Source: Alicyclobacillaceae bacterium I2511 (GTDB lineage: Bacteria > Bacillota > Bacilli > Alicyclobacillales > Alicyclobacillaceae). Taken from it: 33,485 nt of DNA. A program made the position numbers and the translations under genes. Location of the stretch: contig QXHL01000029.1 of NCBI GenBank assembly GCA_003584005.1, positions 1-33,485 of the forward strand, read 5' to 3'. Every line of letters begins with the position of its first letter. Positions within the stretch are counted from its first letter, which is position 1. Under the pieces are notes generated by a model. That model was not told the DNA's origin and did no database searches. It saw only the letters and a program-made list of their open reading frames with translations. Positions 1 to 33,485 of this stretch are shown in pieces.

Positions 1-1
1 A

Positions 2-667
2 ATAGAGGGTTTACAAAAGAAGTTAACTTTACAGGCACACTCTGGTTGGGGACGAGTGTACCAGGTCAGGGGAGTAGACGACATGACTCTGGTGGCAGCC
101 AACCGTTTGCTAAAAACATTGGAGGAACCAGCACCTCGGGTTTATGCCCTGCTGACAGCTCGAAACCTTAGGCGAATCATCCCCACACTGTTATCCCGGA
201 GTTTTGTGTACAATTTAGAAACCAGAGCCACAGAGGATTTTAACCAAGGGTCCTGGGAAGACTCCCTGCCATGGGCTGTGGTGGAAGGGAATCCCGATGA
301 CAAAGCAATTGCAGGGGTTCTTCAACCGATGGTACAATGGTGTCAGTCGTTGTTGCAAACTTCTAAAGATCCGTTACGCTTGGCGAATGAGTTTGTTCGC
401 TTGGCGGAGAATACAGAGATTTCACAACTCCTGGGGGCACTCTCTCTGTGGTTAAGAGACCTGCTGCACACGCGTGTGGGATTAGTGGGTTACACCCGTT
501 TTACGGAGTTCCCCGGTGAACTAAAAATACAAGCGCAGCTGTTGAATACCACACAGTTGTTGCAAGTGATAACCATTGTGACAAATACCCGGGTGCGGAT
601 GCGTTCCCATGTGGCTGGGTTGTTGAACCTAGAGCAGATGTGTCTTCGGATCTGGGAGGTTTTATAA
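2..667 (+). CDS. holB: DNA polymerase III delta' subunit (5' end outside window)
   Basis: The reading frame is open from the left edge, so only the last 221 codons are present. The family is the clamp-loader subunit that, with tau/gamma and delta, opens the beta sliding clamp at the replication fork. The visible part begins in the AAA+ domain. It carries the segment running from V-D-D-M-T through A-A-N-R-L-L-K-T-L-E-E-P, the typical delta' helix after the Walker B region, and then the sensor stretch with L-L-T-A. The C-terminal part is divergent and mostly helical, as expected for the collar domain. The next gene, ricT, starts two bases after the stop, as in the holB-yaaT order of Bacillus. 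No promoter is visible inside the window. Confidence 0.9.
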   Translation: MEGLQKKLTLQAHSGWGRVYQVRGVDDMTLVAANRLLKTLEEPAPRVYALLTARNLRRIIPTLLSRSFVYNLETRATEDFNQGSWEDSLPWAVVEGNPDDKAIAGVLQPMVQWCQSLLQTSKDPLRLANEFVRLAENTEISQLLGALSLWLRDLLHTRVGLVGYTRFTEFPGELKIQAQLLNTTQLLQVITIVTNTRVRMRSHVAGLLNLEQMCLRIWEVL

Positions 668-668
668 A

Positions 669-1328
669 GTGTATACAGTGATTGGGGTTCGCTTTAAAAC
701 AGCGGGTAAAATATATTATTTTGACCCAGGCGAATGGGAGATGATTCGCGGCGATCACGTGGTGGTTGAGACCGCCCGGGGTGTTGAGTATGGCGAGGTT
801 GTGCTGGCAAACCGCGAGGTTTCGCCAGAGGACGTGGTGTTGCCTTTAAAGCAGGTGATGCGCAAAGCCAACTCGGAGGATGCGGAAGTGGTAGAAGCTA
901 ACCACGTGAAGGCGGTGGAGGCAAAGTCCATCTATCGGCAAAAGGTAGAGCTGCATGCGCTAGAAATGAAACTTGTGGATGCAGAATACACCTTTGATCT
1001 CAATAAACTGATTTTTTATTTCACAGCCGATGGGCGCGTGGACTTCCGCGAGCTGGTACGAGATCTGGCGTCTGTGTTTCGTGTGCGCATTGAGTTGCGG
1101 CAGATTGGTGTACGGGATGAAGCGAAGCTGCTCGGTGGCATTGGGCCCTGTGGTCGGTTGTTGTGTTGCAGCAGTTGGATGGGCGAGTTTGACCCAGTCT
1201 CCATTCGCATGGCAAAGGACCAAAGCTTGTCTTTGAATCCTGCAAAAATCTCCGGATTGTGTGGCCGTTTGATGTGTTGTTTGAAGTTTGAAAACGAAAG
1301 TTACCAAGACCAGGCCGTCTGGGTCTAA
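669..1328 (+). CDS. ricT: RicT/YaaT-type PSP1 domain protein, short C-terminus
   Basis: RicT (YaaT) forms a complex with RicA and RicF that carries Fe-S clusters and aids RNase Y-dependent mRNA maturation; in B. subtilis it affects competence, biofilm formation and sporulation. The 219-residue product aligns by eye with the PSP1 family from its first residue: V-G-V-R-F-K near the start, F-T-A-D-G-R-V-D-F-R-E-L in the middle, then two cysteine clusters (P-C-G-R-L-L-C-C and L-C-G-R-L-M-C-C) that supply cluster ligands. The GTG start at 669 is preceded by GGGAGG and lies two bases after holB. The protein stops about 12 residues after the second cysteine cluster, whereas B. subtilis RicT (about 275 residues) has roughly 55 more. 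Neither other forward frame continues that domain, so this looks like a true C-terminal loss rather than a simple frameshift, unless a larger deletion has occurred. Confidence 0.85.
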   Translation: MYTVIGVRFKTAGKIYYFDPGEWEMIRGDHVVVETARGVEYGEVVLANREVSPEDVVLPLKQVMRKANSEDAEVVEANHVKAVEAKSIYRQKVELHALEMKLVDAEYTFDLNKLIFYFTADGRVDFRELVRDLASVFRVRIELRQIGVRDEAKLLGGIGPCGRLLCCSSWMGEFDPVSIRMAKDQSLSLNPAKISGLCGRLMCCLKFENESYQDQAVWV

Positions 1329-1398
1329 AATACAGACTGCCAGTGTGGCCACTGCCTTCTGTGGACCGGGTGGCCCTTTGTTTTTAGAGAGGAAGCCT

Positions 1399-1701
1399 AT
1401 GGATAAACAGTCTTTATTCATGCAAGTGTCCAATTTAGAGGAACGCATTGGAGAATTATACGGTGAGTTGGGGAATCTAAAGCAAAAAATTGTCGACTTG
1501 TTGGAGGAAAACCAACGGTTAATCTTAGAAAATCAACAGCTACAAGCGCAACTGCAGGGAAACCCGGAGGGGACTTCTACCAGCGGTCGAGAAAATCTGT
1601 GGCGTATTTACCATGAGGGATTTCACATCTGTAATGTCAAATATGGCAGCCTACGAACCGAGGGCGAGTGTCTATTTTGCTTAGCGTTTTTACAAAAATA
1701 G
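1399..1701 (+). CDS. yabA: Replication initiation control protein YabA
   Basis: YabA binds DnaA and the sliding clamp DnaN and restrains re-initiation of replication. The 100-residue product has the family layout. Residues 1 to about 58 form a leucine-zipper-like coiled coil rich in L, E, N and Q, which mediates tetramer formation. A short polar linker follows, then a C-terminal zinc module with H-I-C-N-V and E-C-L-F-C-L, matching the His-Cys-Cys-Cys site of Bacillus YabA. The ATG at 1399 follows AGAGAGG. Longer readings upstream in the same frame overlap ricT and encode nothing family-like. It lies between ricT and rsmI, as in Bacillus. Confidence 0.93.
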   Translation: MDKQSLFMQVSNLEERIGELYGELGNLKQKIVDLLEENQRLILENQQLQAQLQGNPEGTSTSGRENLWRIYHEGFHICNVKYGSLRTEGECLFCLAFLQK

Positions 1702-1754
1702 GGAAACGTCGCCCGTGATACATTTCAGAGACTTTGCACAGGCAGGTGAAATTA

Positions 1755-2684
1755 GTGCACATTTCGCACAGCTTTGTTCAGGAGGGTGCTTGCCTGTGGA
1801 TTTGCGCAACACCCATTGGCAACCTGCAGGATGTCAGTTTGCGATTGCTTGACACCCTGCGTCAGGCGGACGTGGTTTTAGCGGAGGATACCCGGCAGAC
1901 AAGAAAGCTGCTTAGTCGCTATGATATTCACCCCCCCGTGTTGGTCAGTTATCATGAACACAATGGCGAGTCCAAGCGGGAACAACTGCGTGGGTGGTGG
2001 CAGGAGGGGCTGAGAATTGCTTTGGTCAGTGATGCTGGATTGCCTCTCATCTCTGATCCGGGCGAGGATGCGGTGCAACTGGCCCTGTCTTTAGACGTTC
2101 CAGTGATTCCTATTCCAGGGCCTAATGCAGCCTTGTCTGCATTAGTCGCGAGCGGATTTGCAGGGCATTCTTTCACGTTCTTAGGTTTCTTACCCAGGGA
2201 TGCCAAGCACTTGAAGGACACGTTAATGCGATATCACAATTTTCCTGGGGCTTTGATTATTTATGAATCTCCGCACCGGTTGAATCGTTGTCTACGGGAG
2301 ATTGCAACTTTTTGGCCTACACGTCCCGCCTGTTTAGCGAAAGAACTGACGAAGCTCAATGAGCAGTTTATTTACGGGAGTGTGACGGAATTATTTGAAT
2401 TTACCAGTCAGACTTCACCACGTGGGGAGTATGTTTTAATACTCAGTCCGGGGAGCGATAAGAGCAGTGGGATTGGACAAGGCTTACAGAGTTCTGAGGA
2501 AGAGGCAGAGTCTCTGGATGAAAATCAAATGGGGGAAGGCCTGCGCAGGGTGAGGGTGGCCGTGGCTGCGGGAATGCCGCACGGTCAGGCCGTTCGGTCT
2601 ACTGCAAAACAGCTTCACCTGCGGCGTAAAGATCTGTATCAGTTGTCGCTACAAGAAAAAATTGAGGGTGCGAGTAGCCCTTAA
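1755..2684 (+). CDS. rsmI: 16S rRNA (cytidine(1402)-2'-O)-methyltransferase RsmI
   Basis: RsmI (YraL/YabC family) uses S-adenosylmethionine to 2'-O-methylate C1402 in the decoding centre of 16S rRNA. Recognition rests on the N-terminal T-P-I-G-N-L-Q-D motif, the A-E-D-T-R-Q-T-R-K-L-L segment, S-D-A-G-L-P-L-I-S-D-P-G-E, the F-L-P-R site and Y-E-S-P-H-R, all in family order, and on a length of about 300 residues. The start is uncertain. The GTG at 1755 is listed as a conservative choice, and TTG 1734 or GTG 1746 are also possible. The best Shine-Dalgarno site (AGGAGGG, 1780-1786) is followed at the right distance only by CTG 1794, which would start the protein just before A-T-P-I-G-N as in relatives. 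The tail beyond the methylase domain (about 60 residues, acidic then basic) is the RsmI C-terminal domain. Confidence 0.93.
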   Translation: MHISHSFVQEGACLWICATPIGNLQDVSLRLLDTLRQADVVLAEDTRQTRKLLSRYDIHPPVLVSYHEHNGESKREQLRGWWQEGLRIALVSDAGLPLISDPGEDAVQLALSLDVPVIPIPGPNAALSALVASGFAGHSFTFLGFLPRDAKHLKDTLMRYHNFPGALIIYESPHRLNRCLREIATFWPTRPACLAKELTKLNEQFIYGSVTELFEFTSQTSPRGEYVLILSPGSDKSSGIGQGLQSSEEEAESLDENQMGEGLRRVRVAVAAGMPHGQAVRSTAKQLHLRRKDLYQLSLQEKIEGASSP

Positions 2685-2695
2685 AAATAGCGCAG

Positions 2696-2753
2696 AGCCC
2701 AGAACGGCTTATCGGCAACTGTACGCGACTCCATGAGTCGTTACCGATGGGCT
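2696..2753. terminator. Three-part stem-loop between convergent rsmI and abrB
   Basis: The 148-bp gap between the convergent rsmI and abrB genes contains a long imperfect hairpin. AGCCCA pairs with TGGGCT (outer stem), ATCGG..AA with TT.CCGAT (middle stem), and CGACTC with GAGTCG around a CAT loop (inner stem). Neither flank has an immediate T-tract on the plus strand. Read on the minus strand, the stem is followed a few bases later by a run of five T residues, so it could end the abrB transcript. A structured RNA is an alternative. Its position between convergent genes favours a terminator role. Confidence 0.4.
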
Positions 2754-2832
2754 ATCCTGGACCCCAAGAGGCCTCTCCCTGCATGTACACGTGATGGGAA
2801 CTGTAACCTTTACAGGAACTGTGTCTCTTTTA

Positions 2833-3087
2833 TCAAGTGAGGGCGGAAGCGGCCGTCATTTCCGCAATGCAGTGTGGACAAATGTTTTTTCCCTTAAAGT
2901 GAATAATTTCATCTGCTGAACCACAGAAGATGCAAGCAGGCTCATACTTTTTGAGGATAATGCGGTCCCCGTCTACATAGATTTCAAGCGCATCTTTCTC
3001 ACCAATTCCTAGTGTGCGGCGTAATTCAATGGGAATCACGACGCGACCTAACTCATCCACCTTACGAACAATTCCTGTGGATTTCAC
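2833..3087 (-). CDS. abrB: Transition-state regulator AbrB
   Basis: AbrB is a swapped-hairpin DNA-binding repressor of post-exponential genes; Spo0A~P normally relieves it at the onset of sporulation. The N-terminal half (K-S-T-G-I-V-R-K-V-D-E-L-G-R-V-V-I-P, then E-L-R-R-T-L-G-I-G-E-K-D-A-L-E-I) is almost identical to B. subtilis AbrB. The C-terminal half differs: it holds C-I-F-C and C-P-H-C pairs spaced like a small zinc knuckle, a variant known from other Firmicutes, whereas B. subtilis AbrB lacks them. The GTG start at 3087 is chosen because the family begins at this point and AAGGGGTG lies upstream at normal distance; a longer reading to 3144 adds non-family residues. The product is 84 residues. 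It is divergent from metG. Confidence 0.93.
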   Translation of the reverse strand: MKSTGIVRKVDELGRVVIPIELRRTLGIGEKDALEIYVDGDRIILKKYEPACIFCGSADEIIHFKGKNICPHCIAEMTAASALT

Positions 3088-3240
3088 TGTACAAACACCC
3101 CTTAACACGAAATTTTGTGTTTGTGTTTGCCTTCTTTGGACCACCTGATTGAGACACTCGAATCCCTGTGGAATAAAAGCATCGAAACCTGGGGCCTGAG
3201 GGATTCTCTATCAACACAAACAAATTATTGAATTGACTTT

Positions 3241-3268
3241 AATATACATGATCTACACATTTTTTCAA
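3241..3268 (-). promoter_or_regulatory. Sigma-A-type promoter of abrB
   Basis: On the minus strand TTGAAA (3268-3263) and TATATT (3246-3241) are separated by 16 bp, a good vegetative promoter facing abrB. It would leave a leader of about 145 nt before the GTG start. No clear Spo0A box was seen next to it. Confidence 0.5.
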
Positions 3269-3405
3269 GTAGGTGGGACAAAGATTTTCCTGGCGGATTT
3301 CCTACCTTTTGGAGGAGGTTTACCGGAATTGACATTGTGCAGACTTGTTGCTAAAGTTTTGCTCATTAGAGAAGGCTTGTGAAAGAAACCGACGCGGGTT
3401 GGCAC

Positions 3406-3436
3406 AACTCGCCCCAAGCGTGGGGGGAGTTTTTTT
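3406..3436 (+). terminator. Intrinsic terminator in the metG leader
   Basis: AACTCGCCCC (3406-3415) pairs with GGGGGGAGTT (3422-3431) with a single G-G mismatch around the six-base loop AAGCGT, and the stem runs straight into a T-tract. It lies about 100 bp before the metG start and points towards metG, so it may act as an attenuator in the metG leader or simply end a short upstream transcript. Confidence 0.75.
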
Positions 3437-3540
3437 GATTTAATTGATTTTGGTCCCACGCCGTTTTCTTTTCACGTCTGACAAACGTTTGGGCGGCATA
3501 GGGGACAGCTTTCAGACTGCCTGGTAAGGAAGGGATTAAA

Positions 3541-5604
3541 GTGGAAAAACAGACGTTTTACATCACCACGCCCATTTATTATCCAAACGACAAATTGCAC
3601 ATTGGACATGCCTACACGACGGTAGCAGCGGATGCAATGGCTCGTTACAAGCGGTTACGAGGGTATGATGTGATGTTTTTAACCGGTACAGATGAACACG
3701 GGCAGAAGATTCAAAACAGGGCCCATGAAGCTGGCAAAGAACCCATGATTTTTTTGGACGAGATTATTGAATGGATTCAAAATCTGTGGCACCAATTAGA
3801 CGTGTCATATGATGACTTCATTCGCACCACTGAGCAGCGCCATACTCGGGTGGTTGCAGAACTATTTGAACGTCTGGTGGACCAAGGGGATATTTATTTG
3901 GGCGACTATGAGGGCTGGTACTGTACCCCTTGTGAGTCGTTTTGGACCGAGCGGGAACTCAGAGACGGAAAGTGCCCAGAGTGTGGCCGCGATGTCCAAT
4001 ATGTGAAGGAAGACAGCTATTTTTTTCGCATGAGCCAGTATGTGGATAGGCTGTTGGCCTACTATGAGGAACATCCAGAGTTTATCCAACCCGAGTCACG
4101 AAAAAATGAGATGATAAACAACTTCATCAAACCAGGGTTGTTAGACCTGTGTGTGTCGAGGACTTCCTTCGACTGGGGAATTCATGTTCCCCGCAGCCCG
4201 GAACACGTGGTCTACGTTTGGCTGGATGCGTTGACCAACTACATCACGGCCATTGGCTATGGTTCTGACGACCCTGGGTTGCAGGCCAAGTTTGCTCGTT
4301 ACTGGCCAGCAGATGTCCAGTTGGTAGGCAAAGAAATTGTGCGTTTTCACACGATTTATTGGCCGATTATCTTAATGGCTTTAGGTCTTCCACTACCCAA
4401 AAAGGTGTTTGGTCATGGCTGGTTTTTGATGAAAGACGGTAAAATGAGCAAGTCGAAAGGCAATGTGATTGATCCTTTTTGGCTCGTCGAGCGCTATGGC
4501 AGTGATGCAGTACGCTATTTTCTGCTGCGCGAGGTGCCCTTTGGCCAAGACGGGGTATTTACGCCAGAAGGATTGGTGGAACGACTAAACTATGACCTCG
4601 CCAACGATTTTGGCAACCTGATACATCGCAGTGCAGCCATGATGAATCGATTCAATGAGGGAACCGTGGGGAAGCCAGGCACGTTTGCAGTTGCGGATGA
4701 AGCCATGGCAAGCTTGTCAGCACAAACGCTCCAAGAGGTTGAACAACACATGGATGAAATGCAATTTTCTATGGCGTTAGTAGACATTTGGAAATTGGTC
4801 CGACAGGTCAACAAGTATATTGACGATGCTGCACCCTGGACCTTGGCGAAGGTAGGCAACCGGGAACGGTTAGGTACGGTGCTCTATGTAATGGCGGCAA
4901 GCATTCGCGTGGTGTCCATTCTGGTGGCTCCCTTTATGCCCAAAGCCTCGGCCGCCATTTACAAACAGTTTGACTTTGCGCTGGAGGAACAGACGTGGCA
5001 GAGCCTCGGGAATTTTCGCGCTTTGCACGCGGGGGGGCGTGTGGCCGCGGGGACGCCCCTGTTCCCGCGACTGGACATGGCTGCAGAGTTAGAAATTTTG
5101 GCCAACTTGGCCGCAGGTGCGCAAGGGAGTAATGCCAACAAGATGAATGCCGGGGGGGCTGGGGCAGTGCAGCAGACTGAAGCAGTACAGCAGACTGAAG
5201 CAGTACAGCAGACTGAAGCAGCACAGCAGACTGAAAAAGTGCAGCAGACGGTGGCAGTGCAGCAGACTGTAGAGGGTCAAGAGCAAATTGGCATCGATGT
5301 GTTTGGCCAAGTAGTGTTGCGTGTGGGCCAAGTGCGTTCCGTGGAAAAAGTGGAAAAGGCCGACAAACTGTTGAAACTGCAAATTGACTTGGGGACCGAG
5401 GTGCGCCAAGTGGTTTCCGGAATTGCCCAGTACTATACGCCGGAATCCTTGGTGGGTCAAAAAGTTGTGGTGGTCACCAACCTGAAGCCTGTACGCCTAC
5501 GCGGTGTGGACTCCAACGGCATGATATTGGCGGCCTCACAGGAGGGCATGTTGAAAGTGGTGACCGTACCGGAGGACATGCCCAATGGTGCAGTGGTGAA
5601 GTAG
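3541..5604 (+). CDS. metG: Methionyl-tRNA synthetase
   Basis: It charges tRNA-Met (elongator and initiator) with methionine in the cytoplasm. Class I signatures are clear: H-I-G-H at residues 20-23 and K-M-S-K-S at about 301-305. One zinc knuckle is visible (C128, C131, C145, C148), the single-knuckle Bacillus/Thermus arrangement. The anticodon-binding helical domain follows to about residue 510. The C-terminal part from about residue 585 (G-Q-V-V-L-R-V-G-Q-V) is the appended tRNA-binding OB-fold that dimerises the enzyme. At 687 residues it is slightly longer than usual because the linker holds a six-fold hexapeptide repeat. The GTG at 3541 follows GGAAGGG. Its place after abrB is that of Bacillus metS. 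Confidence 0.97.
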   Translation: MEKQTFYITTPIYYPNDKLHIGHAYTTVAADAMARYKRLRGYDVMFLTGTDEHGQKIQNRAHEAGKEPMIFLDEIIEWIQNLWHQLDVSYDDFIRTTEQRHTRVVAELFERLVDQGDIYLGDYEGWYCTPCESFWTERELRDGKCPECGRDVQYVKEDSYFFRMSQYVDRLLAYYEEHPEFIQPESRKNEMINNFIKPGLLDLCVSRTSFDWGIHVPRSPEHVVYVWLDALTNYITAIGYGSDDPGLQAKFARYWPADVQLVGKEIVRFHTIYWPIILMALGLPLPKKVFGHGWFLMKDGKMSKSKGNVIDPFWLVERYGSDAVRYFLLREVPFGQDGVFTPEGLVERLNYDLANDFGNLIHRSAAMMNRFNEGTVGKPGTFAVADEAMASLSAQTLQEVEQHMDEMQFSMALVDIWKLVRQVNKYIDDAAPWTLAKVGNRERLGTVLYVMAASIRVVSILVAPFMPKASAAIYKQFDFALEEQTWQSLGNFRALHAGGRVAAGTPLFPRLDMAAELEILANLAAGAQGSNANKMNAGGAGAVQQTEAVQQTEAVQQTEAAQQTEKVQQTVAVQQTVEGQEQIGIDVFGQVVLRVGQVRSVEKVEKADKLLKLQIDLGTEVRQVVSGIAQYYTPESLVGQKVVVVTNLKPVRLRGVDSNGMILAASQEGMLKVVTVPEDMPNGAVVK
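5164..5271 (+). repeat. 18-nt tandem repeat, six copies, inside metG linker
   Basis: Six consecutive 18-nt units start at 5164, 5182, 5200, 5218, 5236 and 5254. Each encodes a variant of the hexapeptide A-V-Q-Q-T-E. Units 2 and 3 are identical, and the others differ at one to a few positions, mainly at the end of the array. The repeats keep the reading frame and lie between the anticodon-binding domain and the C-terminal OB-fold, where a flexible linker is tolerated. Copy number is likely to vary by slippage. Confidence 0.95.
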
Positions 5605-5680
5605 TGTGAGGGTGTCCTAGGGTCTATCATGCTCAGAACTCATTGGCTGTGTTTTCTGAAAGTAAGGAGGAGAAAACGGC

Positions 5681-6469
5681 TTGTTGGTGGATACGCATTG
5701 CCATTTAAATGACACCCAATTTGAACAGGACTGGGAGCAGGTCTGGGTGCAGGCACAAGCTGCGGGCGTGTCCCAGATTATCATTCCGGGGGTGGATGCA
5801 GCCTCTTCCGTACGGGCCGTAGCGATTGCAGAACGGTTCAATGGGGTGTATGCGGCGGTTGGGATACATCCTGAGTCGCTGCACAACCTCCCCACATCTG
5901 AGTGGGAAACCGTATATGACCTGTTACATCACCCAAAGGTGGTGGCTGTGGGTGAGGTGGGACTGGACTATTACTGGAACGTGGTCTCCCACGACGAGCA
6001 GCAGCAGGTGTTCCTGCGTCAGTTGGCCTGGGGGAAGGAACTGGGATTGCCAGTGATTGTCCACAACCGGGATGCAACACAAGATACTTTGCGCTGTATT
6101 GAACAAATGGCTCCGGGCATCACAGGGGTTTTGCACTGCTTTACTGGCAGCATTGAAACAGCCAAGCAAGCGATTCAAGCGGGCTTTTTCATTTCTTACG
6201 GGGGACCCCTCACATTCAAAAATGCAGAAAATGTTCGGCGCGCTGCGGCCTTAGTAGCAGAGGACCGATTACTGGTGGAAACAGATGCCCCCTACTTGTC
6301 TCCCCATCCCTACCGGGGTCAGCGCAATGAACCCCGGCGCGTGGCTCGCGTGGCTGAGGTGTTGGCGGAAATACGGGGATGGACTCTGGAGCGTACAGCG
6401 GTGCAGACCACTCGCAACGCACACCAGTTGTTTTTTCGCCTTAATCAGGAGGCAAATCCGTGCGAATGA
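5681..6469 (+). CDS. tatD: TatD-family metal-dependent deoxyribonuclease
   Basis: TatD/YabD proteins are TIM-barrel hydrolases with 3'-5' exonuclease activity that use two metal ions. The ligands are visible: D-T-H-C-H at residues 4-8, G-E-V-G-L-D-Y-Y near residue 90, V-I-V-H-N-R near 126, H-C-F-T-G near 152, and V-E-T-D-A-P-Y-L-S-P near 202. At 262 residues the length is normal. The start is TTG 5681, which follows AAGGAGGAG and begins directly at L-V-D-T-H. The end overlaps rnmV by 10 bases, so the two are translationally coupled. B. subtilis has the same metS-yabD order, with rnmV further downstream. Confidence 0.95.
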   Translation: MLVDTHCHLNDTQFEQDWEQVWVQAQAAGVSQIIIPGVDAASSVRAVAIAERFNGVYAAVGIHPESLHNLPTSEWETVYDLLHHPKVVAVGEVGLDYYWNVVSHDEQQQVFLRQLAWGKELGLPVIVHNRDATQDTLRCIEQMAPGITGVLHCFTGSIETAKQAIQAGFFISYGGPLTFKNAENVRRAAALVAEDRLLVETDAPYLSPHPYRGQRNEPRRVARVAEVLAEIRGWTLERTAVQTTRNAHQLFFRLNQEANPCE

Positions 6470-7068
6470 GACGTCAAATTCCGGAGATTGTAGTGGTGGA
6501 GGGGATTCACGACAAACAGCGTGTTTTGGAGGCTGTGGATGCGGAGGTGTGGGTCATCGGGGGGGACCGGGTGGCACACACCTTTTTGGCTGCTTTACAG
6601 CGGGCGGCAAAGCAGCGGGGGATTATTATTTTGACCGATCCGGATGGCCCTGGGGAGCGAATTCGTCAACGCATCGCCCAGTCTGTACCGGGGTGTCGTC
6701 AAGCCTTCATCCCTCGCGTTGCGGCCCTCGGCGCGGGTTGTGTGGGGGTTGAGCACGCGACACCCAGTGCGGTGTCGCGTGCTCTACAAAAGGCCCGTCC
6801 AGAACCCGCTTTTTGTCAGGAATCCTTGGATAAGCACAATGCAACACCTCAAACGGCGGCGTTTACGCTCCGGGACTTAGTGGAGTACGGACTGACAGGG
6901 CACCCCTCGGCGGCGTCTCGCAGACAGGTTGTAGGGGAACGCCTAGGGATTGGGCATGGCAATGGAAAGACATTCTTGCATAAGCTGAACATGCTTGGGG
7001 TAACGCGGCAGGAATTGGCGGCCGTCGTAATGGAGGTGAATTCACAGTGGGGGGAACAGACGGAATAA
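6460..7068 (+). CDS. rnmV: Ribonuclease M5 (5S rRNA maturation)
   Basis: RNase M5 cuts both ends of 5S rRNA precursors, with ribosomal protein L18 as cofactor. The Toprim domain is clear: V-V-V-E-G-I-H-D-K with the catalytic glutamate at residues 10-18, and T-D-P-D-G-P-G-E-R-I around residue 60. The C-terminal part (about residues 120-200) matches the family's second domain, with L-R-D-L-V-E-Y-G-L-T-G and R-R-Q-V-V-G-E-R-L-G-I-G. The GTG at 6460 has AGGAGG at good distance and overlaps tatD; the end overlaps rsmA by 22 bases. At 202 residues it is slightly longer than B. subtilis RnmV. Confidence 0.93.
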   Translation: MRMRRQIPEIVVVEGIHDKQRVLEAVDAEVWVIGGDRVAHTFLAALQRAAKQRGIIILTDPDGPGERIRQRIAQSVPGCRQAFIPRVAALGAGCVGVEHATPSAVSRALQKARPEPAFCQESLDKHNATPQTAAFTLRDLVEYGLTGHPSAASRRQVVGERLGIGHGNGKTFLHKLNMLGVTRQELAAVVMEVNSQWGEQTE

Positions 7069-7943
7069 AGGGTGTGGGGATTTACCAGACTGGACAGTTG
7101 CAGCAGGTGCTTCATCGCCACTCCTTTCGGTTCAAAAAGCAACTGGGCCAGAACTTTCTCACCAATTCCGAGGTTTTGGACGCGCTTGTAGCGGCAGCAA
7201 ATTTGACACAAAACAGCGGCGCTTTTGAAATTGGTCCGGGGGCGGGGGTGGTGACCTGGCGTCTGGCGCAGACGGCTCACAGGGTGCTAGCGGTAGAAAA
7301 GGATGCCACACTAGAGCCGGTGTTGCGGGAGACTTTGGCCGGTTTCCAGAACGTCGAAGTCCGCTTTGCGGATGTATTAAAACAGGATTTGGCAGCCCTT
7401 TGGGAAACCTTCTCTGACTGTGCAGACGTCTCTGTGATTGCCAATTTGCCCTATTATGTAACGACGCCGATTTTGTTTCACTTGTTGGATGCCAAAGTTT
7501 CGTATCACACGGCGGTGGTTATGGTGCAAAAGGAAGTGGCAGACCGTTTGACAGCCGCCCCTGGAGGTAAAGAGTACGGTGCCTTGTCGGTGACGGTACA
7601 ATATCGGGCTCGCGTGGAAAAGGTTCTGCAGGTATGTCGTGGGGCCTTTACACCCGCACCGAATGTGGACTCCACCCTAGTGCGGTTGCGTCCACATCCT
7701 GTGCCACCGGTGACAGTAACGAACGAAGAAGTGTTTTTTGCGCTGGTACGAGCTGCTTTTGGTACCCGTCGGAAGACGGTACTGAATTCTCTCGCGCTTG
7801 GGATGGGGGTAGATAAACTAGGGGTTGCGCGGGCTTTGAACGCTGCTTGTATCGAACCCAAGCGGCGTGGGGAAACCTTGAGTATCGCGGAGTTTGCTAC
7901 ACTGTCTAACATTTGGGAATCACAGTTGAATGGGAATGGCTGA
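7047..7943 (+). CDS. rsmA: 16S rRNA dimethyladenosine transferase RsmA (KsgA)
   Basis: It dimethylates two adjacent adenosines in the terminal helix of 16S rRNA during late small-subunit assembly. Family motifs run in order: K-K-Q-L-G-Q-N-F-L at residues 30-38, the SAM-binding F-E-I-G-P-G-A-G near 65, and the catalytic N-L-P-Y-Y-V-T-T-P near 135. The C-terminal helical domain has the expected G-T-R-R-K-T and P-K-R-R-G-E-T-L-S stretches. At 298 residues the length is normal. The GTG at 7047 is preceded by GGAGGTG inside the end of rnmV, so the genes are coupled. The rnmV-rsmA pairing is typical. Confidence 0.96.
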   Translation: MGGTDGIKGVGIYQTGQLQQVLHRHSFRFKKQLGQNFLTNSEVLDALVAAANLTQNSGAFEIGPGAGVVTWRLAQTAHRVLAVEKDATLEPVLRETLAGFQNVEVRFADVLKQDLAALWETFSDCADVSVIANLPYYVTTPILFHLLDAKVSYHTAVVMVQKEVADRLTAAPGGKEYGALSVTVQYRARVEKVLQVCRGAFTPAPNVDSTLVRLRPHPVPPVTVTNEEVFFALVRAAFGTRRKTVLNSLALGMGVDKLGVARALNAACIEPKRRGETLSIAEFATLSNIWESQLNGNG

Positions 7944-8017
7944 GAATTGTTGCCATTTTTTTGCGTTGTCTGGATTGTGGCATATACTCAAGGAGACTGG
8001 GAAGGAGGCATGGGGCA

Positions 8018-8503
8018 ATGCCATGGACCTTCTTGAGCCCCACCCTGGGGGTCATCACTCTGGAAGAATTGGCTGCGGACCTGGTGGCGCAAGTGACGGC
8101 GAATCCACAAGACCGGTTTAGTTTAATTGTAGGAAGCGATTCTCAACCCAAACCGGCCAGCCGCTCTGTAACCTTTGTCACGGCGGTGATTATGCACCAC
8201 ATTGGCAAGGGTGGGCGGTATTATGTGCACAAAGAGCAGCAGCAACATATTTACTCCCTGCGGCATCGAATGTTTACAGAGGCGGCTTATTCTTTAGAAG
8301 TCGGCGCACTATTATCAGAACAGTTAAAAGGGCGCGGTAAAGACTGGCATCTTGAGGTCCACTTAGACATCGGTAAAAATGGGGCTACAAAACAATTGGT
8401 GCGGGAAATTGTGGCTTGGATCACGCAAAGTGGGTATGAAGCCAAGATTAAGCCCGACTCCTTTGGTGCCTCTAAGGTAGCCGACCGATTTACCAAGGGG
8501 TAG
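8018..8503 (+). CDS. YkuK-like protein, DUF458 (RNase H-like fold)
   Basis: The 161-residue product resembles the DUF458 family, whose B. subtilis member is YkuK and which is predicted to have an RNase H-like fold; its biological role is not established. Supporting segments are L-I-V-G-S-D-S-Q near residue 40, T-F-V-T-A-V-I-M-H-H-I-G-K-G-G-R-Y-Y, S-L-R-H-R-M, an internal H-L-D-I-G-K-N-G, and a C-terminal K-P-D-S-F-G-A-S-K-V-A-D. The aspartates in G-S-D-S, L-D-I-G and K-P-D-S would form an RNase H-type acidic site (inference). The ATG at 8018 is chosen because it follows AAGGAGG; longer readings in frame add a basic, unrelated segment. In B. subtilis ykuK lies elsewhere, so its place between rsmA and yabG is a local feature. 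Confidence 0.8.
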   Translation: MPWTFLSPTLGVITLEELAADLVAQVTANPQDRFSLIVGSDSQPKPASRSVTFVTAVIMHHIGKGGRYYVHKEQQQHIYSLRHRMFTEAAYSLEVGALLSEQLKGRGKDWHLEVHLDIGKNGATKQLVREIVAWITQSGYEAKIKPDSFGASKVADRFTKG

Positions 8504-8527
8504 GTTAAATTGGGCCCAGCGGGCGTC

Positions 8528-8555
8528 ACCCACCGGTTTCACAGGACATATGTTG
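8528..8555 (+). promoter_or_regulatory. Sigma-K-like promoter of yabG
   Basis: AC (8528-8529), 17 bp, then CATATGTTG (8547-8555) matches the mother-cell sigma-K pattern AC-N17-CATANNNTA with one mismatch. It lies about 35 bp before the yabG start. B. subtilis yabG is known to be transcribed late in the mother cell, which supports the call. Confidence 0.45.
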
Positions 8556-8588
8556 AGGGGAATACAGCCCTTGACGGGGGGAGCGTCC

Positions 8589-9449
8589 ATGTGCAAACCG
8601 GGGGAGTATGTAACCCGTAAGTCTTATGGGAACGACCTTATGTTTGTCATTGTAGAGGTGGATGAGGCCTCAGAAACTGCCATTCTCAAAGGGATAGATG
8701 TACGTCTGATGGCAGATGCTCCTTACTCGGATTTGGAGCCCTTGACAGATGAAATGCGACGCGAATTTGAAGCGGATCGAAGTCGAGTGGAACATGAGTG
8801 CCTGCGTATGGTACAGTCCCGGCGGGCGCTGGACACAGAAAAGCAAAGTCTGCGTAAAGAGGCAAAGTTCCAAGCTGCACCGGATTTTTTTGAACGCCCC
8901 GGGCGGGTTCTACATTTAGATGGGGACGCCACTTATTTGAACAAGTGTTTGACCACATATCGAGAACTCGGCATCCGGGCCGTGGGACATCACTTATTAG
9001 AAACCCAGATGGCGGCGGCGGTCATTCCCTTATTGGAACAAAATGACCCAGATATTCTCGTCATTACGGGCCATGATGGTGTCATTCGGAGAGGCAAGGA
9101 CCTGTCCGATTTGCACAACTACCGCAATTCCAAACACTTTGTGGAGACTGTCCTTGGCGCACGTAAGTATGCACGCAATATGGACGACCTTGTTATCATT
9201 GCGGGGGCCTGTCAATCCCATTTTGAAGCCTTGTTGGACGCGGGCGCCAATTTTGCGAGTTCACCCCAACGAATTATGATTCATGCCCTTGACCCTGTTT
9301 TCATTGCTGAAAAAATTGCCTATACACCCATCAATGATACGGTGAATGTTTATGATGTGGTGCGTTCTACCTATACGGGAACAGATGGGGTGGGTGGATT
9401 GGAGTCAAGGGGGAAATATCGTCTGGGAATTCCAAAATCTACGTTATGA
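8589..9449 (+). CDS. yabG: Sporulation-specific cysteine protease YabG
   Basis: YabG is a mother-cell protease that processes spore coat proteins and primes them for cross-linking by transglutaminase. The 286-residue product aligns well with B. subtilis YabG. It has V-T-R-K-S-Y-G-N-D near the start, V-L-H-L-D-G-D-A-T-Y-L near residue 105, D-I-L-V-I-T-G-H-D-G near 155, N-S-K-H-F-V-E-T-V near 180, A-G-A-C-Q-S-H-F-E-A-L near 208 (likely catalytic cysteine and histidine) and F-A-S-S-P-Q-R-I-M-I-H-A-L-D-P. The ATG at 8589 follows GGGGGGAG. A sigma-K-like promoter lies just upstream and would exclude the longer reading that begins at 8550. Confidence 0.95.
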   Translation: MCKPGEYVTRKSYGNDLMFVIVEVDEASETAILKGIDVRLMADAPYSDLEPLTDEMRREFEADRSRVEHECLRMVQSRRALDTEKQSLRKEAKFQAAPDFFERPGRVLHLDGDATYLNKCLTTYRELGIRAVGHHLLETQMAAAVIPLLEQNDPDILVITGHDGVIRRGKDLSDLHNYRNSKHFVETVLGARKYARNMDDLVIIAGACQSHFEALLDAGANFASSPQRIMIHALDPVFIAEKIAYTPINDTVNVYDVVRSTYTGTDGVGGLESRGKYRLGIPKSTL

Positions 9450-9503
9450 AGGGCATGATGAAGCTTGATGAAGGAAATTTCTTGTCTTCGCAGTGCTGAA
9501 CCA

Positions 9504-9533
9504 TTGACAACGAATTTATGAGATTGATATAAT
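9504..9533 (+). promoter_or_regulatory. Upstream sigma-A promoter of veg
   Basis: TTGACA (9504-9509) and TATAAT (9528-9533) are both perfect consensus hexamers, spaced by 18 bp. This is the distal of two tandem promoters before veg. Confidence 0.8.
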
Positions 9534-9544
9534 TAACGACTAAC

Positions 9545-9574
9545 TTGACACACCTTCCCTGTCCGTGGTAAAAT
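9545..9574 (+). promoter_or_regulatory. Downstream sigma-A promoter of veg
   Basis: TTGACA (9545-9550) and TAAAAT (9569-9574) are spaced by 18 bp, and the predicted start is about 15 bp before the veg start codon. The spacing between the two promoters is exactly 41 bp. The veg promoter of B. subtilis is one of its strongest vegetative promoters, so strong expression is expected here as well. Confidence 0.8.
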
Positions 9575-9596
9575 AGACCACAGAAAGAGGTGGTGT

Positions 9597-9875
9597 GTGT
9601 TGGCGAAAAATGCGCTCCACGATATTAAGAAAAGCCTGGATGGCTTGATTGGTGAAAAGGTTTTGTTAAGGGCCAATGGCGGCCGACGAAAAACGATTGA
9701 ACGGATGGGTGTTCTTGAAGAAACATACCCTTCTGTGTTTGTTGTCAAGTTAGACCCGCCAGACGGCTCTTTCAAACGAGTTTCTTACAGCTATGCAGAT
9801 GTCTTGACGGAAACAGTGGAACTCATGCTTTATAAAGATGGGGACAGTGTGCGGGTAGATTTTACGGCAATGTAA
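9597..9875 (+). CDS. veg: Veg protein (biofilm/sporulation-associated)
   Basis: Veg is a small, abundant cytoplasmic protein that in B. subtilis stimulates biofilm matrix gene expression by interfering with SinR. The 92-residue product is recognised by [14 protein letters not shown] near residue 23, [15 protein letters not shown] near 39 and the [12 protein letters not shown] segment near 65. Start candidates are GTG 9597 and TTG 9600, both after AGAGGTGG. It stands alone behind two tandem near-consensus promoters, between yabG and sspF as in Bacillus. No clear terminator was seen after it. Confidence 0.95.
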
Positions 9876-9993
9876 TCGAATTGCACGTCTAATTGTTTAC
9901 GCGTTGAGAGGATGCAGGCTTTTATTAAGTCATAATCACAGAACACTTGGAACATGGGGCAGCTTTGGCTGCTCTTTTGTTTTTCCCCGACAA

Positions 9994-10023
9994 CGCATTG
10001 TTCCTTCACGGGTGGGCATACTG
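9994..10023 (+). promoter_or_regulatory. Possible sigma-G promoter of sspF
   Basis: CGCATT (9994-9999), 17 bp, then CATACTG (10017-10023) resembles the forespore sigma-G pattern TGMATA-N17/18-CATAMTA, with two mismatches in the -35 element and one in the -10 element. It lies about 30 bp before the start of the spore-protein gene, where such a promoter is expected. Confidence 0.45.
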
Positions 10024-10054
10024 CAAGCGTCGTCCAAACAAGGAGGCGTTTGCG

Positions 10055-10237
10055 ATGTCAAGACGTGGCGGTGTGATGTCGGAGGAGTTCAAGTACGAAT
10101 TGGCAAAGGAACTCGGTTTCTACGATACCGTGATGCGCGAGGGCTGGGGTGGTATCACGACGCGGGATGCAGGGAATATGGTCAAGCGGGCGATTGAAAT
10201 TGCTGAACAGGCCTTGGCTGAGCAGGCACGTTCTTAA
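10055..10237 (+). CDS. sspF: Alpha/beta-type small acid-soluble spore protein (SspF-like)
   Basis: These proteins coat forespore DNA, hold it in an A-like form and protect it from UV and chemicals; they are degraded at germination. The 60-residue product aligns end to end with B. subtilis Ssp[25 protein letters not shown], then [18 protein letters not shown]. Note that the family's germination-protease cleavage site lies in the E-L-A-K-E-L-G-F region. The ATG at 10055 follows AAGGAGG; upstream in-frame codons encode nothing spore-like. A strong terminator follows 25 bp after the stop. Confidence 0.96.
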
Positions 10238-10262
10238 AGCAAGGCGAATCCATGTGGACGAC

Positions 10263-10288
10263 GCTGGGGGCTTGCCCCCAGCATTTTT
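10263..10288 (+). terminator. Intrinsic terminator after sspF
   Basis: GCTGGGGG (10263-10270) pairs perfectly with CCCCCAGC (10275-10282) around a CTTG loop, followed by ATTTTT. It separates the spore-protein gene from the cyanophycin genes. Confidence 0.92.
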
Positions 10289-10320
10289 GTGTATATCGAT
10301 GAGTGTGCAGGGATACGCTA

Positions 10321-10360
10321 GTCCCATTGTCAGCTTCATAGGACAACTTGTCGATGGGAC
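10321..10360 (+). promoter_or_regulatory. Nested hairpin before the cyanophycin genes
   Basis: GTCCCAT (10321-10327) and ATGGGAC (10354-10360) form a perfect 7-bp stem. Within it TTGTC can pair with GACAA. The 3' side contains TTGTCGAT, which resembles a Spo0A box (TGTCGAA) with one mismatch. It lies about 60 bp before the cphB start and could be an operator or leader structure; no complete promoter was identified. Confidence 0.35.
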
Positions 10361-10420
10361 AGCAGCGGGTACAAAGTCTGTTAGCGCCCGTGCGCATAGT
10401 CCGCGAGGAGGGGCACCCAG

Positions 10421-11263
10421 GTGCACACAAGTCGTGGCCCCCTGGTGATTATCGGGGGTGCTGAGGACAAACAGGGGGATTGCAAAGTCCTACAGGAGTT
10501 TGTCCGCATTGGTGGCGGAAAACAAGCCAGGGTTTTGGTGTTTACAGTGGCAACGAAACTGCCTGTAGAAGTAGGAATGGAATATGTGGAGGTATTCAAA
10601 AAATTAGGTGTCTCTGACGTCCGCACTTTTGATATCTCTGGCCGAGATTCTGCAAATAAAGATACTGCGGTCGATTTGGTGCGCGATGCCACTTGCGTGT
10701 TTTTCACTGGTGGAGAACAATTGCGCATCACAAAGTTATTAGGGGGAACTCGCATTGATGCGGCCCTGCATGATGCGCTGCGCAAGGGCATCGTCATGGC
10801 GGGAACCAGTGCCGGGGCGTCCATGATGTCCAGTACCATGATTGTGGATGGCGAGGGGGAGAAAAGTCCTACTTTAGCCATTGTGCAAATGGCTCCTGGC
10901 ATGGAGTTTCTTGAGGGTGTGGTGGTAGACCAACACTTCGCCCAAAGGGGAAGGCTGGGCCGCCTAATGTCTGCAGTTGCCCAATATCCTCACCATTTGG
11001 GATTGGGGATTGACGAGGATACTGCAATCGTGGTGGAACAAGGGACCTTTCGCGTGATTGGTAGGGGGGCGGTCAGTGTGGTGGATGCGGGTGGAATGAC
11101 GCATACCAACCTGAAGACGGTGACAAGCGATGAGTCGTTGGCCCTGTGCGACGTCAAACTGCATATTTTACCTCAAGGATATGGCTTTCACTTGTATACA
11201 CGTCAGCCTATCACCGATTGGGAAGCCTGGAAGGCGAAACATCATGAGGAGCTGAAGGCATGA
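10421..11263 (+). CDS. cphB: Cyanophycinase
   Basis: Cyanophycinase is a serine exopeptidase (peptidase family S51) that releases beta-Asp-Arg dipeptides from cyanophycin granules. The 280-residue product shows V-I-I-G-G-A-E-D at the N-terminus, F-F-T-G-G-E-Q-L near residue 93, the nucleophile elbow G-T-S-A-G-A-S with Ser130, and V-V-V-D-Q-H-F-A-Q-R-G-R-L-G-R near residue 168, all hallmarks of the family. Length is as expected. The GTG at 10421 follows GAGGAGGGG. The stop overlaps the start of cphA in an ATGA junction, so the degrading and synthesising enzymes are translationally coupled. The dipeptidase needed to split beta-Asp-Arg is not in this window. B. subtilis has no counterpart at this site. 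Confidence 0.95.
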   Translation: MHTSRGPLVIIGGAEDKQGDCKVLQEFVRIGGGKQARVLVFTVATKLPVEVGMEYVEVFKKLGVSDVRTFDISGRDSANKDTAVDLVRDATCVFFTGGEQLRITKLLGGTRIDAALHDALRKGIVMAGTSAGASMMSSTMIVDGEGEKSPTLAIVQMAPGMEFLEGVVVDQHFAQRGRLGRLMSAVAQYPHHLGLGIDEDTAIVVEQGTFRVIGRGAVSVVDAGGMTHTNLKTVTSDESLALCDVKLHILPQGYGFHLYTRQPITDWEAWKAKHHEELKA

Positions 11264-13908
11264 AGATTACTTCGGTACGCCACATTGACGGCCCCAATCG
11301 GTTTCTCTATCGACCTGTGCTGGTGGCCCGAGTGGAACTGGGGGAACTTACTTGTCGGGAAACCACAGATTTTGCCCACTTTTCAGATCAGTTGTTGCGG
11401 CTGTTGCCAGGACTTGCAGAACATCACTGTGCGAAAGGAGTTCCGGGAGGTTTTGTCGAGCGGCTTGTGGAGGGTACGTATTTTGGACATGTGGTGGAAC
11501 ATGTGGCCATTGAACTGGCGACCCTTGCAGGACTCCATGTGAGTTATGGCAAAACGATGTTTGCAGGGCCTCCAGAGGGCATTTATGATCTTGTCATAGA
11601 CTGTGAGGCGTTTGTGCCGCAACGCTGGTTGTTGACACAAGCCTTGGACCTCGTGCAGGCACTGCTGAACAAAGGAAGCCTTCCCGACATCAAAGGTCTG
11701 ATTCAGGAAGCCAAAAATCAAATTGAACAGTGGCAACTCGGGCCCAGTACGCAAGCGATTGTGGAGGCTGCGGTACGCCGCAAAATTCCCGTACGCCGCT
11801 TGAACGATGGCAGTTTGTTGCAATTGGGGTATGGCGTGCACAGAAAACTGATGGCGGCGACGTTAACGGGGGACACCTCTGCCGTCGCCACAGACATGGC
11901 TTGTGACAAGGAAATGACAAAAGCATTTTTACAAGACTACGGGTTTCCCATTCCTGAAGGTGTGGCCGTGTATTCATTGGAGCAAGCCCTGGCAGAGTAT
12001 CGCAAGCTTGGGGGCCCTGTGGTGGTCAAACCCCTCAATGGGAACCAGGGACGGGGTGTGACACTAAATCTCAATTCCGAATCAGAGGTTGCAGAGGCCT
12101 ATGGGACGGCTGCTGAGATTTCTCCGGTGGTTTTGTTGGAACGCTATGTCGTCGGTCGAAATGTGCGGCTTTTAGTGGTTGGCGGTACGTTAGTGGCAGC
12201 AGCAGAAAGAATTTCAGCGCTGGTGCACGGAGATGGGCGCAAATCTGTGACAGAATTGATTCAACAGGTCAACGCAGATCCCCTGCGCGGTGTGGGGCAT
12301 GGTAAGCCCTTGAGTAAAATCACAGTCGATCCGGTGGTGCTACACACCCTACGTCGTCAGGGCCTGACACTGCAGTCTGTGGTCCCCCAGGGACGCACCG
12401 TATGGTTACGGGAGAGCGCCAATTTATCAACAGGTGGACAGGCGGTGGATATCACCGATGTGTTGGATGCGTCTTACCGCGTCCTGGCGGAGCGCGTGGC
12501 CCGCTTGATTGGCTTAGATATTTGCGGGATTGATATGGTTCTCCGCGATCCTACAATGCCGGATGTGGCCGGCGATGCGGTGGTGTTGGAGGTGAATGCA
12601 GCGCCAGGAATTCGTATGCACCTATTTCCCTCTGTAGGGAAAGCAAGGGCTGTCGGGGACGCAATTATAAATCACTTGTTTGGTACGGGCGCGGGTCGAA
12701 TCCCTATTGTGTCGGTTACAGGCACCAATGGCAAAACCACCACGACTCGGCTGATTGGTCACACATTGTCAATGACGGGGAAAAAGGTGGGAATGACAAC
12801 AACCAGTGGGGTGTGGATTGACGGACAGAAGGTGCTCACGGGGGACACCACTGGGCCCCGCAGTGCCCGCACCGTGTTGGCAGACCCACAAGTGGACGTG
12901 GCTGTATTGGAGACGGCGCGGGGGGGCATTGTTCGCGGTGGGCTGGGATATGACAAAGCCAGCGTAGCGGTGCTGACAAATATTACGGTGGATCACTTAG
13001 GGCAGGATGGCACAGACTCACTGGAAGACTTAATGCATATCAAATCTTTGGTCGGGGAGTGTGTGGAGGAAAGTGGGACTGTTGTCCTGAATGCTGACGA
13101 TCCGCTTTTGATTCGTTTACGGCCACGTTTTCGGGCGCAAATAGCGCTGTTTGCACAGACACAAGAAAATCCGGTGCTCAGCCGTCATTTGGACCAAGGG
13201 GGTGTGGGGTATTTCGTTGCAAATGGGTGGCTCACAGAGGCACGGGGACACTGGACGTGGCCGATTGCACCAGTGGCAGCGATTCCATTAACACTGCAGG
13301 GCAAGGCGGGGTTCCATATTGAAAACTGTCTTGCCGCAACGGCCGCTTTGCGAGCCAGTCATTGCACGCGCGCGCAAGTGGCTGCAGGGCTGACGAGTTT
13401 TCTGCCGGAAGTTCACAACCCCGGTAGAAGCATGGTTTTTCATCTACCCAATGACAGCTTTGCTGTCATTGATTACGGTCACAATCCCGATGGATTTGTT
13501 AAAGTGGGTCGCTGGCTAAAGGAAGTGCCCCACCGACGGCTTGTAGGGGTGGTGGGCGTGCCTGGAGACCGTTGTGATGAGGTCATTCGGACGTCAGCCC
13601 GCGCAGTGGCGGAAGCTTTCGATGAGTTGGTCATCAAAGAAGACCAAGACAAGCGGGGTCGTCACCCGGGAGAAGTGGCCGCACTCATGGCTGAAGAAGT
13701 CCGTCACCAAAAAAACGATAAAAAATATACTGTTTTGCTGGATGAACTGGAGGCCTGGCGATTTGCGCTCAGTCAACTGGGGCCGGGAGAAATTGCAGTG
13801 ATGTTTTATGAAAGTTTGCAGCCCGCTGTCCATGTTGTCGAACAGTTTGGGGGACGCCCATCGTCGTCTTTGATTTCCAATCAAGTGCCTGCGGGAGCTT
13901 TGTCTTAA
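11260..13908 (+). CDS. cphA: Cyanophycin synthetase
   Basis: CphA builds multi-L-arginyl-poly-L-aspartate without ribosomes, using ATP to add Asp to the backbone and Arg to each side chain. The 882-residue product has the full three-part layout. The N-terminal domain (about 1-160) includes H-V-V-E-H-V-A-I-E-L. The ATP-grasp module (about 165-480) has V-V-K-P-L-N-G-N-Q-G-R-G-V at about 255-267. The Mur-ligase-like module has the P-loop G-T-N-G-K-T-T-T at 488-495, then G-D-T-T-G-P-R-S-A, L-E-T-A-R-G-G-I-V-R-G-G-L-G and N-I-T-V-D-H-L-G. No key motif appears broken. The ATG at 11260 lies within the end of cphB. No terminator was found in the 80 bp before ispE, so read-through is possible. Confidence 0.96.
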   Translation: MKITSVRHIDGPNRFLYRPVLVARVELGELTCRETTDFAHFSDQLLRLLPGLAEHHCAKGVPGGFVERLVEGTYFGHVVEHVAIELATLAGLHVSYGKTMFAGPPEGIYDLVIDCEAFVPQRWLLTQALDLVQALLNKGSLPDIKGLIQEAKNQIEQWQLGPSTQAIVEAAVRRKIPVRRLNDGSLLQLGYGVHRKLMAATLTGDTSAVATDMACDKEMTKAFLQDYGFPIPEGVAVYSLEQALAEYRKLGGPVVVKPLNGNQGRGVTLNLNSESEVAEAYGTAAEISPVVLLERYVVGRNVRLLVVGGTLVAAAERISALVHGDGRKSVTELIQQVNADPLRGVGHGKPLSKITVDPVVLHTLRRQGLTLQSVVPQGRTVWLRESANLSTGGQAVDITDVLDASYRVLAERVARLIGLDICGIDMVLRDPTMPDVAGDAVVLEVNAAPGIRMHLFPSVGKARAVGDAIINHLFGTGAGRIPIVSVTGTNGKTTTTRLIGHTLSMTGKKVGMTTTSGVWIDGQKVLTGDTTGPRSARTVLADPQVDVAVLETARGGIVRGGLGYDKASVAVLTNITVDHLGQDGTDSLEDLMHIKSLVGECVEESGTVVLNADDPLLIRLRPRFRAQIALFAQTQENPVLSRHLDQGGVGYFVANGWLTEARGHWTWPIAPVAAIPLTLQGKAGFHIENCLAATAALRASHCTRAQVAAGLTSFLPEVHNPGRSMVFHLPNDSFAVIDYGHNPDGFVKVGRWLKEVPHRRLVGVVGVPGDRCDEVIRTSARAVAEAFDELVIKEDQDKRGRHPGEVAALMAEEVRHQKNDKKYTVLLDELEAWRFALSQLGPGEIAVMFYESLQPAVHVVEQFGGRPSSSLISNQVPAGALS

Positions 13909-13988
13909 CAGGGGTTCTTGACGAAATGCGTTGGTGGACGCATGCTTAGGCTGCAGAAACTTGCCTTGTCACAGTTGAGGTGAATAGT

Positions 13989-14903
13989 GTGGTCATTGAG
14001 CGTGCCAATGCGAAAATCAATCTAACGTTAGACGTCCTCTATAAACGAATCGATGGGTATCACGAGGTGGATATGGTTTTACAGACCATCGACTTGGCGG
14101 ACATTGTGAGTCTGGAAGAGACAGCGGGGTCTGACATCACCGTAGATGCCACCGTAGGGAATATTCCTTTAGATTCTCGTAACCTCGCTGTGGTGGCTGC
14201 AGAGTCATTTCGTCGCCACAGTGGGTTACGGAAGGGGGTTCATATCCACATACAAAAGGAAATTCCGGTGGCAGCTGGACTAGCAGGTGGATCCGCGGAT
14301 GCGGCTGCTGTGTTACGGGGCCTCAACCGTCTATGGGGAACCGGATACGAGCTTGGACAATTGGCACAATGGGGCGCCGAAATTGGATCGGACGTCCCTT
14401 TTTGCGTGGTTGGCGGGTGTGCTGTGGCAAGGGGTAGGGGGGAATGTTTGACACCTGTGGACCACTCTTTGTTGCCGTGGGTGGTGCTGGTACATCCGGC
14501 AGTGTATGTTTCTACTTTTGAGGTTTATGCAGCTTGGGAAGCAATCGGAGAACAAAAGACAGGAGAAATAATTGAGAAACAAAGGATTGGAGAAATGGTT
14601 GGGAAACCGAGAGTTGGAGAAACAGGCAATGAAGGGATGGTAAGGGCACTTAGTGCAGGAAATTATGCTTGGGTGCAGAATGCAATGCATAATGACTTGG
14701 CGCCTGTAGCCTATCACCTCTACCCGGAGGTGAATGGATTGCGAACGAGGCTGGAGAAAACACTGCAGGTTCCCGTACATATGTCGGGCAGTGGTCCTAC
14801 TTTGTTTACGCTTGCACCATCGCAAACGGTCGCCAGGCGCATTTACAACACACTGCGAGGGTTTCTTAAAGAAGTATACCTGTCCCGCTTCATATCAGTT
14901 TGA
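13989..14903 (+). CDS. ispE: 4-diphosphocytidyl-2-C-methyl-D-erythritol kinase
   Basis: IspE is a GHMP kinase that phosphorylates CDP-ME in the non-mevalonate isoprenoid pathway. Recognition rests on A-N-A-K-I-N-L-T-L-D-V near the start, D-G-Y-H-E-V, the ATP loop P-V-A-A-G-L-A-G-G-S-A-D-A-A near residue 96, I-G-S-D-V-P-F near 133, and M-S-G-S-G-P-T-L-F near 265. GTG 13989 is preferred over GTG 13980 because GAGGTG then sits at the right distance. The 304-residue product carries an extra segment of about 25 residues (about 187-215), with the nine-residue repeat G-E-(I/M)-(I/V)-x-K-x-R-(I/V), absent from usual IspE proteins. purR, which follows ispE in B. subtilis, is absent here. Confidence 0.94.
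   Translation: MVIERANAKINLTLDVLYKRIDGYHEVDMVLQTIDLADIVSLEETAGSDITVDATVGNIPLDSRNLAVVAAESFRRHSGLRKGVHIHIQKEIPVAAGLAGGSADAAAVLRGLNRLWGTGYELGQLAQWGAEIGSDVPFCVVGGCAVARGRGECLTPVDHSLLPWVVLVHPAVYVSTFEVYAAWEAIGEQKTGEIIEKQRIGEMVGKPRVGETGNEGMVRALSAGNYAWVQNAMHNDLAPVAYHLYPEVNGLRTRLEKTLQVPVHMSGSGPTLFTLAPSQTVARRIYNTLRGFLKEVYLSRFISV
14547..14636 (+). repeat. 27-nt tandem duplication inside ispE
   Basis: Two full 27-nt units (14562-14588 and 14589-14615) each begin GGAGAAAT and encode G-E-I-I-E-K-Q-R-I and G-E-M-V-G-K-P-R-V. Partial units flank them (from 14547 and from 14616), both also starting GGAGAA. The stretch is purine-rich, unlike the surrounding ispE sequence, which suggests a secondary, slippage-derived insertion that kept the frame. 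Confidence 0.85.
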
Positions 14904-14915
14904 CAGGGCTGTTTC

Positions 14916-15000
14916 AGATTAGCAAAAGAATGGCAAAAGAATGGCAACAGAATGGCAACAGATTAGCAACAGATTAGCAACAGATTAGCAACAGATTAGC
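14916..15000 (+). repeat. 11-bp tandem repeat array, about 7.7 copies
   Basis: Consecutive 11-bp units start at 14916, 14927, 14938, 14949, 14960, 14971, 14982 and 14993. The later units read AGATTAGCAAC and are identical; three earlier ones read AGAATGGCAA(A/C). The array fills most of the gap between ispE and ridA and ends about 13 bp before the ridA Shine-Dalgarno site. The period of nearly one helical turn means that each unit presents the same DNA face. Confidence 0.95.
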
Positions 15001-15027
15001 TAACTTACAGGAAGGGAAGGATGTAAA

Positions 15028-15402
15028 GTGATACACATGATAACAACCAAAGGAGCTCCCGCGGCCATTGGACCGTACTCCCAGGCAGTGGTCGCAGGAC
15101 CTTTTTTGTTTACGTCAGGCCAGATTCCCTTACGGATAGATGGTTCCTTAGTAATGGGGGATATTTCGGAGCAGACCACACAGGTATTGGCCAACCTGGA
15201 TGCTGTTTTGCAGGCTGCGGGTGTGGCACGTGAAAATGTCGTCAAAACGACCATCTTTCTCGTCGATTTGCAAGATTTTGAACGGGTCAATCAGATCTAT
15301 GGAGAATTCTTTGGTAATCATCAACCCGCCCGCTCTACCGTACAGGTAGCAGGCTTGCCCAAGGGGGCGCGCGTGGAAATTGAACTGGTGGCACAGCAAT
15401 AA
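15028..15402 (+). CDS. ridA: RidA family enamine/imine deaminase (YabJ)
   Basis: RidA hydrolyses reactive enamine/imine intermediates made by PLP enzymes; the B. subtilis member YabJ was first linked to purine regulation. The 124-residue product has the family hallmarks: A-P-A-A-I-G-P-Y-S-Q-A near residue 10, T-S-G-Q-I-P-L near 29, N-V-V-K-T-T-I-F-L near 71 and P-A-R-S-T-V-Q-V near 98, including the conserved arginine that binds the substrate carboxylate. The GTG at 15028 follows GGGAAGGA; ATG 15037 is an alternative. It precedes spoVG as in Bacillus, but without purR. Confidence 0.95.
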   Translation: MIHMITTKGAPAAIGPYSQAVVAGPFLFTSGQIPLRIDGSLVMGDISEQTTQVLANLDAVLQAAGVARENVVKTTIFLVDLQDFERVNQIYGEFFGNHQPARSTVQVAGLPKGARVEIELVAQQ

Positions 15403-15427
15403 AGCTGCCTTACCATTGCGAAATATC

Positions 15428-15459
15428 GGGCGTGGGGTGGTGGACCCCACGCCCTGTTT
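15428..15459 (+). terminator. Likely terminator after ridA
   Basis: GGGCGTGGGG (15428-15437) pairs perfectly with CCCCACGCCC (15445-15454) around a seven-base loop, followed by TGTTTG. The stem is very strong and the T-tract weak, so it may also work as a bidirectional element. Confidence 0.7.
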
Positions 15460-15520
15460 GTGCCCGCAGGATTGGGGAGGCCCTCCTTAGTGTGCAGGGG
15501 ACCGATTTATATGGGCCTGG

Positions 15521-15711
15521 AAATAAGCGTCCTCCAGTCGCTAATTCATCAAATATCAAGCGATGAACCGCAAATAAGGGTGTGAAAGTCGTCTATTGCA
15601 CGTTTTCCCACCGTGTTTGCACCGGATTTGCTGAAATAAGGGCCTGGCGAACGCCTATTTATGCGAAACGTGGCTTGAAAAGGCCCATAAGCGTTCTGCG
15701 GTCCCTTATTT
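15521..15711. repeat. Four 27-bp palindromic units (9+9+9) before spoVG
   Basis: Four degenerate hairpin units lie at 15521-15547, 15572-15598, 15634-15660 and 15685-15711. Each is exactly 27 bp: a 9-base left arm (consensus AAATAAGSG), a variable 9-base loop and a 9-base right arm (consensus CSCYTATTT). Unit starts are spaced 51, 62 and 51 bp. Unit 1 has the arms AAATAAGCG and CGCTAATTC, and unit 4 has CCATAAGCG and CCCTTATTT; unit 2 is the most decayed. No reading frame here resembles a known protein, so the 542-bp ridA-spoVG gap is taken as non-coding. Confidence 0.75.
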
Positions 15712-15777
15712 GAGACTGTCAAAATGGACTGTTTGAAATACAGGCTGCAGAATTCATAAAATATTTGAAAGAAAGCA

Positions 15778-15806
15778 GCAGGACTTTGCAAAGAGGTGTT
15801 GAATAA
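15778..15806 (+). promoter_or_regulatory. Sigma-H promoter of spoVG
   Basis: GCAGGACTT (15778-15786), 11 bp, then GTTGAATAA (15798-15806) fits the sigma-H pattern RNAGGAWWW-N11-RNNGAATWW with one mismatch. An A/T-rich tract lies just upstream (about 15745-15775), like the AT box that enhances spoVG transcription in B. subtilis, where spoVG is a classic sigma-H gene. The leader to the start codon is about 130 nt. Confidence 0.75.
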
Positions 15807-15944
15807 TGTTAACGATACAACACATGTGAATAAGATTGGGTCCGTGCATGGGTCCGTTAAATCTTTAAAATTGATGCGTGTCTAGGCATTCAATATACCT
15901 TTGCATTATTAGCCAGACATGCTTGTAAAGGGTGATGAGACGAG

Positions 15945-16217
15945 ATGCAGATTACCGATGTTCGTCTTCGGAAGGTCAATACTGAGGGCCGTATGAAAGC
16001 CATCGCCTCCATCACCATCGACAGCGAGTTTGTCGTCCATGATATTCGGGTTATTGACGGAAATAATGGCATGTTTGTGGCTATGCCAAGCAAGAAGACC
16101 CCAGATGGTGAGTTCCGTGATATTGCACACCCAATTTCGTCTGTAACGAGGCAGAAGATTCAGGAGGCTGTGCTTGAAGAGTACTATCGTGTAGATTTAG
16201 CACAACCTTCGGCTTAA
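15945..16217 (+). CDS. spoVG: Septation/RNA-binding regulator SpoVG
   Basis: SpoVG is a small nucleic-acid-binding protein that affects asymmetric septation, cortex formation and gene regulation in Bacilli. The 90-residue product begins with the invariant [11 protein letters not shown] and continues with [34 protein letters not shown] and a C-terminal I-A-H-P-I. Length is typical. The ATG at 15945 follows AAGGGTGATG. A sigma-H promoter lies upstream. A long inverted-repeat element begins 18 bp after the stop and may end the transcript. Confidence 0.97.
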
Positions 16218-16234
16218 ATCTTGCATATAGAGGT

Positions 16235-16379
16235 TGTCCGAAAAGGGGTCAGAACTCCCCGATGCATTGCCACGTCGTCGCCCCAAATGTTTCTTCACGT
16301 ACCGAAAACGTACGCTCAGTGCGCATTTGGGGCTGGCCTCCTCGCACTGCTTGGGTCTGACCAGACCCTTTTCCGGACA
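16235..16379. mobile_element. 145-bp inverted-repeat, MITE-like element
   Basis: The ends are imperfect inverted repeats: TGTCCGAAAAGGGG at 16235-16248 and, on the opposite strand from 16379, TGTCCGGAAAAGGG. A second perfect pair, GCCCCAAATG (16280-16289) and CATTTGGGGC (16324-16333), brackets a small inner hairpin with CGTAC and GTACG arms. The whole could fold into one long stem. It has no transposase; the short reading frames across it show no protein family. It could be a non-autonomous transposon remnant or a structured intergenic repeat, and may terminate spoVG transcription. Confidence 0.6.
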
Positions 16380-16680
16380 CGCACATATAGAGGGACAGGG
16401 TTCTTTCCGGAAATGCTCGTTTAGAATGTGTGTATGCGAATAAATGTGTTCAAAACTCCCATGACTCCACGGTTACCACTAGGGATGAAAAAATAGCTTG
16501 GGGATTAAAGCGATGGGTTGGACAAAAGCCGAGGCCAACCCGAGGCCAACCATTGTTGTCTATTGTTCCCTTAATTGTGTAGCGGCCGTTTTTGGCGACC
16601 CATCAAATCCGCTGTGAAAATTGAAAGCCATTTGGCCATGGGTTACACTGGATGGTAAGAGTGTAGCTGGAGGCGATGGC
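16380..16680. other. Non-coding gap before glmU
   Basis: No gene was found between the inverted-repeat element and glmU. The only features seen are a tandem pair of the 11-mer CGAGGCCAACC at about 16530-16551 and the glmU promoter at 16621-16649. A reading frame that extends glmU upstream to 16621 is not used because it would begin inside the promoter. Confidence 0.55.
16621..16649 (+). promoter_or_regulatory. Sigma-A promoter of glmU-prs
   Basis: TTGAAA (16621-16626) and TACACT (16644-16649) are separated by 17 bp. The predicted start near 16656 leaves a short leader with GGAGG at 16669-16673 before the GTG at 16681. Confidence 0.7.
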
Positions 16681-18081
16681 GTGGGTAGAAGTGCCATAGT
16701 GTTGGCGGCAGGTCTGGGAACCCGCATGAAATCGAAACAGCCGAAAGTCATGCATCCTGTATGTGGGAAGCCAATGATTAGTCACATACTGGATGAGTTG
16801 CAGCTCCTTGGGTTAGAACAAGTCGTTGTTGTCGTAGGCCCCCAACAAGACGAGGTGGCCGCCGTCGTTGGACAAAGGGCCCAGTTAGCTGTGCAGGACA
16901 GACAACTGGGGACTGGTCATGCGGTGATGGCTGCACTACCGTATCTGCGTGCGGACAGCGAAACTGTTGTCGTGTTATACGGAGATGCTCCCTTGGTGCG
17001 CGCTCAGACGGTAAACCGACTGTTAGAGGCAAAGACACTGCCACAGGTTGCGGCCTGTGTGTTAACCGCACGTGTTGCGGACCCCCGAGGGCTAGGCAGG
17101 GTTATTATGGGTGTAGCAGACCGGGTAGTTCGGATTGTTGAGGAAAAGGACGCAACCCCCGAAGAAGAGGCCATTGATTTAATCAATACAGGGATTTACG
17201 CCTTCGCCACACCCCTTCTAAAAATGGCCTTACAGAACCTTCATCCGGACAATGCTCAAGGGGAATACTATTTGACGGATACCTTGAGCTATTTGGCCAA
17301 CAACGTCGGTCAGGTACTTGGGGTGGAGGTGGCGGACCCACGCGAAATTGCCAGCGTGAATGATAGGGTTCAGTTGGCGTATGTGGAACATCTTATGCGC
17401 GAGCGACTATGGCAGTACTGGGCACTGCAAGGGGTCACCATTGTGGACCCAGAGCACACATACATCGGTGCTGACGTGAAAATTGGTCAGGACACCGTCC
17501 TGATGCCAGGTTCTTTGTTGGAGGGAAACACAGTGATTGGTGAGGACTGTGTGATTGGGCCCGAGAGCCGTTTGGTCAATGCCCGGGTGGCCAGCGGTGC
17601 GAGGATTGAAAAATCGGTGGTGCTCGACAGTTTTGTGGATGTGGGTGCCCGAGTGGGCCCGTTTGCCTATGTGCGCCCAGGCAGTGAGATTGGCCCTGAG
17701 GCCCGGATTGGTGATTTTGTAGAAATAAAGAATACTCGTGTCGGCACCGGTACGAAAATAAGTCACTTGGCTTATGTGGGCGATGCAGACGTGGGTGAAG
17801 GGGTCAACGTGGGTTGTGGCGTCATTACGGTCAACTATGATGGTGAACGTAAGCACCACACTGTGATTGGCAACGGAAGCTTTGTGGGTTCCAATGTAAA
17901 TTTAATTGCGCCCGTGCGCGTGGGAGCGGGTGCTTATGTCACTGCAGGTTCTACCATCACGGACGATGTTCCAGAGGACGCATTTGCAATAGCTCGCAGT
18001 CGGCAGGTGACGAAAGAAAACTATGTGAAGGCCTGGAAATCACACCGCGCCACTGAGAAATTGGAAAAAGGAGAGCAGTGA
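16681..18081 (+). CDS. glmU: Bifunctional GlmU (GlcN-1-P acetyltransferase / GlcNAc-1-P uridyltransferase)
   Basis: GlmU makes UDP-GlcNAc for peptidoglycan and teichoic acids. The N-terminal uridyltransferase domain (about 1-230) opens with [11 protein letters not shown] at residues 8-18 and [11 protein letters not shown]. The C-terminal domain (about 250-466) is a left-handed beta-helix built from hexapeptide repeats, with [15 protein letters not shown] and V-N-Y-D-G-E-R-K-H as acetyltransferase markers. GTG 16681 is chosen because GGAGG lies seven bases upstream, the promoter ends before it, and family proteins start here. Length 466 is normal. The end overlaps prs. Confidence 0.96.
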
Positions 18082-19028
18082 GCATGTCGAGTGAGGGAGA
18101 ATTAAAAATTTTTACCGGCAATGCCAACCCCGCCTTGGCGCAGGAAATCGCGGACTATATTGGCGTTCCTCTAGGAGAGTGCGAGGTGGGGCGCTTTAAA
18201 GATGGCGAGGTGCACATGCAGTTAGGGGAAAGTGTGCGCGGTAGCAGTGTGTTTGTCATCCAACCCACTTCTGCACCCGTCAATGAGAATTTGATGGAAT
18301 TGCTGATTATGATAGATGCTTTGAAACGGGCCTCTGCCCGTCATGTGAACGTGGTCATTCCTTATTATGGGTACGCTCGCCAAGACCGCAAGGCGAAAGC
18401 GAGGGACCCCATTACAGCAAAACTGGTGGCCAACTTATTAGAAAAATCTGGGGCAAACAGAGTGATTTGTATGGACCTACATGCGGGACAAATTCAGGGG
18501 TTTTTCGATATACCTCTGGACCACCTTGTCGGGTTGCCTATTTTGGCAGGCCACTTTTTAGAAAAAAATATTGATAATCCGGTTGTGGTTTCACCGGACA
18601 TGGGGGGGGTCACCCGGGCCCGGGCTTTTGCTCAGCGACTGGGTGCCCCCTTGGCCATCATCGACAAACGCAGACCTGCGGTCAATGTAGCCCAGGTTAT
18701 GAACATCATCGGGGATATTGCAGGAAAGACAGCCATCCTCATCGATGACATGATTGACACGGCTGGCACCATCACCCTAGGCGCTGAGGCGCTACTGGAG
18801 CGGGGTGTCCAAGAGGTGTATGCCGCTTGCGTGCATCCGGTACTGTCTGGCGACGGTGTGGAAAAACTGCGCGAGTCCCCGCTTCGGGAGATTTTGGTCA
18901 CTAACACAATTGCTCTTCCACCAGAAAAGCGAATTGCTAAAATTCACGTTTTGTCTGTGGCTGAATTAATTGCTGAGGCCATTATGCGGGTGCATAAAAA
19001 CCGTTCCGTCAGTCAGTTATTCAATTAA
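18078..19028 (+). CDS. prs: Ribose-phosphate pyrophosphokinase
   Basis: Prs makes PRPP from ribose 5-phosphate and ATP for nucleotide, histidine and tryptophan synthesis. Clear motifs include [10 protein letters not shown] near residue 95, [11 protein letters not shown] near 132, [10 protein letters not shown] near 173 and the PRPP loop [12 protein letters not shown] near 222. The 316-residue length is normal. The GTG at 18078 overlaps the glmU stop; ATG 18084 is equally possible and lies ten bases from AAGGAG. The glmU-prs order is as in Bacillus. The ribosomal protein gene ctc, which follows prs there, is missing. Confidence 0.97.
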
Positions 19029-19061
19029 CAGGGCCTGGGGCGGGAGAAAGAGGATTGCATC

Positions 19062-19631
19062 ATGCAAATTGTGGTTGGTCTGGGTAACCCGGGGAAGCAA
19101 TACGCGGGCACGAAACACAATATTGGTTTTTGGGTGGTGGACAACCTTGCCACTCGTCTTTTAGAGGTTCATTTCCGGTTCAAGTGGCAAGCGGATGTGG
19201 CAGAGTGCTATTTGGGAACCACCCGTCTCCTGTTGGTCAAACCCCAAACCTACATGAATCTGAGCGGGGAGGCCGTGGCCCAAGTGGTGAATTTTTATAA
19301 GGCTAACCCAGCACAGGACTTGATTGTGGTTTATGATGATATGGACTTTCCAGTCGGAAACATCAAACTGCGGCAACAGGGCAGCGCGGGTGGACATAAC
19401 GGTCTAAAATCAATTATTGCCCGGGTGGGCACGGAACAGTTTGCCCGGGTAAGGGTGGGCATTGGTCGTCCGCTTGCGGGTCGCGCCCCCATGGAACATG
19501 TGCTCAGTCCCTTTCCTGCGGAACAGCGCACCGTGGTGCAAGGGGCAGTGGGGAAGGCTGTGGAGGCGATTGAATTTGCATTAGAGCAAGGTTTTGCGAT
19601 GGCCATGAATCGGTTTAACGGGAACTCTTAG
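19062..19631 (+). CDS. pth: Peptidyl-tRNA hydrolase
   Basis: Pth recycles peptidyl-tRNAs that drop off the ribosome. Catalytic and binding residues are visible: Asn9 in G-L-G-N-P-G, His19 in G-T-K-H-N-I-G-F, Y-M-N-L-S-G-E-A-V near residue 64, Asp92 in Y-D-D-M-D-F-P-V-G, and G-S-A-G-G-H-N-G-L-K-S-I near 107. The 189-residue length is typical. The ATG at 19062 follows AGAGGA. In B. subtilis this gene is spoVC, and here it likewise lies between prs and fin. Confidence 0.97.
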   Translation: MQIVVGLGNPGKQYAGTKHNIGFWVVDNLATRLLEVHFRFKWQADVAECYLGTTRLLLVKPQTYMNLSGEAVAQVVNFYKANPAQDLIVVYDDMDFPVGNIKLRQQGSAGGHNGLKSIIARVGTEQFARVRVGIGRPLAGRAPMEHVLSPFPAEQRTVVQGAVGKAVEAIEFALEQGFAMAMNRFNGNS

Positions 19632-19662
19632 GCGGAGGTTTCCAAACCTGTGCTTGTAAAGC

Positions 19663-19692
19663 GTATGTCTCTGACGTAATTCTTCCATACTA
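19663..19692 (+). promoter_or_regulatory. Sigma-F-type promoter of fin
   Basis: GTATG (19663-19667), 15 bp, then TTCCATACTA (19683-19692) fits the forespore sigma-F arrangement GYATA-N15-NNNNANAHTR; the CATACTA core is also what sigma-G reads. B. subtilis fin is transcribed by sigma-F, whose activity Fin later shuts off. The start codon lies about 87 bp downstream. Confidence 0.65.
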
Positions 19693-19778
19693 ATCTATGT
19701 AGGCCATCTCGTTGCACAGATTGGACGAGGGGGCATTGCGATGCGCCCGGGGAATTTCCGGGATGGGGGACAGAGAGT

Positions 19779-20024
19779 ATGCGAATTGAGTACTGGTGCA
19801 AGCACTGTCGTCACTTGGTTGGAGAACTGGATGAGCCGGGATGGGACTTGATGGATGCCCAGAGGCATCTGGGACTTTCCTCCTTCAGTGCAGTGGAGCA
19901 GGCGCAAATCAGTGCATATAATACCAATCGTAATGTCTTGTATGTGCGCACTGTGTGTGAATACTGCCAACACGCCCTGGAATCTTACCCAGAGGTCTTG
20001 TTAGAAGGGAAACTGCTACAGTAG
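19779..20024 (+). CDS. fin: Anti-sigma-F factor Fin
   Basis: Fin (YabK) binds sigma-F or core polymerase in the forespore and helps the switch to sigma-G. The 81-residue product matches by its N-terminal Y-W-C-K-H-C-R-H-L-V-G, the L-G-L-S-S-F-S-A-V-E segment and the C-terminal V-C-E-Y-C-Q-H-A-L. The two C-x2-C pairs form a zinc site. The ATG at 19779 is the only reasonable start; the Shine-Dalgarno region (GGGGGACAGAGAG) is weak. The pth-fin-mfd order is that of Bacillus. Confidence 0.92.
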   Translation: MRIEYWCKHCRHLVGELDEPGWDLMDAQRHLGLSSFSAVEQAQISAYNTNRNVLYVRTVCEYCQHALESYPEVLLEGKLLQ

Positions 20025-20027
20025 AAT
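19998..20027 (+). promoter_or_regulatory. Possible sigma-A promoter of mfd
   Basis: TTGTTA (19998-20003) and TAGAAT (20022-20027) are spaced by 18 bp at the very end of fin, about 115 bp before the mfd start. Confidence 0.4.
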
Positions 20028-20141
20028 ATTTAAAATAAAGGATCTATTCGACAACGCCCACGCCGTACCTGTCCTCGTGTGTCAGGTGTCTTTTCGGCGT
20101 GCCCTGTACAGCCAGGCCAGGGGAGGCGAGGAGGAAGCTTC

Positions 20142-23100
20142 GTGATTGAATTGGTACGTTTTATCGCCGCGGACAAGGACCTGCAAAATCTCTCTACAGG
20201 CCTTAAACCTGGGGGAGTGTCGGCTCTGGTCACGGGGCTCGGTGGGAGCGCCCGGCGTGTTTACTTTGCCGCTTTGCAGTTGTTGCAGCAGGAAACCGCG
20301 AGCAGTTCAGCAATGGTTGTGGTGACACATTCGACGATGGAGGCTGAACACATTTGGGATGACCTGCGGGAGTTGTTGCCGGAGGTCCCCGTGTTGTTGT
20401 ATCCAGAACGAGAACTGGCAATTGCGGACGTGGTTGCCTACAGCCGCGATGTGATGATGGACCGACTTCGTACCTTGCAACACTTGTCCACCCAGCGGGG
20501 CCCTGTCGTCGTGGTGGCAACCCTGCAGTCGGCCATGCAGCCTGTCATGAAAAAATCGCTATTTGAACATCGAATTTTCCACTATCAACCAGGAGAGACG
20601 TTAGATTTAAACTCCCATATTCCAGAATTGTTGCAGGCTGGATACGAACGGGTGGACATGGTTGAGTCCCACGGCCAGTTTTCCGTAAGAGGCGGAATTT
20701 TGGACATTTTTCCGCTGACGCTGGAACAGCCAGTACGAATTGAGTTGTTTGACACAGAGGTGGACTCAATTCGTTCATTTGATCCCGATTCCCAACGTTC
20801 TACCGCTAAGTATGAGTCTTTATCCATTGGGCCCGCTTTGGACTTTCTTGTCTCGGAAGCCAGGATGAAAGAAGTGGCGGAAGAGTTGCAGCAACACTTG
20901 GAAAAGCGGCTGCGGACCGTAACAGATTTGGAAACTCGGGATCGAATGCAGTCTGTGATTGGCGAGGATATTCGCAAATTTACCCAAGCGCTTCCCTTTG
21001 TTGGACAGCTGCGGTATACGCAGTTGCTGCAGGGAAGCCACGCTACATTGATGGAGTACCTGCTGGGACCCCTGACACTGGTGTTTGATGAACCGACGCG
21101 ACTGCAAGAGCGGCAGAAGGTGTTAGAGAGGGAATTTGGAGACTGGTTGACCAATGGACTGATGCGAGGAGAACTGCTGTCAGGTGCCGCAGCGGTGCCA
21201 AACTTTGATGCCTTGTGGAATCAACGGCGTGCCGCTGTAGTGGAGTTCTCCATGTTTGCAAGGTCCACAGGGCCCCATCGACACCACTGGGTGCTCAGTG
21301 TGACGGCGAAGACCATGCAACAGTTTCACGGGCAAATGAATGTTCTTAAAACAGAATTACAGCGCTGGCAAAGGTCCCATACCCACATAATTTTGCTGGC
21401 GGCCACGCCAGAGCGGGCCGATCGTTTGGAGCGAGTCTTACAAGACTATCGTATTGATGTGGACCGTCTGAGTCGGTTTACCCCCAGTGCACAGCCAATA
21501 GTTTTGGTGGGGAATTTAACTGCAGGTTTTGAACTGCCCATGGAACACTTGGCGGTGGTTCTCGACACTGAGGTGTTTTCAGCTCAGAAAAAGGGACGGC
21601 GTGTTCGTACAGATTTGTCTGATGCAGAACGCATCAAAAGTTATCAAGAACTTCATCCGGGCGACTATGTAGTGCACGTGAATCACGGAATTGGCCGCTA
21701 TCTCGGCATCGAAACGCTAGAAATTGATAGCAGACATAAAGACTACTTACACTTGCAGTATGCAGGCAATGACAGTTTGTATGTACCTGTGGACCAGATT
21801 GACCAGGTCCAGCGTTTCATCGGATCGGAGGACAAGGAACCTAAGGTATACCACTTGGGGGGCAATGAGTGGAACCGGGTGAAGCAAAAGGTTTCTAAAT
21901 CTGTGCGCGACATCGCTGAGGATTTGGTGAAACTGTACGCTGCGCGGGAGTCGGCTCCAGGCCATGGTTTTGCTGTTGACACCCCGTGGCAAAAAGATTT
22001 TGAATCGATGTTTCCCTATGAGGAAACCCCAGACCAGTTGCGGTGTATTGAAGATATCAAAAAAGACATGGAACAACCCCGCCCCATGGATCGATTGTTG
22101 TGCGGGGATGTGGGGTATGGCAAGACCGAAGTGGCCATTCGGGCTGCCTTTAAGGCAGTGATGGACAGCAAACAAGTGGCCATCTTGGTGCCGACAACGA
22201 TTTTGGCCCATCAACACTATGAGACCTTTAAAGAGAGATTTTCCGGGTTTCCAGTCACCATTGAAATGCTCAGTCGCTTTCGCAGTCGTAAAGAAGCGTT
22301 AGCCGTGGCCAAGGGGCTTACAGATGGCAGTGTGGATATTGTCATTGGAACACATCGCTTACTCCAGAAGAGTCTTCACTTTAAGGACCTTGGACTGCTT
22401 GTTGTGGACGAAGAACAGCGCTTTGGGGTGACACACAAGGAACGATTGAAACAGTTGCGAACCAATGTGGATTGCCTGACCCTGACAGCAACCCCCATTC
22501 CCCGCACATTGCATATGTCCTTGCTAGGTGTCCGGGATTTGTCCATCATTGAGACCCCCCCGGAGAATCGCTTTCCCGTACAGACGTACGTGGTGGAATA
22601 TAATGATGCCTTAGTTCGGGAGGCCTTAGAAAGAGAGCTGAGCCGAGGTGGGCAGGTGTACTTTTTATACAACCAGGTCAGCAATATTAACCGCATGGCA
22701 GAGCGGGTGCGGGAATTGGTGCCGGATGCCACTGTGGCGATTGCGCATGGACAAATGCCTGAGGATGAGCTGGAACGAGTGATGCTTGACTTTTTGGATG
22801 GGACCATTGATGTTCTGGTGACGACAACCATTATTGAGACTGGGTTGGATATTCCTAACGTCAACACTTTGGTTGTGTATGATGGGGATCGCCTGGGGCT
22901 GTCCCAGCTGTATCAATTGCGGGGGCGTGTGGGACGCTCCCATCGGATTGCCTATGCGTATTTCACATACCAACGGGACAAGGCGTTGACAGAGGTGGCA
23001 GAAAAGCGGTTGCAAGCCATCAAGGAGTTCACAGAACTGGGGAGTGGGTTCAAAATTGCCATGCGCGATTTGGCTATTCGCGGTGCGGGAAATCTGTTAG

Positions 23101-23708
23101 GCGCTGAACAACACGGGTTTATTAACTCTGTGGGCTTTGACATGTACAATGACATGTTGTCACAGGCGGTTAAGGAGATTCGTGGGCAGCAGGTACAAGA
23201 GCCCCCGGAACCTGTGATTGACTTGGCACTTGAGGCGTATTTACCGGATGACTTTATTTCTGATGCAGCACAAAAGATTGCCATGTACAAGAAATTCAAG
23301 TATGTGCACAGTCTTGAGGGTGCCGATGATTTGGAGGAGGAATTGGAAGACCGCTTTGGAGATCTGCCAGATGCTGTACGCAACCTGTTGGACATCACCC
23401 GCATTAAGAGTTATGGCCTACGTTACGGGGTAGAATCTGTGACAACGGAGGGATTGGATGGGGTGGTTCGCGTTCGTTCGGAGGCGTCCCAGCAAGTGGA
23501 TCCAGGGAAAATGTTTGGTATTTCTAAAATGCACTCCGGAGATTACCGCACCCGTTCCAATGGCATGGTGCAGGTCGCTTTTCGTCTCAAGGGTTTGAAT
23601 GACCGGCAGATTTGCGCTAAACTGCTACGCTTTTTTCACGACTATGAAATGGCTGTGCGAACAGAGTCGGACGCGGTTGTCGAATCCCAGTTAATGGCAA
23701 ATTCGTGA
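20142..23708 (+). CDS. mfd: Transcription-repair coupling factor Mfd
   Basis: Mfd removes RNA polymerase stalled at DNA damage and recruits UvrA. The 1188-residue product has all modules. The UvrB-like N-terminal domains run to about residue 350. The polymerase-interacting CarD-like domain begins near 510 (L-H-P-G-D-Y-V-V-H-V-N-H-G-I-G). The helicase motor has G-D-V-G-Y-G-K-T at 655-662, D-E-E-Q at 756-759 and T-A-T-P-I-P-R-T-L near 785. Translocation motifs such as T-T-T-I-I-E-T-G-L-D-I and Q-L-R-G-R-V-G-R follow, and a C-terminal TRCF domain ends the protein. GTG 20142 is chosen for the GAGGAGG site just upstream; a longer reading from 20079 has no such site. Confidence 0.97.
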   Translation: MIELVRFIAADKDLQNLSTGLKPGGVSALVTGLGGSARRVYFAALQLLQQETASSSAMVVVTHSTMEAEHIWDDLRELLPEVPVLLYPERELAIADVVAYSRDVMMDRLRTLQHLSTQRGPVVVVATLQSAMQPVMKKSLFEHRIFHYQPGETLDLNSHIPELLQAGYERVDMVESHGQFSVRGGILDIFPLTLEQPVRIELFDTEVDSIRSFDPDSQRSTAKYESLSIGPALDFLVSEARMKEVAEELQQHLEKRLRTVTDLETRDRMQSVIGEDIRKFTQALPFVGQLRYTQLLQGSHATLMEYLLGPLTLVFDEPTRLQERQKVLEREFGDWLTNGLMRGELLSGAAAVPNFDALWNQRRAAVVEFSMFARSTGPHRHHWVLSVTAKTMQQFHGQMNVLKTELQRWQRSHTHIILLAATPERADRLERVLQDYRIDVDRLSRFTPSAQPIVLVGNLTAGFELPMEHLAVVLDTEVFSAQKKGRRVRTDLSDAERIKSYQELHPGDYVVHVNHGIGRYLGIETLEIDSRHKDYLHLQYAGNDSLYVPVDQIDQVQRFIGSEDKEPKVYHLGGNEWNRVKQKVSKSVRDIAEDLVKLYAARESAPGHGFAVDTPWQKDFESMFPYEETPDQLRCIEDIKKDMEQPRPMDRLLCGDVGYGKTEVAIRAAFKAVMDSKQVAILVPTTILAHQHYETFKERFSGFPVTIEMLSRFRSRKEALAVAKGLTDGSVDIVIGTHRLLQKSLHFKDLGLLVVDEEQRFGVTHKERLKQLRTNVDCLTLTATPIPRTLHMSLLGVRDLSIIETPPENRFPVQTYVVEYNDALVREALERELSRGGQVYFLYNQVSNINRMAERVRELVPDATVAIAHGQMPEDELERVMLDFLDGTIDVLVTTTIIETGLDIPNVNTLVVYDGDRLGLSQLYQLRGRVGRSHRIAYAYFTYQRDKALTEVAEKRLQAIKEFTELGSGFKIAMRDLAIRGAGNLLGAEQHGFINSVGFDMYNDMLSQAVKEIRGQQVQEPPEPVIDLALEAYLPDDFISDAAQKIAMYKKFKYVHSLEGADDLEEELEDRFGDLPDAVRNLLDITRIKSYGLRYGVESVTTEGLDGVVRVRSEASQQVDPGKMFGISKMHSGDYRTRSNGMVQVAFRLKGLNDRQICAKLLRFFHDYEMAVRTESDAVVESQLMANS

Positions 23709-23733
23709 AAGCGAGGAATATATATTTTTAAAA

Positions 23734-23764
23734 GGCATAGAGGAATCGTTCGGATCGCATAATA
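23734..23764 (+). promoter_or_regulatory. Sigma-G promoter of spoVT
   Basis: GGCATA (23734-23739), 18 bp, then CATAATA (23758-23764) matches the sigma-G consensus TGMATA-N17/18-CATAMTA with one mismatch. It lies about 150 bp before the spoVT start. spoVT is a known sigma-G gene in B. subtilis. Confidence 0.75.
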
Positions 23765-23913
23765 ATTGCACGTCAGGAACCCATCACCCGCAGATGCAAC
23801 AAATTGGGTGTTGCTGACACCGTTGCTTGGCAGAGGGGAACCTGCTGGAACCTTCAGGAGAGAGGTGAACTGGCAAGGAATTCTAAACCTGTATACAAGG
23901 TGGGGATTAGCAA

Positions 23914-24456
23914 TTGAAAGCTACAGGCATCGTACGTAGGATTGATGACCTCGGCCGCGTGGTAATTCCGAAGGAAATTCGACGAACGCTGCGAATTCGT
24001 GAAGGAGATCCCTTAGAAATTTTTGTGGACCGAGACGGAGGCGTCATACTTAAAAAGTACTCTCCGATTGGGGAACTAGGGGATTTCGCGAAGGAATATG
24101 CCGAATCTTTGGCAGACGCAACCGGTCACATCGCTATTATTTCTGACCGGGATGTAATGATTGCTGTTTCAGGTGCAACCAAAAAGGAATTTTTGGACAA
24201 ACCGGTTGCGGAGGACATCGAACAGTGCATGGAGGACAGGCGACTCATGATGGACACAACTCCTGGCGACTACAGTGTCGTTCGTGACCGTATAGAACGG
24301 TACGTCGCGCGGGTGATTGCCCCCATCATTGCAGCAGGGGATCCAATTGGTGCGGTGATTCTGCTGTCTCGCGAAGAAGGCGTAAAAATGGGCGAAGTGG
24401 AACAAAAACTGGCCGAAACTGCTGCTGGTTTCTTAGCCAAGCAAATGGAACAGTAG
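23914..24456 (+). CDS. spoVT: Stage V sporulation regulator SpoVT
   Basis: SpoVT is a forespore transcription factor that modulates sigma-G-dependent genes. The first 50 residues form an AbrB-type swapped-hairpin domain (K-A-T-G-I-V-R-R-I-D-D-L-G-R-V-V-I-P-K-E). The rest, about residues 55-178, is a GAF-like domain, with A-D-A-T-G-H-I-A-I-I-S-D-R-D and P-I-I-A-A-G-D-P-I-G-A-V. The 180-residue length is typical. The start is TTG 23914, eight bases after AAGGTGGGG, at the exact family N-terminus. It is the second AbrB-fold gene in the window. A sigma-G promoter precedes it and a strong terminator follows. Confidence 0.96.
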   Translation: MKATGIVRRIDDLGRVVIPKEIRRTLRIREGDPLEIFVDRDGGVILKKYSPIGELGDFAKEYAESLADATGHIAIISDRDVMIAVSGATKKEFLDKPVAEDIEQCMEDRRLMMDTTPGDYSVVRDRIERYVARVIAPIIAAGDPIGAVILLSREEGVKMGEVEQKLAETAAGFLAKQMEQ

Positions 24457-24521
24457 GTTCTCCTGCACGTTGAATAGGAGGGTGCCCGCAAAAAAACTTC
24501 ATGGGCACTGTGGGGAAGAAT

Positions 24522-24555
24522 GGGCGGTCCGAAAATCGGGCTGCCCGTTTTTTTT
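24522..24555 (+). terminator. Intrinsic terminator after spoVT
   Basis: GGGCGGTCCGA (24522-24532) pairs with TCGGGCTGCCC (24536-24546), with two G-T wobbles, around a three-base loop. An eight-base T-tract follows. A smaller GTGCCC/GGGCAC hairpin lies just upstream, around 24482-24508. Confidence 0.92.
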
Positions 24556-24705
24556 AGGGTCTGTCCGAAACAACCATGGCCTGGGTTTCATTTCTGCTGG
24601 GTCTTATGGGAGACGCAGAAATAGTCACTAACAACGGGATGGACTAATTTGTGGAATTGGCCCATAGGTATAAAACCGAGTTGGACAGGTGTGGGAGGGG
24701 ATGGG

Positions 24706-26322
24706 TTGCTGTCTTCAAACAGGTTTTTACGCGGGGCCATGCTGCTCACAGGGGCTGCATTGACATCAAAAATTCTCGGTTCTGTCTACACAATTATTCT
24801 CCAAAATGTCATCGGTGATAGAGGAATGGGCCTGTTTCAAATGGCTTATCCTATTTATGCCACGCTGTTGGCTGTTGCCACAGCAGGTTTCCCTGTCGCA
24901 ATTTCCAAATTGGTTTCAGAGCGGGTTGCCTTGCAGGATGTGCAAGGGGCACAGCAGGTGCTGCGAGCGGCGGCGGTGTTGCTGCTTTTTGGTGGGGTTG
25001 CGGCTTTTTGTGCGCTGTTTTTTGCACCCACATTTTGGGCCCGTATCGCGGGAGATCCGGCCGCTGCAGATGCCATCCGTGCCATTGCACCAGCGCTTTT
25101 AATTGTCCCGGTTTTAAGCGTCTGGCGCGGTTATTACCAGGGTTACCAGTGGATGGAACCGACCGCAGTTTCACAGGTTGTAGAGCAGTTGGTACGAGTG
25201 GTTACCATCATTGGATTAACGTTGTGGCTGATGCACGCTGGCTATGATATGGCCATGGCGGCCGCAGGTGCGGCCTTTGGGGCTGTGACGGGGGCTTTTG
25301 CGGGATTACTGGTGTTACTGTATTATCGCCGCCGACAAAGCCAGAACGCGCAGTCCCAGCGGAGGGGGAGGGGAGACTTTTGGGGCTGGACAAAGCGCTT
25401 ACTGTACGTCGCTTTCCCCATTAGCCTCGGAGCATTGGTGGTCCCCTTGATGCACAATGTGGATGTCGTAACTGTCGTTAATTTGCTGAAACGCGCAGGG
25501 GTTGCTCAAACAGAAGCTACCACAGACTTTGGTTTGCTCAGTGGCAGGGCTTACAAACTCATGATGTTGCCCACCACTTTGGCGGCGGGTATTGGGATTG
25601 CCGTGATGCCTGCTGTGTCGGCGGCGGTTGCTTTGGGGAGAAGTGCACAATTGGCAAACCGCGTGGACACCGCCCTGCGTCTGACCGTGCTATTGTCGTT
25701 ACCTGCCAGTGTGGGGTTGGCACTGTTGGCGAAATCTGTGGACATTGCTTTATTTGAAAATGTTCGGGGTGCTGGGGTGATTCAGGTGATGGCCTTGGCC
25801 ATTCTGTTTGCCAGCCTGCAAACTGTGATTTCTGCTATTTTGCAGGGGTCAGGATGGATGTATGCACCGGTCTTGTATCTCGTTTTGGCGGCCATGGTGA
25901 AGGCCACTGCCAACATGAGTTGGGTCCCTCACTTTGGCATCGCGGGGGCCGCTTGGAGCACGGTGGTTAGCTATGTTGTGGCCACAGCCTTAAACCTGTG
26001 GGGGTTGCACCGGCGTTTTCAGGCAACCATCCCGTGGCTGCGTTGGTTTGGTGCACCTTTGCTGGCCGCCTTAATTATGGCCGGGTTTGTCTTTGCCATG
26101 GAACGACAATGGGAGATATGGGGCGGATTGTACGGGAATCGATTGGCCGCAGGTCTGGTTTCACTTGGGATTGTGCAGGTGGGCGTGGTAATATACGGGT
26201 TAGCCCTATTGCTGACGGGAGCTATGACAGAAGTGGACCTGCGGTCTGCACCGCGCGTTGGCAATAGAGTGGCTGATTGGTGCATTCGTTTCGGCTTTTT
26301 GCGTCCAAACCCAGCTAAATGA
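24706..26322 (+). CDS. yabM: YabM/SpoVB-like polysaccharide flippase, MOP superfamily
   Basis: Members of this branch of the MOP (MATE/MurJ-like) superfamily move lipid-linked saccharides across the membrane; B. subtilis has several (SpoVB, YtgP, YabM). The 538-residue product begins with R-F-L-R-G-A-M-L-L-T-G-A-A-L-T-S-K-I-L-G-S and N-V-I-G-D-R-G-M-G-L-F-Q, the usual first helix and loop, and then shows many hydrophobic segments consistent with 13-14 membrane spans. TTG 24706 is chosen because GGGAGGGG lies five bases upstream and the family begins here; a longer reading starts at TTG 24649. The substrate cannot be told from sequence. It lies between spoVT and yabN as in Bacillus. Confidence 0.88.
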   Translation: MLSSNRFLRGAMLLTGAALTSKILGSVYTIILQNVIGDRGMGLFQMAYPIYATLLAVATAGFPVAISKLVSERVALQDVQGAQQVLRAAAVLLLFGGVAAFCALFFAPTFWARIAGDPAAADAIRAIAPALLIVPVLSVWRGYYQGYQWMEPTAVSQVVEQLVRVVTIIGLTLWLMHAGYDMAMAAAGAAFGAVTGAFAGLLVLLYYRRRQSQNAQSQRRGRGDFWGWTKRLLYVAFPISLGALVVPLMHNVDVVTVVNLLKRAGVAQTEATTDFGLLSGRAYKLMMLPTTLAAGIGIAVMPAVSAAVALGRSAQLANRVDTALRLTVLLSLPASVGLALLAKSVDIALFENVRGAGVIQVMALAILFASLQTVISAILQGSGWMYAPVLYLVLAAMVKATANMSWVPHFGIAGAAWSTVVSYVVATALNLWGLHRRFQATIPWLRWFGAPLLAALIMAGFVFAMERQWEIWGGLYGNRLAAGLVSLGIVQVGVVIYGLALLLTGAMTEVDLRSAPRVGNRVADWCIRFGFLRPNPAK

Positions 26323-26349
26323 GTGTCAGGGAGAGGGGAGGCTGTGAGT

Positions 26350-27867
26350 GTGGCAAGGGTTCTTGTAGTGGGCTTGGGACCGGGGGGGTTGGACAGCGTT
26401 CCTCTAGGCGTATATCGTCTGTTGACCTCTGGACGTCCGGTCTATTTCCGTACATTTGTTCACCCTTGCGTTCCGCAACTTTTGGCACAGGGGGTTCAGG
26501 CGACGTCGTTTGACGAGGTCTACGAGACAGAGCCATCCTTTTCCTCCGTATATGCTCGTATTACTGCAATCCTAACACAAGCGGCCTTGGCAGAGGGGGA
26601 AGTTGTCTATGCTGTTCCAGGGCACCCGTCGGTGGGAGAGCAGACCGTGCAAAATCTTTTGCGGTCTGACGAGGCTGTAGAGGTGGTGCTGGGTGGGGGA
26701 CAAAGTTTTGTGGATGCCGTTTGGGCGCGTTTGCAAATCGATCCTGCCGAGGGCTTTTTACTTCTAGACGGGACAAACTTACGCTCGAACACGCTACAGC
26801 CTACTTTACATACCCTGATTGCTCAGGTTTATGACAAATCTACGGCTGGTGAAGTTAAACTCACGTTAATGCAGGTATACCCGGACGAATATCCTGTCAC
26901 AGTGATTCGGGCGGCGGGTGTGAGTGAACTGGAGCGAATTCAACAAATGCCCCTTTACCAACTGGATTGGCAAGACTGGCTGGATCACCTGACTAGTGTC
27001 TATGTTCCACCAGCCACGCAGTCTACCCAAACCTTACACAGGGACCCAGGAGTGCTACTGGACTTGGTGAAGCGTTTGCGGGCCCCTGGGGGATGCCCAT
27101 GGGACCGTGCCCAGACCCACCTTTCCTTGCGCCCCTTTGTCCTTGAGGAGGCCTATGAGGTTGCCTATGCACTCACCCATGGGCGTCCAGAGGAGCAGGC
27201 TGATGAACTGGGGGATCTGTTGTTGCAGGTGTTGTTGAACGCCGCGATTGCAGAGGAGACCGGGGAATTTTCGTGGCGAGATGTGGTGCAGGCCTTGGCG
27301 GACAAACTGGTTCGCCGTCATCCCCATGTTTTTGGTACACTTGGACCCCTCACCGTGGGGGAAGTACAGGCCCTGTGGGACACAGTCAAGGCCGAAGAAC
27401 GTCAGCAGCAGCCTAATCAGACTTTTCCCAACAACGGGAACGCTTTATCTGAGGGTGTTTTGGCCCATGTGAAGTGGTATGGTCCGCCTTTGCAGACTGC
27501 TTTAGACCTGCAAGAAAGGGCTGCACGGGTGGGCTTTGATTGGGAGCGCCTGGAGGATGTTCTCGAAAAGGTCAAGGAAGAGTGGCAAGAGGTTTTAACG
27601 GCCCAGCAACAGGGCCAAACTGAAGATGTGGTTGAGGAACTGGGAGATCTATTGTTTGTCTTGGTGAACTTCGCCCGCTGGCTGCAGGTAGATGCAGAGC
27701 AAGCCCTGATGAACGCCAACAAGAAGTTTATTGATAGATTCCAAACAATGGAGCGCGCGGCTGCTATAAACCGGGAATCATTGCAGGAGTTGACGTTGAA
27801 GCGGTGGGATGAGTACTGGCGCATTGCAAAAACAAAAGGAAATTATTCCGGAAAAACGGAAGCTTAG
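26350..27867 (+). CDS. yabN: Tetrapyrrole methylase-MazG fusion protein YabN
   Basis: YabN joins an N-terminal SAM-dependent methylase-like domain (about residues 1-215) to a C-terminal MazG nucleotide pyrophosphohydrolase (about 230-505), thought to cleanse non-canonical NTPs. The first domain has V-V-G-L-G-P-G-G-L-D and V-Y-A-V-P-G-H-P-S-V. The second has G-G-C-P-W-D-R-A-Q-T-H, L-E-E-A-Y-E-V and D-E-L-G-D-L-L, the metal-binding E-E-x-x-D pattern, and a later V-E-E-L-G-D-L-L-F repeat. GTG 26350 is chosen because GGGGAGG then lies at proper distance; GTG 26323 and 26344 are possible. It follows yabM closely and is probably co-transcribed with it. Confidence 0.93.
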   Translation: MARVLVVGLGPGGLDSVPLGVYRLLTSGRPVYFRTFVHPCVPQLLAQGVQATSFDEVYETEPSFSSVYARITAILTQAALAEGEVVYAVPGHPSVGEQTVQNLLRSDEAVEVVLGGGQSFVDAVWARLQIDPAEGFLLLDGTNLRSNTLQPTLHTLIAQVYDKSTAGEVKLTLMQVYPDEYPVTVIRAAGVSELERIQQMPLYQLDWQDWLDHLTSVYVPPATQSTQTLHRDPGVLLDLVKRLRAPGGCPWDRAQTHLSLRPFVLEEAYEVAYALTHGRPEEQADELGDLLLQVLLNAAIAEETGEFSWRDVVQALADKLVRRHPHVFGTLGPLTVGEVQALWDTVKAEERQQQPNQTFPNNGNALSEGVLAHVKWYGPPLQTALDLQERAARVGFDWERLEDVLEKVKEEWQEVLTAQQQGQTEDVVEELGDLLFVLVNFARWLQVDAEQALMNANKKFIDRFQTMERAAAINRESLQELTLKRWDEYWRIAKTKGNYSGKTEA

Positions 27868-27930
27868 CAGGAATTTCGACAAGGGGAACGAATACCATTC
27901 TCCGACACCGCCGCAAAGGGGGCACGAGCA

Positions 27931-28203
27931 GTGAATAAAGTGGATATCATTAACAGGGTAGCTGAACAAGCTGGTTTAAAGAAAAAGGATGCAGAGGTAG
28001 CTGTTAACAGCGTCTTTAATGCCATTGAAGAAGCATTGGCAGCCGGTGATAAGGTTCAGGTAATTGGCTTTGGAACGTTTGAAACTCGTCAACGCGCAGC
28101 CAGATCTGGGAGGAATCCCCAAACGGGCGAGAGCATATCCATTCCAGCGTCCACGATTCCAGCCTTCAAACCGGGCAATCGCTTAAAGGAATTGATGAAG
28201 TAA
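27931..28203 (+). CDS. hup: DNA-binding protein HU
   Basis: HU bends and compacts DNA as a dimer. The 90-residue product is full length: M-N-K-V-D-I-I-N-R-V-A at the start, V-I-G-F-G-T-F-E-T-R-Q-R-A-A-R at the arm base, G-R-N-P-Q-T-G in the DNA-intercalating arm, and A-F-K-P-G-N-R-L-K near the end. The start is GTG 27931 after AAAGGGGG. B. subtilis has its HU gene elsewhere, but a hup gene between mazG and the S4 gene is common in other Firmicutes. Confidence 0.97.
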   Translation: MNKVDIINRVAEQAGLKKKDAEVAVNSVFNAIEEALAAGDKVQVIGFGTFETRQRAARSGRNPQTGESISIPASTIPAFKPGNRLKELMK

Positions 28204-28204
28204 A

Positions 28205-28489
28205 TTGCGCCTGGACAAGTTTTTGAAAACTTCACGGCTGATTAAGCGCCGAACTGTGGCCAAAGAAGTCACCGATGCGGGGCGGGTTTGGGTCAATGGC
28301 AAAGTGGCGAAGGCGGCCACAGAGGTGAAGGTTGGAGACGTGCTGAGACTTCGCTATGGCAACCGGATTACCGAGGTCCAAGTATTGCTAGTCACAGAGA
28401 ACCCACGTAAAGAAGCAGCTGCTGAAATGTATGAAATACTGCACAATGAATCGACGACAGAATTAGATACACCCAATAGTCCGTTTTGA
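28205..28489 (+). CDS. rqcP: RqcP (YabO), S4-domain ribosome quality control factor
   Basis: RqcP works with RqcH on stalled 50S subunits to add C-terminal alanine tails to nascent chains. The 94-residue product is an S4 domain: M-R-L-D-K-F-L-K-T-S-R-L-I-K-R-R-T-V-A-K at the start, then V-W-V-N-G-K-V-A-K-A and V-G-D-V-L-R-L-R-Y-G. The start is TTG 28205, two bases after the hup stop, exactly at the family N-terminus; no strong Shine-Dalgarno site is seen, so translation is probably coupled to hup. The last seven codons lie in the left arm of a 14-bp hairpin. Confidence 0.93.
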   Translation: MRLDKFLKTSRLIKRRTVAKEVTDAGRVWVNGKVAKAATEVKVGDVLRLRYGNRITEVQVLLVTENPRKEAAAEMYEILHNESTTELDTPNSPF

Positions 28490-28505
28490 GGGGACTGTTG
28501 GGTGT
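28469..28505 (+). other. 14-bp hairpin spanning the rqcP stop codon
   Basis: ACACCCAATAGTCC (28469-28482) pairs with GGACTGTTGGGTGT (28492-28505), one T-G wobble only, around a nine-base loop containing the rqcP stop. No T-tract follows, so it is not a standard terminator; it might protect the mRNA 3' end or act in RNA processing. Confidence 0.7.
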
Positions 28506-28577
28506 AACCGCTGATTTAAAAGGACGTTCATGCCGGAAGACAAGTTTCTGATGTTTAAAGATGGCCGCTGATGTCGA

Positions 28578-28607
28578 AGAAGGCTCTGATGATGGAGCCT
28601 TCTTTTT
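28578..28607 (+). terminator. Intrinsic terminator after rqcP
   Basis: AGAAGGCTC (28578-28586) pairs perfectly with GAGCCTTCT (28595-28603) around the loop TGATGATG, followed by a T-tract. It separates the yabM-yabN-hup-rqcP group from yabP. Confidence 0.92.
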
Positions 28608-28636
28608 GTTGCTTGTTCTAGACATTTGTCGTTTAG

Positions 28637-28644
28637 CATAAATT
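28637..28644 (+). promoter_or_regulatory. Possible sigma-E -10 element of yabP
   Basis: CATAAATT matches the sigma-E -10 consensus CATACANT at seven of eight positions and lies about 35 bp before yabP. The upstream -35 match is poor. yabP and yabQ are known sigma-E genes in B. subtilis. Confidence 0.3.
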
Positions 28645-28678
28645 AAATTACACCAGGACTGGACAGGGCGGGGGGATA

Positions 28679-28945
28679 ATGATGCAGCCACCAGAGCAGC
28701 ACGACCTTACCATCAAGGACAGGAAGGTTGTTGAAGTCAGCGGTGTTGCCAGTGTAGAAAGTTTTGATGCAACGGCCTTCGCCCTTGTCACGAGCGGGGG
28801 GCCGCTGATTATTCAAGGCAGCGGTTTGCATATGAAGCACCTGGATTTGCAAACGGGTGTGGTCATCATCGAAGGGACGGTGGCCAGTGTGGCATATGGC
28901 CAAGAACAAAAGAAAAAGCATTTGACACAACGGTTGTTTCGTTAA
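28679..28945 (+). CDS. yabP: Sporulation protein YabP
   Basis: YabP is a small mother-cell protein needed for efficient sporulation in B. subtilis; its biochemical role is unknown. The 88-residue product is recognised by H-D-L-T-I-K-D-R-K-V-V-E-V-S-G-V near the start, F-V/L-like S-F-D-A-T-A-F-A-L-V-T, L-I-I-Q-G-S-G-L-H-M-K-H-L-D-L near residue 43 and V-I-I-E-G-T-V-A-S-V-A-Y. Two ATG codons in tandem (28679 and 28682) follow GGGGGGATA. One base separates its stop from yabQ. Confidence 0.92.
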   Translation: MMQPPEQHDLTIKDRKVVEVSGVASVESFDATAFALVTSGGPLIIQGSGLHMKHLDLQTGVVIIEGTVASVAYGQEQKKKHLTQRLFR

Positions 28946-28946
28946 T

Positions 28947-29525
28947 ATGGCGGAACAGACGGGGTATCTATTTTGGCTGATACTGTTGGGAGCCAGTCTG
29001 GGTGCAACCTTTGATATTTATAATACTGTCACCCATATGGAGTGGCTGAAGTGGCTTCGGTCGTTGTTGGACATCCTCTTTTGGGTAGTTGCTGCAGGAG
29101 CCGTGTATTTTGTGGCGTTCGTACACGACAACGGAAAAATCCGTATCCACACTTTGGCATTGCTTTTAGTCGGGTATGTTTTTTATCGTTTGACTATGCA
29201 CTCCTTTGTTGTGCGCAGTGCTTTTTGGGTGGTGCATCTAATGGATAGGGTCTATCGAATCTTTGCTATGCTCATGAGAGTGCTCGTTTTGGTGCCTTTG
29301 CATGGGTTATGGGGGGGGTTAGCGTGGACGACTGCAGTCGTCTACCACCTTGGCTGTAAACTGGAAGATGGGGCCGTGTGGGTGCTATCTCAAACGTGGT
29401 GGTTTAGTGTCGGGATGTGGATTAAAAAAAGTCCCAAGATGCAAAAGTTTATTGATGGGGTGCGGAATAATTGGGAGGAATTCGGGGTGATTGCGTCGAA
29501 CTGGTTGAAATCGCTACTACTATGA
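28947..29525 (+). CDS. yabQ: Spore cortex biosynthesis protein YabQ
   Basis: YabQ is a forespore outer-membrane protein required for cortex formation in B. subtilis. The 192-residue product has several hydrophobic segments in its first 130 residues. The start shows L-G-A-S-L-G-A-T-F-D-I-Y-N-T and the middle D-I-L-F-W-V-V-A-A-G-A-V-Y-F, which is the family pattern (D-x-x-x-W near residue 45). The C-terminal 50 residues are polar and basic. The ATG at 28947 has no strong Shine-Dalgarno site and follows the yabP stop by one base, so it is probably translated by coupling. Confidence 0.88.
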   Translation: MAEQTGYLFWLILLGASLGATFDIYNTVTHMEWLKWLRSLLDILFWVVAAGAVYFVAFVHDNGKIRIHTLALLLVGYVFYRLTMHSFVVRSAFWVVHLMDRVYRIFAMLMRVLVLVPLHGLWGGLAWTTAVVYHLGCKLEDGAVWVLSQTWWFSVGMWIKKSPKMQKFIDGVRNNWEEFGVIASNWLKSLLL

Positions 29526-29599
29526 GATCCGCTGCAGTAGTTGCCGTTAAGGGTGACAAGTTGTGGTGGTTCAACCAGAGACGGACGGTGATTTAATCC

Positions 29600-29947
29600 G
29601 TGTGGAAGGATGCCTCTGCGGCTACACAAACCATCCGCCAAACACCAGAGCGGGGGGCGATTTTAACACATAACCGTCGCTTTCGGATGCGTTATTTCGT
29701 TTTTGTATTAGTTTTGGCGTGGGCAGGGTACGACTACATCCACATCCAACTGCCCCAGTTAGGGCTGCTGCAGACTCAAGAAGGGCAATTACAAGTGCAA
29801 CTGAATACTCTAAATCAGCAACACGTAAACCTATCCATGCAGTCCAAACAACTGCAAAGTGACGCCTATGTGGCGAAATACGCCAGTGAACAGTATAATT
29901 TGGTATTGCCAGGACAGGTGGCGTTCACTGTGCAATCTAGTCGCTGA
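29600..29947 (+). CDS. divIC: Septum formation protein DivIC (FtsB-like)
   Basis: DivIC joins FtsL and DivIB in the divisome. The 115-residue product has a short cytoplasmic N-terminus, one membrane segment at about residues 31-46 (Y-F-V-F-V-L-V-L-A-W-A-G-Y), then a coiled coil rich in Q and L, and a C-terminal A-K-Y-A-S-E-Q-Y-N-L-V-L-P-G that matches the family's end motif. The GTG at 29600 follows an in-frame stop closely. The Shine-Dalgarno match is weak. It lies after yabQ as in Bacillus. Confidence 0.88.
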   Translation: MWKDASAATQTIRQTPERGAILTHNRRFRMRYFVFVLVLAWAGYDYIHIQLPQLGLLQTQEGQLQVQLNTLNQQHVNLSMQSKQLQSDAYVAKYASEQYNLVLPGQVAFTVQSSR

Positions 29948-30042
29948 CGCAGTTGTTGAAGAGTTGGGTCCTTGATCGCAACTTGCAAATTTCTTATATT
30001 TAGGAGAGCCCACTCAACCCTTTAAGGAGGAAATTGTTTCGT

Positions 30043-30447
30043 ATGGCCATTGAGGTCGGTAGTAAATTGTCTGGTAAGGTGACGGGCATTACCCATTTTG
30101 GAGCGTTTGTTTTACTACCAGAGGGTGTGACCGGTCTGGTGCACATTTCGGAAATATCCGATCAATATGTAAAAGACATTCATGACTACCTGAAAGTTAA
30201 TGACGAGGTTACCGTCAAGGTGATTCATGTGGACGACGACGGAAAAATAGGCTTGTCGATTCGCCAGGCCATTGATCCGCCGCCCGGAGCTGTGACCGCA
30301 CCTGCCCGGCGTCCGCGTGCAGTTCGTCCGCCTCGGCAGACTTTTGAAGACAAACTGTCGAGATTTATGAAAGACAGTGATGATCGATTGCAAGCACTGC
30401 GACGCAGTGAGGCAAAACGAGGTGGACGTGGCGGACGGCGGGGATAA
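30043..30447 (+). CDS. yabR: S1 RNA-binding domain protein YabR
   Basis: The protein has one S1 domain (residues 1 to about 80) with I-E-V-G-S-K-L-S-G-K-V-T-G-I and F-G-A-F-V-L-L-P-E-G-V-T-G-L-V-H-I-S-E-I, and a proline/arginine-rich tail ending in R-G-G-R-G-G-R-R-G. It aligns end to end with B. subtilis YabR, a polynucleotide phosphorylase-like S1 protein of uncertain function. ATG 30043 gives the family start M-A-I-E-V-G-S; AAGGAGG lies 12 bases upstream, so TTG 30034 is a weaker alternative. Length is 134 residues. Confidence 0.94.
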   Translation: MAIEVGSKLSGKVTGITHFGAFVLLPEGVTGLVHISEISDQYVKDIHDYLKVNDEVTVKVIHVDDDGKIGLSIRQAIDPPPGAVTAPARRPRAVRPPRQTFEDKLSRFMKDSDDRLQALRRSEAKRGGRGGRRG

Positions 30448-30586
30448 TTTGTAGGACGATGGGGCTTATTTGGGTTGCTTTTTATTCCCTTATTACGCTT
30501 TTTATGGGTGGATGGACAGGGCTGTTGTGGAACAAAAAAAGTCGGCATCCCGGGGGCATCGCCCCGCTGAAGGGGGTCATCATGGG

Positions 30587-30799
30587 ATGGAAGACGAGGA
30601 TATGTATTATCTGGAATATGAACTGAGCGACGGATCACGGGTGATGCTTAGTTTTGAGGACATCAATGACAGGGATGGATGTCACATTAGTTTGGATATG
30701 TATAAAGTTCAACTAGGCCCTGTGGATATGGACAAGCTGCAACAAATTTTACAAAAGTTTCATGGGAAAATGGTGAAATCCAATCCTGCGTTAACTTGA
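30587..30799 (+). CDS. Hypothetical 70-residue acidic protein
   Basis: Not recognised as a known family. The ATG at 30587 lies ten bases after AAGGGGG. The product is acidic at its N-terminus (M-E-D-E-D) and then shows a plausible beta-rich pattern (Y-Y-L-E-Y-E-L, S-R-V-M-L-S-F-E-D-I), followed by a helix-like end (M-D-K-L-Q-Q-I-L-Q-K-F-H). No membrane segment or cysteine pair is present apart from one Cys. Good hydrophobic periodicity and a good ribosome site favour a real gene; ATG 30602 is an alternative start. It lies between yabR and cmpA, where B. subtilis has tRNA genes before spoIIE. Confidence 0.6.
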   Translation: MEDEDMYYLEYELSDGSRVMLSFEDINDRDGCHISLDMYKVQLGPVDMDKLQQILQKFHGKMVKSNPALT

Positions 30800-30910
30800 G
30801 TTTATGGTTGTGGGTAGCACAAGGGGTGTCTATGTGTGTGAACTAAAATCAGAGAACTTGTACGATCTTAAAGGGGTATTCTGGATGGGCTAACCGCAAT
30901 TTTCCATTTT

Positions 30911-30952
30911 ATCGAGTCTGATTTATCGAGCCTGATTTATCGAGCCTGAAGT
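30911..30952 (+). repeat. 14-bp tandem repeat, three copies
   Basis: Units at 30911-30924, 30925-30938 and 30939-30952 begin ATCGAGYCTGA; the first two are the same except for one base, and the third differs in its last three bases. They lie in the gap between the 70-codon gene and the cmpA terminator. Confidence 0.9.
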
Positions 30953-30973
30953 GATGAAAAAGTGAAGCAAAAG

Positions 30974-31001
30974 GGCGGAGCACCTATGGGGTGACTCCGC
31001 C
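30974..31001. terminator. Bidirectional hairpin after cmpA
   Basis: GGCGGAG (30974-30980) pairs with CTCCGCC (30995-31001), and the loop can add ACC/GGT pairs. On the minus strand, which is the direction of cmpA, CTTTTGCTT follows the stem; on the plus strand a weaker T-rich run follows. It lies about 40 bp beyond the cmpA stop. Confidence 0.6.
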
Positions 31002-31042
31002 TTGGTGTATTTGTTGTGCAGCGGTTCTGGCTGCGAAGTGTC

Positions 31043-31153
31043 TCAATGCTTATTAGCTCGATAACGAAAGAAGGCCTGATTTAACATTTGAATGGCGCGG
31101 GTATCCCTGTTTTGAAATGCCCGGCGCAACTGGACGCTTAACCACTCCGGCAA
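31043..31153 (-). CDS. cmpA: Cortex morphogenetic protein CmpA
   Basis: CmpA is a tiny mother-cell protein that, with ClpXP, drives degradation of SpoIVA when spore envelope assembly goes wrong. The 36-residue product (P-E-W-L-S-V-Q-L-R-R-A-F-Q-N-R, then I-Q-M-L-N-Q-A-F-F-R-Y-R) aligns along its whole length with B. subtilis CmpA, 37 residues. The start is TTG 31153 (minus), seven bases after AGGGAGG; a longer reading to 31282 has no family match. It runs opposite to its neighbours. A mother-cell-type promoter lies about 40 bp upstream and a hairpin about 40 bp downstream. Confidence 0.85.
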   Translation of the reverse strand: MPEWLSVQLRRAFQNRDTRAIQMLNQAFFRYRANKH

Positions 31154-31190
31154 TGCACAGCCCTCCCTTCCCACGGTCGTTGGACCCTGA

Positions 31191-31217
31191 TAAGGTATGT
31201 GTTGCGCTGGGTGGAGT
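31191..31217 (-). promoter_or_regulatory. Mother-cell (sigma-E/K-like) promoter of cmpA
   Basis: On the minus strand, AC (31217-31216), 16 bp, then CATACCTTA (31199-31191) fits the sigma-K pattern AC-N16/17-CATANNNTA; the CATACCTT core also matches sigma-E at seven of eight positions. B. subtilis cmpA is a mother-cell gene under sigma-E, so sigma-E is the more likely user although its -35 match is poor. Confidence 0.4.
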
Positions 31218-31378
31218 CTGGCAGGTGCAATCACTACACACTTATACATATGTGGCACAGCGTGTCTGTGCACCAAATTCACTGTGCGTGGAAGTTAGAT
31301 TGGGACGTCGACAGGCACATTGGAAAGGTGTGTGAAGAAATGTGCGAGAATTACCCACCTGGATCCTCCCGGGAATCT

Positions 31379-31852
31379 ATGAAACGCATGTCTTGGGATG
31401 AGTTTTTTATTTCGCAAAGCCGTGTCATGGCCTTGCGGTCTACCTGTACCCGCCTGTCCGTTGGATGTGTGTTGGTGCGGGACAAGCGCATGATTGCCAG
31501 TGGTTACAACGGATCGATTCGGGGCGATGTGCACTGTACAGACGTGGGTTGCAAATTGGTGGATGGGCACTGTGTACGGACCATTCATGCGGAGCAAAAT
31601 GCCCTATTACAGTGCGCCCGTTTTGGCGTGGCCACTGAAGCGGCGGACATCTATGTGACACACTTACCTTGCCTTCAGTGTACAAAGTCCATCATTCAGG
31701 CAGGGGTACGCCATATCTATTATGAAATCAGCTATCGACCGGATCCGTACGCCTCAGAGCTTTTGGAAATTGCTGGAGTTTCGGTTCTTCAAGTAAATAG
31801 CCGATTGAGAAATTGGGGTACCGCACTCTACACAGACTTTTTTGATAGGTAG
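31379..31852 (+). CDS. comEB: ComEB-like dCMP/deoxycytidylate deaminase
   Basis: The product is a zinc-dependent cytidine/deoxycytidylate deaminase-fold protein, like B. subtilis ComEB, which lies in the late competence operon. It shows S-T-C-T-R-L-S-V-G-C-V-L-V-R-D-K-R-M-I-A-S-G-Y-N-G near residue 20, the zinc/catalytic H-A-E at R-T-I-H-A-E-Q-N-A, and L-P-C-L-Q-C-T-K-S-I-I-Q with the two cysteine ligands. ATG 31379 gives the family start (K-R-M-S-W-D-E-F-F), with weak GGGA ahead; ATG 31340 is the main alternative, adding 13 residues behind AAAGGTG. At 157 residues it is about 30 shorter at the C-terminus than ComEB of B. subtilis. comEA and comEC are not next to it. Confidence 0.9.
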   Translation: MKRMSWDEFFISQSRVMALRSTCTRLSVGCVLVRDKRMIASGYNGSIRGDVHCTDVGCKLVDGHCVRTIHAEQNALLQCARFGVATEAADIYVTHLPCLQCTKSIIQAGVRHIYYEISYRPDPYASELLEIAGVSVLQVNSRLRNWGTALYTDFFDR

Positions 31853-31930
31853 GCTGTGGTGGCCTGTACCCATGATTGGACAAATTCCACGATTGCAGGG
31901 GATTAAAGCGTCGCGACAGAGGGAAAAGTC

Positions 31931-32015
31931 TGTCGACAGCTCCGAAATCTGTCGGAACATTTCTTCTCAACGCCGCGCCCGTTTGACAAAATTACCTGTG
32001 AACTCCCCGTATAAT
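31931..32015 (+). promoter_or_regulatory. spoIIE promoter: sigma-A hexamers 21 bp apart with Spo0A-like boxes
   Basis: TTGACA (31983-31988) and TATAAT (32010-32015) are both perfect consensus hexamers but stand 21 bp apart. In B. subtilis the spoIIE promoter has the same over-long 21-bp spacer and depends on Spo0A~P. Spo0A-box-like sites (consensus TGNCGAA) are TGTCGAC (31931-31937) and TGTCGGA (31950-31956), each with one mismatch, and TGACAAA (31984-31990) overlapping the -35 hexamer. The leader to the start codon is about 27 nt. Confidence 0.8.
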
Positions 32016-32048
32016 GAGACCCACACAAACATATGAGGAGGATGGGCA

Positions 32049-33485
32049 ATGACGGTGCAATCCTTTTCTGGTCGTCGCATGTTGTCTAGGGGCCGGCATT
32101 TTTCGATTGGGACAGGGATGCAAAGGCGGGGCTGGTTGCGCATGTCCTTGTTGGCAGTGGGGGCAGTGTTATTGGGGCGTGCAACCATTGGTCCCCAGGT
32201 GGCACCTTTTGCGTTCGCGTATTTTGTTGTACTCACAGAGGTTTTGGGAACCAAGCGAAGTTGGCCCGCGTGGATGGCGATTGTCGGTGCACTGCTTGGC
32301 GGGGGTGTCGGGCCAGCGGCAATTTTACTGGTTGAATTTCTGCTTTATCGATTCGTGCGAAAGGTATTGTTTCACGGCAAAACTCCCGATATCCACTGGG
32401 TGCCCTTTATTGCTGGGGGGATTGATGTCATGGTACGGCTCGCTGCCGTGGGGACAGTGTGGACGCGCTATGATGTGCTGTTGGCTTTGGCAGACGCGGC
32501 GCTCGTCGCTGTATTGTATCTAATTTTTTTGCAGAGTATGCCTATTTTTGCAGGAAAAGAAGCCAACCACACTTTACGCAGTGAACAGTGGATTAGCTTG
32601 GCCATTCTACTGGGCTCAGTGAGCGCAGGATTGATTGGCTGGACGGTGCATGGAGTTTCTGTGCTCAACACAGCAGTAGATTGGCTGGTGTTGTTGATGG
32701 CTGCGGCTGGGGGAGCCGGGTTGGCGACAACGACTGCCGCAGTATTGGGGATTTTGGCCATGATGGACAGGGCGCAAACGCTCAGCGGCGTGGGGGTACT
32801 GGTGTTTGCCGGGTTGCTCGCAGGAATTCTCAAGGATGGGAAACGAGGTTGGCAGGCTTTTGCGTTTGTACTTGGAATGGGATTACTGACTTTTGGGACT
32901 ACTCGTGATTGGCAAAATGTCGGGCCAAGCCTGATGGCTGCCGTAGTGGCCGCTGTTTTCTCCGTGTGGACCGCAAAACGTGTGGTGGACACAATTGCAT
33001 CCTATGTTCCTGGTACGGTAGAGCACCGGGAAACAGAGCAGGCCCGGGCTCGGCGGGTTAGGACTCTGTTATCTGAACGAATTGAAGAGCTTGGACAGGT
33101 ATTCGATGAATTGTCCTTTACCTTTACAGATACCGCAGAAAGTCCCCTGATTTCTGCGCAACAGTTGTTAGATGAGACAGTGAGTGGTGTGGCTCAACAC
33201 GTTTGTACCGGGTGCCCACGCCGGGCCAAATGCTGGGAGAAGGAGAGTTATGGGACATATCAAGCGATGGTACGCAGCTTAGAAAAAATCGAAGCCCATC
33301 CTGGCGGGCAGGTACTTCCATCCCGGGACTTAAAAGATCGCTGTATTCGCATTGATCCCATGATGGAGGGATTGCGCCGCCATTTGGAGTTGATGCAGCG
33401 GGATGCTTTGTGGATAGACAAGGTGAGGGAACAGCGGACCCTGGTATCCGCCCAATTGTCTGGGGTTGCTGGGGTCATGCGGGGG
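32049..33485 (+). CDS. spoIIE: Stage II sporulation protein E, serine phosphatase (3' end outside window)
   Basis: SpoIIE sits at the polar septum, interacts with FtsZ and dephosphorylates SpoIIAA-P, which frees sigma-F in the forespore. The first 479 codons are present with no stop before the window edge. After a basic N-terminus, residues about 30-320 form about ten hydrophobic segments. The cytoplasmic part follows, with Y-V-P-G-T-V-E-H-R-E near residue 320 and C-T-G-C-P-R-R-A-K-C-W near 388, both matching B. subtilis SpoIIE. The PP2C phosphatase domain lies beyond the window. The ATG at 32049 follows GAGGAGG, and a Spo0A-type promoter lies upstream. In B. subtilis too spoIIE follows the yab cluster, but there after tRNA genes. 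Confidence 0.95.
   Translation, partial: MTVQSFSGRRMLSRGRHFSIGTGMQRRGWLRMSLLAVGAVLLGRATIGPQVAPFAFAYFVVLTEVLGTKRSWPAWMAIVGALLGGGVGPAAILLVEFLLYRFVRKVLFHGKTPDIHWVPFIAGGIDVMVRLAAVGTVWTRYDVLLALADAALVAVLYLIFLQSMPIFAGKEANHTLRSEQWISLAILLGSVSAGLIGWTVHGVSVLNTAVDWLVLLMAAAGGAGLATTTAAVLGILAMMDRAQTLSGVGVLVFAGLLAGILKDGKRGWQAFAFVLGMGLLTFGTTRDWQNVGPSLMAAVVAAVFSVWTAKRVVDTIASYVPGTVEHRETEQARARRVRTLLSERIEELGQVFDELSFTFTDTAESPLISAQQLLDETVSGVAQHVCTGCPRRAKCWEKESYGTYQAMVRSLEKIEAHPGGQVLPSRDLKDRCIRIDPMMEGLRRHLELMQRDALWIDKVREQRTLVSAQLSGVAGVMRG

Follow-up and report, generated by a model that had tools for sequence, protein, structure and literature searches.

Cyanophycinase and cyanophycin synthetase genes beside ispE in spore-forming Bacillota: a likely forespore-controlled operon

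The adjacent genes cphB and cphA of the window, the whole 33,485-nucleotide stretch of DNA analysed here, likely form a functional cyanophycin operon under forespore control. Both enzymes are of known kinds, and what is newly found here is the regulatory result, a sigma-F-type promoter upstream of cphB. The purpose of the operon is probably to provide an arginine and aspartate store for spore development or germination, and we put the chance that cyanophycin serves as a food store of the spore at about even.

The first gene, cphB (10421..11263, + strand; GTG start, TGA stop, 280 aa), encodes a cyanophycinase of peptidase family S51, and cphA (11260..13908, +; ATG start, TAA stop, 882 aa) encodes a cyanophycin synthetase 1 with N, ATP-grasp, and Mur-ligase domains. 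The ATGA junction described in the initial annotation is borne out by the open reading frame list, which gives an overlap at 11260-11263, and the gene calls in the window agree with its placement of the pair between an alpha/beta-type small acid-soluble spore protein (SASP) gene and ispE. The SASP gene, of the sspF type (10055..10237, +; 60 aa), matches PF00269 with 32.2 bits (cut-off 22), with no match for its product in an NCBIfam search, and has veg and yabG as upstream neighbors. On the other side, ispE (13980..14903, +; TIGR00154, 238 bits) is the conserved neighbor 3' of cphA and probably takes no part in cphBA function. CphB scored 309 bits against the curated model TIGR02069 (cut-off 126.6) and 25 bits against the PepE model, under the cut-off of 156, while CphA scored 1105 bits against TIGR02068 (cut-off 850) over residues 2-863, with domains PF18921, PF08443, PF08245, and PF02875 all over their cut-offs. 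The closest solved structures in the PDB are the cyanophycinase 7uqv for CphB (E 4e-76) and the cyanophycin synthetases 7wac and 7lg5 for CphA. By reading the sequence, we placed a ribosome-binding site, GAGGAGGGG, before cphB at 10405..10413 (+), and a hairpin with a T-run, a possible sspF terminator, at 10263..10288 (+). The hairpin arms GCTGGGGG and CCCCCAGC pair in the predicted fold of the sspF-cphB gap; the fold of this stretch overall is barely better than that of shuffles (z −1.13).

The initial annotation held that all main catalytic motifs look intact, which stands for Ser130 of CphB and for most residues of CphA and needs qualifying at two CphA positions. Ser130, the serine of GTSAGA, is conserved in 176/176 aligned CphBs, as are D170-Q171-H172, R176, R178, and E199; we take all of these to have catalytic roles. 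In CphA, 15 of the 17 residues checked are the same as in cyanobacterial enzymes, from which the ligase-site residues were drawn (PMC9427784, PMC9262961), and K217, K257, R303, R317, N388, S390, R452, K492, E551, D578, and H579 are present. In the ATP-grasp loop Gln263 replaces the catalytic His267, and Asp212 replaces Glu215; the protein therefore falls outside a strict definition of cyanobacterial CphA1 (His267 plus Glu215). Gln occupies the 263 position in 38/38 CphAs of family f1, 14/14 of family f2 (those with the residue), 16/17 of the other syntenic CphAs of the class, 6/6 of the non-syntenic ones, and 100/109 of the phylum set, as well as in 3 of 6 non-Bacillota rows; Asp is found at the 212 position in 104/109 of the phylum set. 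Because Gln263 is usual in Bacillota and occurs in half of these outside rows, we do not take it as a sign of decay and dropped the idea that it makes CphA defective, and because both substitutions are common in Bacillota, His267 and Glu215 were not used to define CphA1. The N-domain has the Cx19HxxEH primer site (C57, H77, E80, and H81), a motif reported in 83% of CphA1s (PMC9262961); its presence rules out an assignment to cyanobacterial CphA2, which is without it. Both genes are under purifying selection, with dN/dS against the sister species of 0.053 for cphB and 0.089 for cphA (0.015 to 0.117 for four neighbor genes in the same comparison). Among the other genomes, G010 and G405 have a split cphA, and a single in-frame stop interrupts the gene in G040, G425, G571, and G595.

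Placement of the pair in relatives, a comparison that the initial annotation had proposed, is conserved rather than random across the order, the class, and most of the phylum set. An ispE gene lies no more than ~1.5 kb downstream of cphA in 36/36 f1 and 11/11 f2 loci with room, in 16/16 other syntenic class loci with room, and in 98 of the 109 phylum loci. All order loci with enough flank keep the cphA-ispE arrangement, as do six further families in the class, and of the 181 loci with room for it, 177 have cphB next to cphA. The phylum loci come from 108 of the 121 other CphA-positive genomes (G449 gave two, and 13 genomes fall outside the set); 29 had 1.5 kb flanks and 80 were fetched separately. 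Loci at contig ends (L081, L084, L085, L086, L090, L092, and L117) were excluded from group tallies. The class genomes without cphA that were examined all have the empty site veg-sspF-ispE (11/11). CphA and IspE distance matrices correlate across 156 loci (Spearman 0.61; null maximum 0.12), and in a tree of 91 rows, a subset of the proteins, the 22 syntenic class CphAs form one group. The neighborhood mixes sporulation genes with the housekeeping genes metS, ksgA, ispE, glmU, and prs, so that location alone is weak evidence.

The sporulation link, which had been drawn from location, is now partly supported, by the conserved placement and empty sites, by the dipeptidase discussed below, and by a sigma-F-type site. 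Upstream regions were scanned for the sigma-F-type (early forespore) pattern GYATA-N14/15/16-GGNNANNNTA; this and the other sigma consensus sequences used in all scans are general background forms. The predicted promoter, GTATA -15 nt- GGATACGCTA at 10291..10320 (+), is the best site of the sspF-cphB gap and scores 18.4 of 20.4 (single-sequence p 0.011). Enrichment upstream of cphB reached z = 19.8 in f1 (n = 38), 9.4 in the rest of the class (n = 17), 16.8 in the phylum (n = 104), and, at a spacer of 14 that was picked after the scan result was known, 9.7 in f2 (n = 15). The spacer scan peaked at 15 in f1 and the phylum, at 15-16 in the class, and at 14 in f2; at spacers 15-16, the f2 signal fails, with strong sites in 1/15 and 40/100 permutations as good. 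Permuted consensus sequences reached the observed score in 0/100 cases each in f1, the class, and the phylum, and z was 25.3 with similar upstream regions removed (105/159 kept). The z scores by group and sigma factor used a looser start rule, giving 38 f1 and 104 phylum regions. When regions were anchored at the IGGAED codon, missing or cut off in some (f1 38 to 35, phylum 109 to 92), a site lay 45-95 nt before it in 24/35 f1, 5/15 f2, 12/17 other class, and 65/92 phylum regions, against means of 1.2, 0.5, 0.6, and 6.7 for shuffles, which are first-order Markov resamplings and not exact dinucleotide shuffles. Since the motif was first spotted by eye in 8 f1 and 3 f2 upstream regions, f1 and part of f2 are not independent, and the other-class and phylum sets are.

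The site is present in 53 of 56 loci with an sspF-cphB gap of at least 110 nt and in 0/8 with a shorter gap; in one of these eight, L074, sspF is inverted. The GG of the −10 element, which points to sigma-F, occurs in 17/19, 9/9, and 8/9 sites of the Bacilli sets (34/37 together) when masked from the search. It occurs in only 24/72 sites of the phylum set, which is AT-rich and has frequent chance sites (0.243 of shuffles at spacers 15-16). Scoring also covered 8 phylum loci lying apart from ispE: all four of f123 retain the site, whereas in all four of f74 it is weak or misplaced. Two non-syntenic class loci have weak sigma-F scores. A −35/−10 match, correct spacing, and conservation together make cphB a candidate member of the sigma-F regulon, separated only partly from sigma-G.

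Control genes gave z of 12.7-33 for sigma-A at veg, 10-14 for sigma-K at yabG, and 6.7-18.7 for sigma-H at spoVG, and spoIIR, a sigma-F gene, gave z = 14.7 with the same spacer of 15 as cphB (30 best of the 48 genomes matched). Enrichment of the sigma-F-type site in four groups, with such internal controls, supports the sporulation link. In none of the groups were the cphB upstream regions enriched for sigma-A (z −0.2 to 0.9), and sigma-E control of cphB, which the window alone had first suggested to us, was rejected by the scan (z −1.7 to 3.6). The sigma-F signal before ispE is little or none (phylum z 2.2 and 3.8 in two scans, and 4.6 at spacer 14). As sigma-G and sigma-F recognize overlapping sequences, the scan tells them apart only partly: sspF, with sigma-G z of 4.6-11.9, also scores for sigma-F (4.5 in f1, 6.3 in f2, and 5.3 in the class), and cphB also scores for sigma-G (8.5 in f1 and 8.9 in the phylum).

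A dipeptidase that could act on beta-Asp-Arg, a gene that the initial annotation had suggested looking for, is encoded in the window genome at G000:C166:103772-104932; this isoaspartyl dipeptidase, IadA, matches TIGR01975 with 503 bits (cut-off 331), and a search of the same genome for IaaA (PF01112) returned none. IadA was found in 47 of the 55 genomes searched, and it supplies the last pathway step to the majority of genomes in the order to which the window belongs. No good sigma-F-type site lies upstream of the window genome's iadA; the iadA upstream scan covered the 30 best loci of the 47 genomes with a match. In a 2023 survey, just 10.1% of 179 CphA1-encoding Firmicutes had IadA and/or IaaA and 100% had cyanophycinase, and a clustered CphA1-CphB pair was present in 81% of 658 genomes (PMC10206079). 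In our set, SpoIVA is present in 119/123 CphA-positive genomes (Fisher p 5e-7, no phylogenetic correction; the two genome lists were compared by eye, in agreement with the search totals). Among the SpoIVA-positive genomes, 216/335 are without a CphA match at the threshold used, so CphA is not needed for sporulation generally.

In the cycle that we propose, sigma-F would turn on cphBA in the early forespore, where CphA, whose N-terminal Cx19HxxEH site should allow it to synthesize its own primer, would polymerize Asp and Arg into cyanophycin. CphB would later cleave cyanophycin to beta-Asp-Arg, which IadA, whose gene lies elsewhere in the genome, would split into free Asp and Arg, such that a nitrogen and amino acid store laid down in the forespore may be spent in spore maturation or germination. 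SASPs and the germination protease are likewise an amino acid store made in the forespore and digested on germination, but the likeness is in this store-then-digest logic only and not in membership, as cyanophycin is a non-ribosomal polymer. The window pair shares its two families and their adjacency with known CphA1-CphB gene pairs and differs from them by its fixed place beside ispE and its forespore-type promoter. In the text available from the literature searched, we found neither feature described for cphBA, apart from a cphAB-ispE locus in segmented filamentous bacteria (SFB), which adjoins a ger operon and led its authors to propose cyanophycin as an amino acid source for germination (PMC9482736). 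The cphAB-ispE linkage is common to both, whereas the SFB locus lies beside ger and the window locus beside sspF, and the SFB account, in its available parts, is limited to SFB and without promoter analysis.

Cyanophycin use as described is mostly vegetative, and many neighbors of cphBA are housekeeping genes, so one could read the pair as a general vegetative nitrogen and carbon reserve whose place beside sspF and forespore link are coincidental. Growing cultures of C. ljungdahlii contain granules together with anti-Arg label (PMC13241827), suggesting that vegetative use may occur, and its lithotrophically induced arginine-degrading genes were tied by the authors to cyanophycin (PMC5640608). 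We nevertheless consider this reading improbable, given the flat sigma-A scores at cphB in the same loci where veg scores strongly, the sigma-F enrichment in four genome groups, and the SpoIVA found in nearly all CphA-positive genomes. Degradation or recent acquisition without function is scarcely credible: a few genomes do have a split or stop-bearing cphA, and some CphAs away from ispE were probably transferred, but dN/dS is 0.05-0.09, the active sites are conserved, and the pair is kept across the whole order.

Two further readings are compatible with parts of the forespore-controlled operon that we favor. The product may be forespore-expressed and serve spore structure or assembly (matrix, core packing, or charge) in place of food, which would leave the regulatory part intact; we regard this as possible, though on the unlikely side. 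C. perfringens offers a likeness as a spore-former whose CphA is reported to act in the spore, differing in being clostridial, and work there by Liu in 2016 is said to have found fewer and smaller spores in a cphA mutant. A C. perfringens study is cited for a role of cyanophycin in spore assembly and morphology (PMC5532821, PMC6174930). The cyanophycinase linked in nearly all loci and the IadA in most genomes searched, on the other hand, suggest that breakdown is intended. Somewhat less probable again is forespore expression later than sigma-F, from a sigma-G or mixed sigma-F/sigma-G promoter or by read-through from sspF, which would still permit a store. The raised sigma-G scores at cphB, the partial sigma-F scores of sspF, and the scarcer GG in the phylum set fit such a promoter, and 7 of the 8 short-gap loci without a site could be read from sspF; against it stand spacers of 14-16 rather than 18, the GG retained under masking in Bacilli, and the same spacer at spoIIR.

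B. subtilis is the main source of what is known about sporulation, and neither it nor its line is known to carry cphBA. More tentatively than the operon itself, and at somewhat less than an even chance, we suggest that an early ancestor of the Bacillota had a sigma-F-driven cycle beside ispE in its sporulation program, that some Bacilli lineages have since lost it cleanly, that many non-model endospores hold a store of Arg and Asp in non-ribosomal form, laid down in the forespore and consumed at germination, and that iadA joined the regulon in the window's order. If true, cyanophycin-loaded forespores in many lineages would change the view of spore stores and of what powers germination, and a common cause would link the isolated observations in C. 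perfringens, SFB, and C. ljungdahlii.

In families f34, f5, and f59, cphA is found apart from ispE, and the CphAs fall on the cyanobacterial/proteobacterial side of the tree (support 93, not strong), so that transfer probably happens. An apparent loss of CphA in G052 was dropped, IspE also being missing from this 73% complete assembly. A contig scan with a single-protein query gave only 6 distant loci; an alignment would make a better query. Plasmid records contained distant CphAs only (152 records, all <60% identity), 19 of the 152 covering at least 80% of the query.

The initial annotation described a coupled cyanophycinase and cyanophycin synthetase pair, joined by an ATGA junction, between an sspF-type gene and ispE, and this is borne out by the open reading frames and family matches of the window. 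Both genes are complete: cphB occupies 10421-11263 (TIGR02069, 309 bits against a cut-off of 126.6) and cphA 11260-13908 (TIGR02068, 1105 bits, cut-off 850), with ATGA shared by the end of the first and the start of the second. The top solved-structure matches are the cyanophycinase 7uqv for CphB and the cyanophycin synthetases 7wac and 7lg5 for CphA. Local gene order is yabG, veg, the sspF-type SASP gene, cphB, cphA, ispE and ridA, and spoVT, a YabQ-type gene and the start of spoIIE lie farther downstream.

The view that the main catalytic motifs are intact holds for the checked CphB active-site residues, each of them kept in at least 175 of the 176 aligned proteins (a single X), and for 15 of the 17 CphA residues named for cyanobacterial enzymes in the accessible text of PMC9262961 and PMC9427784. 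It does not hold literally at the other two, where the window CphA has Gln263 (12046-12048) in place of the ATP-grasp loop catalytic His267 and Asp212 in place of Glu215. Gln occupies the first position in 100/109 phylum CphAs (Bacillota outside the class), 38/38 of those from the window's family and 3/6 non-Bacillota rows, and Asp is likewise the usual Bacillota state at the second; these substitutions are therefore not damage. The N-domain carries the Cx19HxxEH motif, described in the accessible text of PMC9262961 as primer-making and as missing from CphA2. Comparison with the sister species gives dN/dS of 0.053 for cphB and 0.089 for cphA, and 0.015 to 0.117 for four neighbour genes. At one locus of another genome (L088 in G010, a genome in two contigs), cphA is split over two frames, possibly by a frameshift or sequencing error.

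Within the order, CphA was found in 37/37 genomes of the window's family and 17/18 of the second family, some cut at contig ends; the one exception (G052) is uninformative because ispE is missing there too. Wherever flanks suffice, cphB lies 5' and ispE 3' of cphA. CphA occurs in 62/398 class genomes, order members included (E 1e-100 or better), and in 123/398 phylum genomes, where ispE follows within about 1.5 kb at 98 of the 109 loci examined. The comparison across relatives that the initial annotation called for thus yields a conserved cphBA-ispE arrangement in both the order and the phylum. Its sspF side fared unevenly: a same-strand sspF-type gene was recognised before cphB at 36/38 loci of the window's family, 13/15 of the second family and 17/17 other class loci with cphA beside ispE, and in the phylum, where many flanks are short, sspF was recognised at 2/109 and veg at 13/109; the phylum-wide link is therefore that of cphBA with ispE, not with sspF. 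At one locus (L074, genome G048) the sspF-like gene before cphB is on the opposite strand. The sspF-cphBA-ispE order is common to class families f14, f22, f29, f36, f37 and f44 and is not shared by six class loci from f11, f19, f34, f5 and f59. In f29 (L112) and f36 (L119), about 1.3 kb separates cphA and ispE, room for an extra gene. The two cph genes adjoin at 177/181 loci with room, 64 of these 177 having the 4-base overlap, as do 32/38 loci of the window's family. In the reverse comparison, 30 genomes without cphA were examined (29 positive for SpoIVA; G055 not scored for it). All 11 class genomes keep yabG-veg-sspF-ispE with no cphBA between, and veg, sspF and ispE were found together in 0/19 phylum genomes, one of which (L308) has a veg match.

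CphA distances correlate with those of IspE (Spearman 0.61, null maximum 0.12, 156 loci) and of CphB (0.72). In a FastTree phylogeny of 91 CphA rows, whose root is not established, the 22 syntenic class CphAs form a single group (support 100), and, of the 11 phylum CphAs without nearby ispE, 9 cluster together with a single non-syntenic class CphA (support 99); L141 and L169 are placed elsewhere. The f34, f5 and f59 proteins share a side of the tree with their cyanobacterial, proteobacterial and Bacteroidota counterparts (support 93) and with two long-branched phylum rows. The simplest reading would be that the ispE-linked form is old and vertically inherited, that parts of the class lost it, and that a few families acquired CphA separately.

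A motif, GYATA-N15-GG..A...TA, was spotted by eye in the sspF-cphB gaps of 8 loci of the window's family and 3 of the second; the class and phylum sets played no part in forming the promoter idea. Six sigma consensus patterns were scored over all upstream regions against shuffles (first-order Markov resamplings). Upstream of cphB the sigma-F pattern gives z of 19.8 in the window's family, 9.4 in the other class families and 16.8 in the phylum, with a sharp peak in the spacer scan, and permuting the consensus columns matched the observed score in 0/100 tries in each. The second family reaches 9.7 at spacer 14, picked after the scan, and fails at spacers 15-16, where 40/100 permuted consensuses are equally good. 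Strong sites at spacers 15-16 number 30/35, 1/15, 14/17 and 64/92 in the window's family, second family, class and phylum (fractions of shuffles equalling them 0.09, 0.13, 0.07 and 0.24), and at spacers 14-16 (13-16 in the second family) 32/35, 10/15, 14/17 and 78/92. Sites 45-95 nt 5' of the IGGAED codon of cphB number 24/35, 5/15, 12/17 and 65/92 (shuffle means 1.2, 0.5, 0.6 and 6.7), and after removal of similar regions the remaining 105 give z 25.3. The window's own site (10291-10320, directly 3' of the sspF hairpin and T-run) has a single-sequence p of 0.011, so the promoter case rests on conservation. Away from ispE, the GTATA-N15 site is kept in four phylum loci of f123 and not clearly in four of f74, and the score is weak at two class loci that are non-syntenic.

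Expression of cphBA from a vegetative promoter finds no echo in the scan, sigma-A being flat upstream of cphB (z -0.2 to 0.9 across groups). Read-through from sspF, a forespore gene, may serve seven of the eight loci whose sspF-cphB gap is under 110 nt, none of which has a site; at the eighth, L074, sspF is inverted, and larger gaps carry a site in 53/56. In B. subtilis, veg is under sigma-A, yabG sigma-K and spoVG sigma-H, and these control genes in the same loci score accordingly. At spoIIR, which belongs to the sigma-F regulon, the sigma-F pattern reaches z 14.7 and peaks at spacer 15 as at cphB (-35 mostly GTTTA); its score upstream of ispE, purR and ridA stays at or below 2.2 at spacers 15-16; phylum ispE reaches 4.6 at spacer 14, or 3.8 in shorter regions. 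Those phylum ispE regions (L135-L243) also have a strong sigma-H-like score (z 13.2). A sigma-G promoter is harder to set apart: sspF scores for sigma-G (11.9 in the window's family, 4.6 in the second, 5.6 in the class) and for sigma-F (4.5, 6.3 and 5.3), so the scan distinguishes the two only partly. With GG masked from the search, it is still found in 34/37 Bacilli sites (expected 3.5) and in only 24/72 phylum sites (expected 5.3), which favours sigma-F over sigma-G for the predicted cphB promoter in Bacilli; outside Bacilli, control may be a mixture of sigma-F and sigma-G.

The proposed search for a beta-Asp-Arg dipeptidase found IadA, the third pathway step, in the window's genome (503 bits, cut-off 331), and no IaaA there. 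IadA matches occur in 47/55 genomes searched, 46 above cut-off: 34/34 in the window's family (G026 a partial match), 13/18 in the second family and 0/3 outside the order. A 2023 survey, in its accessible text, gives IadA and/or IaaA in 10.1% of CphA1-encoding Firmicutes and terms the Firmicutes third-step enzyme undiscovered (PMC10206079). In the order, 30 iadA upstream regions (L244, L309-L337; the best 30 of the 47 genomes with a match) show a raised sigma-F score (z 5.9 with the peak at spacer 15). By a loose threshold, 17/30 have a sigma-F-like site 38-52 nt before the start (shuffles: mean 2.0, maximum 5), and by a strict one 10/30 do (0.2 and 2); iadA of the window's genome has no good site.

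SpoIVA was found in 119/123 CphA-positive phylum genomes; the other four are 61-90% complete and belong to families that include SpoIVA-positive members (Fisher p 5e-7 for co-occurrence, ignoring relatedness). No CphA match at E 1e-100 was found in 216/335 SpoIVA-positive genomes, which makes cphBA an optional component of spore formation. Both enzymes belong to known kinds, and there is precedent for a link with sporulation. In the accessible portions of the sources, the C. perfringens synthetase is cited for a role in spore assembly (PMC5532821, PMC6174930), cphAB and ispE precede ger in SFB genomes, with a suggested germination role (PMC9482736), and C. ljungdahlii has granules and induces cphB among sporulation genes, an attempt to extract the polymer having failed (PMC13241827). 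Our searches found no paper on cyanophycin in Alicyclobacillus or on cphA together with ispE and sspF, nothing on cyanophycin in the forespore, judged by title and abstract, and no report of sigma-F control or a phylum-wide position of cphBA in a search covering few subscription journals. As far as these searches show, the phylum-wide conserved position, the calibrated, predicted forespore-type promoter and the putatively complete pathway across most of the order are new.

Several features of the window's neighbouring genes are of separate note. An unnamed gene between ksgA and yabG (7913-8503) encodes a PF04308 RNaseH-like protein. IspE is 307 aa long, against 294 aa in the sister species, and its gene contains 27-base imperfect repeats (14551-14622). 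The sister species has purR between ispE and ridA (L039, 1357-2151); it is missing from 14904-15027 of the window, where the ispE-ridA gap holds an 11-base tandem repeat array (14915-15000), and the only purR match in the genome is partial, at 31% identity.
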